Assembly (NCBI RefSeq): GCF_026004075.1
Contig: NZ_BPIK01000001.1
Coordinates: 1,342,041-1,406,040 of the forward strand
Source: Meiothermus sp.
GTDB lineage: Bacteria; Deinococcota; Deinococci; Deinococcales; Thermaceae
DNA length: 64,000 bases
Reading direction: 5' to 3'
Of this stretch, positions 1 through 64,000 are shown one piece after another. Both the position numbers and the translations under genes were made by a program. Each line of letters opens with the position of its first letter. The first letter of the stretch is position 1. Under the pieces are notes generated by a model. The model ran no database searches. It was not told where the DNA came from and saw only the letters and a program-made list of their open reading frames with translations.

Positions 1-142
1 TGGGGTCGTAGTGGGCCAGGCCCAGCTCAGTCTGAACCCGCCCAATTTCACTCACCAGCCTGCCCCGTTCGGAAAGCAATCGGAGCAGCTCACGGTTGAT
101 ACGGTCTATTTCTTTACGCAGCTCGAGGATACGCTGATCCAT
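1..142 (-). CDS. Chorismate mutase/DAHP synthase, N-terminal fragment (partial)
   Basis: Only the first 47 codons lie in the window; the gene continues past its left edge. The visible protein starts MDQRILELRKEIDRINREL and reaches ...LVSEIGRVQTELGLAHYDP, the first helix of an AroQ-type chorismate mutase (Arg in LRKEID, LL..R..LV..IG, ending in ...YDP). In Bacillus and Thermus this domain is fused to a 3-deoxy-7-phosphoheptulonate synthase, so the full gene is probably that bifunctional shikimate-pathway enzyme, which converts PEP plus erythrose-4-phosphate and is feedback-controlled through the mutase domain. It starts about 50 bp downstream of tatC on the same strand. A monofunctional chorismate mutase cannot be excluded from this fragment. 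Confidence 0.8.
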   Translation of the reverse strand, partial: MDQRILELRKEIDRINRELLRLLSERGRLVSEIGRVQTELGLAHYDP

Positions 143-192
143 GAACTCAATGGTATACCAAAATCGGCCCGCTCTAGCAAGTCTGCCCGGCG

Positions 193-957
193 TCAGACCG
201 GGCTGGCTTCAGCTTCTTTAGGACGGCCTCGCTCGGCCCACTTGACCAGCAGAATCGAGAAGCCATAGAGCACCATCAAGGGGATGGATACCAGGCTGAG
301 GTTAACGACATCAACTGTCGGGGTTATCAGGGCCGCCAGGGTTATCAGTAAGACCACAGCGATACGCCAGTTATTAATTAAGAAGCGGCTCGAAAGCATA
401 CCCAGTTTGGCCAAAAGGTAGCTCACCACCGGCATCTCGAAAAGGATGCCCATCAAGGCCAGGAAGGTAACTACCTGCCCCATGTACATACCGATGGAAA
501 TTTGAGGGGTAACCACATCGCCTAAAAAACCCAGCAAAAATGGCACAGCAAAAGGCAGAAGCACAAAATAGGCAAACACCGCCCCCAGGGCAAAGCTAAA
601 GCCCGCGCCCAGTATAAATGGAATTGCCAGCCTGCGCTCGTGGGGATACAAGCCGGGCGCAATAAAGGCCCAAATCTGGTAGACGATAAAGGGCAAGGCC
701 AGGGCCAACCCCCCAAAGGCCGCAACCTTGAATGCAGTCAGGAAAGGTTCAGTAATGTTGAGAACAATCAGCTCGGCTTTGAGCGAGGCCGTAGTGTTGT
801 AGGCGTCCAGAGGTCGCCTCAAGGCCTCGAGGATCTGCACTCGAAAGGTAAAGGCCACCGCGGTCATCACCGCCCAGGACACGATAGCCCAGATTAGGCG
901 GTTACGCAGTTCCTCCAGGTGTTCCATCAAAGGGGCTTCACGCATGCTCACCCCCAT
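193..957 (-). CDS. tatC: Sec-independent protein translocase subunit TatC
   Basis: This is the multispanning receptor subunit of the twin-arginine translocase, which exports folded proteins across the cytoplasmic membrane. The 254-residue protein opens with MEHLEELRNRLIWAI, the conserved cytoplasmic N-terminus of TatC. It has about six membrane segments, with FIAPGLYPHERR in the first cytoplasmic loop and EMPVVSYLLAKLG further on. I prefer ATG at 957, which overlaps the tatA stop by one base (TGATG); an in-frame TTG at 960 is the alternative. Coupling to tatA gives a minimal TatAC system, with no separate tatB visible. Confidence 0.95.
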   Translation of the reverse strand: MGVSMREAPLMEHLEELRNRLIWAIVSWAVMTAVAFTFRVQILEALRRPLDAYNTTASLKAELIVLNITEPFLTAFKVAAFGGLALALPFIVYQIWAFIAPGLYPHERRLAIPFILGAGFSFALGAVFAYFVLLPFAVPFLLGFLGDVVTPQISIGMYMGQVVTFLALMGILFEMPVVSYLLAKLGMLSSRFLINNWRIAVVLLITLAALITPTVDVVNLSLVSIPLMVLYGFSILLVKWAERGRPKEAEASPV

Positions 958-1211
958 CAAGACTTGGGCTCTTCCTTGGCCTCGAGGGGCTTCTTCAGCT
1001 CCTCAATAGGTTTAGAAATCTCCTCTTTAATTTCTTTGAATTCCTGCACATCGGCAGCTTTTTCAAACTCTTCACGTATGCTTTTTGCGCCACGTTGAAA
1101 CTCACGGATGCTCTGGCCCAGGCTGCGCCCAAGCTCGGGAAGCTTGCGGGGGCCAAACAGCAGCAAGGCGATCAAAAGGATAATCAGAATTTCCGTCATT
1201 CCCAGGTTCAT
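957..1211 (-). CDS. tatA: Sec-independent translocase subunit TatA
   Basis: This is the small pore-forming subunit of the Tat pathway. The 84 aa protein has an N-terminal hydrophobic helix (EILIILLIALLLFG, about residues 7-20), the FGP hinge, an amphipathic helix (KLPELGRSLGQSIREF) and a charged Glu/Lys-rich tail. This is the full TatA/TatE arrangement at normal length. AGGAG lies about 5 nt before the ATG at 1211. It is translationally coupled to tatC, and the pair lies about 100 bp downstream of glmU on the same strand. Confidence 0.95.
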   Translation of the reverse strand: MNLGMTEILIILLIALLLFGPRKLPELGRSLGQSIREFQRGAKSIREEFEKAADVQEFKEIKEEISKPIEELKKPLEAKEEPKS

Positions 1212-1309
1212 GACATTCTCCTAAAACACATTTTACTTGGTTGGCTTGGGCAGTCTGAGAGATAGACCACCCAGCTTACTTATGCCTTCAAACCGCAAAA
1301 GGGCTGCCC

Positions 1310-2689
1310 TTATTGATGTTGACCGCGCTTACGCTTCACATAGCCTTCGATATTGCGTTGGCGTTCGCGAGCAATGGCGAGTGCACCCTCGGGCACATCC
1401 TGGTTTATACCGCTTCCACCGGCGACAAAAGCGTCGTCCGCCAGGGTCACTGGCGCAATCAGCACACTGTTGGAGCCCACGAACACCCGCTTACCAATGG
1501 TGGTCTTGTGCTTGCGCTGCCCATCGTAATTGGCCGTGATCACACCGGCCCCTATATTGGATTCTTCCCCTACTTCGGCATCGCCCAGGTAGGCCAGATG
1601 GCCGGCCTTAGCCCGCTTCCCGAGACGGGCATTTTTGAGTTCGACAAAATTCCCGACGTGTGCGCCTTCCTCGAGGTGGGCTTTGGGCCGCAAACGCGCG
1701 AACGGCCCGGCGTCGGCCCCGCTCGAGACATAGGCCTCTTCACAAACCGTGTGGGACTTGATCTTCCCCCCCGCCTCGACCACGGTGTCGGTTAGCACAG
1801 CATAGGCGCCTATCTCCACCCCTTCACCCAGGCGGGTGCTACCCCGCAAGATCACCCCCGGCCACAAGGTGACGTCCGGGGCTAGTTCTACGCTGGGCTC
1901 GATGTAGATGGTCTCGGGTTGAATCATCCGTACCCCCTGGGCCATCCAGTGAGACCTTAAGCGCTCGAGCAAAACCTGCTCCACCTGGGCCAGTTGAGCG
2001 CGGGAGTTAACACCCAAAAGCTCTCCGGTATCCTTTGACTCAATGGAGGCTACTTTTTGGCCAGCCTCGCGGTAGATGCGAATTAGGTCGGGCAGATAGT
2101 ATTCGCCAGCAGCATTCTGGTTGTTCACCAGCTTGAGCTTTTCCCAAAGGCTGGCATCGAAGCAGTACACCCCTGGGTTGATCTCCCGAATTGCGCGTTG
2201 CTCTGGGGTGGCGTCTTTTTGCTCTACATTGCCAAGTATTTGACCCTGTTCATCGCGCAAAATCCGGCCGTAGCCAGTGGGATCCTCGAGCCGCATGGTG
2301 AGCAAAGCCATTCCAGCCCCTTGGTTCTGCATGGTGCTGACCAGCCCGGTTAAGGTTTCGACTCGGGTAAGAGGCGTGTCGCCCTGGGTCACCACTATAG
2401 GGCCAGGAAAATCCGCCAAAACAGGCTGGGCCTGAGCCAGCGCATGAGCTGTGCCCAATTGTTGCTCCTGTACCACAAAGCTCAGGTTTGGGTACCCTTC
2501 AAAGGTCTGGCGAACCTGTTCAGCCCCGTGGCCCACGACTACCACAACCTTTTCTGCGCCGCTGGCAAAAGCGGTATCTATGCAATAACCCACCAGGGGC
2601 TTGCCCAGTAGGGGGTGCAAAACCTTCGGCAACTTAGACTTCATGCGGGTTCCCAGACCCGCCGCAAGAATCACCACTGCATGCGCCAT
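1310..2689 (-). CDS. glmU: Bifunctional GlmU (GlcN-1-P acetyltransferase / UDP-GlcNAc pyrophosphorylase)
   Basis: GlmU catalyses the last two steps to UDP-N-acetylglucosamine for peptidoglycan and envelope glycans: acetylation of glucosamine-1-phosphate, then uridylylation. The 459 aa protein has an N-terminal nucleotidyltransferase domain beginning AHAVVILAAGLGTRMKSKLP with QLGTAHA and EINPGVY downstream. The C-terminal left-handed beta-helix has hexapeptide repeats and the active-site region FVELKNARLGKRAKAGHL...GAGVITANYDG. The length is typical. It lies between lgt and tatA in a minus-strand envelope gene block. Confidence 0.96.
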   Translation of the reverse strand: MAHAVVILAAGLGTRMKSKLPKVLHPLLGKPLVGYCIDTAFASGAEKVVVVVGHGAEQVRQTFEGYPNLSFVVQEQQLGTAHALAQAQPVLADFPGPIVVTQGDTPLTRVETLTGLVSTMQNQGAGMALLTMRLEDPTGYGRILRDEQGQILGNVEQKDATPEQRAIREINPGVYCFDASLWEKLKLVNNQNAAGEYYLPDLIRIYREAGQKVASIESKDTGELLGVNSRAQLAQVEQVLLERLRSHWMAQGVRMIQPETIYIEPSVELAPDVTLWPGVILRGSTRLGEGVEIGAYAVLTDTVVEAGGKIKSHTVCEEAYVSSGADAGPFARLRPKAHLEEGAHVGNFVELKNARLGKRAKAGHLAYLGDAEVGEESNIGAGVITANYDGQRKHKTTIGKRVFVGSNSVLIAPVTLADDAFVAGGSGINQDVPEGALAIARERQRNIEGYVKRKRGQHQ

Positions 2690-2761
2690 ATCACTCCGAT
2701 TGTATTGCCAAAATGCTGCTCGAGGTTCAAATGTGACCGGCAGTGCAGGTCATCTATTTGC

Positions 2762-3655
2762 TTATTTCTTGGCGCCCGGCACCTTACTCAAAGGAGAAGG
2801 GGCCAGTGCCTCGCGCTTTCCTTTCCATCGCATCAGGAAAAAGATGGCGACCACAATTAATGGAATAGAAATAATTTGAGTCGCGGTAAAGAGGCCAATA
2901 CCTGCTTGCTCGTTGAGGTATACCTTGATCCACAGCGGGTTTAGGCGGAAGGTTTCCTCGAACACCGAGCGCAGCATGCTGTACCACAAAACAAACTGCC
3001 AGAAAACATAGCCATAGGCTCTATTCTGTCGCAACCAGTAAACCGATAGCAGCAACAAAACCAGACCAATCAAGACCCCATACAACTGGGTGAAGTGCAC
3101 AGGGCCGCGCACAATTGCGTCCGGCGCACAGCGCACCACCTCGCTGATATCGTTGATACCTGGGCAAACACCCGGAAAACCACTGGCCGAAGCAGGCCAG
3201 GTAAAGCCAATGGGCCAGTTGGTCAATCGTCCTACGGTATCGGAACCATTCATGATGTTGCCTAGGCGGCCCGCCATGATGCCAAGGGAAATACCCGGCA
3301 CTACCGCATCCAGATAGGCCCAAACCGGAATTTTGCTACGGTAATAGTGGTAAACGAATGGAATCAGACCTCCAATGATGGCCCCGTGAAAGGATAGGCC
3401 GCCTTGCCATATATAAAGCGCAGAAACCGGATTGCTGCTAAAATCCCCCGGGCTGGTGATCACGTAGCCAACTCGAGCTCCAACCACGCCCCAAATTACG
3501 GCCCAAAAAGCTATTTGTTCGAATCGCTCAGGGTCAAGGCCCCAGCCCTTAAGAATCCGCTTGGCAATTTCAAAGGAGGCGAAGATAGCCAGTACCAAAA
3601 AAAGCCCATACCAGCGTATTTGCAGCGAACCGATTTCGATGAGTATTGGATCCAT
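2762..3655 (-). CDS. lgt: Prolipoprotein diacylglyceryl transferase
   Basis: Lgt is an integral membrane enzyme that transfers diacylglycerol from phosphatidylglycerol to the lipobox cysteine of prelipoproteins. The 297 aa protein has about seven hydrophobic segments, the early [11 protein letters not shown] motif, SFHGAIIGG (with the conserved His) and [15 protein letters not shown], the Lgt signature region. A long insert after the signature ([15 protein letters not shown]) contains two cysteines. GGAGG precedes the ATG at 3655. It is 13 nt downstream of the glutaredoxin-like gene and probably co-transcribed with it. Confidence 0.95.
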
Positions 3656-3668
3656 TAAAAGCCTCCAG

Positions 3669-3890
3669 TTACAACGACAGCTTCTTAGACAGGCGCTCGA
3701 GGGTAAACTTGCCCTCGAGCAGCACCGTACCCTCCCAGAGCAGAACCGGCACGCGGAAGGTGTATAACTTTTTGAGGTTTTCGTCGGCGTCTACGTCCTT
3801 AAGGGTGTAAGTAATGCCCTGAGCCTCCAGTAAGGCCTCGGCTTCCTCGCAGAGATGGCACCCTTTCCGACTGATCAACACATAGCCCAT
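3669..3890 (-). CDS. Glutaredoxin-like thiol-disulfide protein (DUF836 type)
   Basis: This small 73 aa protein has a thioredoxin-fold N-terminus, [21 protein letters not shown], containing a CHLC redox pair at residues 11-14. It continues with [12 protein letters not shown] and the cis-Pro region [10 protein letters not shown]. These features match the short glutaredoxin-like (DUF836) family. Its redox partner cannot be read from the sequence. It heads the lgt-glmU-tat block; TATACT about 10 nt before the ATG, with TGGAGGA between them, looks like its own promoter and ribosome binding site. Confidence 0.85.
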
Positions 3891-4026
3891 CTGTCCTCCA
3901 AGTATAGCCTGGGCAACCTATAATACCGGGCTTTTTCAGAATCTCCATGTATCCAAGCCTCGAAAAGCCCGCCAGAATGTAAAGGCGGTCGCTCGAGGCG
4001 GCTGTCCATGCAGTATCGTATGGCCC

Positions 4027-4965
4027 ATGGCTCAGTTTCAAAAACGCATTCCAGTAAGCGTCATCGGGGGGTTTTTAGGCGCAGGCAAGACCACCTTGGT
4101 CAATCATCTAGTAGCCAGCGGAGCCCATCGGTTTGGCATTATCGTCAACGAGTTCGGCGAAACCGGCATAGATGGCTCACTGATTGAAAACGTGGACACC
4201 GACGGCATCGCCGAGCTTTCCAACGGCTGCTTGTGCTGTGTGGGGCGCGAGGACCTGGTCTCGGCCCTGTTCAAGATTATCTCGCGCAAGGATAAACCCG
4301 ATTATGTCCTGATCGAGCTTTCGGGCCTGGCCGACCCGGTGCCGGTGGCCCAGACCGTAATGGATCCCTTTGCCCGAACCAGGTTCGAGCTGGACGGCAT
4401 TATCGGAGTGGCCGACGCCCGCAACCTCGAGCAAACCTTGCGCGACGGCCCCGAAGGCGCGGTGCAGCTCGCCTATGCCAGCACAGTGGTGCTCAACAAA
4501 ACCGACCTGGCCCATCCAGAGCAAGTAAACGAGGCCGAGGCTTTGATTCGCAAAATCAACCCCCTGGCCCGGATTTTCCGCACCGCACAGGCCAGGGTAA
4601 ACCCCCAGGACTTGCTCCATCTTCGCGCGTTCGACCTGGACTGGCGACCCCAGAACTACCAGCACCTACACATGCCCAACGTCCAGAGCTTTACTCTCAG
4701 CGCCGAGGGTCTGCTCGAGCGCCACAAGGTCAACGAGTTTATTGACCAGTACCTGATCTCCCGGCCCGACGCGGTTTTCCGGGCCAAGGGTTTTCTGAGC
4801 GTCAAAGGCTTCGATAAGCAGGTGCTCTTTCAGTCGGTGCGGGAGATTTTCAGCCTCGAGCTGTCCCAGGAGCCGCTGCAAGCCCACTCGAGGCTGGTGG
4901 TGATTGGCCGGGGCCTCAATCAGTTCGAATATGAAGAGGCCTTCCGGGCCCTGAGGGTGCGGTAA
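4027..4965 (+). CDS. COG0523/CobW-family metal-chaperone GTPase
   Basis: The 312 aa protein is a G3E-family GTPase. It has the P-loop GGFLGAGKTTL near residue 15, the metal-binding GCLCC motif (CxCC) near residue 70, the switch-like ELSGLADP and the NKTD base-recognition motif near residue 157, then a C-terminal CobW domain. Members deliver Zn, Co or other metals to target proteins, and the metal cannot be assigned here. TATCGT lies 7 nt before the ATG, suggesting a leaderless transcript. It is divergent from the glutaredoxin-like gene and precedes lipB. Confidence 0.92.
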   Translation: MAQFQKRIPVSVIGGFLGAGKTTLVNHLVASGAHRFGIIVNEFGETGIDGSLIENVDTDGIAELSNGCLCCVGREDLVSALFKIISRKDKPDYVLIELSGLADPVPVAQTVMDPFARTRFELDGIIGVADARNLEQTLRDGPEGAVQLAYASTVVLNKTDLAHPEQVNEAEALIRKINPLARIFRTAQARVNPQDLLHLRAFDLDWRPQNYQHLHMPNVQSFTLSAEGLLERHKVNEFIDQYLISRPDAVFRAKGFLSVKGFDKQVLFQSVREIFSLELSQEPLQAHSRLVVIGRGLNQFEYEEAFRALRVR

Positions 4966-4979
4966 AAACCCCTCTGTAA

Positions 4980-6694
<1,715 letters not shown>

Positions 6695-6700
6695 TCGCCT

Positions 6701-7090
6701 ATGGTACGCCCTGACCGCCGCGTAAGCCGAAGGCTGGCCTGGGGTGATGCTTTGTGCATCGTGCTGTTTGCCGTTATTGGCCTGCAAACCCACGGCGAGC
6801 CCCTCAGTCTGGCCGGAATCGTCCGCAACGCTCTGCCCATCCTGCTGGTCTGGTGGCTGGTTTCGCCGTTTTTGCGCACCTACACCCGGCCCTCCTGGCA
6901 AAACCTGCTCTACACCTGGGCCATTGCCGTAAGCGCCGGGGTCTGGCTGCGCTTTATGGCGCTGCAAAAGCCGTTCGACCTGGGCTACCTGATCTTCTGG
7001 GTGGTTGCGCTGGGGGCCACCCTGGTGTTGCTGCTGGCCTGGCGGGGGCTGGCGCTGGCGTGGTTGCGTCAACTGCGCAGCAAACCCTAA
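6701..7090 (+). CDS. DUF3054 family membrane protein
   Basis: This 129 aa protein of unknown function has four predicted membrane segments (about residues 14-30, 43-60, 73-92 and 99-120). It carries the early conserved GDALCIVLFAVIGLQTHGE and ALPILLVWWLVSPFL of the DUF3054 family, found mainly in actinobacteria and Deinococcus-Thermus. It starts 6 bp after lipA, so it is probably the third gene of the lip operon. No catalytic residues are evident. Confidence 0.8.
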   Translation: MVRPDRRVSRRLAWGDALCIVLFAVIGLQTHGEPLSLAGIVRNALPILLVWWLVSPFLRTYTRPSWQNLLYTWAIAVSAGVWLRFMALQKPFDLGYLIFWVVALGATLVLLLAWRGLALAWLRQLRSKP

Positions 7091-7108
7091 CCACGCTACA
7101 CTGGGGTC

Positions 7109-7495
7109 ATGCGGGTCAACATTGCGGGCACTTCGCCCTACGAGCCGGTGGTGGGTTATAGCCGAGCGGTGCGGGTCGGGTCGTACATTCACGTAGCCGG
7201 AACCACCGCCACCGATGCCAGCGGACAACTGGTTGGGTTGGACGACCCCTACACCCAGACCGTACAGATTTTGCGCAACATCGAAGCCGCCCTCAAAAAG
7301 GCTGGTGCCAGCCTCGAGCACGTGGTTCGCACCCGCATTTATGTTGTCAATATCGAGCGCGATTGGAAAGAGATAGGCCGGGCCCACGGGGAGTTTTTTG
7401 CCCACATCCGCCCAGCCTCAACCATGCTCGAGGTCAGCCGGCTGGTCGAACCCGAGATGCTGGTGGAGATCGAGGCTGATGCAATCGTGTCCTAA
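7109..7495 (+). CDS. RidA/YjgF family enamine-imine deaminase-like protein
   Basis: The 128 aa protein has the normal length and order for the RidA (UK114) family: [40 protein letters not shown], and the C-terminal [22 protein letters not shown] containing the S-T-M-L-EV region. RidA proteins hydrolyse reactive 2-aminoacrylate and other imines formed by PLP enzymes, but the exact subgroup is uncertain. The canonical RidA Arg in the CVRA-type motif is not obvious, so a Rid2-7 subgroup is possible. TACACT ends 6 nt before the ATG, so the gene probably has its own leaderless promoter. Confidence 0.88.
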
Positions 7496-7555
7496 AGGAA
7501 TGGCAGACAGTGGCCTTTACCGCTAGGGGTGTGTACAGCTTGTAAAGTGTGGATT

Positions 7556-8185
7556 ATGCGCCTCGTTTCCATCAATCTGGGCCGCCCAGGGCCCCTGCAA
7601 ATCGGCCCCCGCCCCACCACCACCGGCATCTACAAGAACCCGGTTGAAGCCGCTCAAATTTCCACTCTGGGGCTGGTGGGCGACCACGTCGCCGACCAGG
7701 AACACCACGGTGGCCCCGACCAGGCGGTGTATGTCTACAGCGCCCAGGATTACGACTGGTGGATGGAACAGTTGGGCGAGGCATTGCTGCCCGGTACATT
7801 TGGCGAAAACCTGACCTTCTCGAGCTTCGGCGAAGAGCCCGTGCGCATCGGCGACCGTTTCAGGGTGGGCGAGGTTCTGCTCGAGGTCACCGCCCCCCGC
7901 ATCCCCTGCTCGACCCTGGCCGCCCGCATGAACGATCTGGAGTTTGTCAAGAAGTTTCACCAGGCTGCGCGGCCTGGGTTTTATGCCAGGGTGCTGGGGG
8001 CGGGTCGGGTGCAGCAGGGCGACCCCATTCAAAAAATTTCAGCCCCCACGGCCTTTCCCACCCTGGCCGATGTATTCCATCTCTGGTACGACAAAACTCC
8101 CGAAGCCGCCAAGCTTCGCTGGGTTCTCACAGCCCCCCTGGCCGAACGAGCCAGGGCGGTTTTCGCCGCACGTCTATCCAGTTAA
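7556..8185 (+). CDS. MOSC-domain protein (YiiM-like)
   Basis: The 209 aa protein matches the MOSC (molybdenum cofactor sulfurase C-terminal) domain family of the YiiM type. It has LGLVGDHVADQEHHGGPDQAVYVYS, GTFGENLT, RIGDRFRVGEVLLEVTAPRIPC with the conserved Cys, and YARVLGAGRVQQGD. YiiM enzymes are molybdenum-dependent reductases of N-hydroxylated compounds such as 6-N-hydroxylaminopurine; activity here is inferred. I chose ATG at 7556 (MRLVSINLG), which matches family N-termini, over an upstream alternative at 7529. Confidence 0.85.
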   Translation: MRLVSINLGRPGPLQIGPRPTTTGIYKNPVEAAQISTLGLVGDHVADQEHHGGPDQAVYVYSAQDYDWWMEQLGEALLPGTFGENLTFSSFGEEPVRIGDRFRVGEVLLEVTAPRIPCSTLAARMNDLEFVKKFHQAARPGFYARVLGAGRVQQGDPIQKISAPTAFPTLADVFHLWYDKTPEAAKLRWVLTAPLAERARAVFAARLSS

Positions 8186-8186
8186 A

Positions 8187-8214
8187 CGAAAAATGCCGCC
8201 AAATCCGGCGGCAT
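8187..8214 (-). terminator. Rho-independent terminator of the rpsF operon
   Basis: An 8-bp perfect stem (ATGCCGCC at 8193-8200 pairing with GGCGGCAT at 8207-8214) with a six-base loop is followed on the minus strand by TTTTTCGTTT. It lies 18 nt after the rplI stop and closes the ribosomal protein operon. It may also stop transcription arriving from the convergent MOSC gene. Confidence 0.9.
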
Positions 8215-8232
8215 TGCGAGTACATCGGGCGG

Positions 8233-8682
8233 TTATCCCTTGTCGGCCACCACCGAGACCTTCAGGGTCATGGGCACTTCGGGGTGGGGCTTGTAGACCA
8301 GGGCGTAGTCACCCAGGTCTTTGATGGGCTTTTCCAGGGCCAGCTTCTTGGGGTCAATGGTGATCTGGTGCTGGGCTTCCAGGGCAGCGGCAATCTCGCG
8401 GCTGGTCACCGAGCCATAGATCTTCTGGTCGCCGGCCTTCACCTTGAGCACCACGGTGATGGGCTCGAGGAGTTCCTTGAGGCGTTCGGCCTCGGCCTTG
8501 CGCTCGGCAGCTTTTTTGGCCTGGGCGCGGATTTTGGCTTCCAGAGTCTTGAGGTTGCTCTCGGTGGCCAGGGTGGCAATGCCACGCGGTAGCAGGTAGT
8601 TGCGGGCATACCCCGGCTTCACGTTGACCACGGCCCCCACGTCGCCAAGGTTTTCCATAGGTTCAAGCAGAATTACTTTCAT
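8233..8682 (-). CDS. rplI: 50S ribosomal protein L9
   Basis: L9 binds domain V of 23S rRNA near the L1 stalk. The 149 aa protein begins MKVILLEPMENLGDVGAVVN and has the signature GYARNYLLPRGIA, a long charged connecting helix (LKTLEAKIRAQAKKAAERKAEAERLKEL) and the C-terminal domain with KIYGSVTSREIA. This is the standard two-domain layout at normal length. It is the last gene of rpsF-ssb-rpsR-rplI, 12 nt after rpsR. Confidence 0.98.
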   Translation of the reverse strand: MKVILLEPMENLGDVGAVVNVKPGYARNYLLPRGIATLATESNLKTLEAKIRAQAKKAAERKAEAERLKELLEPITVVLKVKAGDQKIYGSVTSREIAAALEAQHQITIDPKKLALEKPIKDLGDYALVYKPHPEVPMTLKVSVVADKG

Positions 8683-8694
8683 CTTCCACTCTCC

Positions 8695-8988
8695 CTATTT
8701 CCGAACCAGCTTTTCGGTGAAAGGCAGCAGGCCCAGCATACGAGCCCGCTTGATGGTGCGGGCCAGCTTGCGCTGTTCTTGGGCGTTTAGTCCGGTGCGA
8801 CGGCGGGGTAAAATTTTCCCGGTCTCGGACAAAAAGCGCCGAAGAATATCCACATTCTTGAAGTCGGTGAGGTCGAACACGCCAACGGCTGCAGCCACCT
8901 TAGGCTTGCGGCCACGGCGCATACCGCGCTCGCGGTCTTGACGGTCGCCTTTATTGGCGCCGCGGTTGGACATTTTCTTGGTGCTCAA
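8695..8988 (-). CDS. rpsR: 30S ribosomal protein S18
   Basis: S18 binds 16S rRNA as a heterodimer with S6. The 97 aa protein ends with the highly conserved [39 protein letters not shown]. The N-terminal extension is basic ([14 protein letters not shown]) and lacks zinc-binding cysteines, so this is the C-minus type as in Thermus. The start overlaps the end of ssb by four bases. Confidence 0.97.
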
Positions 8989-9818
8989 AACGGTAAATCC
9001 TCCTCAGGTGGGAAATCGTCTTCCAAGCCTTCTTCAATATCTACCTTGCCCGCACGGCCTTTGGCTGTAGAAGCCATCTGGGAACTGTTTCCACCTGTGC
9101 TTTGTCCAGTTCCACGGGCAAGTCGCTCGAGGCGACTAAGCTCTACACGGGTGGTGTAGCGCCTCGTACCATCCTGAGCGGTCCAGGAGTCGTTCACCAA
9201 GCGTCCCATTAAGAACGCTCCGTCTCCTTTTTTGAGTTCTGCCGCAAACTCGGCCAGCTCGCGCCAGGCCTGAGCTTCCACGTAGTGCACCTTTTCCTGT
9301 TCCCCGCCCTGGCGGGTGGTGAACTTTTCGTTCACCGCCAAGGAAAGGCGGGTAACGGCGGTTCCCTGTGGGGTATAGCGCAGCTCGGGGTCGCGGGTTA
9401 GGTTGCCTACCAGCATCACGTGGTTGAGGCCATCTTTGAGGCGCTCCTGCCCACGCGCATCGGTAACGGTTACCTGGCCCCGCTTACCTTCCAGGCTCAC
9501 GATCTCCATCCGGTCAGCGCGAATCTCCAGGCTGCTCTTTTTCTGGCCATCCTGCTCCCAAGCACGGTACTCGAGCTTGCCGTCCACAAACAACGCCATG
9601 CCTGCCTTCAGGGTATCGCCCCAAAACTCCGCGCTTTTACCCAGTAGCTTGACGCGGTGGTACCAGGCCGGTTCGCGGCTCTGGCCCTGTTCGTCGGTGA
9701 CGATATCGTTGCCAGCCAGGTTTAACTCCATTACGGCCAGTCCGCCGGCGGTGTAGCGCAGTTCGGGGTCTTGGGTCAGGGTGCCTACGAGGGTTACGCG
9801 GTTGAGGCCTCGAGCCAT
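8985..9818 (-). CDS. ssb: Single-stranded DNA-binding protein, double OB-fold
   Basis: This SSB is 277 aa and contains two OB folds in one chain, the layout of Thermus/Deinococcus SSBs that act as dimers. The repeats open [19 protein letters not shown] (near residue 4) and [19 protein letters not shown] (near residue 130). A flexible linker ([15 protein letters not shown]) leads to the acidic protein-interaction tail [11 protein letters not shown]. Its position between rpsF and rpsR is a widely conserved arrangement. Confidence 0.97.
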
Positions 9819-9835
9819 GTTGATCAGTCCTTTTT

Positions 9836-9904
9836 CGTTACGGTCTTTTACTCAGCTTACGGCAATTCTTTGAGTTCCGTTACGGTCTTGGCCTCAGAAC
9901 TCAA
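9836..9904 (-). repeat. Structured rpsF-ssb spacer: 8-bp inverted repeat and 12-nt direct repeat
   Basis: The 101-nt spacer between rpsF and ssb holds a perfect inverted repeat (TTGAGTTC at 9870-9877 and GAACTCAA at 9897-9904) that can form a hairpin in the operon mRNA. It also holds a 12-nt direct repeat, CGTTACGGTCTT, at 9836-9847 and 9878-9889; the second copy lies in the hairpin loop. Possible roles are RNA processing or ssb translation control. No T-run follows, so it is not a classical terminator. Confidence 0.6.
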
Positions 9905-9919
9905 TCGAGGGCCAGCAGC

Positions 9920-10240
9920 CTACTTCTTCTTCTGGCTGTTGCGCCATTCGGGACGGTCGCGGATGATGGTTACACGACGTACGTGGTCGCGCAGGCGCAG
10001 TTCGCGCTCGAGCGCGGCGTTGGTGTTGCCGGCCATCTCCACCGTGTAAAAGATCACGTTGCCTTCCAGATCTTTTTGGATGGGGTAGGCCAGACGACGG
10101 TTGCCCCAGTCGTCCACGTTTTTGATCTGGGCACCGTGGCGCTCGAGGGCGGCTTTGATAATGTCTTTTTCCAGAGCAGACTGGGCACCATCGAGGTTGG
10201 GGTTGAGGATGACGCTAACTTCGTACTGTGGCATATTCAC
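9920..10240 (-). CDS. rpsF: 30S ribosomal protein S6
   Basis: S6 partners S18 on the central domain of 16S rRNA. The 106 aa protein has YEVSVILNPNLD, VDDWGNRRLAYPIQKDLEGNVIFYTVEM and the C-terminal RLRDHVRRVTIIRDR, matching Thermus S6 closely in length and order. AGGAGGTG lies just upstream of the ATG at 10240. It is the first gene of the rpsF-ssb-rpsR-rplI operon, whose promoter is at 10337-10366. Confidence 0.97.
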   Translation of the reverse strand: MNMPQYEVSVILNPNLDGAQSALEKDIIKAALERHGAQIKNVDDWGNRRLAYPIQKDLEGNVIFYTVEMAGNTNAALERELRLRDHVRRVTIIRDRPEWRNSQKKK

Positions 10241-10262
10241 CTCCTTTCTGTTTGGCTTTTAT

Positions 10263-10294
10263 CCCATGGCCTGCCCTGCACAGGGCGGAATGGG
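10263..10294 (-). promoter_or_regulatory. Candidate S6:S18-binding leader motif upstream of rpsF
   Basis: On the minus strand the rpsF 5' UTR can fold with an outer stem CCCAT/ATGGG (10290-10294 with 10263-10267) and an inner hairpin GCCCT-GTGC-AGGGC (10282-10286 with 10273-10277). The asymmetric internal loop has TCC next to the G of the inner stem, presenting a CCG trinucleotide. The known S6:S18 autoregulatory motif is a bulged CCG flanked by a stem and a hairpin, which is this architecture. Assignment is by structure and position only. Confidence 0.6.
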
Positions 10295-10336
10295 GCACAG
10301 AACCAAAGGCGATCCTTTCGGATCACGCAAGGTGAG

Positions 10337-10366
10337 AGTATAACAGATGGATGTGGGTAGGGCCAA
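10337..10366 (-). promoter_or_regulatory. Promoter of the rpsF operon
   Basis: On the minus strand, TTGGCC (10361-10366) and TATACT (10337-10342) are separated by 18 bp, a good sigma-A match. Transcription would start about 90 nt before rpsF. The leader begins with a hairpin with a GAAA loop (GATCC-GAAA-GGATC, about 10312-10325), followed by the S6:S18-like motif. Confidence 0.75.
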
Positions 10367-10428
10367 TTAATATTCGAAGAGCTTACTCTACACCCAGAGC
10401 CCATGTAACAACAAAGCAACAGAGGCAA

Positions 10429-11532
10429 TCAGGGCACCAGCACCGCCCCTGGCATCCGGCTTTCATGCAAGACCCAGGCAATTTCGCGCCCAAGTAAAGC
10501 CCCCACCACATTCCCGGTTCCACTATATCCCCCCATAGCCCACACACCTGGACGCACTTCCTCGGCAATGGGTAGGCCGTTGGCGCTGTAGCCCACAGAG
10601 GCTGCCCAGCGATGGGTAATGGGGGCCCGAATGTCCATTTGGTCTAGCAGGCGCTCGAGCCGCTGTTGAATGGCCTCGGTAGTTTCACTGCGATCGGTCC
10701 ACTCAGCCTCGCCGCCAGCATCACGCATCCCCCCCAGGGCAATCCGGCCATCGGGCAACTGCTGCCAGTAGTCGTAGCCCCAGCGGCGGTAAACCGGCCG
10801 ACTAAAGCGCATGGACACCGGAGCCGTAGTCAGCATTTGCAGTCGGGCGGTGCGTACCCGGCCCGCTAATTCGGGCAGTACATACTCGAGCCGACCATCC
10901 ACTGCTACCAGCACCTTCTGGCAGTACACCCGCCCTTGGGGGGTCTGCACCATCTGACCGCTAATGCTCAGTGCAGGGGTGTTTTCAAAAAGCCGAGCCC
11001 CGGCCTGCAGCGCTTGCCGGGCCAGAATCCTACACCGCTCGAGCGGGTTGAAAACCCCATCGCTGGGTATCAGCAAGCCCTGTCCCTCCGGGCCTTCATA
11101 GGGTTCCGCCTCGAAACCGTCGGCTCTGAGGGCCTCGAGGTGCGCCATACAGTCCTGTAGCTCCTCTTCCGAGGCCGCAATGCGCAAGGAGCCCACCAGC
11201 CGGATGGCCTGGGGTGTCTCTTCTTTCATTTGGGCAATTTGCTCGAGGGTGGCCTGGTACGCGCGCCGGGCAAAGTCGCGCCCGTGCTCGGCTACGCTTT
11301 GGTGGTAGAATTTCGCCAGCCCTGCCAGCAAAAAGCCGCCATTACGGCCCGCTGCTCCCCCCGCTACCGGGCCTGCGTCCAGGCCCACCACATTTCGGCC
11401 CAGCCGCAGTAGCTCGTGGATTGCAGCCAATCCCGAGCCGCCCAACCCCACCACGCAAAACTCGGCCTCGAGGTCACCCTCCAGGCTTGGCAAACCCGAC
11501 CAATTTCCATCGTCCCAAACCGGCGTGTTCAC
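10429..11532 (-). CDS. FAD-dependent oxidoreductase, DAO family
   Basis: The 367 aa protein has the Rossmann FAD motif CVVGLGGSGLAAIHELLR near residue 26 and GGAAGRNGGFLLAG, typical of the DadA/PuuB/OrdL branch of D-amino acid oxidase-like flavoproteins. The C-terminal FAD-contacting segment GVWAMGGYSGTGNVVG is present. The substrate is probably an amine or amino acid but is not determinable. The open frame extends upstream through a terminator and tRNA-Ala, so I moved the start to GTG at 11532. No strong Shine-Dalgarno sequence precedes it. Confidence 0.8.
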   Translation of the reverse strand: MNTPVWDDGNWSGLPSLEGDLEAEFCVVGLGGSGLAAIHELLRLGRNVVGLDAGPVAGGAAGRNGGFLLAGLAKFYHQSVAEHGRDFARRAYQATLEQIAQMKEETPQAIRLVGSLRIAASEEELQDCMAHLEALRADGFEAEPYEGPEGQGLLIPSDGVFNPLERCRILARQALQAGARLFENTPALSISGQMVQTPQGRVYCQKVLVAVDGRLEYVLPELAGRVRTARLQMLTTAPVSMRFSRPVYRRWGYDYWQQLPDGRIALGGMRDAGGEAEWTDRSETTEAIQQRLERLLDQMDIRAPITHRWAASVGYSANGLPIAEEVRPGVWAMGGYSGTGNVVGALLGREIAWVLHESRMPGAVLVP

Positions 11533-11572
11533 TCCATCAGCATAGCCATTTATGCATCTGTAGCCTATCCTG

Positions 11573-11607
11573 TAAAAAACGGGCTGGACTTTTAGCGTCC
11601 AGCCCGT
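11573..11607 (-). terminator. Rho-independent terminator after tRNA-Ala
   Basis: An 11-bp perfect stem (ACGGGCTGGAC at 11579-11589 with GTCCAGCCCGT at 11597-11607) has a seven-base loop and is followed by TTTTTT on the minus strand. It lies 14 nt after the tRNA-Ala 3' end and separates the tRNA from the oxidoreductase gene. Confidence 0.93.
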
Positions 11608-11620
11608 ATTACGGTTTTCT

Positions 11621-11695
11621 TGGTGGAGGCGAAGGGATTTGAACCCCCGACCTTGTCCTTGCAAAGGACCTGCTCTCCCGCTGAGCTACGCCCCC
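11621..11695 (-). tRNA. tRNA-Ala (anticodon UGC)
   Basis: The 75-nt sequence folds as a complete cloverleaf. The acceptor stem GGGGGCG/CGCCTCC carries the G3-U70 pair that is the alanine identity element. The D arm is GCTC/GAGC, the anticodon loop TTTGCAA has TGC at its centre, and the T loop is TTCAAAT. The 3' ACCA is genome-encoded. A TATACT hexamer lies 14-19 nt upstream of the 5' end, and a strong terminator follows. Confidence 0.97.
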
Positions 11696-11708
11696 AAGCC
11701 AAGCATGA

Positions 11709-11808
11709 AGTATAGCAGTGGTTGGGGCTTCCGTAAAGAGTCCCACTCCGTTATACTTCTTGTTTGGGTGTGCCAAACGCGGCCCGGGATTAGGGAACGG
11801 TGCCCGGG
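11709..11808. promoter_or_regulatory. Divergent promoters for tRNA-Ala and rpsB, with rpsB leader hairpin
   Basis: The intergenic region carries TATACT on the minus strand at 11709-11714, facing tRNA-Ala, and TATACT on the plus strand at 11752-11757, facing rpsB. The -35 matches are weak (TTTACG and TTCCGT). The rpsB leader of about 100 nt contains two CCCGGG copies (11783-11788 and 11803-11808), which are self-complementary and can form a six-bp hairpin. AAGGAG precedes rpsB. Confidence 0.6.
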
Positions 11809-11866
11809 GAAAAGCGCCAGTAGCACAAATTCAACGCCCGCTCCAACCGTCCCGTAAGGAGAAAAT

Positions 11867-12598
11867 ATGGCCAACGTTAGCATCAAGGAATTGCTGGAAG
11901 CCGGTGTGCACTTCGGTCACGAAACCAAGCGCTGGAATCCCAAGATGAAGCGCTACATCTACGCCGAGCGCAACGGTATTTTCATCATCGATTTGCAGAA
12001 GAGCATGGTCGAGCTCGAGCGCACCTTCAAGTACGTGCAAGACCTGGCCATGCGGGGGGCTACCATCCTGTACGTAGGCACCAAAAAGCAGGCCCAGGAG
12101 ATCATCCAGCAGGAAGCTGACCGGGCCGGAATGCCCTACGTCAACCAGCGCTGGCTGGGCGGTATGCTCACCAACTTCCGCACCATCACCGCGCAGGTCA
12201 ATCGTCTGGCCGAGCTCGAGGCCCTCTTCGCTTCCGAAGAAATTAAAGAGCGGGTCAAAACTGAGCAGGTCAAACTCCAGCACGAACTCGAGCGCCTGCA
12301 AAAGAACCTCGGAGGTTTCCGCAAGCTGCGCCGCCTGCCCGACGCCATCTTCGTGGTAGACCCCACCAAGGAAGCCATCGCCGTCAAGGAAGCCCGTAAG
12401 CTGGGTATCCCAGTGATTGCCCTGGCCGACACCGACTCCGATCCCGACGTGTGCGATTACATCATTCCCGGCAACGATGACGCTATCCGCTCGATCCAGC
12501 TCATCGTTACCCGCATGACCGATCTAATCGTGGAAGCCCGTGGTGGTGGGCGTGAGGCTCCAGCCCAGTCCGCCGAAGCCGAAGTGGCAGAAGCATAA
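11867..12598 (+). CDS. rpsB: 30S ribosomal protein S2
   Basis: S2 is a late-assembling small-subunit protein. The 243 aa sequence begins ANVSIKELLEAGVHFGHETK (S2 signature 1) and contains TILYVGTKKQAQEII, RWLGGMLTNF, a coiled-coil insertion (about residues 105-145) and PDAIFVVDPTKEAIAVKEA with IPVIALADTDSDPD. All are canonical. AAGGAG precedes the ATG. It heads the conserved rpsB-tsf-pyrH-frr run. Confidence 0.98.
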   Translation: MANVSIKELLEAGVHFGHETKRWNPKMKRYIYAERNGIFIIDLQKSMVELERTFKYVQDLAMRGATILYVGTKKQAQEIIQQEADRAGMPYVNQRWLGGMLTNFRTITAQVNRLAELEALFASEEIKERVKTEQVKLQHELERLQKNLGGFRKLRRLPDAIFVVDPTKEAIAVKEARKLGIPVIALADTDSDPDVCDYIIPGNDDAIRSIQLIVTRMTDLIVEARGGGREAPAQSAEAEVAEA

Positions 12599-12653
12599 GG
12601 GTACGCTTAGGTAAAAGTTGCCGCTACCCTAATCCCCTCAAAGGAGATACTCG

Positions 12654-13244
12654 ATGACCCAACTTGAGCAGATCAAAAAACTACGTGAGCAGACCGGCGC
12701 TGGCATGAGCGACGTCAAAAAAGCCCTGGAAGATGCTGGGTGGGACATGGAAAAAGCCACCACCCTGCTGCGCGAACGGGGTGCACTCAAAGCGGCCAAA
12801 AAAGCCGACCGCGAGGCCCGCGAGGGCATCATAGGCTCGTACATCCACCACAACCTGCGGGTTGGGGTGCTGGTCGAGCTTAACTCCGAGACCGATTTCG
12901 TGGCCCGCAACGAGGAGTTCCAGCGCCTGGCCAAAGATATCGCCATGCACATCGCCATGGCCAACCCCCGCTATGTAAGCGTTGAGGAGGTTTCGCAGGA
13001 AGACCTCGAGAAAGAGAAGGCCATCTACATACAGCAGCTCCTGAACGAAGGCAAGCCGCAAAACATCGCCGAAAAAGCTGCGGAAGGCCGCCTTAAAAAG
13101 TTCTACGAGGAGATGGTTCTGCTCGAGCAGCCTTTTGTAAAAGACGATAAAGTCAAGGTGGGCGATCTGATTAAGGCCGCCATCGCCAAGATTGGTGAAA
13201 ACATTCAGGTCAAACGCTTCTGTCGGTTCGAAGTAGGAGCATAA
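12654..13244 (+). CDS. tsf: Elongation factor Ts
   Basis: EF-Ts is the guanine nucleotide exchange factor for EF-Tu. The 196 aa protein has the N-terminal UBA-like module [20 protein letters not shown] and the core [11 protein letters not shown], which inserts into EF-Tu. It is the short form typical of Thermus, with only one core subdomain, compared with about 280 aa in E. coli. AAGGAG precedes the start. It lies 55 bp downstream of rpsB. Confidence 0.97.
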
Positions 13245-13258
13245 CGTATGCGCAGCAA

Positions 13259-13292
13259 GGGTCGAGAGTCGAGAGGCTTTCGACCCTTTACT
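13259..13292 (+). terminator. Possible terminator after tsf
   Basis: GGGTCGA (13259-13265) pairs with TCGACCC (13280-13286) and is followed by TTTACTT on the plus strand. The loop also contains GTCGA/CTTTCG material allowing alternative pairing. The T-run is short and interrupted, so this may be an attenuator that lowers readthrough from rpsB-tsf into pyrH rather than a full stop. Confidence 0.6.
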
Positions 13293-13371
13293 TATACCGA
13301 GTTCGAGGTGTAACTCTGGTGGTGCGAAGGTGGCTTTGCAAAGTCGGCATTAGCATAGCAAAGGGGGCTAG

Positions 13372-14076
<705 letters not shown>

Positions 14077-14241
14077 CCAGGCTAGCGTCTGATATAGGCC
14101 ACCTATCATCCAGTACTGCCATAATTTCGGGGCTCATTTAGAAGCAATAACAGTTCCGCTTATGACCAAACCTTGAAGAACTAAGCATGCGCCAATCACG
14201 CATAGGGTTGGTATAAGCTATCTCAGACACAGGAGGGAATT

Positions 14242-14799
14242 ATGCTCAAAGACCTGTACAACGAAACTAGACAGCACATGCAAAAATCCCTGGAGGCCCT
14301 CGAGCACCACCTCACCACCATGCGCACCGGCAGGGCCAACCCCGCCATTCTCAACAATATCAAGGTTGAGTATTACGGTTCGGCCATGCCCCTTAACCAA
14401 GTAGGAGCCGTATCCTCTCCCGATCCGCGCACTCTGGTGGTGCAGTCTTGGGATCCTAATATGCTCAAGGAAATCGAAAAAGCCATCCGTGACTCCGATC
14501 TGGGCCTGAACCCCACCAACAAAGGCGACGCTTTGTACATCAACATTCCTCCCCTCACCGAGGAGCGCCGCCGCGATCTGGTCAAATCGGTGAAACATTA
14601 CGCCGAAGAAGCCCGCATCGCCGTACGCAATATCCGGCGTGAAGCGCTGGATAAAGCCAAAAAACTGGAGAAAGAAAAACATCTCTCTGAAGACGATATC
14701 AAGCGCGCTGAGGTTGAAATTCAAAAAATCACCGATGAGTTCATACACAAAATTGATGAGGCCCTGCACAAAAAAGAGCAGGAAATTTTGAAGGGCTAA
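14242..14799 (+). CDS. frr: Ribosome recycling factor
   Basis: RRF splits post-termination ribosomes together with EF-G. The 185 aa protein has the helical-bundle sequence HLTTMRTGRANPAIL, VEYYGSAMPLNQVGAVSSPD, PPLTEERRRDLVK, EEARIAVRNIRREA and a C-terminal KITDEFIHKIDEALHKKEQEI. Length and motifs are standard. CAGGAGGG precedes the ATG at normal spacing. A promoter with TATAAG and an upstream TGG is visible about 30 bp before it, so frr may be transcribed separately from pyrH. Confidence 0.98.
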   Translation: MLKDLYNETRQHMQKSLEALEHHLTTMRTGRANPAILNNIKVEYYGSAMPLNQVGAVSSPDPRTLVVQSWDPNMLKEIEKAIRDSDLGLNPTNKGDALYINIPPLTEERRRDLVKSVKHYAEEARIAVRNIRREALDKAKKLEKEKHLSEDDIKRAEVEIQKITDEFIHKIDEALHKKEQEILKG

Positions 14800-14869
14800 G
14801 CGGCTTCCGCAGCACCTTGGCCAGCCTTTACAAAGTCGCCGCTAAAAACCTGCTGCTATGCTTTAAATC

Positions 14870-15730
14870 GTGGTGCCCGAAGCCCGACCCGACCCCACAC
14901 TGCCCACCCGCGTCATCTCCTCGCTCGTCGGGGTGGTGGTGTTGTTTTTGGTGCTATGGGAAGGGCGCATCTTCATGTTTTTGGCCCTGGTATTCATCTT
15001 GGTAATGGGTTCGTTTGAACTACGCTACATGCTGCGTAACAAGGGCATCGAGCTTAACATGGCCTTTTTGATTGGGGGGGGGCTGGTGATGCTTCTATTC
15101 AGCCTACCCCAGCTTCACGATGCCTACCCAGGCGTACCCTGGCGGGAAATTGCCCTGGGGCTGGTGCTGATTGGCGCGTTCAGTTCGGAGCTGATCGTGG
15201 GCGCCAACATCCAGCGGTTCGCCTACAGCCTGATGGCCTTTCTGTACCTGCCCTGGACGCTGGGCTTCTTCCTGCTTTTGCGCCACTCGCCTGACGGCAA
15301 CGTGGGGTTATGGATTCTGGCCCTGCCGCTCATCACCAGTTTTGCCAACGACATCGGGGGCTATTTTGTAGGGCGCTACCTGGGGAAACGTAAACTGGCC
15401 CCCACCATTAGCCCCGGCAAAACCGTGGAGGGCTCGATTGGTGGGATTGCCACCAGCCTTTTGCTGCTCTTTCTCTTTACCACCATCGTGCGCTCGGCCT
15501 ATCCCGAAAGCCCCTTTGCCCTGTTCAGGCCGGTGGAGCTGTTTGTGGTCAACCTGGTGCTTTCGTTTGCCGCCCAGCTGGGCGACCTGACCGAGTCCAT
15601 GCTCAAGCGCTACTGCGGGGTCAAAGACTCCGGCTACTTCCTGCCCGGTCACGGTGGGCTCTTGGATCGGCTGGACTCGCACCTGTTCACGGTTCCGCTC
15701 ACCTACTACCTCCTCACCATTTTTATTTGA
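14870..15730 (+). CDS. cdsA: Phosphatidate cytidylyltransferase
   Basis: CdsA makes CDP-diacylglycerol, the precursor of membrane phospholipids. The 286 aa integral membrane protein has about eight hydrophobic segments. The C-terminal signature is complete: [32 protein letters not shown] and [17 protein letters not shown] with [13 protein letters not shown] place the start at GTG 14870. TATGCT ends 7 nt before it, so a leaderless transcript is likely, and no Shine-Dalgarno sequence is present. Confidence 0.95.
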
Positions 15731-15782
15731 GACCAAATCGCCTCGGGTTACAGACCTCACCCGCCAAACCGGTACACTGGCA

Positions 15783-16916
15783 ATGAAGATGAACGATAAC
15801 CCCAAACGCATTGTGGTGCTGGGCTCGACCGGCTCCATTGGCACCCAGACCCTGGATGTCTGCCGCTGGCGGGGCTACCGGGTGGTGGGGCTGGTGGCCG
15901 GGAAAAACCTGGAGCTGCTGGCCCAGCAGATTGCCGAGTTTCGGCCCGAGGTGGTGGCTGCCGACCCTTCCATCCTGCCCGAACTCGAGGCCCGCTTTCC
16001 CGGCTTGCGCACCGCCGACGTCCTCGAGGTGGCTGCCTGGCCGGCCGAGGTGGTGGTGGGGGCCATACCGGGCCTGGCCGGTCTGCCGGGGGTGCGGGTG
16101 GCGGTGCAGCAAGGCCGCCGCCTGGCCTTAGCCAACAAGGAGAGCATGGTGGCCGCCGGGCCGCTCTTGTGGCAGGAGGCCGAGCAGAGCGGGGCCGAGA
16201 TTATCCCGGTGGACTCCGAGCACTCCGCCCTGTTTCAGAGTCTGCTGGGGGAGCCCTTTGAAGACCTGGCCGAGCTGATTCTCACCGCTTCTGGGGGCCC
16301 TTTTCTGCACGAACCCACCGACCTTTCCAGCGTCACCCCTCAGATGGCCCTCCAGCACCCCCGCTGGAAGATGGGGCCCAAGGTGACCATTGACTCCTCG
16401 ACGCTCTTCAACAAGGGCCTCGAGGTGCTGGAAGCTGTGCAGTTGTTCAGGGTGCCCATCGAAAAGGTCAAGGTGCAGATTCACCCCCAGTCGTATGTGC
16501 ACTCCATGGTGCGCTTCCAGGACGGCAACCTCAAAGCCCAGCTCGGCCCCACCGATATGCGTCTGGCCATCCAGTACGCCCTCACCTACCCCCAAAGGCC
16601 CCCCACCCCGCTCCGCGAGGCCCCCATTCCCGAGCGGCTGGAGTTTTACCCGCCGGATACCGCCCGCTTCCCGGCCCTGGCCCTGGCCTATGAGGCCGGG
16701 AGGATGGGGGGACTGGCCCCGGTGGTGCTCAACGCCGCCGACGAAATCGCGGTGGAGGCCTTTTTGCAGGGGCAGATCGGCTACCTGGAGATCCCAAGGG
16801 TGCTGGAAAAAGTGTTGCAGCAGACTCCGGTGGGTGCACTGACCTGGGACAATATTGTTAATGCCGACCTCGAGGCCCGCCGGTGGGCCCGTGAGTACCT
16901 GAAGGTAAAGGTCTGA
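15783..16916 (+). CDS. dxr: 1-deoxy-D-xylulose 5-phosphate reductoisomerase
   Basis: Dxr catalyses the NADPH-dependent second step of the MEP isoprenoid pathway. The 377 aa protein has the nucleotide-binding [27 protein letters not shown], the metal/substrate segment [11 protein letters not shown] and the flexible-loop region with [23 protein letters not shown] at 15783 begins the family-typical N-terminus; the frame is open further upstream inside cdsA, but that part does not fit. It is followed after 14 bp by rseP. Confidence 0.96.
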
Positions 16917-16930
16917 TTGCGGAGCAAAGC

Positions 16931-17944
16931 ATGAGCATCCTCTGGTTTCTACTGATTATCTCCATCAGCATCTTCGTACACGAGCTGGGCCACTACCTGG
17001 CCGCCCGAGTGCAGGGGGTGGGGGTCAAGAACTTTGGGGTGGGTTTTGGCCCTACCCTGCTCAAGTTTGAGCGCTGGGGCACCACCTGGCGGCTCAATGC
17101 CATCCCGCTGGGCGGCTACGCCGAGATCGAGGGCATGATGCCCGGCGACACCCACGGCTACGCGCGGCTCTCGAGCTGGGGCAAATTCCTGATTCTGGTG
17201 GCCGGCGTGGTCATGAACCTGCTCCTGGCCTGGGGGGTGCTGGCCGCACTCTCCTCTATTCAGGGCATCCCCCAGACCCGCGCCGAGGTCACCGAGGTGC
17301 TGCCCGGCAGCCTGGCCGAGCAGGCCGGTTTTAGGGTGGGCGACCGCATCCTCAGTTTGAACGGGGAGAAGCTCACCGCCTACGACCAGGTCACCCGCTT
17401 CCGCCAGAGCACGGGCGAAAAGGTGTTCGTGGTGCTACGCGATGGCGCCGAGGTGACCATACGCTTCAATTGGGACAACACCCAGGCCCGGCTGGGCATC
17501 GTCTACCGGCCTGAGCTGGTGGGCTACACCCGCATCAACTTCTTCCAGGGATTCGCTCGAGCCATCGGCGAGACGGTGGTGGCAGTGCCACGCTTCGTGC
17601 AGGAGTTCGTGGGCAGCATCGCCCGCATCCTCTCAGGGCAGCAGGCCCAGGGGGTGGCGGGGCCGGTGGGCATCGTCAACATCACCGGGCAGGCTGCCGA
17701 GCAGGGGCTTGGCACGCTGGTAGGACTGCTGGCGGCCATCAACCTCTCGCTGGCGGTGTTCAACCTCCTGCCCATCCCTGGGCTGGATGGGGGGCGCATC
17801 CTGGTGCTCATTGCCAATGCTTTGAGCGGGGGGCGCATCAAACCCGAGACCGAGGCCCGGCTCTCGTACGGGGGGTTCATTTTTTTGATTCTCCTGATTG
17901 TGCTGGTGACCATCAACGACATCCGCAACCTGGTGGGCGGCTAG
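16931..17944 (+). CDS. rseP: Site-2 intramembrane protease RseP
   Basis: RseP-type metalloproteases cleave membrane anchors of anti-sigma factors and remnant signal peptides. The 337 aa protein has the zinc site HELGH at residues 17-21 in the first membrane segment, GGYAEIEG, a central PDZ domain (about residues 115-190) and the third metal ligand in NLLPIPGLDGGRI near the C-terminus. Its position after dxr and cdsA is the standard bacterial arrangement. Its substrate is unknown; no anti-sigma factor lies in this window. Confidence 0.95.
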   Translation: MSILWFLLIISISIFVHELGHYLAARVQGVGVKNFGVGFGPTLLKFERWGTTWRLNAIPLGGYAEIEGMMPGDTHGYARLSSWGKFLILVAGVVMNLLLAWGVLAALSSIQGIPQTRAEVTEVLPGSLAEQAGFRVGDRILSLNGEKLTAYDQVTRFRQSTGEKVFVVLRDGAEVTIRFNWDNTQARLGIVYRPELVGYTRINFFQGFARAIGETVVAVPRFVQEFVGSIARILSGQQAQGVAGPVGIVNITGQAAEQGLGTLVGLLAAINLSLAVFNLLPIPGLDGGRILVLIANALSGGRIKPETEARLSYGGFIFLILLIVLVTINDIRNLVGG

Positions 17945-17988
17945 CATCGCGCTACCTCGCAGGCAAAACCGCGATAGAATAGCCGCCA

Positions 17989-18621
17989 ATGGACGCCACG
18001 GTGCTCATTCCGGCCTACAACGAAGCAGCCCACATCGGGGCGGTGGTGGCCGCGGCGCGGGAGGCCGGTTTTCCGGTGCTGGTGGTGGACGACGGCTCAA
18101 GCGACGCAACCGCCCAGGCCGCCGAAGCCGCTGGGGCCAGGGTGCTGCGTTTGCCCGAAAACCGGGGCAAAAGTGCAGCCCTGGCCTTCGGCCTGGCCCA
18201 TGTGCAAACCCCCTATGTGCTGCTATTGGATGCCGATCTGGTGGGGCTAAAACCTCAACACCTGCTGAACCTGCTCGAGCCGGTGCGAAGCGGCCAGCTG
18301 GACATGGCCATTGGGGTCTTCAAGTCCGGGGGCCTGATGACCGACTTCGGCAACCGCGCCACCCCGTTTCTCTCGGGGCAACGGGCCTGTAGCACCCAGT
18401 GGCTCCGCAGCGTGCCCAACCTGACCGAGCGGCGCTGGCCCGAGCCTGCCATCACCGACCACCTGGCCCGCACCCAGGCCCGCTGGGCCTACGTAGAGCT
18501 GCACGGGGCCGGCCAGATTATGAAGGAACAAAAACGCGGCTTCTGGAAGGGCCTGGGTATGCGCCTCAAGATGTACACCGAGCTTCTAAGGTACCGCTTG
18601 GGCCGGAAGACTCGAGCTTGA
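17989..18621 (+). CDS. Family 2 glycosyltransferase
   Basis: The 210 aa GT-A fold protein opens with TVLIPAYNEAAHIGAVVAAA and VLVVDDGSSDAT, followed by NRGKSAALAFGLAHV and the DXD-like LLLDADLVGL. These are GT2 hallmarks. The C-terminal half is short and has no obvious membrane anchor. A dolichyl-phosphate mannose/glucosyl-3-phosphoglycerate-type enzyme is possible, but the acceptor cannot be told. TAGAAT ends 8 nt before the ATG, giving it its own leaderless promoter. Confidence 0.88.
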   Translation: MDATVLIPAYNEAAHIGAVVAAAREAGFPVLVVDDGSSDATAQAAEAAGARVLRLPENRGKSAALAFGLAHVQTPYVLLLDADLVGLKPQHLLNLLEPVRSGQLDMAIGVFKSGGLMTDFGNRATPFLSGQRACSTQWLRSVPNLTERRWPEPAITDHLARTQARWAYVELHGAGQIMKEQKRGFWKGLGMRLKMYTELLRYRLGRKTRA

Positions 18622-18669
18622 ATTTCCCTGACCATAGACCCATAGCTTTGAGAGCACATGGAGGTGGCT

Positions 18670-18918
18670 ATGCGAATCGAAGTGGCTGTGATGATGCAGG
18701 TGCACGTACCCGAAGACACCGACCTCGAGGATCTGAGCCTGGAGATTGACGAGGAGGGCCTGCGCTTCGTGAGCAAAGGCCAGGTGGTGGCCGACGCCAG
18801 CCAGATCGAGGACTACTACATTGACGATATCGAGTCGGAAGAAGACGATTGGGACGGCGAGGACGACTGGGAAGAAGAGGAAGAGGAAGAGGAAGAGGAA
18901 GAGGAAGAAGAGCGGTGA
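18670..18918 (+). CDS. Hypothetical acidic protein with poly-glutamate tail
   Basis: I do not recognise this family. The 82 aa protein has an N-terminal part of about 45 residues (RIEVAVMMQVHVPEDTDLED..GLRFVSKGQVVADASQIEDYY) and a tail made almost only of Asp and Glu, ending in about 16 consecutive Glu and an Arg. The tail is encoded by a GAGGAA-type hexanucleotide run. ATG at 18670 is preceded by GGAGG at 5 nt; an upstream ATG at 18658 is the alternative. No membrane segment or cysteine is seen. Confidence 0.7.
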   Translation: MRIEVAVMMQVHVPEDTDLEDLSLEIDEEGLRFVSKGQVVADASQIEDYYIDDIESEEDDWDGEDDWEEEEEEEEEEEEEER

Positions 18919-19080
18919 GCTCCAAACACCCTGCCATCTCATTTCCCTTATCCAGGAGCCCCTGCGGGAAATATGCTTTGCTGCAACGGGCCAGGTACAG
19001 GGCTTTCCATGGGGTTCACAGGTACATGCAGGGGTTATTTGTCCTACTTTTTCCAAAAAGCCAGTGGGTAGAATAAGCGC

Positions 19081-20210
<1,130 letters not shown>

Positions 20211-20214
<4 letters not shown>

Positions 20215-21398
20215 TTTCTGAAAACCACGTCTTCCCGCTGGAAATTGCGATAGGCCAGGTGCAGCGCCAGCGCGCCATAGGCCAGGGTAGAGGCCCAGGT
20301 GATGAGCAGTTGGGTGGCAGTGGCCGCGCCTTTGACAATCGCGTCCAGCGCCAGCATTACGTTTACAAGGGGCAGGGCGAAGTACCAGTCCTGCAGTTTG
20401 AGAAAATCGGAGAACTGCAGAAAGAGCAAAGGAATCAGCATCACCAGGGATAAGGGGCTCATATAACTCTGGGCCTCCTTGAAGCTGCGGGCGTAAAGGC
20501 CCAGGGAAATCATGATGGCGATGATGAGCAGGGCGAATAGCACTGCCGTTACCAAGATAGCCAGATAACCCAGCGGATCGAGGGCCAGGGCACCCCCTAA
20601 CTGGGCCTGGTTCTCTCCGTTCTGCACGGCCTGAAGCTGGGCAGCAAAAAGGTTGCGGAACACCCCGCCGCCCAGCAAAAGCCCGGCCACGGCCGCAAAG
20701 GTCGAGAGCAGCGACATCACAAACACCGCCAGCCCTTTGCCCAGCAGAACCTGGAGGAGCGGGACGGGGGCGGCCAGAAGGGCCTCGAGCGTCCCCTTCT
20801 CCTTCTCCCCTGCCGTGGCGTCCACCGCCACCGGCATACCGCCCGCCTGAATAAACGAAACCAAAAAGAACGGAATCAGGAAGGCAAAGAGGCCAGCGGC
20901 CCGCTCCTGCTCGCGCGAGGCGTCCTGGGTCTCGACGCTGAAGGGCTCCAGAATATCGGTTCCAATCCCCCGGGCTCGCAGTTGCTCGGCCACCACCTGG
21001 TCTTTGTAAGCGCGCAGCGCCGCCTGCACCTTCTCCACCACCAGCGCACTCTGGGTGGCCCCGCCCGAGAGCCGGCCATAGATGATGTAGCGCCCATTCT
21101 CGAAGACCAGGGCCGCCTGCACCTCGCGGTTCTGCACGGCCCCCTGGGGGTTGGCTACCTCGATGGGCTCGACCCTGGCTTTGCGGAGTTCCTCCAGCAC
21201 CACCGTCGGAACCCCCACCACCCCCACTTTCTGCACGGACTCCTGGGTCTGGCGGGCGGCGTTGCCGAAGAGCAGAATGGGGCCAAACATCAACAGCGGC
21301 ATGATCAGGATGGGCAGCACCAGGGTGGTAAAGAGCACCCGGCGCTCGCGCACCACGCTAAGCAGCTCTTTACGGGCAATGATCAAGATTTCGTTCAT
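20211..21398 (-). CDS. ABC-2 type export permease (NatB-like)
   Basis: The 395 aa protein has an N-terminal signal-anchor helix after MNEILIIARKELLSVVRERR, a large extracytoplasmic domain (about residues 45-180) and five further membrane segments. It contains the NatB-type motif EKEKGTLEALLAAPVPL. These match the NatB/CcmB-like ABC-2 permease family that works with a NatA ATPase in sodium or drug export; the substrate is inferred only broadly. ATG at 21398 is preceded by AGGTGGGG. It is 14 nt downstream of its ATPase gene. Confidence 0.88.
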
Positions 21399-21412
21399 GG
21401 GGCACCCCACCT

Positions 21413-22135
21413 TTAGGCGGCCTCTTCCAGGCGACGGATAAAGGCCCGCTCGAGGTTGCCCGAACCGAGCTCGAGGGCCTCCTGCAGGCTGCCCTCAAAA
21501 ACCAGCAGGCCGTGGTCAATAAAGCCCACCCGGTCGCAGACCTCCTCGGCCTCGCTCATCACGTGGGTGGAGTAGACGAGGGTCTTGCCCAGCCCGGCGT
21601 ACTGCTTGACGAAATCCAGCAAAGCCCGGCGGGCGAACACATCCAGGCCAGCGGTGGCCTCGTCCAGCAATAAGACCTGGGGCTGGTGCAGGATGGCCCG
21701 CGCGATGACGATTTTCTGCTGCATACCGGTGGACATCTGCCTGACCTGCTTGGAGAGCACAGACGGCTCGAGGTGCAAAAGCTCGGCGGCCCAGGCGATG
21801 CGTTCCTTGAGTTTGGGCCCCCACAGGTCGTAGAAGCTCCCGAAGAAGTCCAGCACCTCGTAGCCGGTGAGCTTGTCGTAGACCTTCATCCCACCGTTGA
21901 CGATGCCCAGGTTGCGGCGCACCTCGAGGGGTTGCCTTAGCGCATCAAAACCTGCCACTTTAGCGCTGCCCCCGGTGGGCTTGAGCAGGGTGGCCAGCAT
22001 CCGCAGGGTGGTGGTTTTGCCGGCCCCATTGGGGCCCAAAAGGCCATACACCTCACCCGGCTGCACGCTGAACGAGATGCCCTTAACAGCTTGAAGCTTC
22101 TGGTAGCTTTTTTGTAGGTTGACCACCTCAATCAT
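21413..22135 (-). CDS. ABC transporter ATP-binding protein (NatA-like)
   Basis: The 240 aa ATPase has Walker A GPNGAGKTT near residue 38, signature MSTGMQQKIVIARAI near residue 134 and Walker B VLLLDEATAGLD, followed by the STHVMSEAEEVCDRVGF switch region. The sequence is typical of ABC-2 export ATPases of the NatA group. ATG at 22135 follows AGGAGG. It pairs with the permease immediately downstream, and a second ATPase-permease pair lies immediately upstream, so the operon encodes two related exporters or one hetero-system. Confidence 0.92.
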   Translation of the reverse strand: MIEVVNLQKSYQKLQAVKGISFSVQPGEVYGLLGPNGAGKTTTLRMLATLLKPTGGSAKVAGFDALRQPLEVRRNLGIVNGGMKVYDKLTGYEVLDFFGSFYDLWGPKLKERIAWAAELLHLEPSVLSKQVRQMSTGMQQKIVIARAILHQPQVLLLDEATAGLDVFARRALLDFVKQYAGLGKTLVYSTHVMSEAEEVCDRVGFIDHGLLVFEGSLQEALELGSGNLERAFIRRLEEAA

Positions 22136-22175
22136 GTAACCTCCTGCCAATCGAAGCGGTGGCGTATCCCGCCCG

Positions 22176-23003
22176 CTAGCCCGTCCGCTTGAGCTTGCCG
22201 GTGCGCTTGGCCCACATCTCGGCGGTGTGGAAAACCCACAGGCCCAGCGGAATTAGAACCACCCCCATCAGCAACAGGATACCCAGTTCCGGTAGCACCG
22301 AGGAAAGCGGCGCACCCACCAGTTTGTCGGATGTAGAGTCGGGGTGGTTAATCCCCATCAGCTTACGGCAGGCCTCGAGGGCATAGGTGGCCGGGCTCAG
22401 GTAGGCCAGGGGCTGCACCCAGCTCGGCAGCACGCTAACTGGATAGTAGATGCCCGAGACCAGAAGCAGAATGCCCTGGAAGATGTTGGTGGCCTGGGCC
22501 CCGTTCTCCGGCGACATTACCGGCAAAATGGCAGCCATCAGGCCCAGCCCCATAAAGGCCAGGCTGGCTACCAGCAACACCACCAAGACCCCCAGCAGGT
22601 TGGCCCCGTTCACCGAGACCTGGATAAAGAGCACCAACCCCACCAGGATCACGATGGTGCGAATCACGCTGAAAATGACCGCAAAGAGCGAGACCCCCGA
22701 AAGGTGGATGAGCCTCGAGACCGGGGCCATAAAGGTGTACTCGAGCGTCCCCTCCCAGCGCTCGTAGGAGATAGAGTTCGCGATCTCGTTGTACATGGCC
22801 GATAAAAAAGACCACAAGAGCACGCCCAGCAACAGCGTCAGGGTCAGGCGGAAGTCGTCCTGGGCCTTGCCAATCAGGGCAATGGTGGCCGAGTTGACGA
22901 TGGCGTAAAACACGAACACCACCACCCAGCTCATGTAGCGCCGGGTCAGGTGCCAGTCGCGGAAGACAAAGGCCCACATGGGGCGGATATAGCGTTCAAA
23001 CAT
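22176..23003 (-). CDS. ABC-2 type export permease
   Basis: The 275 aa protein has six hydrophobic segments, with the DrrB/ABC-2 pattern of a cytoplasmic N-terminus (RPMWAFVFRDWHLTRRYMSW), an SYERWEGTLEYTFMAPVS motif after the second segment, and ILLLVSGIYYPVSVLPSW before the last. The motif with conserved Glu is typical of drug and lipid exporters. It follows its ATPase gene by 28 nt in a four-gene minus-strand operon. The substrate is unknown. Confidence 0.87.
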   Translation of the reverse strand: MFERYIRPMWAFVFRDWHLTRRYMSWVVVFVFYAIVNSATIALIGKAQDDFRLTLTLLLGVLLWSFLSAMYNEIANSISYERWEGTLEYTFMAPVSRLIHLSGVSLFAVIFSVIRTIVILVGLVLFIQVSVNGANLLGVLVVLLVASLAFMGLGLMAAILPVMSPENGAQATNIFQGILLLVSGIYYPVSVLPSWVQPLAYLSPATYALEACRKLMGINHPDSTSDKLVGAPLSSVLPELGILLLMGVVLIPLGLWVFHTAEMWAKRTGKLKRTG

Positions 23004-23031
23004 AGTGTTCCCTTAGGTCGTGCAACAACCA

Positions 23032-23844
23032 TTAACTTTCGAGCTCTTCCTCATCGAAGGCCTCGCCGGTGAGGGCGATGAAGGCCTCCTCGAGGCTCTC
23101 GGTTCCGGCTTTTTGCTTGAGTTCGTTGGCGGTGCCCTCGGCCACCAGGCGGCCATGGGCCAGGAAGCCGATGCGGTGCGAAAGGCGCTCGGCCTCGGCC
23201 ATGTCGTGGGTGGTGAGCAGGATGGTGGTGCCTTCGCGGGCCCGCAGGTCTTCCAGGAAGGCCTGCACGTCGCGGCGGCTTTTGGGGTCGAGGCCGGTAG
23301 TGGGCTCGTCCAGTAGCAGGAGGGGCGGGTTGATGAGGAGGGCTCGGGCAATGGCAATCTTCTGCTGCATGCCGCGGCTCATCTCCTCGATGGGGTCGCC
23401 GAAGCGGCGCGACTCCAGGCCCAGTTGCTCCAGAATCTGCATGGCCCGCTTTTCGGCTGTGCGGGGCTCGAGGCCGTAGAGCTGCGCGGCGTAGAGCAGG
23501 TTCTCACGCGGAGAAAGCTTCTTGTAGAAGGCCGCGTCCACGCTTACACGGCCCATTTTGCGCCGCAGTTCGCGCTCACCCTCGGGTAGGGTGTGACCCA
23601 GCATTCGCACCATGCCGCCATCGGGGGTGAGCAGGGTGGACAAAATGCGAATCAGGGTGGACTTTCCCGAGCCGTTGGGGCCCAGTAGGCCGTAGGTCTC
23701 CCCTTCCCGCACCTGGAAAGACACCCCTTTGAGGGCCCATTCCTCCTTGAGGGGCGCACGAAGCCCATCGCGCTTGCGGAAGACTTTTTTGAGGTCGGAG
23801 ACCTCGATGGCGAGTTGGGTTTTGGTGGACTCGAGGGTTAGCAT
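23032..23844 (-). CDS. ABC transporter ATP-binding protein, first gene of the exporter operon
   Basis: The 270 aa ATPase shows Walker A GPNGSGKST, signature MSRGMQQKIAIARALL and Walker B LLLLDEPTTGLD, plus TTHDMAEAERLSHRIGF. The ABC domain is preceded by about 30 residues (MLTLESTKTQLAIEVSDLKKVFRKRDG...KEEW) that fit the extended DrrA/CcmA type. It is the first of four exporter genes and lies behind a short leader ORF and terminator hairpin (23922-24042), suggesting controlled readthrough. Confidence 0.92.
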   Translation of the reverse strand: MLTLESTKTQLAIEVSDLKKVFRKRDGLRAPLKEEWALKGVSFQVREGETYGLLGPNGSGKSTLIRILSTLLTPDGGMVRMLGHTLPEGERELRRKMGRVSVDAAFYKKLSPRENLLYAAQLYGLEPRTAEKRAMQILEQLGLESRRFGDPIEEMSRGMQQKIAIARALLINPPLLLLDEPTTGLDPKSRRDVQAFLEDLRAREGTTILLTTHDMAEAERLSHRIGFLAHGRLVAEGTANELKQKAGTESLEEAFIALTGEAFDEEELES

Positions 23845-23921
23845 AGTGGATCCTGCCTTGAATCAGTCGGGGGGCTTGGGGACTTGGGGCAGTTGGTTCT
23901 GGGTAAAAGCATCCTGGCACT

Positions 23922-23952
23922 CCAAACAAATCGGCGGCCCGAAGGCCGCCGA
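23922..23952 (-). terminator. Leader terminator (candidate attenuator) upstream of the ABC exporter operon
   Basis: A 9-bp perfect GC-rich stem with a UUCG loop (TCGGCGGCC at 23944-23952 on the minus strand with GGCCGCCGA at 23931-23939) is followed by TTTGTTTGG. A small ACGC-TTTTT-GCGT hairpin sits just before it. The structure lies 45 nt after the leader ORF stop and about 80 nt before the first exporter gene, so transcription of the operon must read through it. Confidence 0.8.
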
Positions 23953-23997
23953 AAAACGCAAAAAGCGTAACAAATGCGGGTCGGGTGGGGCTTGGGT

Positions 23998-24042
23998 TCA
24001 GGCAAAAAACCTGCTCATCCTGATAAGAATGCGGTTGCTCAT
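23998..24042 (-). CDS. Putative 14-aa leader peptide of the ABC exporter operon
   Basis: A short ORF encodes MSNRILIRMSRFFA and stops at TGA. AAGGTG lies about 4 nt before the ATG, and a promoter-like TACACT lies about 20 nt upstream. It is followed by a strong terminator hairpin and then the ABC ATPase gene. This layout resembles leader peptides of ribosome-mediated attenuation of antibiotic-responsive ABC genes such as bmrB-bmrCD. The peptide has no run of one amino acid as in trp or his leaders. Translation is inferred, not shown. Confidence 0.5.
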   Translation of the reverse strand: MSNRILIRMSRFFA

Positions 24043-24061
24043 GGTTCACCTTCCAGCACCA

Positions 24062-24091
24062 AGTGTACGCGCTGGCCGGGCCAAAGCGCAA
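24062..24091 (-). promoter_or_regulatory. Promoter of the ABC exporter operon
   Basis: On the minus strand, TTGCGC (24086-24091) and TACACT (24062-24067) are separated by 18 bp. Both are moderate matches to sigma-A. The predicted start lies a few bases before the ribosome binding site of the leader ORF. Confidence 0.55.
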
Positions 24092-24206
24092 GGGCATGCG
24101 GCGGAAATCACCACTAAATAGCGTGCTGCAAAAAATGAGCCTGGCCCTGCAGACGGTATGTTTTAGGGTAGAATCGGTCTGCTGTTCGACTACACGAGGT
24201 CAGAAC

Positions 24207-24539
24207 ATGAACGTCTTTCCCGAGTGGTTTAAGGCCTTTAAGCAGGTGGAAATCTGGCCCGGCATGGATATGGCGGTGCTTTCGGGCTACAAGGGGCAGG
24301 TGGGGTTTGCCCAGGTCTCCGAAGAAACCTTTGTGCCCGAACACGCCCACGACGGCCAGTGGGGGGTGGTGCTGGAAGGCCAGGTCGAGTTCGTAATCGG
24401 CGGCGAGACCCAGGTGTTCCGCAAGGGCGACTACTACCATATTCCCGCCGGCGTTCCGCACAGCGCCAGGCTGGCAGCGGGCACCGCCTTTATTGATGTG
24501 TGGGAAAACGAGCGCTTCCCGGCCGACCGCCTTAAGTAG
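24207..24539 (+). CDS. Small cupin-domain protein
   Basis: The 110 aa protein is a single conserved beta-barrel (cupin). Motif 1 is VPEHAHDGQWGVVLEGQVEF, with two His and the Glu, and motif 2 is KGDYYHIPAGVPHSARL, with the final His. These residues would bind one metal ion. The function is unknown; such proteins are often dioxygenases or isomerases, or ligand sensors. ATG at 24207 is preceded by GAGGTC and a TAGAAT hexamer about 30 nt upstream. It lies just before two enoyl-CoA hydratase-family genes, 16 bp away. Confidence 0.85.
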   Translation: MNVFPEWFKAFKQVEIWPGMDMAVLSGYKGQVGFAQVSEETFVPEHAHDGQWGVVLEGQVEFVIGGETQVFRKGDYYHIPAGVPHSARLAAGTAFIDVWENERFPADRLK

Positions 24540-24555
24540 GGCTCGAGGGGGTTTT

Positions 24556-25326
24556 ATGTACGAGAACATTCTGGTGGAGACCCACGGGGCAGTGGGGCTG
24601 GTGCGGCTCAACCGCCCCAAACAGCTCAACGCCCTCAACAGCGCCACCCTGCGCGAGCTGGCTACCGCCATTGCTGCGTTCGAGCAGGATGCCGCCATCG
24701 GGGCCATGGTCATTACCGGCAACGAGCGGGCCTTTGCCGCCGGGGCCGATATCGCCGAGTTCCAGCAAACCAGCCTGGCCGAGCTGATGAAAGGCCTGCG
24801 GGCCGACCAGTACGAGGTTCTGCGCAAGGTGCGCAAGCCGCTGGTGGCCGCGGTCTCGGGCTTTGCCTATGGGGGCGGCTGTGAGCTGGCCATGCTCTGC
24901 GACCTGATTGTGGCTTCCGATACCGCCAAGTTCGCCCAGCCGGAAATTAACCTGGGCATCATCCCCGGCGGCGGGGGCACCCAGCGCCTCACCCGGCAGG
25001 TGGGCAAGTACCTGGCCATGGAGGTGATTCTGGCCGGACGGGTGCTCTCGGCCTGGGAAGCCTTGCAGCACGGCCTGGTGAACCGTGTGGTGCCGGTGGA
25101 GCTGTATCTGGAAGAGGCCCTCGAGCTTGCCCAGACCCTCGCCGAACGGGCCCCCCTGGCCGCGCGGCTGGCCAAGGATGCCGTCCTGCGGGCCCAGGAC
25201 ATGAGCCTGGAGCACGGGCTGGGCCTCGAGCGCAGCAACTTCCTGGTTGCCTTTGGCAGCGAGGACAAGCAGGAAGGCACCACCGCCTTTTTGGAAAAAC
25301 GCAAGCCCCAGTGGAAAGGGCGCTAG
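24556..25326 (+). CDS. Enoyl-CoA hydratase
   Basis: The 256 aa crotonase-fold protein has RLNRPKQLNALNSATLREL, the oxyanion-hole segments FAAGADIAEF and GFAYGGGCELAMLCD, and the catalytic-Glu region AQPEINLGIIPGGGGTQRL, with both Glu present as in genuine hydratases (PaaF/FadB type). The C-terminal EDKQEGTTAFLEKRKPQWKG is typical. It hydrates trans-2-enoyl-CoA in beta-oxidation or phenylacetate degradation. GAGGGGG precedes the ATG. It is followed after 9 bp by a paralogue. Confidence 0.92.
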   Translation: MYENILVETHGAVGLVRLNRPKQLNALNSATLRELATAIAAFEQDAAIGAMVITGNERAFAAGADIAEFQQTSLAELMKGLRADQYEVLRKVRKPLVAAVSGFAYGGGCELAMLCDLIVASDTAKFAQPEINLGIIPGGGGTQRLTRQVGKYLAMEVILAGRVLSAWEALQHGLVNRVVPVELYLEEALELAQTLAERAPLAARLAKDAVLRAQDMSLEHGLGLERSNFLVAFGSEDKQEGTTAFLEKRKPQWKGR

Positions 25327-25335
25327 GGAGGAAGC

Positions 25336-26103
25336 ATGGAGGTACTTCTACGCGATCAAAACAACGGCGTTCTAACCCTCACCCTGAACCGGCCCGAGGC
25401 CATCAACGCCCTCACCACCGAGATGCTGCGGGAGCTTAGCAAAGCCCTCAAAGAGGCCGCCGCCCCGGAGGTGCGGGTGGTGGTGCTGCGAGGAGCGGGC
25501 CGCGGCTTCTGCTCCGGTCAGGATTTGCGCGAGTTTGAGGGGCAGCGCATCTCGTACAAGAATCACCTGCGCAACTACCGCTCGGTGGTGGAGGGTCTGG
25601 CCGGTTTGGAAAAGCCGGTAATCGCCGCTATTCACGGGGCCGCCGCCGGGGCCGGCCTGTCGCTGGCCCTGGCCTGTGACCTGCGTATTGCTTCTACCGA
25701 CGCGGTGCTGACCACCGGCTTTAGCAGGATTGGCCTGATCCCCGATGCGGGCATGAACTACCACCTGCCGCGCATGGTGGGCTACGCCAGGGCCTTCGAA
25801 CTCGAGGTGCTCTCAGAGCGCCTCAAGGCCGAGGAGGCCCTGGCCCTGGGCCTGGTAAACCGGGTGGTGCCCGCCGAAAGCTTTGCCGAGGAGGTGGCCC
25901 GGCTGGCGGGTGAGCTGGCCCTGGGCCCCACCAAAACCTACGGCCTGATTAAGCGGGCCCTGCGGCGCAGCGCGGGGGCCAGCCTCGAGGAGATGCTCGA
26001 GTACGAGGCCCTGCTGCAGGAGGTGGCGGGCCGCACCGAGGATCACCAGGAGGGCGTGCAGGCTTTTTACGAGAAGCGCCCCCCGCGCTTCCAGGGCAGG
26101 TAG
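25336..26103 (+). CDS. Enoyl-CoA hydratase/isomerase, PaaG-like
   Basis: The 255 aa crotonase-family protein resembles PaaG, the 1,2-epoxyphenylacetyl-CoA isomerase. It has CSGQDLREFEG, HGAAAGAGLSLALACDLRIAS and TGFSRIGLIPDAGMNYHLPR, where the hydratase Glu pair is replaced and Asp in PDAG serves as the isomerase acid/base residue. The end is TEDHQEGVQAFYEKRPPRFQG. Its partnership with the preceding hydratase suggests aromatic-acid or unusual fatty-acid degradation. No other paa genes are in this window, so the pathway is not proven. Confidence 0.87.
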   Translation: MEVLLRDQNNGVLTLTLNRPEAINALTTEMLRELSKALKEAAAPEVRVVVLRGAGRGFCSGQDLREFEGQRISYKNHLRNYRSVVEGLAGLEKPVIAAIHGAAAGAGLSLALACDLRIASTDAVLTTGFSRIGLIPDAGMNYHLPRMVGYARAFELEVLSERLKAEEALALGLVNRVVPAESFAEEVARLAGELALGPTKTYGLIKRALRRSAGASLEEMLEYEALLQEVAGRTEDHQEGVQAFYEKRPPRFQGR

Positions 26104-26112
26104 ACTAGCGGC

Positions 26113-26694
26113 GTGGTTCGCTACCTCAAGGGAACGGTACTGAAAAAAAGCCCCAGCAGCGTGGTCTTGCTGGTGGGGGGGGTGGGCCTCGAGGCGAGCT
26201 GTCCGGCCTCGACGCTGGCCCAGCTCATCGAGGGGCAGGAAGCCGCTTTGCACACCAAGCTGGTGGTGCGCGAGGACGACCTGTCGCTTTTTGGCTTTGC
26301 CGATGAACGCAGCCTGGAACTGTTCGAGCTTTTGCTCTCGGTCTCGGGGGTGGGGCCCAAAGTGGCCCTGAACCTGCTTTCCTCCCAGACCCCCGCCCTG
26401 CTGGCGCGGGCCCTGGCCGAAGGCGACCTGCGCCTGCTCACGGCGGCCCAGGGGGTGGGCAAGAAGCTGGCCGAGCGCATCGCGCTCGAGCTGCGCAGCA
26501 AGGTGCCGGCCCACCTGATGGGCGAAGGAGGCCATCTGGTCCGTAGCAGCCAGACCGAGGAAGCTGAGCTGGCCCTCATCACCCTGGGCTTCCGCGAGGG
26601 CCAGGTGCGGAGCGTGGTGGCCGAGATCGCCCAGAAAAACCCCGAGGCCGGCACCCAGGAACTTATCAAGCTAGCCCTAAAAGCCCTGCGCTAG
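26113..26694 (+). CDS. ruvA: Holliday junction branch migration protein RuvA
   Basis: RuvA binds Holliday junctions and loads the RuvB motor. The 193 aa protein has an N-terminal OB-fold (VRYLKGTVLKKSPSSVVLLV..GVGLEAS), HhH motifs in LLLSVSGVGPKVALNLLS and LLTAAQGVGKKLAERIALEL, and the C-terminal RuvB-binding domain EAELALITLGFREGQVRSVV. The start is GTG at 26113. TAGACT at 26101-26106 overlaps the paaG-like gene's stop codon and ends 6 nt before the GTG, so the transcript is probably leaderless. Confidence 0.96.
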   Translation: MVRYLKGTVLKKSPSSVVLLVGGVGLEASCPASTLAQLIEGQEAALHTKLVVREDDLSLFGFADERSLELFELLLSVSGVGPKVALNLLSSQTPALLARALAEGDLRLLTAAQGVGKKLAERIALELRSKVPAHLMGEGGHLVRSSQTEEAELALITLGFREGQVRSVVAEIAQKNPEAGTQELIKLALKALR

Positions 26695-26843
26695 CACATC
26701 TGGATCAGACGCTAAATCGACTTGAGCTCTTTTCAGAGCGCTCGTCCCGGCACTTTTTTTAGGTCATTGTGCTGCCTGCAGGGCAGTAGCGCGCCAGGGT
26801 GCTCTCATACCAGATTCACCGTGCGGCGCTAGATTCCGTAGGA

Positions 26844-27395
26844 ATGGAGCGAATGCACGGCACCACCATTGTGGCAGTTCGTCGAGACGGTGTCACGGCA
26901 ATTGCAGGCGACGGGCAGGTCACCCTCGGTCAGACCATTATGAAGACCGGGGCTGTTAAGGTTCGTCGCCTCGAGCAAGGCGAAGGCATTCTGGTTGGTT
27001 TTGCTGGCGCTGTGGCCGATGCCCTCATGTTGCTGGAAAAGTTTGAAGGTGCGCTCTCCAGCGCCAAGGGCAACCTCCAACGGGCTGCTATTGAAACCGC
27101 CAAGCTCTGGCGGAGCGACCGCATCCTAAGGAACCTCGAGGCCATGCTGGTTCTAGCCGACCGCGACAACCTGCTGCTGCTCTCCGGCAACGGCGAGGTG
27201 CTGAGTCCCGATGAGCCGGTGCTGGCAGTAGGCTCTGGGGGCCCCTATGCCCTTTCAGCAGCAAAAGCCCTGCTGCGCTACTCGAGCCTTCCGGCCCCCC
27301 AGATCGCCGAGCAGGCCATCCGCATTGCTGGTGAGATAGACCTGTACACCAGCGGACAGGCCACACAGGTCTTGAGCGTAGGGGGTGCGTCATGA
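26844..27395 (+). CDS. hslV: ATP-dependent protease subunit HslV
   Basis: HslV is the proteasome-like peptidase of the HslUV machine. The sequence RMHGTTIVAVRRDGVTAIAG exposes the catalytic Thr after removal of a short propeptide, and GDGQVTLGQTIMK and AVGSGGPYALSAAKALL are conserved. I chose ATG at 26844; ATG at 26853 (MHGTT) is an equally plausible start with GGAG before it. An upstream open frame from 26799 does not look like HslV. The end overlaps hslU by four bases. Confidence 0.94.
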   Translation: MERMHGTTIVAVRRDGVTAIAGDGQVTLGQTIMKTGAVKVRRLEQGEGILVGFAGAVADALMLLEKFEGALSSAKGNLQRAAIETAKLWRSDRILRNLEAMLVLADRDNLLLLSGNGEVLSPDEPVLAVGSGGPYALSAAKALLRYSSLPAPQIAEQAIRIAGEIDLYTSGQATQVLSVGGAS

Positions 27396-28645
27396 ACCTG
27401 ACCCCCGCCGAAATTGTGCGCGAGCTGGATAAGCATATCGTTGGGCAGGCCGCCGCCAAACGCGCGGTGGCGGTGGCGCTCCGCAACCGGATACGCCGCA
27501 AGAAACTACCGCCTGAGCTGGCACGTGAGGTCATGCCCAAAAACATCTTGATGATCGGCCCAACGGGCGTGGGCAAGACCGAGATTGCCCGGCGGCTGGC
27601 CCGGCTGGCGGGTGCACCCTTTCTGAAGGTAGAGGCCACCAAATTTACCGAGGTGGGCTATGTAGGTCGCGACGTGGACTCCATCGTGCGTGACCTGGCC
27701 GAGGCTTCCTACCAGCTGGTGATGCAGGAGATGAAGGCCAAAGTGGAGGGGCGGGCTCAAAGCCTGGCCGAAGATGAGATAGCCTCGCTTTTACGCATTC
27801 AGCCCCATGAGCTGCGAACAGGTCGCTACAACGACCAGATGGTTGAAATTGAGGTGTCCGAGGAAGCCCGCCTGCCCATGATGGGTATGTTTGGCGGCGA
27901 GCAAATGCAAGGCCTGCAAGACATGCTCAAAGGGCTGATGCCCCAGCGCAGGGTGCGGCGCAAGCTGCGGGTCAAAGAGGCCCTGGAGATCCTCAAAAAC
28001 CAGGAAGCGGAACGCCTCGTAGACAAGGAAGAAGCCACTCAAGAGGCCCTGCGACGGGCTCAGGAAGAGGGCATCGTGTTTATCGATGAGATGGATAAGA
28101 TCGCTCGTAGCAAGGGTGCGGTCGGCGGGCCGGATGTCTCAGGGGAAGGCGTACAGCGGGATCTGCTTCCCATCGTGGAGGGAACCGTGGTCTCGACCCG
28201 CCTGGGGCCGGTCTCAACCGATCATGTGCTGTTCATTGCCGCCGGGGCCTTTCACGTTTCCAAGCCCTCCGATCTGATTCCAGAACTACAAGGCCGCTTC
28301 CCCATCCGGGTGGAGCTCGAGCCTCTGGGGCCACAGGAGTTCGAGCGTATCCTGCGCGAGCCGGAAAACTCGCTCATCAAGCAGTACTCCGCCTTGCTCG
28401 CCGCCGACGAGACCGAGCTTCATTTCACCCCCGAGGCCATCCAGGCAGTGGCGCGGTTTGCTCACCAAGCTAACCAAGAGTTAGAGGATATTGGCGCCAG
28501 GCGACTCGCCACGGTGCTGGAGCGGCTTTTGGAAGAAGTCTCGTTTCAAACCGGTTTAGGCCGAGTCGAGGTAACGAAGGAGTATGTGGAAGCCCGGCTC
28601 AAAGATGTGCTTGCCTCCCCCGATCTTTCCCGTTACATCCTATGA
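27392..28645 (+). CDS. hslU: ATP-dependent protease ATPase subunit HslU
   Basis: HslU is the AAA+ unfoldase that feeds HslV. The 417 aa protein begins LTPAEIVRELDKHIVGQAAAKR, has Walker A IGPTGVGKTEIA near residue 55, the pore motif GYVGRD, Walker B IVFIDEMDKIA and GRFPIRVEL, and ends with the HslV-activating C-terminus LSRYIL. It is slightly shorter than E. coli HslU, mainly in the I domain (about residues 110-210). It is translationally coupled to hslV. Confidence 0.96.
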   Translation: MNLTPAEIVRELDKHIVGQAAAKRAVAVALRNRIRRKKLPPELAREVMPKNILMIGPTGVGKTEIARRLARLAGAPFLKVEATKFTEVGYVGRDVDSIVRDLAEASYQLVMQEMKAKVEGRAQSLAEDEIASLLRIQPHELRTGRYNDQMVEIEVSEEARLPMMGMFGGEQMQGLQDMLKGLMPQRRVRRKLRVKEALEILKNQEAERLVDKEEATQEALRRAQEEGIVFIDEMDKIARSKGAVGGPDVSGEGVQRDLLPIVEGTVVSTRLGPVSTDHVLFIAAGAFHVSKPSDLIPELQGRFPIRVELEPLGPQEFERILREPENSLIKQYSALLAADETELHFTPEAIQAVARFAHQANQELEDIGARRLATVLERLLEEVSFQTGLGRVEVTKEYVEARLKDVLASPDLSRYIL

Positions 28646-28746
28646 AGCCCTGGGGCATTTTGTGAAACCTTGGCCAACACAATCTTGCACAGCCGTGCCG
28701 TCCAATAAACTACAGCAACCTACAAGTTGTACGATTTAGGAGGAAG

Positions 28747-29814
28747 ATGATGCGTTTTTGGTTCTTTGTGCTGGCGCTAACAATGGGAAGCGTTCTGGCG
28801 CAGCAAAACCCCGCCCAACCTGCGCCTAAACCACAGACCCAGGCCAGCTTGTGTGCTTTGCTCTACGAGGCCGGGCGTCCGGAAGCAGCGCTGCCGGCCT
28901 GTGAACGAGCTGTAAAAGACGCCCCCAGCGCCGAAAATCTTTACCTGCTGGCCCGGGTGCAGTCTGAGTTGAACCGCTTCACTGCGGCCACTGAAAACTT
29001 GCGTCGCTCGATTACCCTCAACAGCAGCTTCATCCAGTCGTATGTGGCCCTAGCGCAGGTATACGTGCGTCAGTATCTGCTGTCGGAAAGCCGCGAAGCA
29101 GCCAAGGGTTTACTGGATCAAGCCCTGAGCATCCTGCGTGAAGCCGAACGGGTCAATCCCAAGTATGCCCCCATCTATGCAACGCGTGGAACCGTCTTGG
29201 CTTATCAGAACAAGTTAGATCAGGCAGTAGAATCCATCAATCGCGCTCTGGCCATCAAGGATGAACCGGTGGTGCGGGCTTTACTGGCCGACATCTACAT
29301 TCGGCAGGGTAAGTGGGATGAGGCCCTCAAGAATTACGACGAAGCAGTGAAGGCAGCCCCCAAGAACTCGAGCTTGCGTATCAAGTACGGTAGCCTGCTG
29401 CTGCTCAGGGGCAATGTAGATCTAGCCATTGAGCACCTAGACCAGGCCGTAATCCTGAGCCCTGGCAACGCCGAAGCCTGGTTACGACGGGGCGATGCTT
29501 ACTACGAGAAAAAAGACTGGCAGCAAGCCGGGGTTTCCTACCAGCAGGCCGTAGCCCTCTCACCGGTGCGTTATCCGGATGCCTATATTGGCCTAGGTCA
29601 GGTGCTGATTGAGCTAAAGGACTATCAAAAGGCTCGCTTCAACTTCACCAAGGCCGTGGCCCTGGAGCAGGACAATCCGGTCTACCGCTTCTGGCTGTGC
29701 CGCGCCAACGAGCTGCTGGGGGATAAAGCCGGCGCGAAGGCACAGTGCGAACATGCCCTCAAGCTGCGGCCCGACTTCAAAGAAGCGCAGGACGTACTAA
29801 ACCGCTTGAAGTGA
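28747..29814 (+). CDS. Secreted TPR-repeat protein
   Basis: The 355 aa protein starts with a signal peptide (MMRFWFFVLALTMGSVLAQQ, cleavage likely after LAQ) and contains about eight tetratricopeptide-like repeats. Clear units include NAEAWLRRGDAYYEKKDWQQ, VVRALLADIYIRQGKWDEAL and NPKYAPIYATRGTVLAYQNK. TPR arrays are protein-binding scaffolds; the partner is unknown. AGGAGG precedes two adjacent ATG codons (28747 and 28750). A gene-free 101 bp separates it from hslU. Confidence 0.88.
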   Translation: MMRFWFFVLALTMGSVLAQQNPAQPAPKPQTQASLCALLYEAGRPEAALPACERAVKDAPSAENLYLLARVQSELNRFTAATENLRRSITLNSSFIQSYVALAQVYVRQYLLSESREAAKGLLDQALSILREAERVNPKYAPIYATRGTVLAYQNKLDQAVESINRALAIKDEPVVRALLADIYIRQGKWDEALKNYDEAVKAAPKNSSLRIKYGSLLLLRGNVDLAIEHLDQAVILSPGNAEAWLRRGDAYYEKKDWQQAGVSYQQAVALSPVRYPDAYIGLGQVLIELKDYQKARFNFTKAVALEQDNPVYRFWLCRANELLGDKAGAKAQCEHALKLRPDFKEAQDVLNRLK

Positions 29815-29823
29815 GTTTACTGG

Positions 29824-29855
29824 GCTTGAAGGCCAATTGGAGCTTTTTTATTTTA
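29824..29855 (+). terminator. Probable terminator after the TPR gene
   Basis: A short imperfect hairpin (AAGGCC-AATT-GGAGCTT, about 29829-29845) is followed by TTTTTTATTTT on the plus strand, 10-30 nt after the TPR stop codon. The stem has mismatches, but the T-run is strong. Confidence 0.55.
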
Positions 29856-29878
29856 GTATGCTACCAACATTAGATAGA

Positions 29879-29912
29879 CAACATTTACGTAAAAAGCTAA
29901 ATGTTGTAGATT
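29879..29912 (+). promoter_or_regulatory. Operator-like dyad and -10 element before nurA
   Basis: A perfect 8-bp inverted repeat, CAACATTT (29879-29886) and AAATGTTG (29899-29906), directly abuts TAGATT (29907-29912), which ends 6 nt before the nurA ATG. A further CAACATT copy lies at about 29864. The region is markedly AT-rich compared with its surroundings. It looks like a repressor site covering the -35/spacer region of a leaderless promoter. Confidence 0.55.
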
Positions 29913-29918
29913 GATTCT

Positions 29919-30863
29919 ATGGCCTGGAAGCTGGAAGCCTGGAACCCCGATTATGCACTGCCCGAACGGATCGGTAGCGATGAAGAGGCTGGCGGCCTCG
30001 AGGACATCAAAATCCATTATGAAGGCGACTGGGTAGCCCATACGCCCCCAAAAGTCGAACCCCAGGACTGGCCGATTGTGTACCTGGTGGATGGCCGCCA
30101 GCGCATAGACGCCCAGATCGCCGATGCCAGAGGGCGGCGGGCCTTGCTGGCAACAGTGATCGCGGGGGCTGTGTTGCGAGATGGGGCCGGCATTCGCCCG
30201 GTAGGAGACCCAACAAAGCGCCACATCCTGCTGCACAGCAGCGAGCTCGAGGAACCCCTACCCCCTGGCCTCAGGCACTACGAACCCATCCAGACCGAAA
30301 AATCCGACCCCACCAGCCTGCGCAGCAAGGTTATCGAGGTGATGCGCCACCTGGAGGCCAGTCTGGTGAACAGGCTCGAGGGCGGCCTGGTAATCGTGGA
30401 TGGGCAGATATACCTCGGCGCACAAGACTACAAAAAACCTGGGCGGCTGCTGGGCTACACCAAGACCCAGGCCACAACCTACCTGGGGCCCGATCAGCAA
30501 ACCTTGCTATATAACCTTCAACCCTACCAGCGCACCCCCATATTTCTGATTCCGGGCTATGCCTTGCGACGTCCGCTGGACGTGTTCTCGTGGTACGTGC
30601 GCCTGCCCCTGGAACCAAACAGCACCTTTTACAGCGGCGCGGCCCTCCTGCGCATCGAGACCCCCACCGAGGAGCCCAGCGAGGCAGTTCGACTGGCCGA
30701 TCTTTCGGTCAGCCTTTTTTGTACCCTGGCCTCCTCACCGGCCAAGGATCCGCGCGCACCGCAAAACCTGATCCCCATAGGGGGCCTGGAGCAGTGGCTG
30801 GGGCGGCACCTGGGGCAGGCCGAGGTAGTTCGGCGTAGAATCGTGCAGGCGCTATTTGCTTAG
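29919..30863 (+). CDS. nurA: NurA-domain nuclease
   Basis: The 314 aa protein fits the NurA family of Mn-dependent 5'-3' DNA exonucleases/endonucleases that work with the HerA translocase in end resection. Visible motifs are the acidic motif VYLVDGRQRIDAQI (first catalytic Asp, near residue 58), a second strand with an Asp, GGLVIVDGQIYLG, and the C-terminal WYVRLPLEPN. Identification rests on these motifs and on herA starting 15 nt downstream. Translation starts at ATG 29919, directly behind TAGATT. Confidence 0.75.
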   Translation: MAWKLEAWNPDYALPERIGSDEEAGGLEDIKIHYEGDWVAHTPPKVEPQDWPIVYLVDGRQRIDAQIADARGRRALLATVIAGAVLRDGAGIRPVGDPTKRHILLHSSELEEPLPPGLRHYEPIQTEKSDPTSLRSKVIEVMRHLEASLVNRLEGGLVIVDGQIYLGAQDYKKPGRLLGYTKTQATTYLGPDQQTLLYNLQPYQRTPIFLIPGYALRRPLDVFSWYVRLPLEPNSTFYSGAALLRIETPTEEPSEAVRLADLSVSLFCTLASSPAKDPRAPQNLIPIGGLEQWLGRHLGQAEVVRRRIVQALFA

Positions 30864-30878
30864 AGTTGGGAGGAAGCT

Positions 30879-32636
30879 GTGAGTCAGGTAGGCATGGTAT
30901 TGGGTAGCCGCGAAGCAAAGGCCCTGGATTTCTGGGTTGCCGTCGAGGAGGGGCAGTACCTGCGCCTCGATGATCTGGTCTATGTCGAGTTTCCGCATCC
31001 CGACCCGCGTAAGGGCAGCGTGCGCTACTACGGCATGGTGGATCAGGTGATCAAGCTCTACGAAGGGGCTCAGTTCGATACCGACGTGTTCCTGGCCCGG
31101 CGCGACCTGCTGCCGGTGAGCCTCTCCTACGCCGCGCACGTGCAGGTCACCCGGATCATGCCGGAGGAATACCTACCCCCCGACCCCGGCGCGCCGGTCT
31201 ATCTGGCTCAGGAAGAAATCCTGGGGCTGGCCCTGTACTACGACCGGATGCAGGAACAAAAACTCCCGGTGGGCCTTTTGAAAAACGGCGAGGTAGCTTA
31301 CATCAACTTCGAATTTCTCAACGGCTTCAAGGGGGGGCACGTCAACATCTCGGGGGTCTCAGGGGTAGCGGCCAAGACCAGCTACGCCACCTTCCTGCTG
31401 CACGGCATTTTCCAGTCGTCGGCCAACCGGCAAAAAGCCAACACCAAGGCCCTCATCTTCAACGTGAAGGGGGAAGACCTCTTCTACCTCGATAAGGACA
31501 ACAGCGGCCTGAACGACGAGGCTAAAGCCGCCTACCAGAAGCTGGGCCTGCCCGCTCAGGCCTTCCAGAGCGTGGCTTTTCTGGCCCCGCCCCGTAAAAC
31601 CCCTGGCGATATTCTGGCCGATGTCGGGCGCCCCGACGCCAGCGCTTACTACTGGGACTTGGTGCAGTTTTGCCGCGAGGGGCTGCTCCCGTTTTTGTTC
31701 ACCGACCGTGGGGCCATGAGCAACCTGGGCTTTCTGATTGACCAGGTGACCGAGCGCCTGCGCCGCCTGGTGGGCGATGAGAACGATAAGCAAGGGCAGC
31801 GGGGCCCCCATATTTTAGTGGAGGACTGGTCGGATGAGCTTTCGACCAGCGAAGCCCATGTGCCATTTGACGAGCTGGGCCGGCAAAAGATTGTCACCTT
31901 TGCCCAGTTGGTGCGCTACATCGAGTTCAAGCTGTTGGGGCCGGAGTCTGCCGACGACGAAGAGAAGCAGAAGGGCGACCCACGCTGGACAGCCCGGCAG
32001 GCTCGAGGCACGCTCGAGGCCTTCGTGCGGCGTCTGCGCGCAGCCATTGGCAACGTCGAGCACCTCGTCCGAGGAGATAAACCCGGCAAAAGGCCCAACC
32101 CCCTGGGCGGCCAGGCCCAGGTAAGCGTGGTGGACATTCACCAGCTCTCGGCGCAGGCACAGATGTTTGTGGTGGGCTCCATATTGCGCGAGGTGTTTGG
32201 CCGCAAGGAGCGGGGCGATTATGCAGGCCGGGTGTTTGTGGTGCTGGACGAGCTCAACAAGTACGCCCCCCGCGACGGCGAAAGCCCCATCAAAGACATT
32301 CTGCTGGACATTGCCGAGCGCGGGCGCAGCCTGGGTGTAATTCTGATTGGTGCACAGCAAACCGCTTCCGAGGTGGAGAGCCGGATTGTCGGCAACGCCG
32401 CCATCCGGGTGGTGGGCCGGCTCGATGCCGCCGAGGCCGAGCGGCCTGAGTACCGCTACCTGCCCCCATCCTTCCGCCAGCGGGCCATGATTTTGCCGCA
32501 GGGAACCATGATTCTGCACCAACCCGAGGTGCCGGTGCCACTGGCCCTCACCTTTCCGCTGCCGGCCTGGGCCATGAAAAAAGACGAGGTGCAGGAGGAT
32601 GTATCGGCAGAAAAGTTATCCAGGCTGATAGATTAG
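30879..32636 (+). CDS. herA: HerA-like DNA translocase ATPase (DUF87)
   Basis: The 585 aa protein has an N-terminal HAS-barrel-like domain (about residues 1-110), then a RecA/FtsK-like ATPase domain. Its P-loop is unusual: GVSGVAAKTSYAT instead of GxxGxGKT. Walker B is FVVLDELNKYAP and sensor-like segments are ILIGAQQTASEVESRIVGNA and RVVGRLDAAEAE. HerA forms hexamers that drive NurA nuclease along DNA. GTG at 30879 is preceded by GGGAGGAAGC. The two genes form an operon. Confidence 0.85.
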   Translation: MSQVGMVLGSREAKALDFWVAVEEGQYLRLDDLVYVEFPHPDPRKGSVRYYGMVDQVIKLYEGAQFDTDVFLARRDLLPVSLSYAAHVQVTRIMPEEYLPPDPGAPVYLAQEEILGLALYYDRMQEQKLPVGLLKNGEVAYINFEFLNGFKGGHVNISGVSGVAAKTSYATFLLHGIFQSSANRQKANTKALIFNVKGEDLFYLDKDNSGLNDEAKAAYQKLGLPAQAFQSVAFLAPPRKTPGDILADVGRPDASAYYWDLVQFCREGLLPFLFTDRGAMSNLGFLIDQVTERLRRLVGDENDKQGQRGPHILVEDWSDELSTSEAHVPFDELGRQKIVTFAQLVRYIEFKLLGPESADDEEKQKGDPRWTARQARGTLEAFVRRLRAAIGNVEHLVRGDKPGKRPNPLGGQAQVSVVDIHQLSAQAQMFVVGSILREVFGRKERGDYAGRVFVVLDELNKYAPRDGESPIKDILLDIAERGRSLGVILIGAQQTASEVESRIVGNAAIRVVGRLDAAEAERPEYRYLPPSFRQRAMILPQGTMILHQPEVPVPLALTFPLPAWAMKKDEVQEDVSAEKLSRLID

Positions 32637-32679
32637 TCTGGGCAAATCCATTGTGTCCAACCCCTAAAAACTTTCCTTT

Positions 32680-33288
32680 GTGGACAGGATCAACCTACAA
32701 GCTGTACTGAACATGTATGCCCAGGGATATTTTCCCCTTGGGATCGAGCAGGGGATTGGCTGGTTCGACCAGCGGGCCTACGGCACACCCTACCGGGCCT
32801 TGATACCGCTGGATGAGCGCTTCCACATTCCCAAAAGCCTGCGGCGGGCGCTCAACTCCGGGCGATTCGAGGCCCGGATCAACGCCGATTTTGCGGGGGT
32901 GCTCGAGGGTTGCGCAACCAGGGGTTGGACCTTCAAAAGCGAGACCTGGATTACCCCCGAAGTGGCCCAGCTTTACCTGAGCCTACACCGCTACGGCTTT
33001 GCTCATAGCTTTGAAACCTGGTACGAGGGCAGGTTGGCCGGCGGTATTCTGGGTGTTGCATTGGGGGCTGCTTTTATTGGCGACAGTATGTTTTACAGTG
33101 TTCCCAACGCCTCCAAGGTGGCCATGGTGCGGTTGGTGGAGCATCTGCGCCAGAGGGGCTTCGAGATTTTTGACGTACAGGTGCAAAACCCGCACCTAGC
33201 CCGGTTTGGTGCTATAGAGGTAGACCCGATTGAGTTTCGCCAGCGATTATTCCAGGCCATCCAGAAACCCGCCCGATTTGTAGGCTAG
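32680..33288 (+). CDS. aat: Leucyl/phenylalanyl-tRNA-protein transferase
   Basis: Aat adds Leu or Phe to N-terminal Arg/Lys of proteins, marking them for ClpAP/S degradation. The 202 aa protein begins RINLQAVLNMYAQGYFPLG and contains WFDQRAYG.YRALIPLDERFHIPKS, GGILGVALGAAFIGDSMF and DVQVQNPHLARFGAIEV. It is about 30 aa shorter at the N-terminus than E. coli Aat, as in other Thermaceae-like forms. The start is GTG at 32680. Confidence 0.93.
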   Translation: MDRINLQAVLNMYAQGYFPLGIEQGIGWFDQRAYGTPYRALIPLDERFHIPKSLRRALNSGRFEARINADFAGVLEGCATRGWTFKSETWITPEVAQLYLSLHRYGFAHSFETWYEGRLAGGILGVALGAAFIGDSMFYSVPNASKVAMVRLVEHLRQRGFEIFDVQVQNPHLARFGAIEVDPIEFRQRLFQAIQKPARFVG

Positions 33289-33329
33289 AGCCGTCGGCCC
33301 GTTTTCGTTTAGAGCGGTTCTCAGAGCGA

Positions 33330-33369
33330 ATTCCAGCAATCTTCAAAAAGTCAAAAACAGTGCTGGAAT
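33330..33369. repeat. Inverted repeat in the aat-gltA intergenic region
   Basis: ATTCCAGCA (33330-33338) and TGCTGGAAT (33361-33369) form a perfect 9-bp dyad with a 22-nt loop. It could serve as a terminator for aat on the plus strand, although only TTCTTTG follows. The 200-bp intergenic region otherwise holds only the gltA terminator. Confidence 0.5.
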
Positions 33370-33438
33370 CGTTCTTTGTCGCCAGTCCTAGCAGCAAGAG
33401 TAGGGGGAGTCGCATTATGCACTGCTGTAAAAATCACA

Positions 33439-33470
33439 ATAAAAGCGGATGGCCTTTTGAAGCCATCCGC
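33439..33470 (-). terminator. Rho-independent terminator of gltA
   Basis: A 9-bp perfect stem (GCGGATGGC at 33445-33453 with GCCATCCGC at 33462-33470) with an eight-base loop is followed on the minus strand by TTTTATT. It lies 19 nt after the citrate synthase stop codon. Confidence 0.92.
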
Positions 33471-33488
33471 TGTATCTAGCGGAGAGTT

Positions 33489-34631
33489 TTAGCGTTTGGA
33501 CAAAGGCTTGTAGGGAAGATCCAGCTTCCCGGTGTAATGGGAATCAGGGCGCAACAAGCGGTTATCTACCTTGGTGTACTCGAGGATGTGCGCACACCAG
33601 CCCGAGATACGGGCCACCGCGAAGATGGGCGTGAAGAACTCGAGGGGGTAGCCCAAATCGGAGTACACCACCCCCGAGTAGAAGTCCACGTTGGGGTAGA
33701 TGCCCTTGGGGTTGTAGATGGCCCCTGCCTGGCGCTCGAGCTCCTTCAAGATGGCATACTCCTTGCTGTGCCCGTGTTTGGCCGCCACCTCTCCCGCGTA
33801 TTTATCGAGCACCCCGGCCCTGGGGTCGTAGGACTTGTAGACCCGGTGGCCCATGCCCATCACACGGCCCTTCTTGGCCTGCAGGTCGGCCAGCCAGGCC
33901 GAGACGTTCTCGGGGGCGCCGATCTCGGCAATCATCTTCATCACCGCTTCGTTGGCGCCGCCGTGCCGGGGGCCCTTGAGCGCCCCTACCGCGGCAACGA
34001 TGGAGCTGTAGATGTCGGCCTGGGTGGAGTAGGTGGCAATGGCGGTAAAGGTGGAAGCATTGAAGCCGTGCTCGGCCTGCAAAATCAGGGCCACGTCCAT
34101 CAGCTTGGTTTCTTCCTTGCTGGGCACTTTGCCAGTGGACATGTAGAGGAAGTTGGCCGCGTGGGACAGGCCTTTGCGGGGGGCAAGAATTTTTTGCCCT
34201 TCGCGGTGGCGCTTGGTGGCAGCCACGATGGTGGCAAACTTGGCGATGAGCGAAAGCGATTTCTCGTACAGCGCCTCGGGTGAGACATCGCTTTCGGTGG
34301 GGTCTACCATGCCTAGCTCACTCACCGCGGTGCGCAGCATGGACATGGGGTGGGCATCGCGGGGGAATTGCTTGATTTGCTTGATGATGGAAGGTGGCAA
34401 AGCCCGCAGCGAGGACAGCCTGGCGCTGAAAGCCTTTAGCTCGGCCTTATTCGGTAAGTGACCGTGCAGAAGTAGGTAGGTCACTTCTTCGAATGTGGAG
34501 TACTCGGCGAGGTCTTGGATTTTGTAACCGGCGTAGTACAGGCGGCCCTGGTCGCCATCGATGAAACACAGGCTACTTTCGGTGAAAATAACATCTTCCA
34601 GACCTCGAGCAATCGCAACAGTTGCACTCAT
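33489..34631 (-). CDS. gltA: Citrate synthase
   Basis: This is the TCA-cycle enzyme that condenses oxaloacetate and acetyl-CoA. The 380 aa protein is the short Gram-positive/archaeal type, beginning [20 protein letters not shown]. It has catalytic His regions [14 protein letters not shown] and [14 protein letters not shown], the signature [15 protein letters not shown], and the Asp region [16 protein letters not shown] precedes the ATG and TAGAAT lies about 45 nt upstream. It appears to be monocistronic, with its own promoter and terminator. Confidence 0.96.
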
Positions 34632-34690
34632 AATCGCTCCTTTAGTGCCCTGACCGTGGTCGGGGCTAGCCTGTGTATTCTATCGCGTTT

Positions 34691-35491
34691 CTACACCGAA
34701 TTACCGCACCAAAGCTCATAATCTTGCAGTGTAGATACACTAGGCTGTGCCCCACACACCGGGCAGTCCGGGCGGCGCGGGAAGCTCAGGCGGCGGAACT
34801 GGGCCTGTAAGCCGTCGTAGAGCAACAGCTTGCCCGACAGCACCTCACCCAGCCCCAGCAACACCTTGATGGCCTCGGCCGCCATCAGACTCCCAATCAC
34901 CCCCGGAAGAACGCCAAACACCCCGGCCTCTGCGCAGTTGGGGACGGTGCCAGGCCGGGGTGGCTGGGGGAACAGGCAGCGGTAACAGGGCCCGCCCTGA
35001 TGGTGAAATACCGAGAGCTGGCCCTCGAACTGGTGGATGGCCCCATATACCAGCGGTTTGTCCAGTAACACACAGGCGTCGTTGACCAGGTAGCGGGTAG
35101 GGAAATTATCGGTGCAGTCAATTACCAGATCGTAGGGTTGCAGCAGCCTAAGGGCGTTTTCGGAGGTAATCCGCTCGGCATGGGCTTCGATCTGGATATG
35201 GGGGTTGAGGTTTTCCAGGCGGCTTTTGGCTACCTCGGCCTTGGGTTGCCCCAGCGATGGGGTGTCGAACAGCACCTGCCGCTGGAGGTTGGAAACGTCC
35301 ACCCGATCCATCTCGACCAGGCCCAGCCGGCCCACCCCCGCCGCGGCCAGGTACATCAAGACCGGTGAACCCAGCCCGCCGGCCCCCACCACCAGCACCG
35401 CACTCTGCTTGAGCCGGGCCTGGCCGGCCCCCCCCACCCCCGGCAGCACGATGTGGCGGGCGTAGCGATCCAGCTCCTCTTTGCTCCACAT
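34691..35491 (-). CDS. E1-like adenylyltransferase (MoeB/ThiF/TtuC family)
   Basis: The 266 aa protein adenylates the C-terminal GlyGly of ubiquitin-fold sulfur carriers. It has the ATP-binding VLVVGAGGLGSPVLMYLAAA, a substrate Arg in SNLQRQVLF, the Asp in VIDCTDNFPTRYL, a zinc site of CYRC (about 168-171) and CPVC (about 243-246), and PNCAEAGVFGVLPGVIGS. In Thermus thermophilus the homologue TtuC is shared by tRNA thiolation, Moco and thiamin synthesis and TtuB-protein conjugation. It lies 24 nt downstream of a JAMM peptidase gene. Confidence 0.93.
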   Translation of the reverse strand: MWSKEELDRYARHIVLPGVGGAGQARLKQSAVLVVGAGGLGSPVLMYLAAAGVGRLGLVEMDRVDVSNLQRQVLFDTPSLGQPKAEVAKSRLENLNPHIQIEAHAERITSENALRLLQPYDLVIDCTDNFPTRYLVNDACVLLDKPLVYGAIHQFEGQLSVFHHQGGPCYRCLFPQPPRPGTVPNCAEAGVFGVLPGVIGSLMAAEAIKVLLGLGEVLSGKLLLYDGLQAQFRRLSFPRRPDCPVCGAQPSVSTLQDYELWCGNSV

Positions 35492-35515
35492 ACCAGCACT
35501 ATAGCAATTGGAACC

Positions 35516-35908
35516 TTAGAGCGCCTCGAGCCCAACCGGCACCTCCTCCCCTTGAGGTAGCCAGAAGGCCCGAAACTGCTCGGTTTTCATATCGAAAATT
35601 ACATATGGAACCCGCCAGAAGGCCTGGGAGCGGTCGGTTTCGCTGGGCGCAGCCGGCCCGTTGGGATGCGCGTGCACAATAGCGACCAGCTCGAGGCCCA
35701 TTTGCTCGATGCGGCGAACGGCCTCAACCAGGGACTGCGGATCGGCCTCGTAGCGTTCGCGGGGTCGTGGGTGAATGTTTTGCAGGGGCCAGAACTCCAC
35801 CACCCGCCCGGCCCGGCCTACCCAGAGGCCCAGGCCTTCGTGGGGCAGGGCGGCCCGCAGATGGGCAAGGGTTTGCTTGAGGCAGGCCTTGGGCAGCCGC
35901 AGCATCAT
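35516..35908 (-). CDS. JAMM/MPN+ metallopeptidase (ubiquitin-like deconjugase candidate)
   Basis: The 130 aa protein is essentially one MPN domain. The JAMM zinc site is intact: Glu24 in PHEGLGLW, then His79-x-His81 in VHAHPNG, Ser89 and Asp92, exactly HxHx7Sx2D. JAMM enzymes cleave isopeptide or C-terminal bonds behind ubiquitin-fold proteins, or process sulfur carriers. Its position directly before an E1-like gene supports action on the same carrier (TtuB/MoaD/ThiS-like). The ATG at 35908 overlaps the stop of the DUF2461 gene. Confidence 0.9.
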   Translation of the reverse strand: MMLRLPKACLKQTLAHLRAALPHEGLGLWVGRAGRVVEFWPLQNIHPRPRERYEADPQSLVEAVRRIEQMGLELVAIVHAHPNGPAAPSETDRSQAFWRVPYVIFDMKTEQFRAFWLPQGEEVPVGLEAL

Positions 35909-36588
35909 GGCTCGGAAGGAAGCAGCAACACCTCGCTCAAAAACTGATTGAGCGGCAGCAGTTCACGAAACACTTTTTCTACGATTGGGAGCAGTTCGCC
36001 CGAGGTGACCAACTCTTCGGCAATACCGTACGACACCGTAAAGCTCCGCTGCTTGAGGTCTTCGATGAGGGGATGATCGGCGCTGTAGCCCCTGGGCGGG
36101 CGGGTGAGCTTGCCTTCCCCGTCGAGCTCGTGCTGCCTGCGCAGCCGCAGCCAACGGGAATCCTGGCGGGCAATGGCGGCCCGAATGCGCCGCAGGTTCT
36201 CCGGCTCGGGCATCCAGATACCAGCGCCTATGAAGCAGTTGTCGGGCTCGAGGTGGATGTAAAAGCCCGGCATATGCACGTCCCGCCCCCGTTGGTGGCG
36301 AAACTGGGCTGCGGCGTGGGTCTTGTAGGGGGTTTTGTTGGCGCTGAAGCGGGTATCGCGCTGGATGCGAAAGAGGCTCCGGGGGCCTGCTACATAATCG
36401 GGGCTAATTTTCTCAAGGCGCGGAGCGAAATCGGCAATAAAGCGCAAAAACGGCTGCCGCACCAAGGCCTCGTAGCGGGGTTTGTTGGCCTGAAACCAGT
36501 CGCGCCGGTTGTTGAAACGCAGCTCAATCAGAAAATGGAAAAGCTCGGGGGAAAAATACGCTTGCTTTCTGGTAAGCACAGCCGCCAT
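35905..36588 (-). CDS. DUF2461 family protein
   Basis: The 227 aa protein matches DUF2461: FSPELFHFLIELRFNNRRDWF near the start, FRIQRDTRFSANKTPYKTHA and FYIHLEPDNCFIGAGIWMPE. The biochemical function is unknown. I moved the start to ATG 36588 (MAAVLTRKQ); TACTGT ends 7 nt before it, a leaderless-type promoter, while the longer frame upstream has no family similarity. It is the first gene of a three-gene operon with the JAMM and E1-like genes (ATGA overlap with the former). Confidence 0.87.
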   Translation of the reverse strand: MAAVLTRKQAYFSPELFHFLIELRFNNRRDWFQANKPRYEALVRQPFLRFIADFAPRLEKISPDYVAGPRSLFRIQRDTRFSANKTPYKTHAAAQFRHQRGRDVHMPGFYIHLEPDNCFIGAGIWMPEPENLRRIRAAIARQDSRWLRLRRQHELDGEGKLTRPPRGYSADHPLIEDLKQRSFTVSYGIAEELVTSGELLPIVEKVFRELLPLNQFLSEVLLLPSEP

Positions 36589-36799
36589 ATCAGTCACAGT
36601 ACCCAGGGTGGGGTCTGGCAATTGTTGGGGAAGCTCGAGTTGACGCTCTACGCACCACCAGCTAGACACTTACCCGTTTCCGGCTAAGAAGTTCGGCTTC
36701 GACAGGCAGATCCTTGGCCCTAGCGGATAGAACCGGGAACGGAGCATTGCTAGGAACCCCGTGCCTGACCTTTTGACGCCCCATCTTTGGGGTTCGTAG

Positions 36800-37306
36800 T
36801 TAGTTTAGCTGGGCCAGCGCGGCCTGGAGCTGCTCCGGGCTCATATAGCCCCGCACCTCCCCTACCAGCCTGCCTCTGGAGTCGTAGAAAAAGTTGGAGG
36901 GATAGCCGTTCACTCTGAGCGACCTGGAAACGGTACGTAGCGCATCCTGATAGATCACCGCGCTGGAAAAGCCCCGCATATCGTGGAACTGGCGCACCAG
37001 CTGGGCCGGCTCGCCGTCGTTGACAAAGGCGAATTGCACATCGGGCCGCTGGCGGGCCATCTCTTCGAACTCGGGGAGCTGCCGCTGGCAATAGGTACAC
37101 CAGGTCGCCCAGACCGTGAGCACGGTAGGTTTGCCACTGCGCAAGACCGCGCTGCTACCGTCCAGGCGAACCAACTGGGCCTGGGGCAGATCGCCCGCCC
37201 GCTGCGGCGGAGCGGAAAATAGCGCCAGGGCCACCAATCCAACGGCGATCAGACCGACGATGCCCAGTTGCAGAGCCGGGGAAAGTTTTTTGGGGGCTGC
37301 TTCCAT
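36800..37306 (-). CDS. TlpA/ResA-like membrane-anchored thioredoxin
   Basis: The 168 aa protein has one N-terminal membrane anchor (about residues 11-31) and an extracytoplasmic thioredoxin fold with the redox motif WCTYC in LTVWATWCTYCQRQLPEFEE and the cis-Pro region NGYPSNFFYDSRGRLVGEVRG. Such proteins reduce disulfides during cytochrome c maturation or envelope repair. ATG at 37306 is preceded by TAAACT at 8 nt. The long upstream open frame is a shadow of the intergenic region. It is divergent from the MFS gene. Confidence 0.9.
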   Translation of the reverse strand: MEAAPKKLSPALQLGIVGLIAVGLVALALFSAPPQRAGDLPQAQLVRLDGSSAVLRSGKPTVLTVWATWCTYCQRQLPEFEEMARQRPDVQFAFVNDGEPAQLVRQFHDMRGFSSAVIYQDALRTVSRSLRVNGYPSNFFYDSRGRLVGEVRGYMSPEQLQAALAQLN

Positions 37307-37375
37307 CGAATTCAAGTTTAGCAGGGCCTGCCCATTCGGGGTGTGCAGGGTCACAGTGCCCCGCAGATGAACTGC

Positions 37376-37438
37376 TTCAATCCGAAACCCCGCTGGGCCA
37401 CTCCCAAACCGATGCTTCTCAAACGCTACCGGATTGAA
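37376..37438. repeat. Dyad between divergent tlpA-like and MFS genes
   Basis: TTCAATCCG (37376-37384) and CGGATTGAA (37430-37438) are a perfect 9-bp inverted pair, 45 nt apart, in the 185-bp divergent region. They could be paired half-sites of a regulator acting on both genes, or chance. The MFS promoter (TATACT, 37480-37485) lies outside the dyad. Confidence 0.4.
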
Positions 37439-37491
37439 CCTTCGAGGGTTGTTTCGGGTGAGGCTTGTGAAGCCGGGCGTATACTGCCTTT

Positions 37492-38769
37492 GTGTCCGCT
37501 CATTCCTCCGCACCATCCAGTGACGGCTTAGCCCCCATTCCCGCACAGGTACGCAAGAACACCTGGTTGCTCGCCATCACCCAGGCCATTAACGGCGCGG
37601 GTATGCAGTTGGTACCCACCTTTGGGGCCATCCAGGTGGTGATGCTGCTGGGCAATGCCGCATTTGCAGGCTTAGCCACCAGTCTTTTATCACTGGCTAG
37701 GGTCATGACGGCCTTTTACGTTGGGCGCATGACCGACCGGCGTGGGAGAAAAGCGGGGCTGTATCTGGGTTTGTGGCTGGCTATGGTGGGGGCCTTGCTG
37801 ATCGGTACCGCCACCCTGCTGGGGTCGTTTGCCTTGTTCTGCGCAGGTGCTCTGGTTTTTGGCAGCGGGGTGGGGGCGGTGCAGCAGATGCGGGTGGCGG
37901 CAGCCGACATGTACCCCCCCAGCCGCCGGGCCGAGGGGCTGAGCCTGGTGGCCATGGGTTCTTTGTTTGGGGCGGGCCTCTCGCCCCTATTGGTCTGGGT
38001 GGCCGAGCACCTGGGCCTGGCCCTGGGCATCAACGAGATCGCCCTGGCCTGGCTGCTGGTGCCCATGCTGATTCTGCCGAGCTTTTTGCTGGTGCGAAGC
38101 ATCCAGCCCGACCCCAAGCAGATGGCCCTCGAGCTCGCCCGGTATTACCCGGCCTGGGCCTTGCAGGGTACAGCCTCGGCTTCGGAGCACCTCGAGCAAA
38201 AAGACCTGGCCCGCGTCCGGATGGCGGCCATTCTCACGGCGGTCACGGTGCAGGGGCAGATGGTCATGATGATGTCCATGACCGCGCTGGCCCTCAAGGC
38301 CCTGGATTGTAGCCTTTCGCAAATCTCTTTCTCAGTAGCCCTGCACGTAATGGGGATGTTCGCCTTTTCCTGGCCTATAGGCCGCCTGGCCGACCGGCTG
38401 GGCCGCAAGCCGGTGATTATGGCGGGGCTGGCGGTGGCGGGGCTGGGGGCCCTATTGGTGGGGCTGGGTGAGGGCTACTGGGTGATCACCGCCGGCACTT
38501 TTCTAGTGGGGCTGGGCTGGTCGGGGGCTTTTCTGAGCGCCAATACCATGCTCACCGACGTGACACCCCCCACCCGGCGCGGCCAGGCCATTGGGGTGCT
38601 CGACCTCTGGTCCAACGTCGCCGGCATGAGCCTGCCCATCCTGGGCGGGCTGATTGTGGAGGGGTTTGATCTTCACATGCTGGGCTTTTTTGGCGCGCTC
38701 TTGGTACTGTTTCCGCTTTACAATTTGCTTCAGGTGCGGGAGCAACAGCCCGGCGACTACCGCCCCTAA
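37492..38769 (+). CDS. MFS transporter
   Basis: The 425 aa protein has twelve predicted membrane segments in two halves. Each half carries the MFS loop motif: GRMTDRRGRKAG after segment 2 and GRLADRLGRKPV after segment 8. The layout fits a drug or metabolite exporter; the substrate is not inferable. The start is GTG at 37492. TATACT (37480-37485) ends 6 nt before it, a near-consensus leaderless promoter. The helicase gene follows after 14 bp. Confidence 0.9.
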   Translation: MSAHSSAPSSDGLAPIPAQVRKNTWLLAITQAINGAGMQLVPTFGAIQVVMLLGNAAFAGLATSLLSLARVMTAFYVGRMTDRRGRKAGLYLGLWLAMVGALLIGTATLLGSFALFCAGALVFGSGVGAVQQMRVAAADMYPPSRRAEGLSLVAMGSLFGAGLSPLLVWVAEHLGLALGINEIALAWLLVPMLILPSFLLVRSIQPDPKQMALELARYYPAWALQGTASASEHLEQKDLARVRMAAILTAVTVQGQMVMMMSMTALALKALDCSLSQISFSVALHVMGMFAFSWPIGRLADRLGRKPVIMAGLAVAGLGALLVGLGEGYWVITAGTFLVGLGWSGAFLSANTMLTDVTPPTRRGQAIGVLDLWSNVAGMSLPILGGLIVEGFDLHMLGFFGALLVLFPLYNLLQVREQQPGDYRP

Positions 38770-38783
38770 CCCACGTTTGCAGC

Positions 38784-41090
38784 ATGTCGTTGCCCAAGGC
38801 ACTACTTCCCTACACAACCTACGCTGAATGGCTGCGCGACCTCGAGGGCTATGCGGGGCAGCTTGCCTTTGTGCGGCTGCTACCTGCCGCACCGCCGCAA
38901 AAAGTGCCCTACAACGGGGTTTTCTCGGGGGTACTGGCCGCGCTCGAGCTGCAACCCTTTAGCTTTCAGGCCGAGGCTTTTGCCACCATTGAGCAGGGCC
39001 GGCACCTGGTCATGGCCACCTCCACCGCCTCGGGGAAGAGCCTGGTTTTTCAGGCCCCGGTGCTCAAAGCGGTGCTCGAGGGCCAGACCGCGCTGCTGCT
39101 CTACCCCACCAAGGCCCTGGCCCACGACCAGTTGGGGCGGTTGCGCCGGATGGGCCAGGTGCTCGAGGTCGCCGACCGAATCTATGCCTACGACGGTGAT
39201 ACCCCCGACTCCCAGCGCAAAAAAGCCCGGGAGCAGGGGCGCGCCCTCCTCACCAACCCCGATATGCTGCACTTTGGCCTGCTGCCCCGTCACGGCGAGT
39301 GGGCGGAGTTTCTGGCCAGGCTGCGCTACATTGTGCTGGACGAGCTTCACGCCTACCGGGGGGTGTTTGGCACCCACACCGCCCTGATTCTGCAACGGCT
39401 TTTGCGGCTGGCCTGGCACTACGGGGCCAGGCCGCAGGTCATCGCGGCCAGCGCCACCATTGCCAACCCCGCCGAACACGCCCAGAGCCTGACTGGCCTC
39501 GAGTTCGTGCAAATCACCGCCAGCCCCCGGGGGGCCGAGCGCGAGTTTGGGGTCTGGGTGCCCAAGGCCCTGGACAGGGAAGGCAAAAACCGCCGCAGCC
39601 CCAACCTCGAGGCCGCCCTGCTGGCCCGCCACGCCGCCGAGCAGGGGCTGCGCACCCTGATCTTCACCAACGCCCGCCGCACCGCCGAGCTGGTCGCCCG
39701 CTACGCCGCCGACGATCGGGTGCGCCCCTACCGGGCCGGCTACACCGCAGCCGAGCGCAGAAAGCTGGAACAGGCCCTGCAGGAAGGCACGGTTCGGGTT
39801 TTGGTGAGCACCAGCGCGCTCGAGCTGGGGGTGGATATCGGGGGGCTGGATGTGGTGGTGCTGCTGGGCTATCCGGGCTCGGTGAGTTCGTTCTGGCAGC
39901 GGGCCGGTCGGGCCGGGCGCGGACGACAGCGTTCGCTGGTGCTCTGGATACCCCGCGAAGACCCCATGGACGCCTACTTCGAGCAGCACCCCGAGCTGCT
40001 CCTGACCAGCGCCCCGGAGTCGGCCATCGCCGACCCCGATAACCCCACACTCTTCCCGCTGCACGCCCACTGCGCCGCGCGGGAGCTGCCCATCGCCTTA
40101 CCTGCGGAAACCAGGAACCAGCCCCTCGACCCCTTTTACAAGCCCTGGCACAACATCCAACCCCCCCTCATCGAAAAGCACCGGCGGCTTTTCTCCATCG
40201 TGCGCAACCCCCACCAGGCCCTGATCCTGCGCGGCTTTGGCAAAACCTTTAGCCTGCGCGACAACACCGGGAAACTGCTGGGCACCCTGGACGAACGCCA
40301 GGCCTACTGGGAGACCCATCCGGGCGCGGTCTATCTGCACCAGGGCGAGAGTTATCTGGTGCGCAACCTCGACCCCGAGCGGCGGGAAATTGTGCTGTTG
40401 CCGGGCCTCGAGGACTACTACACCCAGCCCCGGGCCGAGACCGAGATCGAGGTGTTGCAAGGTGAGGAAGTGCTTGAAGGGGTCTGGGTGGGGTCGGTGC
40501 TGCTGCGCGAGCGGGTGATTGGGTACGTCAAAAAGCGCTTCGTGAGTGAGGTGGTGCTGGAGGAAGTCCCGCTCCTGATGCCGGAGCTCACCTTCCAGAC
40601 CGAGGCCGTCTGGTTCCACCCCTGCCTGGGCCTGGCGGTATTGCCAACAGCGGAGACCGGCAACCCGGTGGAGCCACGCTGGCCCGACCAGACCCCCCTC
40701 ACCGAGGCCCTGGTGCCCTCGGCCATCCACGCCCTCGAGCACACCCTGATTGGCCTACTGCCCCTCTTCGTGCTGGCCGAACGGCAGGACATTGGAGGGG
40801 TCTCGTACCCCTTTTACCCCCGGCCCCTGCCCTCGGGCAGCGGCCCCACCATCTTCATCTACGACGGCTATCCGGGGGGGGTGGGGTATGTTCGCGCGGC
40901 GGCGCGGCAGTTTCCCCGCTGGATACGGGCCGCCCGCGACCTGCTACAGCACTGCCCATGCGAGGAGGGCTGTCCGCGTTGCATCCTCTCGCCCAAGTGC
41001 GGCAACGGCAACCAGTTTTTGCACAAACAAAGCGCGCTGTGGCTGGCGGAGGCCCTCAGCACGCGCTACCATATCGGGGAACCCAACTGA
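38784..41090 (+). CDS. DEXH-box helicase with DUF1998 domain (MrfA/YprA-like)
   Basis: The 768 aa superfamily 2 helicase has Walker A ATSTASGKSLVFQ (near residue 77), YPTKALAHDQL, DEXH-type DELHAYRG, ASATIANP and the C-terminal helicase motifs STSALELGVDIGGLD and QRAGRAGRG. The DUF1998 region carries a four-Cys cluster, CPCEEGCPRCILSPKCGNGN. B. subtilis MrfA (YprA) is a 3'-5' translocase that repairs mitomycin-type DNA damage with the nuclease MrfB; no obvious MrfB lies here. It is probably co-transcribed with the MFS gene. Confidence 0.93.
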   Translation: MSLPKALLPYTTYAEWLRDLEGYAGQLAFVRLLPAAPPQKVPYNGVFSGVLAALELQPFSFQAEAFATIEQGRHLVMATSTASGKSLVFQAPVLKAVLEGQTALLLYPTKALAHDQLGRLRRMGQVLEVADRIYAYDGDTPDSQRKKAREQGRALLTNPDMLHFGLLPRHGEWAEFLARLRYIVLDELHAYRGVFGTHTALILQRLLRLAWHYGARPQVIAASATIANPAEHAQSLTGLEFVQITASPRGAEREFGVWVPKALDREGKNRRSPNLEAALLARHAAEQGLRTLIFTNARRTAELVARYAADDRVRPYRAGYTAAERRKLEQALQEGTVRVLVSTSALELGVDIGGLDVVVLLGYPGSVSSFWQRAGRAGRGRQRSLVLWIPREDPMDAYFEQHPELLLTSAPESAIADPDNPTLFPLHAHCAARELPIALPAETRNQPLDPFYKPWHNIQPPLIEKHRRLFSIVRNPHQALILRGFGKTFSLRDNTGKLLGTLDERQAYWETHPGAVYLHQGESYLVRNLDPERREIVLLPGLEDYYTQPRAETEIEVLQGEEVLEGVWVGSVLLRERVIGYVKKRFVSEVVLEEVPLLMPELTFQTEAVWFHPCLGLAVLPTAETGNPVEPRWPDQTPLTEALVPSAIHALEHTLIGLLPLFVLAERQDIGGVSYPFYPRPLPSGSGPTIFIYDGYPGGVGYVRAAARQFPRWIRAARDLLQHCPCEEGCPRCILSPKCGNGNQFLHKQSALWLAEALSTRYHIGEPN

Positions 41091-41160
41091 CCTGGGCTTT
41101 GGCTGTCACAGAAAAACTGCCCTAACCCCCATTGACCCGGCCCTGCCCTGCCTAAACTAA

Positions 41161-42480
41161 ATGCCTGTGGGTCTGCCTTCGCTCAACGACGTAATTGCGG
41201 CCATCGCCACACCGCCCGGTAAAGGTGCGGTGGGAATTGTGCGGGTCTCGGGCAACGGTGCGCTGGAGCTGGTCTCGAGGCTCTGGAAGGGCAAAAACCC
41301 CAGCAAACTGCCAGGTGGGCGCTTTACCTACGGAAAAATCTGCGACCCAGACACCCAGGAAGTGCTGGACGAGGCGCTCTTGCTGGTGTTTCGCAGGCCC
41401 CACTCCTACACCGGTCAGGACAGCGCCGAGCTACACACCCACGGCTCGCCGGCGGTGCTGCGCAGGGTGTTGCAAGTTTTGCTCGAGCAGGGGGCCCGCC
41501 CCGCCCAGCCCGGCGAGTTCACGCTGCGCGCCTACCTGAACGGGAAGATAGATCTGGCCCAGGCCGAGTCGGTGCTGAGCCTGATTGAGGCCGAGTCGGA
41601 CGCGGCCCGGCGGCAGGCCCTGCGCGGCTTGAGCGCAGGTTTATCGCAAAAAATCAGTCGGCTTTCGGAGCAGCTCTTCGACCTGCTGGCCCATATTCAG
41701 GCCTGGCTCGACTACCCCGAGGAAGGGGTGGAGCCGGCTCAGATTCAGGCCGGCCTCGAGCCGGTTTTGCAGGAGATAACCCACCTGCTGGCTACCGCCC
41801 CCGCCGGGCGCATTGCCCAGAAAGGGGCCCGCATCGCCCTGGTAGGCGCGCCCAATGCGGGCAAGTCCAGCCTGCTCAACGCCCTGCTGGGCTACGAGCG
41901 GGCCATCGTCACCCCCATCCCCGGCACCACCCGCGACTACCTCGAGGCCCCCCTGGAGATTGCCGGGGTGCCCATCGTGGCGGTGGACACCGCCGGGGTT
42001 CGGGAAACCGACGACGTAATCGAGAAAAGCGGGGTGGAACGGGCCCTGGCCATTGCCCAGGAGGCCGACCTGGTGCTCTACCTGGCCGACCAGAGCCAGC
42101 CCCACCCCACCCCGCCCCCGCTGCCCTGGGAACGCACCCTGAAGGTGGCCACCAAAGCCGACCTGGCCCCGGCCTGGAGCGACGCGGCCTACCTGAGGGT
42201 CTCGAGCCAGACCGGTCTGGGCCTGCAGGAGCTGCGCCAGCAGATTCACCACCGGCTCCTGGGAGAAGCCCCCGAGGGGGAGCTTTGGATCAGCAACGAG
42301 CGCCACGTGGAGGCCCTGCGCCGCGCCCAGGCCCACCTCCAGGAAGCTCGGCAGGCCCCCGAAGACCTGGCCGCCCTCTCCATTGAGCAGGCTCTGGACG
42401 CACTGGCCGAAATACTGGGTAAAGACGTCTCGGAAGAGGTGATTGACCGGGTCTTCCGCAATTTTTGCGTAGGAAAGTAG
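41161..42480 (+). CDS. mnmE: tRNA modification GTPase MnmE
   Basis: MnmE, with MnmG, installs the carboxymethylaminomethyl group on U34 of tRNAs. The 439 aa protein has the folate-binding N-terminus (NDVIAAIATPPGKGAVGIVR), helical domain, and G domain with GAPNAGKSSLLN, GTTRDY, DTAG and TKAD, and ends FCVGK with the catalytic Cys. ATG 41161 is only 2 nt after a TAAACT hexamer; GTG 41167, 8 nt after it, would fit the leaderless spacing and may be the real start. Confidence 0.95.
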   Translation: MPVGLPSLNDVIAAIATPPGKGAVGIVRVSGNGALELVSRLWKGKNPSKLPGGRFTYGKICDPDTQEVLDEALLLVFRRPHSYTGQDSAELHTHGSPAVLRRVLQVLLEQGARPAQPGEFTLRAYLNGKIDLAQAESVLSLIEAESDAARRQALRGLSAGLSQKISRLSEQLFDLLAHIQAWLDYPEEGVEPAQIQAGLEPVLQEITHLLATAPAGRIAQKGARIALVGAPNAGKSSLLNALLGYERAIVTPIPGTTRDYLEAPLEIAGVPIVAVDTAGVRETDDVIEKSGVERALAIAQEADLVLYLADQSQPHPTPPPLPWERTLKVATKADLAPAWSDAAYLRVSSQTGLGLQELRQQIHHRLLGEAPEGELWISNERHVEALRRAQAHLQEARQAPEDLAALSIEQALDALAEILGKDVSEEVIDRVFRNFCVGK

Positions 42481-42549
42481 CCCTCGAGCCAGCCCGGCGG
42501 GTGCCCGACACCCTTGTAGCGGAGGCCAGACCCACATAAACTTGCCGCC

Positions 42550-43065
42550 ATGGAATCGCCTGCTGTCGTCTCGAAGCGCAGCGTGCAAACCTACCTGGTT
42601 GCGCTGGGGCTGATGGTTATGGGCCTGGCGCTGACGGCTTTGTGCGCTGCCGCCTGGATGCAGGGGGTGGAGCCGCGCTGGTCGGTGATTTTGTTTGGGC
42701 TGCTGGGGATCCACATGGTGCTGCTGGGGATTGACGAGGGCTGGTTGAGCGGGCTCGAGGTCACCCCCACCCACCTGCGCATTCGGAGTTTTGGCCGCTG
42801 GGAAGAGCATCCACTACCCCGCGTCGAAGCGGTGGATGGCCTGCGCGACCTGCTGGGTGGGGGGTTACAGCTCGTGCTCATCGCCGCCGAAGGCCAGGCC
42901 ATCCGTGTACCGCTCCGGCGCTATGCTAACGCTGGCCCTTTAGCGCAGGCCCTGCTGGATGCACTCTGGCTCCACAACAAAGACCTGATCCTCATGCCCC
43001 GGCTTGCGCGGCGGCTGGGTCGGCCCCCTTTCGGGGTCTTCGCCACAAAGAAGCCCCGGCGCTGA
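42550..43065 (+). CDS. Hypothetical membrane protein with PH-like domain
   Basis: The 171 aa protein has two adjacent hydrophobic segments (about residues 15-35 and 47-62), then a beta-rich domain (LEVTPTHLRIRSFGRWEEHP, GGLQLVLIAAEGQAIRVPL) reminiscent of bacterial PH domains attached to membrane hairpins. I do not recognise a named family. The C-terminus is strongly basic. TAAACT ends 7 nt before the ATG. It lies between mnmE and the antiporter gene with no sign of coupling. Confidence 0.7.
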   Translation: MESPAVVSKRSVQTYLVALGLMVMGLALTALCAAAWMQGVEPRWSVILFGLLGIHMVLLGIDEGWLSGLEVTPTHLRIRSFGRWEEHPLPRVEAVDGLRDLLGGGLQLVLIAAEGQAIRVPLRRYANAGPLAQALLDALWLHNKDLILMPRLARRLGRPPFGVFATKKPRR

Positions 43066-43123
43066 GCCAAAAAAACGATTCGGGCCTGCATGAGTAGCCG
43101 GAATCGTCCCCTATTATTGAGGC

Positions 43124-44701
43124 ATGGAGCTGGCATGGGTTGGAGCCGCCTATGGGTTGGGCTTGCTGGCAAGCCGTTTTGGACTTCCACCGCTGGTGGG
43201 CTACCTCGGGGCAGGCTTCACGCTGTGGGGCCTAGGTTACCAAAACAGCCCCCTTCTGGAGCAAATAGCCGACGTGGGCGTATTGCTGCTGCTGTTCACG
43301 GTCGGCTTGAAACTGCGTTTTGCCAGCCTGGTGCGCCTGGAGGTACTGGGCGTGGGGGGCCTTCATCTGGTGCTTTTTGGCCTGCTCTTAGGTCTTATTG
43401 GCCTCGCGCTGGGAATAAGCCCCAACGCCGCACTTTTTTTGGGGGTTGGACTGGCCTTCTCCAGTACGGTGCTGGCCGTGAAGCTGCTCGACGACCGCCG
43501 GGAGCTTTCCACCTTTCACGGGCGGGTAGCGGTTGGGATTCTGGTCTTACAAGACCTGGTCGCGGTGGGTCTGCTGGCCTACGCAGGGGTCAAAAACCCC
43601 ACACCCTGGGCCCTGCTGCTGCTGGCTTTGCCCTTGCTGCGACCCTTGGTGGGCTGGATTCTGGAAAAAAGCGGTCACGACGAGTTGCTGTTGCTCTACG
43701 GCCTGGGCCTGGCCCTGGGGGGGGCCAGCCTAGCCCAAAACCTGGGGGTCTCCCCCGAACTGGGCGCTTTGCTGATAGGCGCGGCCCTGGCCGGGCATCC
43801 GCAAACCTCGGAGTTGTCGCGCACCCTGTGGGGCCTGAAAGAAGCCTTCCTGGTGGCTTTTTTCCTGCAAATTGGGCTGATGGGTCTGCCCTCCCCCTCA
43901 GCGCTCCCCTTGGCGCTGGTGTTTATACTCCTGCTCCCCCTCAAAGCCGCCCTTTTCTTTGTGTTGTTCATCCTCTTCGGCCTGCGGGCCCGCACCGCTT
44001 TCGTGACCAGCGTATCCCTGGGTAGCTACAGCGAGTTTGCCCTGATCACCAGCGTGGCCGCGGTGGAAGGAGGGCTGCTACCGGAGTCCTGGGGCCAGCT
44101 AGTAGGCCTGGTGGTGGCGGTCTCGCTGGCCCTGGCAGCTCCACTCAATCGTTCGGTGCACACCCTGTTTCAGCGCTACGAACGGTTCTTACTGCGCTTC
44201 GAGCGCAAAGGCTTGCACGCCGACGACGAGCCCACCAGCCTGGGCGGGGCCGAATGGCTGGTGGTGGGCATGGGCCGCACGGGTGGGGCGGCCTACAAGA
44301 TGCTGGCCGGGCAGGGCTACCGGGTGCTGGGGCTCGATGCCGACGAGGGCAAGCTCGAGTTCCACCGGGCTAAAAAGCGCCAGGTGCGCTACGGTGATGC
44401 CGAAGACCCCGAGCTGTGGGAGCGTCTAGATCTGACAGGGCTCAGAGGCGTGCTGCTAACCCTACCCGACCTCGAGGCCAAGCTTCGGGCAGCCCGTGGC
44501 CTCAAGCAACGAGGTTTTTCAGGTGTGATTGCCGCAACCAGCTATCACCGCGAGGAGGATCCGCTCCTGCAAGAAGCCGGCGCAACCCTCATCTCGCGCC
44601 CCTTTGCCGAGGCTGGGGAACGGCTGGCCGAGCGGGCTTTGGGCATCAACCTTGTTGAGGAAGTCGAAGATCCCAAGTCGGCCGAAACTGCACCGAGCTA
44701 A
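43124..44701 (+). CDS. CPA2-family monovalent cation:proton antiporter with RCK domain (KefB-like)
   Basis: The 525 aa protein has about twelve membrane segments covering residues 1-360. The CPA2 core includes GYLGAGFTLWGLG, VGLAFSSTVLAVKLLDDR and GRVAVGILVLQDLVAVG. A C-terminal NAD-binding RCK/TrkA-N domain follows, with EWLVVGMGRTGGAAYKMLAGQ (Rossmann GxGxxG) and YGDAEDPELWERLDLTGLRG. It probably exchanges K+ or Na+ for protons under nucleotide control. TATTAT ends 6 nt before the ATG. Its stop is 2 nt from that of a convergent gene. Confidence 0.92.
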   Translation: MELAWVGAAYGLGLLASRFGLPPLVGYLGAGFTLWGLGYQNSPLLEQIADVGVLLLLFTVGLKLRFASLVRLEVLGVGGLHLVLFGLLLGLIGLALGISPNAALFLGVGLAFSSTVLAVKLLDDRRELSTFHGRVAVGILVLQDLVAVGLLAYAGVKNPTPWALLLLALPLLRPLVGWILEKSGHDELLLLYGLGLALGGASLAQNLGVSPELGALLIGAALAGHPQTSELSRTLWGLKEAFLVAFFLQIGLMGLPSPSALPLALVFILLLPLKAALFFVLFILFGLRARTAFVTSVSLGSYSEFALITSVAAVEGGLLPESWGQLVGLVVAVSLALAAPLNRSVHTLFQRYERFLLRFERKGLHADDEPTSLGGAEWLVVGMGRTGGAAYKMLAGQGYRVLGLDADEGKLEFHRAKKRQVRYGDAEDPELWERLDLTGLRGVLLTLPDLEAKLRAARGLKQRGFSGVIAATSYHREEDPLLQEAGATLISRPFAEAGERLAERALGINLVEEVEDPKSAETAPS

Positions 44702-44703
44702 CG

Positions 44704-45381
44704 CTAGACCTCGGGGCGCTCAGCTACCGTCCAGGCCTTCTTTCCTATGCCGGAAACCCTCCTCACCACAAAGCCGGAAGCAGCCAGCGCGCGGCGAAAG
44801 CCCCCCGCCACCGAGTAAGTAGCCAGTCGCGCACCCTTGCTAGTAGCCAGAAACAGCTTTTTTAGGACGTGGGGCTGCCAGGGCTCGGGGTTTACCTTAG
44901 GGCTAAACGGATCGAAGTAGATCGCGGTGGCCCATTCAGCGGGGAAAAAAGCCTGTGTAGCATCTTCAAAGCGAACCTCGAGCCGCCCCCAAGCGCCCTC
45001 CAGGCACAAAGGCCTATGGGGCTCTGCCGGCCAGTCCCCGAGCACACCGGCCCAAATCTTCTGGGCCAAAGCCGAAAGCGGCAGCTCTACCGAGTTCAAT
45101 ACCTCCCTCGAGACCGGAAAAGCCTCGTAGCTTAGGTATTCTAGATACACCCCGTGCTGCAGGCAGCTCTCCAGCGTCGCCCTAAAGTTAACCCCGAGTC
45201 CAAAACCCACCTCGAGCACCCTGGGAGATGGGTGCAGGTGGGTCTGGGTCAGCTTCAGGTACAGCTCATTGGCCTGCATCCAGGCCCCATAGCGGGAACT
45301 GTAGGCTTCACCAAATGCTGGGTGTAGCAGCGTAGGCGAGCCGTCTGCGGTGGGCAGGGGCTCGAAGGATTCAGCTTTCAA
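44704..45381 (-). CDS. Stand-alone MnmC2-type tRNA U34 methyltransferase (DUF752)
   Basis: The 225 aa protein has the MnmC methyltransferase pattern: TADGSPTLLHPAFGEAYSSRYGA, SAM motif LEVGFGLGVNFRATLE, catalytic IYFDPFSPKVNPEPW and TYSVAGGFRRALAASGFVV. In E. coli this domain is fused to an FAD oxidase in MnmC; here it is separate, as in Aquifex DUF752. It would methylate nm5U34 to mnm5U34, downstream of MnmE/MnmG. The start overlaps the end of the decarboxylase gene by 11 nt. Confidence 0.88.
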   Translation of the reverse strand: MKAESFEPLPTADGSPTLLHPAFGEAYSSRYGAWMQANELYLKLTQTHLHPSPRVLEVGFGLGVNFRATLESCLQHGVYLEYLSYEAFPVSREVLNSVELPLSALAQKIWAGVLGDWPAEPHRPLCLEGAWGRLEVRFEDATQAFFPAEWATAIYFDPFSPKVNPEPWQPHVLKKLFLATSKGARLATYSVAGGFRRALAASGFVVRRVSGIGKKAWTVAERPEV

Positions 45382-46795
45382 TTTGCACCTTCTGGGCTTC
45401 CTGTTGCATCAGGTTCCACAGGGCCTCGACATGGCTACGTTCGGTGCTTTCGGCCCCAATCGAAACCCGCGCCATCCAGCGCCCTTTGAGCTGGGCTGGG
45501 GTCAGGAAAGCCCGGCCCGACTGGTTAGTACGGGTCACCCAGTCCTGGGTATGCCGGTCGAGCTGCTCGGGCGTAAGGTGGCCTGGGTTATAGCGCACGC
45601 AGACCGTCTGGAGCGGCACCGGGGCCAGCAGCTCCCAGCCGGGAGTCTGGCGAACCTGGGCCTCGAGCCAGCGGGCGTTGGCAATGTCGCGCCGAAGACG
45701 GGCCTGCAGACCCTCCACGCCCTGATCGCGCAGGGTGAACCAGATCTTGAGAGCCCGAAAGCGGCGCCCCAAGGGAATCCCCCAGTCTTTGTAGTTCTTT
45801 ACCTGACCATCCGCCGCCGAATGGAGGTAGGAGGGGTTGGTGGACATGGCCCGGATCAGGTGCTCAGGCTCCCGCACGTAGTAAAGCGAGCAGTCGAAAG
45901 CCACCCCCAGCCACTTGTGGGGGTTGATCACAATTGAATCGGCGTGCTCGATGCCATCCCACAGGCCCCGGCATTCCGGCAGGATCATGGCTGCTCCGGC
46001 CATGGCCGCGTCCACGTGCAGCCAGAGGCCATACCGCTGGCAAAGTTCGGCAATTGGGCGCACGGGATCAATAGCAGTGGTATTGGTTGTTCCTACCGCC
46101 GCCACTACTGCACAGGGCTTGCGCCCCTCGGCCAGGTCGCGCTGTATGGCGGCCTCGAGCGCGTCCAGGCGCATGGCGTGATCTTGATCGGTCTCAATAA
46201 GGCGCAGGTTCTCGCGCCCAAAACCAGCCAGTAAAACTGCCTTGGGCACCGAGCTGTGGGCCTGGTCGGAGACGTACACGGTAAGAGGCCTGGCCTCGGC
46301 TTGCAGCCCACCTCGATCCTGGGACTGGCCGGTCGCCCACTCCCGGGCGGTGAGCAGCGCCACCAGAGTACCGGTGGAAGCGGTGTCCTGAATAACCCCC
46401 TGGAAATAGTCGGGCAGGCCGAACATCTGGCGCAGCCAGTCGGTCATGACCTCCTCTACTTCGGTCAGCGCCGGGCTGGCCTGCCAGGTGATACCGGTCT
46501 GCCCCAGCCCGGTTGCTACCAGGTCGGCCAGTACCGAAGAAAGTGGGGCATTGGAGGGAAACCAGGCGAAAAAATTGGGGCTTTGCCAGTGGGTCAGGCC
46601 AGGGAAAAGGGCCTTGAGGTCTTCCTGTACTCCCTCGAACCCCATAGCCTGTGCGGGCGGAGTGGGGGGAAACAGGGCTTTGATGGCCCCAGGCTGAACC
46701 CGCGACATCACCGGCTGGGCCTCGAGGCCAGCGCGGTATTCTGCGATAAAGTCGATGAGCTGGTAACCCAAGCGTCTAAACTCTTCCGGCGACAT
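45371..46795 (-). CDS. PLP-dependent group II amino acid decarboxylase (aromatic type)
   Basis: The 474 aa protein resembles aromatic-L-amino-acid/tyrosine decarboxylases. It begins SPEEFRRLGYQLIDFIAEY. It has VQPGAIKALFPPTPP, TGQTGITWQASPALTE-type substrate loops, LWLHVDAAMAGAAMILPECR and the PLP lysine in SIVINPHKWLGVAFDCS. The substrate (Trp, Tyr, Phe or Dopa) is undetermined. I placed the start at ATG 46795, which matches family N-termini, and not at the longer frame from 46891. It is divergent from the subtilase gene. Confidence 0.92.
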   Translation of the reverse strand: MSPEEFRRLGYQLIDFIAEYRAGLEAQPVMSRVQPGAIKALFPPTPPAQAMGFEGVQEDLKALFPGLTHWQSPNFFAWFPSNAPLSSVLADLVATGLGQTGITWQASPALTEVEEVMTDWLRQMFGLPDYFQGVIQDTASTGTLVALLTAREWATGQSQDRGGLQAEARPLTVYVSDQAHSSVPKAVLLAGFGRENLRLIETDQDHAMRLDALEAAIQRDLAEGRKPCAVVAAVGTTNTTAIDPVRPIAELCQRYGLWLHVDAAMAGAAMILPECRGLWDGIEHADSIVINPHKWLGVAFDCSLYYVREPEHLIRAMSTNPSYLHSAADGQVKNYKDWGIPLGRRFRALKIWFTLRDQGVEGLQARLRRDIANARWLEAQVRQTPGWELLAPVPLQTVCVRYNPGHLTPEQLDRHTQDWVTRTNQSGRAFLTPAQLKGRWMARVSIGAESTERSHVEALWNLMQQEAQKVQIES

Positions 46796-46975
46796 ATACC
46801 AAAGACTACTTCCAGCACAGTATGTGGTAAAGCCATCCAATCGGCCTTTTGCGGCCCGAGTCTGGCGTCGAATAGCGCTTGGCTTGGGCAAGATAAAGCC
46901 TGGCTCAATGCCAACCCCAAGATTTCTTTAGGCACTGCTCAAAAACTGGTTGGTGTGGCCATCTAGCCTGTAAAC

Positions 46976-48616
46976 ATGGTGTTTTACCGGCTGCTCATCC
47001 TGTTATTTCTTGCTTTGCTAGCCCCATCGTCGCTGGCCCAGCCCGCCATGGTCGAGGTCATTGTAGAACTCGATGAGCCACATTTGCCCAAAGGGAAAGC
47101 TCGTGCCGAGCTCACCCGGTTGCTCAAAGCCCATCTAGGACAGATGCAGGGCCGCCTAAAGGTGAGGGCCGAAAGAGGCTTCTGGGCCAGTCAGAGCTTT
47201 CTGGTGCGCCTGCCCGAGTCGCAGGTAGGGCGTCTGGCTCAGATTCCTGGCGTAAAGCGGGTCTACCCAAACCGTACGGTGCGCGTGAATCAGCCCGTGG
47301 CCTCGGCCTATTCCATCCCGGTCAATAGCGGCAGCAATTGGGCCTTGCAGCACATCGGCGCACCCGGCCTGTGGGCGACCGGGCTACGTGGCCAGGGCAT
47401 CCGCATCGGACACCTGGACACCGGGGTAGATGCATCCCACCCCGATCTGCGCGGGAAAATAGTGGCTTTTGCAGAAATCAGTCCCGAGGGCACACCCCAT
47501 CCCACCAACCCCTACGACTCCTCGCTACATGGAACCCACACCGCCGGTCTGCTGGTGGCAAATAACCTGGGTGTGGCTCCGGATGCGCGCCTGGTTTCGG
47601 CGCTGGTTCTGCCGGGCGGTTATGGCACGCTGGCCCAGGTGCTGGGCGGCCTGGACTGGGTACTCGAGCAGAACGTACAGATCGTTTCTATGTCGCTGGG
47701 CCTCGAGGGGAACTGGAGCGAGTTTGTACCGGTCGTCGAGCGCATGAAGCAAATGGGTATATTGCCGGTCTTTGCCGTTGGCAATTCCGGCGGGACGCCA
47801 GCCTCTCCTGGCAGTATGCCCGGTGTGCTGGGCGTGGGCGCGTCGAACCCTTCTAATCAGGTGGCAGGCTTCAGCAGCCGTGGCGAGGTACGCTGGGGCG
47901 CCCCTTACAACACCGTGGTGAGCAAGCCCGACCTGGTTGCTCCGGGGGTAGATGTGCTCTCCACCATCCCCGGTGGGCGGTACATGGCCATGAGTGGAAC
48001 CTCGGTCAGCACAGCGATTGTTGCCGGTAGCGCGGCCTTGTTGATGTCCGGGGGCTTCTCAGCCGAGCAAGTACGGCAGGCCCTGCTCAACTCGACGCTG
48101 GCGCTATCCGCTGTTGGTGGTGGAAAGGGCGTTATTCGGCTGGGCGAAGCACTGGCTATGCTGAAGCTCACGCCGCCTAGCAGTCCTCAGGCTGGTCAGC
48201 CCGCTCAATCTGCATCACCCGCACAAAAAGCTGCTTTGCTGGTAGTCGAAGTCTCCAACGCAGATGCGGTCAAAAAGGCCCTGGATGGTTTGGGGTTTAA
48301 CAGCGCAGTGGTGCAGGCCAGCCCCGACAAGCGGCCACAGGCTGGGACAATTTCGGAATACCCGCTGGTGGTCTGGGTTTTGCCGCCCGACTGGAGCAAC
48401 CATTGGCCGGAAGTCCAGCGCAAAATGCTGCGGGCCTACGTGGAGCAAGGGGGCCGATTGATGCTTATAGCCAGCAACCCCGGTCAGCGCCCACTGGCTG
48501 AGTCCAGCACCTTTGGCAGGGGCAAGGCCAGCTTTGTTAGTGGTGATCTCGATATCATTGGCCTCGAGCAACGCACCCAGGTATTGCAGGCAGCTATCCA
48601 GCAGCTTCTGCGCTGA
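46976..48616 (+). CDS. Secreted subtilisin-like serine protease (S8)
   Basis: The 546 aa protein has a signal peptide (MVFYRLLILLFLALLAPSSLAQ), an inhibitor I9-like propeptide (about residues 25-115) and a peptidase S8 domain. The catalytic triad is complete: Asp in GHLDTGVDASHPDL, His in SSLHGTHTAGLL and Ser in MSGTSVSTAIVAGSAAL, with oxyanion Asn in AVGNSGG. After about residue 400 comes a Pro/Ala/Gln-rich linker and an extra C-terminal domain of about 130 aa. It is probably exported and self-processed. Confidence 0.93.
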   Translation: MVFYRLLILLFLALLAPSSLAQPAMVEVIVELDEPHLPKGKARAELTRLLKAHLGQMQGRLKVRAERGFWASQSFLVRLPESQVGRLAQIPGVKRVYPNRTVRVNQPVASAYSIPVNSGSNWALQHIGAPGLWATGLRGQGIRIGHLDTGVDASHPDLRGKIVAFAEISPEGTPHPTNPYDSSLHGTHTAGLLVANNLGVAPDARLVSALVLPGGYGTLAQVLGGLDWVLEQNVQIVSMSLGLEGNWSEFVPVVERMKQMGILPVFAVGNSGGTPASPGSMPGVLGVGASNPSNQVAGFSSRGEVRWGAPYNTVVSKPDLVAPGVDVLSTIPGGRYMAMSGTSVSTAIVAGSAALLMSGGFSAEQVRQALLNSTLALSAVGGGKGVIRLGEALAMLKLTPPSSPQAGQPAQSASPAQKAALLVVEVSNADAVKKALDGLGFNSAVVQASPDKRPQAGTISEYPLVVWVLPPDWSNHWPEVQRKMLRAYVEQGGRLMLIASNPGQRPLAESSTFGRGKASFVSGDLDIIGLEQRTQVLQAAIQQLLR

Positions 48617-48632
48617 GGCTTATGATTCTGCA

Positions 48633-49349
48633 ATGGATTACTCCCCTATCGCGCAGTTTTACCAGCTACAGTACGAACACTACACCGACGACCTCGAGTT
48701 CTACACCCGCCTGGCCCGCGACTACGGCGGCCCGGTGCTGGAGCTGGGGGCCGGTACCGGGCGGGTAGCCCGCGCCATTGCACGGCTGGGCGTGGAGGTG
48801 TGGGCCCTGGAACCCGCCCGGGAGATGCGGAAGCTGGGGGCCAGGCACACCCAAGGTTTGGGCGTGAAGTGGCTGGCGGGCGATATGCGTTCCCTCGAGC
48901 TGGAGCGGCAGTTCCCCCTCGTTATCGCGCCTTTCAACGCCCTCATGCACCTCTATACCCTGGACGAGCAAGACCGGGCACTCGAGGGTGTCCGGGCGCA
49001 CCTGGAAAAGGGCGGACGCTTCGCCTTCGACCTCTACAACCCAGCCCACATCGGGCCGCAGGGGGTTCTACAACACGAGGGCAGCTATGGCCGCACCGAT
49101 GTTTTCCTGTTTCAGGAGCACCATACCAGCGTCCAGGCCCTGCTAACCCATTACCTGGTGGATACCGTAACGCCTCGCGGCAGCCTTCGTCGCGAGCGCC
49201 ACACCCTGACCCAGCGCTACTACACCCGCTATGAGCTCGAACGCTGGCTTCGGGCTTTTGGGTTCGATTACCGGTTGTTTGGCGGCTTCCACAAAGAACC
49301 CCTAACCCCCGATAGTCCGGTTTTCGTGTTCGAGGCATGGAAAAAGTGA
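48633..49349 (+). CDS. Class I SAM-dependent methyltransferase
   Basis: The 238 aa protein has a methyltransferase-25/11 type fold. SAM motif I is PVLELGAGTGRVARAIARLG near residue 34, followed by VWALEPAREM, WLAGDMRSLEL and LVIAPFNALMHLYTL. The substrate is unknown. ATG at 48633 is preceded by TATGAT at 6 nt, a leaderless promoter, so it is likely transcribed separately from the subtilase gene 16 bp upstream. Confidence 0.88.
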   Translation: MDYSPIAQFYQLQYEHYTDDLEFYTRLARDYGGPVLELGAGTGRVARAIARLGVEVWALEPAREMRKLGARHTQGLGVKWLAGDMRSLELERQFPLVIAPFNALMHLYTLDEQDRALEGVRAHLEKGGRFAFDLYNPAHIGPQGVLQHEGSYGRTDVFLFQEHHTSVQALLTHYLVDTVTPRGSLRRERHTLTQRYYTRYELERWLRAFGFDYRLFGGFHKEPLTPDSPVFVFEAWKK

Positions 49350-49363
49350 GATATGTGCTTTAT

Positions 49364-49385
49364 TTCACGATACACTGTTCGTGAA
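49364..49385. promoter_or_regulatory. Operator-like palindrome upstream of the NSAR operon
   Basis: TTCACGA (49364-49370) and TCGTGAA (49379-49385) form a perfect 7-bp dyad with an 8-bp spacer containing TACACT. It lies 57 nt before the racemase/OSBS-family gene in a 93-bp intergenic region. Its size fits a TetR- or GntR-type operator. No regulator gene is adjacent. Confidence 0.5.
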
Positions 49386-49442
49386 TACTTTCTTTGGTGG
49401 AGCGCACTGGGCTTTTAACCGCTCGAGCGTTAGCATACGGGC

Positions 49443-50558
49443 ATGAAAATTGAAGCCGCCGAGCTCCGCCTTATCTCCCTACCGCTCAAGTTTCGCTTCG
49501 AGACTTCCTTTGGGGTGCAGACCCAGCGCCACATCATCGTGCTCACCCTGTATGGCGAGGGCCTCGAGGGTTATGCCGAGACCGTGATGGAGTTCACCCC
49601 CCACTACCGGGAGGAGACCATCCCGGGGGCCTGGGCGCTTTTGGAGGAGCTTCTGATCCCCAAGGTGCTGGGCAAAGACTTTGCCAACCCCGAGCAGCTC
49701 TGGGGCGAGATTGCCGGCTTCAGGGGCAACAAGATGACCAAGGCCGCCCTCGAGATGGCCTTCTGGGATCTGTGGTGCAAAAGCCTGGGGCAGCCCCTCT
49801 GGAAGGTGCTGGGCGGGGTGCGCACGGAGATTCCGGTGGGCATCAGCCTGGGCATCGAGCCCAGCCTCGAGGCCACCCTCGAGAAGGTGGGCAAGGGGCT
49901 GGCCGATGGCTACAGGCGCATCAAGCTCAAAATCAAGCCCGGCTGGGACGTCAAGCTGGCCCTGGCGGTGCGCGAGGCCTACCCCGAGGCCAACCTCACC
50001 GTGGACGCCAACTCGGCCTACAGCCTCAACGACATCGCCACCTTTAAGGCCCTGGATGCCGCCCGGCTCGACTACATCGAACAGCCCCTGGCCTTCGACG
50101 ATATCCTCGACCACGCCAAGCTACAGGCAGCCATCTCCACCTCCATCTGCCTGGACGAGTCCATCACCTCGCCCGAGGACGCCCGCAAAGCCCTGGAGAT
50201 TGGGGCCGGGCGGGTGATCAACCTCAAGCCGGGGCGGGTGGGGGGCATTCTGGCCAGCCGCAAAATTCACGACATCACCCAGAGCTACGGCCTGCCGGTC
50301 TGGATGGGCGGGATGCTGGAGGCCGGCATTGGCCGGGCCGCCAACATCCACGTAGCCACCCTGCCCATGTTTATCAAGCCCGGCGATACCAGCAGCGCCA
50401 GCCGCTACTGGCAGGAGGACATCATCGAAGAGCTGCTCGAGGCCACCAGCGGTCTGATGCCCGTACCGCAGGGGCCCGGCCTGGGTGTGACCCTCAAGCG
50501 CGACCTGATTCAGAACCTGACCGAGAAATCGGCGTATCTATCGGCCAACCGTTCGTAG
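49443..50558 (+). CDS. N-acylamino acid racemase / OSBS-family enolase-superfamily enzyme
   Basis: The 371 aa protein belongs to the muconate-lactonizing subgroup of the enolase superfamily. The second-Lys motif KLKI (Lys161, Lys163), metal ligands Asp188, Glu213 and Asp238, and Lys262 are all in place. This family includes o-succinylbenzoate synthase and N-succinylamino acid racemase (NSAR). Because the strain has MqnC, classical menaquinone OSBS activity is probably not needed, favouring NSAR. A GNAT-like gene overlaps it by one base. TAGCAT ends 6 nt before the ATG. Confidence 0.9.
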   Translation: MKIEAAELRLISLPLKFRFETSFGVQTQRHIIVLTLYGEGLEGYAETVMEFTPHYREETIPGAWALLEELLIPKVLGKDFANPEQLWGEIAGFRGNKMTKAALEMAFWDLWCKSLGQPLWKVLGGVRTEIPVGISLGIEPSLEATLEKVGKGLADGYRRIKLKIKPGWDVKLALAVREAYPEANLTVDANSAYSLNDIATFKALDAARLDYIEQPLAFDDILDHAKLQAAISTSICLDESITSPEDARKALEIGAGRVINLKPGRVGGILASRKIHDITQSYGLPVWMGGMLEAGIGRAANIHVATLPMFIKPGDTSSASRYWQEDIIEELLEATSGLMPVPQGPGLGVTLKRDLIQNLTEKSAYLSANRS

Positions 50559-51364
50559 TGGGTATGAAGATCGTCATCCGTGAACTGCACGAACCCGAGG
50601 AAATCATGCAAATTCCCCGGCTCGAGCAGGCCATCTGGAACGACCCCAACGACACCATCCGCAGCGGCACCCTGATGGCCCTGGTGCATGAGGGGGCCTT
50701 GCTGGCGGGGGCCTATCTCCAGGAGCCCAACGCCCCCGAACGGCTGGTGGGCTTTATCTTCGGCTTTCCCACCGACCGCCCCACCGACCACCACTCGCAC
50801 ATGGCCGGGGTGTTGCCGGAGTTCCAGGGCAGCCAGATTGGGCTGCTGCTAAAGCGGTACCAGCGCGACTGGGCCCTCAGCAAGGGCTACGAGCGGGTGG
50901 TCTGGACCTTCGACCCGCTCCGGGGCCTCAACGCCCATTTCAACCTGCGCAAACTGGGGGCCACCTTCCATCGCTACATCCCCAACTGCTATGGCCCTAT
51001 GGGCGGCATCAACGCCGGGGCCCCCTCCGACCGGGCCTATGCGGTGTGGGAGTTGCGCGCCCCCAGGGTGTTTCAGCGGATCTATGCCCCCGCGCCCATC
51101 CCGGAGGTAGCGGGCCTTCCACTCGCCAACCGCCTCGAGCAGCAGGTGCCCGTGGAGGTTCATCGGGGCCTGAGTGACCCAAGAATCCTGGTGCAGATCC
51201 CCGAAGACTGGGGCCATATTTTGCAGACCGACCCCGCGCTGGCCCAGGCGTGGCGGATGCACAGCCGTGAAGTTTTCGGGCATTACTTTGCCCAGGGCTA
51301 CCGCGCCGTAGACTTTGTGCGCAGCCCCAACCGCTACCTGCTGGAGCGGGTGGAGGGCCAATGA
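50558..51364 (+). CDS. GNAT-like acyltransferase (putative amino acid N-succinyltransferase)
   Basis: The 268 aa protein has a GNAT-like core: VGFIFGFPTDRPTDHHSHMAG and VLPEFQGSQIGLLLKRYQRDWALSKGYERVVWTFDPL, the latter with the acetyl/acyl-CoA-binding pattern QGxxIGxxL. The C-terminal part (about 160-268) is specific to this family, which often neighbours NSAR/OSBS genes. In Geobacillus such partners are succinyl-CoA:D-amino acid succinyltransferases. The start is GTG 50558, overlapping the upstream TAG; ATG 50564 is the alternative. Confidence 0.8.
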   Translation: MGMKIVIRELHEPEEIMQIPRLEQAIWNDPNDTIRSGTLMALVHEGALLAGAYLQEPNAPERLVGFIFGFPTDRPTDHHSHMAGVLPEFQGSQIGLLLKRYQRDWALSKGYERVVWTFDPLRGLNAHFNLRKLGATFHRYIPNCYGPMGGINAGAPSDRAYAVWELRAPRVFQRIYAPAPIPEVAGLPLANRLEQQVPVEVHRGLSDPRILVQIPEDWGHILQTDPALAQAWRMHSREVFGHYFAQGYRAVDFVRSPNRYLLERVEGQ

Positions 51365-51422
51365 CCCAAGGCGACGAAAAGACCCTGCAGAAGCCCGCCG
51401 GGCGCTTTACTGGGAGGCAACC

Positions 51423-52532
51423 CTGACCCTTAAACCGGAAATCTGGACAGCCGATGTGGTGTATGTGGGTTTTGGCACCCCCATGCTCGAGGGGGGCCTG
51501 GTGGTGGTGGGCGGCCACGTGACCGCTGTAGGCCCCCTAGCAGAGTTGCAGCAGAGCTATCCCGATGCGCCGCTTGTGCACAAAGGCAAAGCCCTCACAC
51601 CCCCGGTGGTCAATGCCCACACCCACCTGGACTTATCCACGGTTCCCTACTTTCGCGGGGCCTACCCCAACTTCATCCAGCACGTGATTGAGCATGGCCC
51701 CTGGCGCACCGTGGAGGCGGCTGCACGGGGCCTGGATGAGCTTCGGGCGCTGGGGGTGGGTGGCTTTGGGGATATCGCCTACAAGCCGGAGGTTGTGGAG
51801 TGGCTGGTGGCGCATAGCTCCCTGCCGGGGGTGGTGTATCTGGAGGTGATCAACCGCAACCCCGATCAGGCCGACCCGCTGGCGAGCAAGATAGCCGCCC
51901 AGTTGTCGAGCTGGCGCGAGCGAAACAGCCTGATCCGGGTAGGCATCTCACCCCACACGCCCTACAACGTGAGCGCTGGCCTGCTCAAGAAGCTGGTCGA
52001 GATCGCCAGGCTCGAGGGCTTTCCTATGCAGATGCACGTGGCCGAGAGCCCTGAGGAAACGGTTTTGCTGACGCAGGGCAGTGGGGCGCTACAGGAAATC
52101 CCCTTGCGGTATGGCTTTCCGGCCTACCAGGAGGTTCCCGGCCTGACCCCTGTGCGCCACCTGGCCGAACTGGGGGTGCTGGGGCCGCACCTGACGATTG
52201 TGCACGGCGTGCAGGTGGACGAGGAAGAGGTGCAGATGCTGGCCCAATCGGGCACCCGCATCGTCGCCTGTCCGCGCAGCAACCAGGGGCTGGCGTGCGG
52301 CCAGATGCCCTGGGAACTGTATCTGAAGCACCGCCTCGAGCCCGCCCTGGGCACCGACTCGCGCGCCAGCAGCCCCGACTTGGACGTGCGCAACGAGGCC
52401 CTTTTCCTGTGGAACCGGATAGACCCCAGGGTGCTGGTGCGGGCCGCCACCCGCAACGGCTACCGGGTGCTGGGGCTCGAGCCGCCCCGCATCACCCGCG
52501 GAACGCCCGTTTCACAGGTACAATCCTGGTAG
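51423..52532 (+). CDS. Amidohydrolase family protein
   Basis: The 369 aa protein belongs to the TIM-barrel amidohydrolases (cytosine deaminase/TrzA-like). The metal motif is PPVVNAHTHLDLS; further ligand regions are GFPMQMHVAESPEE, LTIVHGVQV and LGTDSRASSPDLDVRNE. The substrate is unknown; an N-acyl amino acid or deaminated base is possible. The start is unclear: no ATG, GTG or TTG lies between GTG 51315 (inside the GNAT gene) and residue 10. CTG 51423, with GGGAGG 5 nt upstream, fits best. Confidence 0.75.
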   Translation: MTLKPEIWTADVVYVGFGTPMLEGGLVVVGGHVTAVGPLAELQQSYPDAPLVHKGKALTPPVVNAHTHLDLSTVPYFRGAYPNFIQHVIEHGPWRTVEAAARGLDELRALGVGGFGDIAYKPEVVEWLVAHSSLPGVVYLEVINRNPDQADPLASKIAAQLSSWRERNSLIRVGISPHTPYNVSAGLLKKLVEIARLEGFPMQMHVAESPEETVLLTQGSGALQEIPLRYGFPAYQEVPGLTPVRHLAELGVLGPHLTIVHGVQVDEEEVQMLAQSGTRIVACPRSNQGLACGQMPWELYLKHRLEPALGTDSRASSPDLDVRNEALFLWNRIDPRVLVRAATRNGYRVLGLEPPRITRGTPVSQVQSW

Positions 52533-53902
52533 TGGCCCCGCCGGCCATACCGCCCAACGCGCAGTGCACTATGCAGATTGGTTCGCTCATCCTATACAGC
52601 GCCTTCGTCGGAGCACTCACCGGTGTATTCGCCGCTGGGTTCGTGTCCCTGCTAAAGCTCTTCGAACAATACTTGATGGGCGAAACCCTGGGCTACCTGC
52701 CGCCCGGCCTGCCCGGCGAGGGCGGGTTGTCGCAGGTTTTTCGCGGGCCGAGCTACTGGTGGCTGGCCTTGCTGCTGCCACTCTTGTTCGCGGCCTCGAG
52801 CTACCTGGGCTCGGGCCGGGGGCTGGGCTGGCTGCTGGCCGCATACCGCGCGGGCCAGCCGGTGCGGGCCAGCGAGTATTTTCGGGGCATCATCGGCTCC
52901 CTGGTGCAGCTTGGGGCGGGTTCTCCGCTGGGCCGCGAGGGGCCCATGGCCGCCCTGGGCCTGTGGGTAGGAGGCGCCCTGGGGCGACGCATCCCCCTGG
53001 GGGAGTCGAGCCGGTTTCTGCCATTCGCCGGGATGGCCGCCGGCTTTGCCTCGGCCTTTCACGCGCCCATGGCCGGTGCGCTTTTAGCCAGCGAGATCGT
53101 CTACCGGGGGCTGGCCCTCGAGGTCGGTGCGCTGGCCCCTGCTTTGATTGGGGCCCTGGCCGGTTTTACCGTTTATGGCCTTTTTCACGGGTACGGGCCG
53201 CTGCTCGAGCTACCCCCAGGGCCGCTGGAATGGCCGCAGCTTATCTTTGGGCTGGCCATTGGACTGGTGTGCGCTGGGGTAGGTACGCTCTGGCTCGAGG
53301 CCGAGCGGTTCTTACAGCGATGGTCGCGCCGGCTGACCTTTGGGTTTCGACACGCGCTATTTGGCCTGGTGCTGGCCGGGGTCTTGCTGCTGATGCCTGA
53401 GGCCATCGGCAATGGGCTGCCCTGGGTGCAGCTTGGCACCTCCCCCATCCTCACCCTGCCCTTTTTGGGCGGGCTCTTCCTGGTGCAGTTGGCCCTGCTA
53501 ATCCTGGGCGGCGGGGTGCGGGCCTACGGCGGGCAACTCACCCCGGCCCTAACCCTGGGCGGCCTGAGCGGGCTGATTCTGGCCCAGCTTTTGGGTGAGG
53601 TGTGGCCTTCCATCGCCCCCTCGCCCCAGAGCGCTGCCCTGGTGGGCATGGCCTCGTTGCTGGCCGGTATCGCCCGTGCTCCCTTTGCGGCCGTGGTGCT
53701 GGCAGGCGAAATTGGCGGGTATAGCCTGCTGCCCCTCACCCTGATTGGGGCCTTTGCGGCCTACACCTTCACCAGCCCGCGCGGCAGCTTTGAGGTTGGG
53801 GAGATCAACCCAGATAAGAATGGGCCAGAGGAGCCTCCGACTGAAACCGCTCTGCAAACTTCGCGCCTGCCTCAGCCCCCAGCCTCGAGCGATTCGCCCT
53901 GA
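52532..53902 (+). CDS. ClC-type chloride channel/transporter
   Basis: The 456 aa protein is a ClC family member with about twelve helices. GAGSPLGREGPMAALG is the anion-binding GREGP motif, preceded by a GSGRG variant of the GSGIP motif, and GGQLTPALTLGG and ASLLAGIARAPFAAVVLAGEI follow. The C-terminal 40 residues are hydrophilic and Pro/Ser-rich, without CBS domains. The start is GTG 52532: TACAAT (52519-52524) ends 7 nt before it. The last 98 bp overlap the convergent PIG-L gene. Confidence 0.92.
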   Translation: MAPPAIPPNAQCTMQIGSLILYSAFVGALTGVFAAGFVSLLKLFEQYLMGETLGYLPPGLPGEGGLSQVFRGPSYWWLALLLPLLFAASSYLGSGRGLGWLLAAYRAGQPVRASEYFRGIIGSLVQLGAGSPLGREGPMAALGLWVGGALGRRIPLGESSRFLPFAGMAAGFASAFHAPMAGALLASEIVYRGLALEVGALAPALIGALAGFTVYGLFHGYGPLLELPPGPLEWPQLIFGLAIGLVCAGVGTLWLEAERFLQRWSRRLTFGFRHALFGLVLAGVLLLMPEAIGNGLPWVQLGTSPILTLPFLGGLFLVQLALLILGGGVRAYGGQLTPALTLGGLSGLILAQLLGEVWPSIAPSPQSAALVGMASLLAGIARAPFAAVVLAGEIGGYSLLPLTLIGAFAAYTFTSPRGSFEVGEINPDKNGPEEPPTETALQTSRLPQPPASSDSP

Positions 53903-54470
53903 AGGCCTCGAGGCTGTACTCCCACTTATAAAAATCGCGGTAGAAGCTGAAGACCTTTTCGGCCACCGCCTGCCCTTCCTCGCCCACGTCCACATACACC
54001 GCCGGACGGGGAATATCGCCGCGGTGGTAGTGCAAGAGCCGCACCGACTGGCGGTGGGCCTCCCCCACCAGCTTGGGAATCCGGCAGAACTTGAGCGCCG
54101 AGAGCGTGGCCCAGTAGGAAGCCCGGTGATCGGGGTGTACATCATGGGGGTTCCAGGTGATTACCACATCCGGCTTCCAGGACGCCACCACCTGGGCGAT
54201 GGCCAGGGCTTCGTCGCGTCCACCGGTGAGACTCGAGTCGGCGAAGTCCAGGAACTGCGCCTCGGCTCCAATCATCTGGGCCACGGTGTGCCCGTGTTCT
54301 TCTCGGATGCGGGCCACTTCGTCCGGGGGCATCTCGCCAAACTGGCTGGCCAGTTCGCCCCTGGTGAGCCAGAGAATTTTGGCGGCGTCACCCCGCAGCA
54401 CATGCTTGGCCAAAGTACCGGAAACCCCTATTTCGTCGTCTGGATGTGGAAAGACAGCGAGTAAGCGCAC
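53805..54470 (-). CDS. PIG-L/LmbE family N-deacetylase
   Basis: The 221 aa protein has the zinc motif FPHPDDEIGVSGTLAKHV and the second ligand in WNPHDVHPDHRASYWATL, both typical of PIG-L deacetylases. Relatives deacetylate GlcNAc-malate in bacillithiol synthesis (BshB) or other GlcNAc conjugates; Deinococcus-Thermus make bacillithiol, so BshB is a reasonable guess only. I set the start at GTG 54470, with TATACT 7 nt before it; the longer frame runs through tRNA-Ser and is rejected. Confidence 0.9.
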   Translation of the reverse strand: MRLLAVFPHPDDEIGVSGTLAKHVLRGDAAKILWLTRGELASQFGEMPPDEVARIREEHGHTVAQMIGAEAQFLDFADSSLTGGRDEALAIAQVVASWKPDVVITWNPHDVHPDHRASYWATLSALKFCRIPKLVGEAHRQSVRLLHYHRGDIPRPAVYVDVGEEGQAVAEKVFSFYRDFYKWEYSLEAFRANRSRLGAEAGAKFAERFQSEAPLAHSYLG

Positions 54471-54553
54471 GCCTTTGAGTATACGCCACCCAGCTTGACG
54501 CTCTATTTGCTGCCCTGTACACTCAACCTTGCCTGCATGGGCAGGCCAAAACT

Positions 54554-54644
<91 letters not shown>

Positions 54645-54648
54645 AGAA

Positions 54649-54676
54649 GTCACCCGCAACCGGGTGGCTTTTTTTA
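54649..54676 (+). terminator. Rho-independent terminator of tRNA-Ser
   Basis: CACCCG (54651-54656) pairs with CGGGTG (54661-54666), with a short CAAC loop, followed by GGCTTTTTTTA. It starts 5 nt after the tRNA CCA end. Confidence 0.92.
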
Positions 54677-54700
54677 TCCAAAGCTCTCATACCGCTTCCG

Positions 54701-54746
54701 CTTGAATCCTTCACTGTGGGGCGTAGTCAAAGGTGAAGGATTCAAG
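54701..54746. repeat. 14-bp perfect inverted repeat after tRNA-Ser
   Basis: CTTGAATCCTTCAC (54701-54714) and GTGAAGGATTCAAG (54733-54746) are exact reverse complements with an 18-nt loop. No T-run follows on either strand. It lies between the tRNA-Ser terminator and the aminotransferase terminator, in a 117-bp gene-free stretch, and is not explained by either. Confidence 0.75.
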
Positions 54747-54762
54747 CCGACCGAAGGGAGTA

Positions 54763-54821
54763 GAAAAGCATTTCGGCAGTATCGTTTAGGCTTTCAAAAA
54801 TGAACGATACTGACGAAATGC
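54763..54821 (-). terminator. 19-bp terminator hairpin overlapping the 3' end of the aminotransferase gene
   Basis: Arms at 54803-54821 and 54768-54786 pair at 18 of 19 positions (GCATTTCGTCAGTATCGTT with AACGATACTGCCGAAATGC), with a 16-nt loop and TTTTCT on the minus-strand 3' side. The 5' arm encodes the last codons of the class V aminotransferase gene, and its TGA stop lies in the loop. This is a long stem for an intrinsic terminator. Confidence 0.8.
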
Positions 54822-56023
54822 GTATCAATGGCCTGGGCCAGGGCCTCTATGTCCTCCAGGGTGTTGTAGACCTGGGCCGAGATGCGCACCCATAAGCGGC
54901 CGCCCAGGCAGAGGATGGGGGCTTCGATGCGGTGCTGGTACAGCAGAGCGTACTGCAGGCGCACGGCGTCTTCGCGGGTGCTGCCCAGCGAGGCCGGCAG
55001 GGGCAGGGTCGCCATACAGCCCAGCATGGCCCTGGGCGCTGGCAGTTCAAATCCCCAGCGCGCGGTCAGCCAGACTGCGGCCTGCCAGGCCAGGTGGTGG
55101 TTATAGGCCTGCATGGCGTCTGGGCCCCAGGCTTGCATGAGCTCCAGCGCCGCCGGCGCGGCCAGAAAGGGGGTGGGGTCTTTGGTGCCCACCCAGTCGA
55201 ACTCCTGCACAAAACCCTGCCCCAGGCCCCAGGAGATCACCGGTGGGTGCAGGCTTTGCTGCCGCTCGGGGGCCGCCCACAAAAAACCGCAGCCTTTGGG
55301 GGCCAGGGCCCACTTGTGCAGGTTGCCGGTGTAGTAGTCCACCCCCAGGCGGGGGATATCTAAGGGAATGGCCCCTGGGGCGTGGGCCCCATCTACCAGC
55401 ACCGGCACCCCCGCCGCCCGGCAGCAGGCGGCCATCTCGGCCAGGGGCAGCACCAGCGCGGTCTCAGAGGTGATGTGGTCGAGGATCGCCAGGCGGGTGC
55501 GGGGGGAGAGGGCCTGGGCCAGCCGGTTCACGTAGTCCGCCGGACTGGACACCGGAAAGGGCAACTGTACCATCACCAGCCTGGCTCCAGCGGCCTGGGC
55601 TACAAAGCCCGCCGCATTCACCACCGCTCCGTAGGCCAGATTGGTAATAAGAATTTCGTCACCAGGCTGCAAATCCAGTGAGCGCAAGACAGCATTGACC
55701 CCGGTGGTGGCATTGTCCACAAAAACCAGATCCTGCCCTTCGGCCCCCATAAACCGGGCCACCGCCTGGGCCGCCTCCCGCAGCCGGGGCAGGGCGCGGT
55801 CGGAAGGGCCCGAGAGGGCCGAAAGCTCCCGCAGTAAAAAGCGGGCCGGCTGCTGCTCCATTTCCTCACGCAGGGCCTGCTGTGCGGCCAGCACCTGCTT
55901 TGGGGTGGCGCCAACCGTCCCGTGGTTCAGGTAGATGATGGTGGGGTCGAGGAGCCAGTGGGCGCGCATGGCCCGGCCAAAGGGGCCCGGCTCGAGCGCT
56001 TTGGTGTCCTGGTCAAAATCCAT
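54794..56023 (-). CDS. Class V aminotransferase-fold PLP enzyme
   Basis: The 409 aa protein resembles isopenicillin-N epimerase/cysteine desulfurase-like enzymes. It begins FGRAMRAHWLLDPTIIYLNHG and has VFVDNATTGVNAVLRSL, HITSETALVLPLAEM, VLVDGAHAPGAIPLDI and the PLP lysine in YYTGNLHKWALAPKG. The substrate is unknown. ATG 56023 is chosen because the frame upstream overlaps the UPF0303 gene and lacks similarity. It is the last gene of a minus-strand operon, ending inside a 19-bp terminator stem. Confidence 0.9.
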   Translation of the reverse strand: MDFDQDTKALEPGPFGRAMRAHWLLDPTIIYLNHGTVGATPKQVLAAQQALREEMEQQPARFLLRELSALSGPSDRALPRLREAAQAVARFMGAEGQDLVFVDNATTGVNAVLRSLDLQPGDEILITNLAYGAVVNAAGFVAQAAGARLVMVQLPFPVSSPADYVNRLAQALSPRTRLAILDHITSETALVLPLAEMAACCRAAGVPVLVDGAHAPGAIPLDIPRLGVDYYTGNLHKWALAPKGCGFLWAAPERQQSLHPPVISWGLGQGFVQEFDWVGTKDPTPFLAAPAALELMQAWGPDAMQAYNHHLAWQAAVWLTARWGFELPAPRAMLGCMATLPLPASLGSTREDAVRLQYALLYQHRIEAPILCLGGRLWVRISAQVYNTLEDIEALAQAIDTHFVSIVHF

Positions 56024-56064
56024 CTCGGGCTCCGCTATCCACACGCCGGGATACCGCGCGCTGT

Positions 56065-56556
56065 TCAGGGATCCAGGGCCAGCTCCTCGTAGGGCAGGCC
56101 CAGGTAGCCTGCCAGCACCTCCACCACCAGCTCGTGGTCTTCGCGCTGGGGCAGCCCCGAGACCGTGATGGCCCCAATGCACCCCACCCCCTGCACGAAG
56201 ATGGGGAAACTCCCTCCGTGGGCCGCGTAGTCCTGGAGGTTCAGACCCCGCGCCTCCAGGCTGCTCTCCTTTTGCTTGAGCATCAGGCCCACCGCATAGG
56301 AGCTGCGGTGAAAACGCTGCACCACGTTGCGCTTGCGCCGGATCCAGTCGGCGTTGTCGGGGGTGGCGCCGGGCATTGCGTAGAAGAAGAGCGCCTGCCC
56401 AAACAGGCTAATATCCATGGAAATGGCGCTGTGCAGGCCCTCGGCAGCCTCTTTGAGCCGGGCGCCCAGCTCCCAGGCCACGGCGGCATCGAAGCGCTCA
56501 AAGCGCAGGCGGGCCTCCTGCTCGGCAATCACCTTCAGGTCTTGTTCGGTGTTCAT
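56065..56556 (-). CDS. UPF0303/HbpS-like (DUF336) protein
   Basis: The 163 aa protein matches the UPF0303 family of the GlcG/HbpS fold: FDAAVAWELGARLKEAAE, DNADWIRRKRNVVQRFHRSSY and the C-terminal GCIGAITVSGLPQREDHELVVEVL. Related HbpS proteins bind heme or cobalamin; the role here is unknown. The start overlaps the stop of the upstream Gfo/Idh/MocA oxidoreductase gene by four bases, so they are translationally coupled. The aminotransferase gene starts 41 nt further on. Confidence 0.88.
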   Translation of the reverse strand: MNTEQDLKVIAEQEARLRFERFDAAVAWELGARLKEAAEGLHSAISMDISLFGQALFFYAMPGATPDNADWIRRKRNVVQRFHRSSYAVGLMLKQKESSLEARGLNLQDYAAHGGSFPIFVQGVGCIGAITVSGLPQREDHELVVEVLAGYLGLPYEELALDP

Positions 56557-57593
56557 GTCTCACCCCCTAAAGCAATCTCGCGGCGCTCGAGCGCGCTCTT
56601 CTGGGCGGCCTCGAGCAGCTCCATCAGCCGCACCGCCTGCTCGGGTGGCACCGGGTTGGGCCCCTTGCCCTGGATGGCATCCCGCACCCCCTCGTAAAAG
56701 CGCCGGTAGTCGCCCGGCGCCACCACAACGGGCTCGGGGGCCTGTTCGGGCCGGTGCAGCCAGGCTTCGCATGGGTCTGGATTCCAGTTGGGCTCCCCCG
56801 GACGCAAGCCCACCCGCAGGGCTTTTTCCTGGGTATCCAGGCCAAAGTGCACCAGGCTGGCCTGGGTTCCATGCACCACAAAGCGCGGGCTGCCCCCCGG
56901 CACCAGGGCGCTGGCATGCAGCACCACCCGGAGCCGGGGATAGCGCAGCAGCACGTGAAAGTAATCGTCGGCCTGGGCGCCGTACCGCTGCATCCCGATA
57001 TCGGCGTAGAGGGCCTGAGGCCAGCCAAAAAGCAGCAGGGCCTGGTCGGCCAGGTGGGGGCCCAGGTCGTACCAGAGGCCGCTGCCAGGGCCGGGCTGCT
57101 CGCGCCAGCGGTTCTGCACCACCGGGCGGTAGCGGTCGAAGTGCGACTCGAAGTAGATTACCTCCCCCAGGGTGCCGGCCTCCACAATTTTTTGCAGGGT
57201 CATGAAGTCGCCGTCCCAGCGCCGGTTCTGGAAGACCGCGAGCACCCGCCCCTGGGCCTGGGCCAGCGCCTGGAGCGCCCGGGCTTCGTGGGCAAAAAGC
57301 GTGAAGGGTTTGTCCACCACCACGTGTTTGCCGGCCTCCAGGGCCCGCCGGGCCAGCTCGTAGTGGGTGGGGTTGGGGGTGGCGATCACCACCAGGTCAA
57401 TCTGGGGGCTCTCGATCACCTCCTCGAAGGTGGTGCTCACCCAGACCTCAGGCCAGTCTGAGTGCACCTTCTGGGGCTGGCTGCTCTGGATGGTCACCAG
57501 GTGCAGGCCCGGCACCGCCTGAATAACGGGGGCGTGAAAGACTTTTCCGGCCATGCCATAGCCGATCAGTGCAACGTGAATGGGTAGGGTCAC
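56553..57593 (-). CDS. Gfo/Idh/MocA family oxidoreductase
   Basis: The 346 aa NAD(P)-dependent enzyme has the Rossmann motif VALIGYGMAGKVFHAPVI, the family motif KHVVVDKPFTLFAHEA (EKP-type, here DKP), and SHFDRYRPVVQNRWREQPGPGSGLWYDLGPHL, close to the YdgJ/YhhX subgroup. The substrate is probably a sugar or inositol derivative. The start is GTG 57593 with AGGAGG 4 nt upstream. It follows the haloperoxidase-like gene by 32 nt and overlaps the UPF0303 gene. Confidence 0.9.
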   Translation of the reverse strand: MTLPIHVALIGYGMAGKVFHAPVIQAVPGLHLVTIQSSQPQKVHSDWPEVWVSTTFEEVIESPQIDLVVIATPNPTHYELARRALEAGKHVVVDKPFTLFAHEARALQALAQAQGRVLAVFQNRRWDGDFMTLQKIVEAGTLGEVIYFESHFDRYRPVVQNRWREQPGPGSGLWYDLGPHLADQALLLFGWPQALYADIGMQRYGAQADDYFHVLLRYPRLRVVLHASALVPGGSPRFVVHGTQASLVHFGLDTQEKALRVGLRPGEPNWNPDPCEAWLHRPEQAPEPVVVAPGDYRRFYEGVRDAIQGKGPNPVPPEQAVRLMELLEAAQKSALERREIALGGET

Positions 57594-57625
57594 AAGGCCT
57601 CCTGGAATGCAAGGCTACCAATAGT

Positions 57626-58837
57626 CTAGGGTTTTTGCAGCGCTTCCAGCACCTGACGGGCGACCTGGCGGCCCTGCTCGAGCCCGCCGCTGCCATCCAC
57701 AAACCAGTGAATCCCGGCGATGACCCTCGAGTACGAGGCTTCCCTGGCCAGGGCCTCCCAGGTCGGGGCCTCCTCGGGGAAGAAGTGCGTCAGTACCGTT
57801 GCCGCCGCCCCGCTCATGACCGAGTGGCCCGAGGGGTAGGAAGGGTGCTTGGGGGTGCGCAGGTAGGGCTGCCAGCGCCGGTCGAAGCTCCGTACCCACT
57901 GCTCGGGCCGGGCTACGTAGTAGGTGAACTTATCGCGCCAGCAAGCGATGTTGGCGTTGTGCATGGCGATATTGAGCACGGCCAGTATCGCAACGGCTTG
58001 TGTGGCCTCGAGCCGGCGCTGGCGCAGAATCTCCAGGGCCGCCTCCTGCCAGAGGCCCGCCGGGGTGACGGTGCCAGGGTCACCGGCCCACTTATCGGCA
58101 ATCTGCCGCCCAGCCTCGTCTAGTTTGGCCTGCTCCTCCCAGAACAGAGCCCGCTCACGGGCGAACGCGGGCGAGTCCCAGGCCGGGGGCGGCGGGGCTT
58201 TGGCCAGGGCCTCGGGGGCCACCCCAATGGGCCGCACCCCACCCCAGCCCGGCTCCACCGCAGGCCGGCCCAGGGGCAGCACCCAGACCCCAGGGGCCGG
58301 GGCCGGGTAGGTTGGGATAATCTGGCGGGCGGCCCCATCCTGGCGGCCCCAGGCCACCACCTGCAACCCCACCTGGCGGCCCAGGGCCTGGCTGATCTTG
58401 AGGTTGGGTTCCGGCCAGCCCTGGGCCTGGGCCTGGCGGTAGATGGCCTGGGCGGTCTGGCGCACGGCATCCTTGAGGTTGGGAAAGGTGGGGTGCAGGT
58501 AGAGCATCACCTCCTGGGCGGCATAAGCCGCCAGCACGTTGGCCTCGACAGGCCGACCCTGGGTTAGGTAAAGCGCATCGTGGATGGCTACGGTGAGCAA
58601 GGCCAGCGCCCGGGCGGTGCGCAGGGGGGAGAACATCTGGGTCTGGATGCCCAGAAGCTCGAGGCGCTGCAGCTCGTCCAAAGTCTCCCAGCTCAGTGAA
58701 TTCGCCGGCTGGCCCTCCACCGGCTTGAGTTGCTCCAGCAGCCCGCGCAGGGCCGGGGTAGGGGTCGCAATCCAGGCCCTGGACTGGCCCAGGCCCCAGC
58801 AGCCCACCAGCACCAGTACCCAAAGCAGTATGCGCAT
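57626..58837 (-). CDS. Secreted vanadium haloperoxidase/PAP2-family protein
   Basis: The 403 aa protein has a signal peptide (MRILLWVLVLVGCWGLGQS) and all three vanadate/phosphate-site motifs: KFTYYVARP (KX6RP), HPSYPSGHSVMSG (PSGH) and SRVIAGIHWFVD (SRX5HX3D). This fits vanadium-dependent haloperoxidases and related acid phosphatases; which activity applies cannot be told. TAGACT ends 6 nt before the ATG at 58837. It is divergent from the FG-GAP protein and heads a four-gene operon. Confidence 0.9.
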   Translation of the reverse strand: MRILLWVLVLVGCWGLGQSRAWIATPTPALRGLLEQLKPVEGQPANSLSWETLDELQRLELLGIQTQMFSPLRTARALALLTVAIHDALYLTQGRPVEANVLAAYAAQEVMLYLHPTFPNLKDAVRQTAQAIYRQAQAQGWPEPNLKISQALGRQVGLQVVAWGRQDGAARQIIPTYPAPAPGVWVLPLGRPAVEPGWGGVRPIGVAPEALAKAPPPPAWDSPAFARERALFWEEQAKLDEAGRQIADKWAGDPGTVTPAGLWQEAALEILRQRRLEATQAVAILAVLNIAMHNANIACWRDKFTYYVARPEQWVRSFDRRWQPYLRTPKHPSYPSGHSVMSGAAATVLTHFFPEEAPTWEALAREASYSRVIAGIHWFVDGSGGLEQGRQVARQVLEALQKP

Positions 58838-58950
58838 ACTTTCAGTCTATCGCTGCGTGCACAAATTTATCGAGGAGGCGCAGGCCCAATCGCGCCGGAC
58901 TGCGAAGCGGTCTGGCTTCTTTTCTGCAAAAGCACTCTATACTGCAATTC

Positions 58951-60540
58951 ATGCCCTGGATATACCGGGTGTGGGCTTTACTGGGTATCTGGCTGGGCTC
59001 GTGGGCGCTGGCCCAGGTAACGCCCATTTTTGCCGAGGAAACCCAGAGCTCTGGCCTGCAAAGCCGCTTCGAGGGCGACTATGTGGTGGGGGGCGGGCTG
59101 GCTGCTTTCGACTGCAACGGCGATGGCCTGCCCGAACTGGTGCTGGCGGGGGGCGCGCAACGGGCCAAGCTCTACCTGAACCAGAGCCCTGTGGGAGGGC
59201 CGCTGCGCTTTCGGGAAGCGAGCGCGGGGGTGGAGCTCGAGGGGGTGATGGGGGCTTACCCCCTCGACATTGACAGCGACGGCCTCCCCGACCTGGCCCT
59301 GCTGCGCGACGGCGAGGACGTTTTGCTGCGCGGGCTGGGCAATTGCCGCTTCGAGAACGCCAACCGTCGGTGGGGCTTCCAGGGGGGGAGCACCTGGACA
59401 ACCGCTTTTTCGGCAACCTGGGAACAGGGCCAACTCTGGCCCACCCTGGCCACGGGCGCTTACGTCAAGCGCAACACCACCTTCCCCTGGGGCACCTGCC
59501 GGGGCAACGCGCTGTACCGGCCTGCCCCAGGGGGTAAGGGCTTCGCACCCCCCTGGCCGCTCGAGCCCAGCTACTGCGCGCTCTCCATGTTGTTTTCCGA
59601 CTGGAACCGCTCGGGCCGCCCGGCCCTGCGGGTCTCCAACGACCGCGAGTACTACCAGGGCAAAGGCCAGGAGCAGCTCTGGCAGCTCAGCCCCGGCCAG
59701 CCCCCACGGCTCTATACCGAGGCCGAGGGCTGGAAGCGCCTGCAAATCTGGGGCATGGGCATCGCCAGCTACGACCTCACGGGCTCGGGCTACCCGGTCT
59801 ACTACCTCACCAGCATGGGCGACAACAAGCTGCAGATGCTCGAGTCGCCCGAGAGGCCCAGCTACGTGGACATCGCCTTCCGCCGCAACGCCACCGCCCA
59901 CCGCCCCTACACCGGCGGCGATGTGCATATGTCCACCGCCTGGCACGCCCAGTTCGAGGATGTCAACAACGACGGCCTGATTGATCTGTTTGTCAGCAAG
60001 GGCAACGTGGGTTTCATGCGCGAGGCGGCAGCCCGCGACCCCAACAACCTGATGCTCGGCAGGCCGGACGGCACCTTTGTCGAAGTGGGGGACAAGGCCG
60101 GGATGGCCAGCTTTTTGCGGGGGCGGGGGGCCCAGGTGGTGGATCTGAACGCCGACGGCCGCCTGGACATCGTGGTGGTCAACCGGCTCGACCGGGCCCA
60201 GGTCTGGCGCAACCTGGGGGGGGCCAGCGGCCAGCCCCTGGGCAACTGGCTGCAGGTAAAGCTCCAGCAGCCGGGCCCCAACCCCGATGCCGTGGGGGCC
60301 TGGCTCGAGGTCGAGCTACCCGGCCGAGTCCTGCGGCGCGAGCTAACGGTGGGCGGCGGCCACCTGAGCGGCAGCCTGGGCTTCGTGCACTTTGGGCTGG
60401 GCCCGGCCGAGCGGGTGCGCCTGCGGGTGCGCTGGCCCGACGGCCAGCAGGGGGACTGGCTCGAGGCCCCCAGCAACCGCTTCGTGGTGCTGACCCGAAA
60501 CCAGGAACTCCGCAGCTACACACCGGGCGGCGGTTATTGA
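58951..60540 (+). CDS. Secreted FG-GAP/VCBS repeat protein with ASPIC-UnbV domain
   Basis: The 529 aa protein has a signal peptide (IYRVWALLGIWLGSWALAQ). It contains beta-propeller calcium-binding repeats with D-x-N/D-x-D-G loops: DCNGDGLPELVLA, DIDSDGLPDLALL, DVNNDGLIDLFV and DLNADGRLDIVVV. A C-terminal ASPIC/UnbV domain follows (NWLQVKLQQ..GGHLSGSLGFVHFGLG..VRWPDGQQ). The function is unknown; related human CRTAC1 is extracellular. TATACT ends 7 nt before the ATG. It is divergent from the haloperoxidase-family gene, with 113 bp between. Confidence 0.9.
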   Translation: MPWIYRVWALLGIWLGSWALAQVTPIFAEETQSSGLQSRFEGDYVVGGGLAAFDCNGDGLPELVLAGGAQRAKLYLNQSPVGGPLRFREASAGVELEGVMGAYPLDIDSDGLPDLALLRDGEDVLLRGLGNCRFENANRRWGFQGGSTWTTAFSATWEQGQLWPTLATGAYVKRNTTFPWGTCRGNALYRPAPGGKGFAPPWPLEPSYCALSMLFSDWNRSGRPALRVSNDREYYQGKGQEQLWQLSPGQPPRLYTEAEGWKRLQIWGMGIASYDLTGSGYPVYYLTSMGDNKLQMLESPERPSYVDIAFRRNATAHRPYTGGDVHMSTAWHAQFEDVNNDGLIDLFVSKGNVGFMREAAARDPNNLMLGRPDGTFVEVGDKAGMASFLRGRGAQVVDLNADGRLDIVVVNRLDRAQVWRNLGGASGQPLGNWLQVKLQQPGPNPDAVGAWLEVELPGRVLRRELTVGGGHLSGSLGFVHFGLGPAERVRLRVRWPDGQQGDWLEAPSNRFVVLTRNQELRSYTPGGGY

Positions 60541-60636
60541 CATGTCTCTTGCACAGTGGTACTTTTTTTTGAGTCGAAAAAACCAGGGTCTTTCTATGCT
60601 CCTTTGGTCCATCGGCTCAGCTTAGGAGGAGGAAAC

Positions 60637-61674
60637 ATGAAGCCATTCACCAAAGTGATGGTGTTGTTGTGGTTTGCACTGGCTGTACCAGCTTTTGCCC
60701 AGCAGATCATCGTGGGGGTGAGCTGGGCCAACTTCCAGGAGGAACGCTGGAAGATTGACGAGCGGGCCATCCGCGAGCAGTTGGGCCGCATGGGCGCGAC
60801 CTATATCAGCGCCGACGCCCAAAGCTCGTCCGAGAAGCAGCTCAACGACATTGACGCCCTGATTGCGCGCGGGGCCAAGGCCCTGATCATCCTGGCCTGG
60901 GACAAAGACGCCATCCTGCCCGCCATTGACAAAGCCAAGGCCGCGGGCATCCCGGTGGTGGCCTACGACCGCCTCATCGAAAACGACTACGCCTACTACA
61001 TCACCTTCGACAACGTGGAGGTAGGCCGCATGCAGGCCCGCGAGGTCTATAAGGTTCGGCCCAAGGGCAATTACGCCTTCATCCTGGGGGCCAACACCGA
61101 CCCCAACGCCGACTTCCTGCATAAGGGGCAGCTCGAGGTGCTCGATGCCGCCATCAAGCGCGGCGACATCAAGGTGGTGGGCAAGCAGTACACCGAAGGC
61201 TGGAAGCCCGAGGTAGCCCAGCGCAACATGGAGCAGATCCTCACCGCCAACGGCAACAAAGTGGACGCCGTGGTGGCCTCCAACGACGGCACCGCCGGGG
61301 GTGTGGTGGCCGCACTGGCCGCGGTAGGTCTGGCCGGCAAGGTGCCGGTCTCGGGCCAGGACGGCGACCAGGCCGCCCTCAACCGGGTGGCGCGTGGGCT
61401 GCAAACCGTTAGCGTCTGGAAGGACGCCCGCGAGCTGGGCCGCCGTGCTGCCGAGGCCGCAGTGCTCATGGCCCGTGGCACCCCCATGGACAAACTGCCG
61501 GGCCGCACCATTTTTGCCGATGGGCCCAACAAAGTCCGCATGAACGCCCTGCTGCTCAAACCCATCCCCATCACCCGCCAGAACCTGGATGTGGTGCTGC
61601 GGGCCGGCTGGATCACCAAGCAAGCCCTCTGCCAGGGGGTGAGCGGCGCCAGCGCCCCGGCGGCCTGCCGGTAG
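60637..61674 (+). CDS. Sugar ABC transporter substrate-binding protein (XylF-like)
   Basis: The 345 aa periplasmic-binding-protein family 1 member has a signal peptide ([16 protein letters not shown]) and resembles D-xylose-binding Xyl[53 protein letters not shown], and [16 protein letters not shown] with [20 protein letters not shown] precedes ATG 60637. It is followed by a terminator and then the permease, an arrangement that gives excess binding protein. The sugar is likely a pentose or related polyol. Confidence 0.92.
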
Positions 61675-61691
61675 CACGAGTTGTCTGTTAA

Positions 61692-61719
61692 GGGTGGGCG
61701 TGTTGCCCACCCTTTTTAT
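61692..61719 (+). terminator. Terminator/attenuator between xylF-like and xylH-like genes
   Basis: GGGTGGGC (61692-61699) pairs with GCCCACCC (61705-61712) and is followed by TTTTTAT on the plus strand. It begins 17 nt after the binding-protein stop. Its position inside the transporter cluster would reduce permease and ATPase expression relative to the binding protein. Confidence 0.9.
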
Positions 61720-61746
61720 AAGCCAAACAAGCCTTGAATTGCACGG

Positions 61747-61752
61747 TATAAT
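61747..61752 (+). promoter_or_regulatory. Consensus -10 element before the permease gene
   Basis: A perfect TATAAT lies 33 nt before the permease ATG and 28 nt after the terminator T-run. The -35 position (about 61724-61729, CAAACA) is a poor match, so an activator may be needed. Confidence 0.55.
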
Positions 61753-61785
61753 CGGGTTCAACAAAAAAAGAGCGGAGGACTTTTC

Positions 61786-63006
61786 ATGCAGATGCAAAGC
61801 ACAGCAAGGGCCCGCACAAGCCTGGTGCAAAGCCTGGGGGTGGATGGCCGTATCCTGACCATGCTCATCGTGCTGGCAGTGGTCTGGACGGTATTCCAGC
61901 TTCTCACCATGCAGCAGCCGGGCCAGTTTTTGAGTCCGCAGAACCTCTGGAACCTCTCGGTGCAGACCGCGGTGGTGGGCATCATGGTGGGGGGTATGGT
62001 CATGGTGATCGTAACCCGCCAGATCGACCTTTCGGTGGGCTCAATTCTGGGCTTCACCGGGATGATCATGGCCCTCATCCAGACCGTTCCCCCGCTGGGC
62101 TGGGGCGGCCACTGGCTCCTGGCGCTGCTGGCCGGGCTGGTGCTGGGCGCGCTGATTGGGGCCTTTCAGGGCTACTGGGTGGCCTACTGGGGGGTGCCGG
62201 CCTTCGTGGTCACCCTGGCTGGGCTGCTCATCTTTCGCAACGCCACCTTTATCGTAGCCAGCGGGCGCACCATCGGCCCCTTAGACGACAACTTTAAGGT
62301 GCTGGGTGGCGGGCTCAACGGCTCCATCGGGGAGTTCTGGACCTGGGTGGTAGGGCTGGTGGTCATGGCTTTTGTGGTTTATCAGGCCCTCTCCAACCGC
62401 AGCCGCCGCCTCAAAAACGGCCTGCCGGTGCGCCCGGTCTGGGCCGAGGGGCTGGTCACCGGCACCCTGCTAGTCCTGATTCTGGCTTTCGTGCTGGTCA
62501 TGAACGCCTTCCCCTACCCCGGCACCAATGTCCCTCGAGGCATGCCGGTACCGGTGCTGATTACCCTGGTGGTGCTGTTCGTGCTCAACTGGGTAGCCCT
62601 CAACACCCGCTTCGGCCGCTACGTCTTTGCCATTGGGGGCAACCCCGAGGCCGCGCTGCTAGCCGGCATCAACGTCAAGCGCATGCTGGTGGCGGTTTTT
62701 GCCCTGATGGGCATGCTGGCAGCCCTGGCCGGCGCGGTGCAGGCGGCCCGGCTCAACTTTGTGACCAACAGCATGGGCAACCTGCTCGAGCTCGACGTGA
62801 TCGCCGCGGCGGTCATCGGCGGCACCGCCCTCTCCGGCGGCAGCGGCACCATCGTGGGGGCAGCCCTGGGGGCCCTGCTGATGTCTTCCCTGCGCAGCGG
62901 GATGGTGCTGATGGGCCTCCCGACCGAGTGGCAGAACGTGGTGCTGGGCCTGGTGCTGCTGGCCGCAGTCATCTGGAACACGGTCTACCTGAGGAACCGG
63001 AGGTAA
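61786..63006 (+). CDS. Sugar ABC transporter permease (XylH-like)
   Basis: The 406 aa inner-membrane protein has about eleven hydrophobic segments and the branched permease pattern of XylH/Rbs[24 protein letters not shown] (EAA-type region), [43 protein letters not shown] and [18 protein letters not shown]. Its length is typical of XylH rather than the shorter RbsC. GGAGG lies 8 nt before the ATG. The ATPase gene starts 2 nt after its stop. Confidence 0.93.
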
Positions 63007-63008
63007 GC

Positions 63009-63782
63009 ATGACCCCGCTGGTCGAAATGCGCAACATCAGCCTGCGCTTTGGGGGCAACCAGGCGCTGGACAACGTGTCGGTCAACCTCTACCCCGGCGA
63101 GGTGGTGGGCCTGCTGGGCCACAACGGGGCGGGCAAGTCCACCCTGATCAAGGTGCTCTCGGGGGCCTACCAGGCCGACGCGGGCCAGATTTTCGTGAAC
63201 GGGCAGGAGGTCACCATCCGCACCCCCCAGGACGCCCAGGCCCTGGGCATCGAGACCATCTACCAGACCCTGGCCCTGGCCGACAACCTCGACGCCGTAG
63301 CCAACGTTTTTCTGGGGCGCGAGAAGGTGCGGGGCGTGGTGCTGGACGAAGACTTCATGGAGCTCGAGGCCCGCAAAACCCTGGATCGGCTCAAGGTCAA
63401 GATTCCCTCCTTGCGGCTGCCGGTAGCCCAGATGTCCGGCGGCCAGCGCCAGACCGTGGCCATTGGCCGGGCCATCTACTTCAAGGCCCGCTGCCTGATT
63501 ATGGACGAGCCCACCGCCGCGCTGGGGCCGGAGGAAACCGCCAAGGTGGGCGAGCTGATCAAAGCCCTCAAGGCCGAGGGGGTGGGCATCTTCCTGATTA
63601 GCCACGACCTGCACGACGTCTTCGACCTGGCCGACCGCCTCACGGTGATGAAAAACGGGCGGGTGGTGGGCACCGTCTACACCCAGGACGTGAGCCACGA
63701 CGACGTACTGGGCATGATTATCGGCGGGGTGATGCCCAAAAACGCCCGGCCCGCCCAGGTACCCTTGCCCCAAAGGGAGTAG
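63009..63782 (+). CDS. Sugar ABC transporter ATPase, single-domain
   Basis: The 257 aa protein has one ABC domain: Walker [21 protein letters not shown], signature [19 protein letters not shown] and Walker [15 protein letters not shown], with [14 protein letters not shown]. XylG, RbsA and AraG of enteric bacteria have two fused ABC domains (about 500 aa); this is the half-size type seen in some fructose/xylose systems and must dimerise. GGAGG precedes ATG 63009. It is coupled to the permease gene. Confidence 0.92.
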
Positions 63783-63903
63783 TGCGTTGGCCGTCCCGTG
63801 TCGTTCAAGGGCTATTGGACAGAAAGGTGCCGGCTAAGGGAGAGCCACGATTCTCAAGACATCCCTAGTCTCTTTAGTAGAGCTTCCTTAGAAAGGAATC
63901 CAT

Positions 63904-64000
63904 ATGCGAATCGGAATCGTAGGTGCAGGCTGGTGGGCCGGGTTTGCCCACCTGCCCGCTTTCAAGGAGGCCGGGGCCCAGATCGCCGGCATTTACAGCC
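63904..64000 (+). CDS. Gfo/Idh/MocA family oxidoreductase, N-terminal fragment (partial)
   Basis: Thirty-two codons are visible before the window ends. The sequence MRIGIVGAGWWAGFAHLPAF is a Rossmann NAD(P)-binding N-terminus (GAGWWA), typical of Gfo/Idh/MocA sugar and inositol dehydrogenases. AAAGGA lies about 8 nt before the ATG. It lies 121 bp downstream of the sugar ABC ATPase, so it likely acts on the imported sugar or polyol. No other gene is seen in that gap. Confidence 0.8.
   Translation, partial: MRIGIVGAGWWAGFAHLPAFKEAGAQIAGIYS

Follow-up and report, generated by a model that had tools for sequence, protein, structure and literature searches.

A frame-conserved micro-leader and hairpin before a DrrA-like ABC exporter pair of Meiothermus: a probable ribosome-mediated attenuator with analogues in other phyla

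Most of the known leader peptides that sense antibiotics come from Firmicutes, with a few enterobacterial cases. The msrDL-msrD system of streptococci is macrolide-inducible, and its leader MYLIFM (6 codons) undergoes erythromycin arrest at the stop codon (PMC10314930). In Bacillus subtilis, the bmrB leader consists of 53 amino acids and its sequence contains a terminator, an antiterminator and an anti-antiterminator (PMC4191407); lincomycin, erythromycin and chloramphenicol are the inducers of this system. Moreover, a survey of premature terminators predicted a class of "ABC-leaders"; it predicts many attenuated ABC transporters, those described being provided with antiterminators and belonging to Firmicutes and Gammaproteobacteria. 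Its main text does not mention Deinococcus or Thermus, and the leaders it presents do not appear to include a micro-ORF family of the kind described here (PMC2965389).

This study is centred on a leader located in a window of 64,000 nucleotides from Meiothermus sp. (the window being the whole stretch of DNA that was analysed). A sequence-only reading of this window had described a promoter, a ribosome-binding site, a 14-codon ORF, a GC hairpin and a U-tract, in this order, before ABC exporter genes; all of them were found as described, on the minus strand (Table 1), and they are conserved in 20 of 20 related leaders. With a probability of roughly 0.68, as judged from sequence comparison, this leader would mediate ribosome-dependent attenuation, plausibly by sensing inhibitors of the peptidyl-transferase centre or of the exit tunnel.

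Table 1. Leader elements and downstream genes identified in the window.
Feature	Position	Strand	Basis or remark
Sigma-A-type promoter: -35 TTGCGC (24091-24086), 18-nt spacer, -10 TACACT (24067-24062)	24062..24091	-	read directly
Predicted transcript start	near 24056	-	from promoter position
Leader Shine-Dalgarno (SD) sequence, GGAAGGTGA / GGAAGGTGAACC	24043..24054	-	GGTAGGTGA-type, fixed distance in relatives
14-codon leader ORF, MSNRILIRMSRFFA-stop (ATG...GCC TGA)	23998..24042	-	short ORF, in frame and equally placed in 20/20 orthologues
Small hairpin at leader 3' end, CAGG-TTTTTTG-CCTG	23999..24013	-	sequence inspection; weak
Conserved motif CCCGACCCGCATT, about 12 nt past leader stop	23973..23985	-	CCCGA-type in nearly all Deinococcota leaders
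Hairpin B, ACGC-TTTTT-GCGT	23956..23968	-	arms listed and verified across relatives
Terminator-like hairpin C, TCGGCGGCC-TTCG-GGCCGCCGA, 9 pairs, 8 GC	23931..23952	-	core of 8 bp nearly unchanged over 20 loci
U-rich tail TTTGTTTGGAG, TTTGTTT into SD-like GGAG	23920..23930	-	UUUGUUUGGAGG-type tail in all relatives
Second small ORF MLLPRTNCPKSPSPPD-stop, behind the GGAG of hairpin C	23863..23912	-	peptide not conserved; SD and start usually kept
ABC ATPase 1, DrrA-like, PF00005	23032..23844 (ATG at 23844)	-	
ABC-2 permease 1, PF01061	22176..23003	-	conserved partner, found with ATPase 1 at nearly all 80 loci checked
ABC ATPase 2	21413..22135	-	joined to operon in Meiothermus and Calidithermus roseus
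ABC-2 permease 2, PF12698	20211..21395	-	joined to operon in Meiothermus and Calidithermus roseus

The generic promoter scan of the window did not report the leader promoter, the generic terminator scan found 4 terminators versus 3.8 expected in shuffles (background level), and the fold of the whole 227-nt leader is no better than those of its shuffles (z -0.67). As these scans give no support from the single sequence, the case rests on comparison. When searched against Rfam, the leader has no match above the gathering score. Hairpin C starts here 45 nt past the leader stop codon, its sequence is unique within this genome, and the RNA model built from the leaders has one match in the same genome. 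The promoter shares its intergenic region with a divergent gene encoding a cupin-domain protein (24207-24539, plus strand).

Orthologues of ATPase 1 are present in 13 of the 18 genomes of the genus, in 4 genomes belonging to two further genera in the family, in several Thermus and in 3 genomes of a second Deinococcota family. In Thermus the ATPase is present and the leader is absent. Outside Thermus, 20 leaders were inspected (from Meiothermus, Calidithermus, a third genus and the second Deinococcota family), and all 20 contain promoter, SD, micro-ORF, C-rich linker, hairpin, U-rich tail and GGAG in order. The sequence-only reading had named loss of the leader frame in relatives as a result that would count against it; the frame is kept in every one of these orthologues, whose ORFs have 6-14 codons, and UGA, UAA and UAG interchange at the aligned stop. 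The last codon encodes Ala in 17 of the 20, and the TACACT box with an upstream TTG hexamer is kept in Meiothermus and Calidithermus. Synonymous changes exceed expectation only modestly within the leader (30 of 72 pairwise differences, 24% being expected).

Behind the stop, the linker of the inspected Deinococcota leaders carries the CCCGA-type motif, located 10-15 nt past the stop in nearly all of them, and is followed by a hairpin of UUCG type; linker fold energies are not above those of shuffles. Hairpin B retains its hairpin form in 15 relatives despite its variable sequence and is missing from the ABC-F-type leaders described below, and relatives also show a hairpin straddling the leader stop codon (GCGCC-UGA-GGCGC), with differing sequences. 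An imperfect direct repeat had been noticed around the terminator: it exists (23996-23978 and 23880-23864), but the second copy is absent in relatives, the first being kept inside the conserved CCCGA motif. In one Meiothermus genome the ATPase 1 and permease 1 genes are gone, and the leader, now beside ATPase 2, has lost its start codon and has a broken hairpin, from which it appears that the leader decays once these genes are lost. A locus of a distant family (L045) contains a 26-codon ORF, MRRIDNVFTAKPTHTWLVDVWSGLAL-stop, together with a GC hairpin and a short T-run before a more distant ATPase 1 relative, and it is possibly an independent leader.

The genes behind the leader encode an ABC_tran ATPase and an ABC-2 membrane partner, as in DrrA-type ABC-2 exporters, an assignment that holds at family level only because ATPase 1 scores below the NCBIfam drrA cut-off. 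Searches of solved structures returned only general ABC relatives when run with the ATPase, and permease 1 gave no match. The four-gene operon initially proposed is present locally, but only ATPase 1 and permease 1 travel with the leader across phyla, ATPase 2 and permease 2 joining this unit only in Deinococcota. Related to the start of ATPase 1, the equivalent of the second small ORF overlaps it in several relatives (ATGCTGA), which suggests translational coupling, and elsewhere the ATPase itself starts there.

Searches with an RNA model derived from the 20 leaders also revealed homologous leaders before other genes. They were seen again with a second model, which includes these three sequences, so that their scores in it are not independent. 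There is a full-length match before an ABC-2-type, DrrA-like ATPase of C. chliarophilus, with the leader MIESL-stop, and there are matches before the ABC-F genes of C. chliarophilus and of one other genus, with MIDLA-stop in both. Of these two ABC-F copies, that of the other genus (L084) is decayed by a stop and a frame shift. The best NCBIfam model for the ABC-F fragment is "ribosomal protection-like ABC-F", with a score that, for this partial sequence, stays under the curated cut-off; a homologous leader before such a gene would be compatible with antibiotic sensing. In the C. chliarophilus ABC-F leader the stem of hairpin C has changed with compensation (GGCAGCC/GGCTGCC). In both ABC-F loci, L084 and L085 (1-2201 of each), from two genera, the MIDLA leader is separated from the ABC-F gene by a gene of about 80 codons (MSKQPNPF...), and behind the hairpin there is a 2-codon ORF (ATG/GTG-CGC-TAG) with a strong SD. 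An exact orphan copy of the MIDLA promoter-leader lies in C. chliarophilus before an unrelated gene (L206, near 1501), without hairpin C. Matches to the MIDLA pattern with 2 mismatches occur scattered across unrelated genomes and seem to be chance matches, and weak RNA-model matches in coding DNA (L086-L091) were dismissed on inspection.

Relatives of the ATPase with 67-79% identity are present in Acidobacteriota, Rokubacteria, Armatimonadetes and Verrucomicrobiota; the RNA models gave no significant match outside Deinococcota. The comparison of leaders among relatives, already suggested from the single sequence, brought up analogous promoter-proximal micro-ORFs of 3-15 codons before the orthologous ATPase-permease pairs of Acidobacteriota and Rokubacteria, behind promoters of the form TTG-N3/16-19/TANNNT. 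Their peptides, each followed by a stop, include MRIIH, MRFHH, MYLFL, MYIHR, MHLFR, MKKLR, MKIIFMQF, MRIVLFLKTWLNRA, MRFRIIRLA and others. A strict scan (promoter, ATG and 3-16 codons) was positive for 21 of 36 close orthologues, a count that includes close relatives, versus 3 of 38 distant homologues and 0.5 (maximum 3) in shuffles of the close set. Further cases with a weak SD or only 3 codons were recognised by eye (MRL, MRQ, MMRFIVRLA); the apparent 3-codon MRL and MRQ ORFs of Bryobacterales lie almost at the predicted transcript start and are too short for single testing. Mapped on a tree of 55 ATPases, the presence of the leader requires 3 changes, compared with 16.6 for shuffled labels, the weakest cases having been called by the analyst, which favours clustering.

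In nine loci with leaders of 5 or 8 codons (Pyrinomonadaceae, Rokubacteria and other Acidobacteriota) the predicted closing helix starts about 4 nt past the stop, without exception. These helices are unrelated in sequence (CUGAGUA/UACUCAG, GACCGAG/CUCGGUC, UCUAAGCAA/UUGCUUAGA and others), and the z values of the folds range from -1.3 to -5.5. A ribosome standing on the last leader codons, or terminating, would cover in its footprint a helix strand that starts at this distance. In three loci (L129, L131 and L133) a pyrimidine-rich CUACCU(C) strand lies behind the closing helix, upstream of the ATPase start, and it could pair with the ATPase SD (GAGGU).

Among 41 distinct leader peptides, Arg (18%), Ile (14%) and Leu (12%) are the leading residues, and the peptides are also rich in Phe. 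Ala accounts for 1.3% inside the peptides, yet it is the last residue in 26 of 45 leaders, always encoded by GCC or GCU and never by GCG or GCA; 43 of these 45 have an NNY codon in the last sense position, and the codon counts are non-independent because close relatives are included. Given that GCG is the commonest Ala codon in the ATPase 1 genes of other phyla, its absence at the last leader codon is not plain usage. The Arg/Lys-X-Arg/Lys (+x+) motif is present in 13 of the 41 distinct peptides and absent in MSNRILIRMSRFFA. RLR, RFR or RFK is found near the end of several leaders, a likeness to drug-sensing peptides that rests on very short sequences. It is a tentative and rather doubtful extension that the micro-leaders of the three phylum-level groups are all termination-arrest sensors, with a fixed tRNA or residue at the stop, which control exporters of ribosome inhibitors; if true, MRL-stop would possibly be among the shortest natural arrest peptides, and the exporter family would be one so far unrecognised.

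Regarding the mechanism, the transcript would start about 15 nt ahead of the micro-ORF, which a ribosome would read at once. After a normal finish on the leader, the RNA past the stop would fold and expression would fail, in the simplest route by termination at hairpin C, directly before the next ribosome-binding site. If leader translation were slowed or arrested, the ribosome would block the folding of the adjacent RNA and ATPase 1 and permease 1 would be made; the likeliest cause of arrest would be a compound bound in the peptidyl-transferase centre or exit tunnel, perhaps acting at the last sense codon or stop. This inducer class is suggested by the association with ABC-F and by the likeness to MsrDL and to +x+ leaders. 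Leader and hairpin are probably a conserved switch, in at least three bacterial groups, through which the cell's own ribosome senses ribosome-blocking compounds and turns the exporter on. One feature expected of attenuators in general is found here, namely a frame-conserved leader ORF, short and provided with a ribosome-binding site, that lies between the promoter and the regulated gene. Counted for attenuation are also the interchange of stops behind the conserved frame, together with the strict scan and the ATPase tree; the homologous leaders before ABC-F and another DrrA-like ATPase; the decayed leader of the genome without ATPase 1 and permease 1; the helix position in the nine loci, within the footprint of a terminating ribosome; and the peptide composition, with its likeness to macrolide-sensing leaders.

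The absence of a clear antiterminator, already noticed in the single sequence, was borne out by leader folding and pairing controls, and among the Deinococcota leaders the conservation of alternative pairings able to release or obstruct hairpin C does not exceed what composition gives. Loop pairing CCCGAA:UUCGGG was rejected as an antiterminator because its complementarity is at the level of base composition; it has one suggestive compensation (L010, CCCCAA/UUGGGG) and two breaks (L008/L009, L043). Moreover, several relatives have an imperfect U-run (AUCGGUUU, AGUGCUUU), and among Acidobacteriota there are several in which the run is short or missing, so that a transcriptional gate is not assured.

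The most serious alternative, which we consider unlikely though well worth weighing, is translational attenuation, in which the hairpins would bring a C-rich strand onto the GGAGG past hairpin C and hide this ribosome-binding site until the leader-bound ribosome intervenes. An SD-like GGAG, usually with a start codon, lies directly past hairpin C, and several loci have minimum-energy folds that sequester this GGAG. The hairpin of Acidobacteriota likewise lies directly against the ATPase SD, in some cases with no U-run. Against this, two loci lack a start codon past hairpin C, and the corresponding anti-SD model, with the post-stop strand pairing with GUUUGGAGG, was rejected since own pairs are no better than those with strands swapped between loci (P=0.32) or shuffled. 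Termination at hairpin C is considered somewhat more likely than SD sequestration.

A regulator that binds RNA or DNA at the near-invariant dyad GGCGGCCTTCGGGCCGCC or at the CCCGAA motif, with no role for the ribosome, would account for a hairpin sequence that hardly varies over two families, which is unusual for a plain terminator, and for a CCCGA motif that has no explained partner. This is improbable, as it leaves the conserved ORF unexplained, the orthologues of other phyla keep the micro-ORF without dyad or motif, and the ABC-F copy of C. chliarophilus has compensated stem changes. Equally hard to favour is amino-acid attenuation by sensing of charged tRNA, or Rho-dependent control of the leader: the leaders are rich in Arg and Ile and the stop-to-hairpin linker is C-rich, G-poor and rut-like, but the downstream genes encode exporters and ABC-F rather than biosynthetic enzymes, and several leaders hold only MRL, MRQ or MIDLA, with no run of a single amino acid. 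Finally, a constitutive partial terminator beside an incidental ORF, as the sequence-only reading had allowed, is very improbable, because even though hairpin C resembles an intrinsic terminator and no antiterminator was found, the leader ORF keeps its frame, SD and stop position across genera and in a second family, and micro-ORFs of an analogous kind are met with again in other phyla.

Ribosome-mediated attenuation, if correct for the Deinococcota set and for the analogous micro-ORFs of Acidobacteriota and Rokubacteria, would indicate that this form of ribosome-inhibitor sensing is old. It would also single out an exporter pair, so far uncharacterised, as a candidate resistance system in bacteria from soil and hot springs, and it would offer leaders of 3-15 codons, some of them from thermophiles with stable ribosomes, for toeprinting and cryo-EM. 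A search of open-licence papers on Meiothermus and leader peptides found nothing relevant, and a leader family spanning phyla is apparently, and provisionally, undescribed.

Compared with known systems, the leader shares with bmrBCD the succession of leader ORF and terminator before a multidrug ABC exporter, and it differs in that the hairpin follows an ORF of 14 codons and that no antiterminator can be recognised (PMC4191407). The proposed bmrBCD-like character therefore holds for the logic but not for the build, the hairpin lying downstream of a much shorter leader and not inside a 53-codon ORF; leader folds and pairing tests revealed no overlapping antiterminator and anti-antiterminator, and the leader is not a member of the bmrB family. 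With the "ABC-leaders", as the main text of that survey presents them, it has in common the attenuation of ABC transporter genes as a predicted class (PMC2965389). The toiL-topAI uORF of E. coli likewise senses ribosome-targeting antibiotics, although it acts on translation and Rho and its genes are unrelated (PMC12121999). Several leaders have RLR or RFR, comparable to the RLR of ErmDL and MefAL, and the MRL leaders correspond to the core of the studied MRLR peptide (PMC8298421, PMC10314930), whereas ErmDL and MefAL control a methylase or the Mef pump and +x+ is missing in most leaders described here. The likeness to msrDL-msrD includes a micro-leader, a terminator behind it and an ABC protein downstream (PMC10314930); the Rokubacteria leader MYLFL resembles MYLIFM, and homologous Meiothermus-type leaders precede ABC-F genes. 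The differences from msrDL-msrD are the phyla concerned, a DrrA-type exporter as the main target, and another leader-hairpin distance with other RNA elements.
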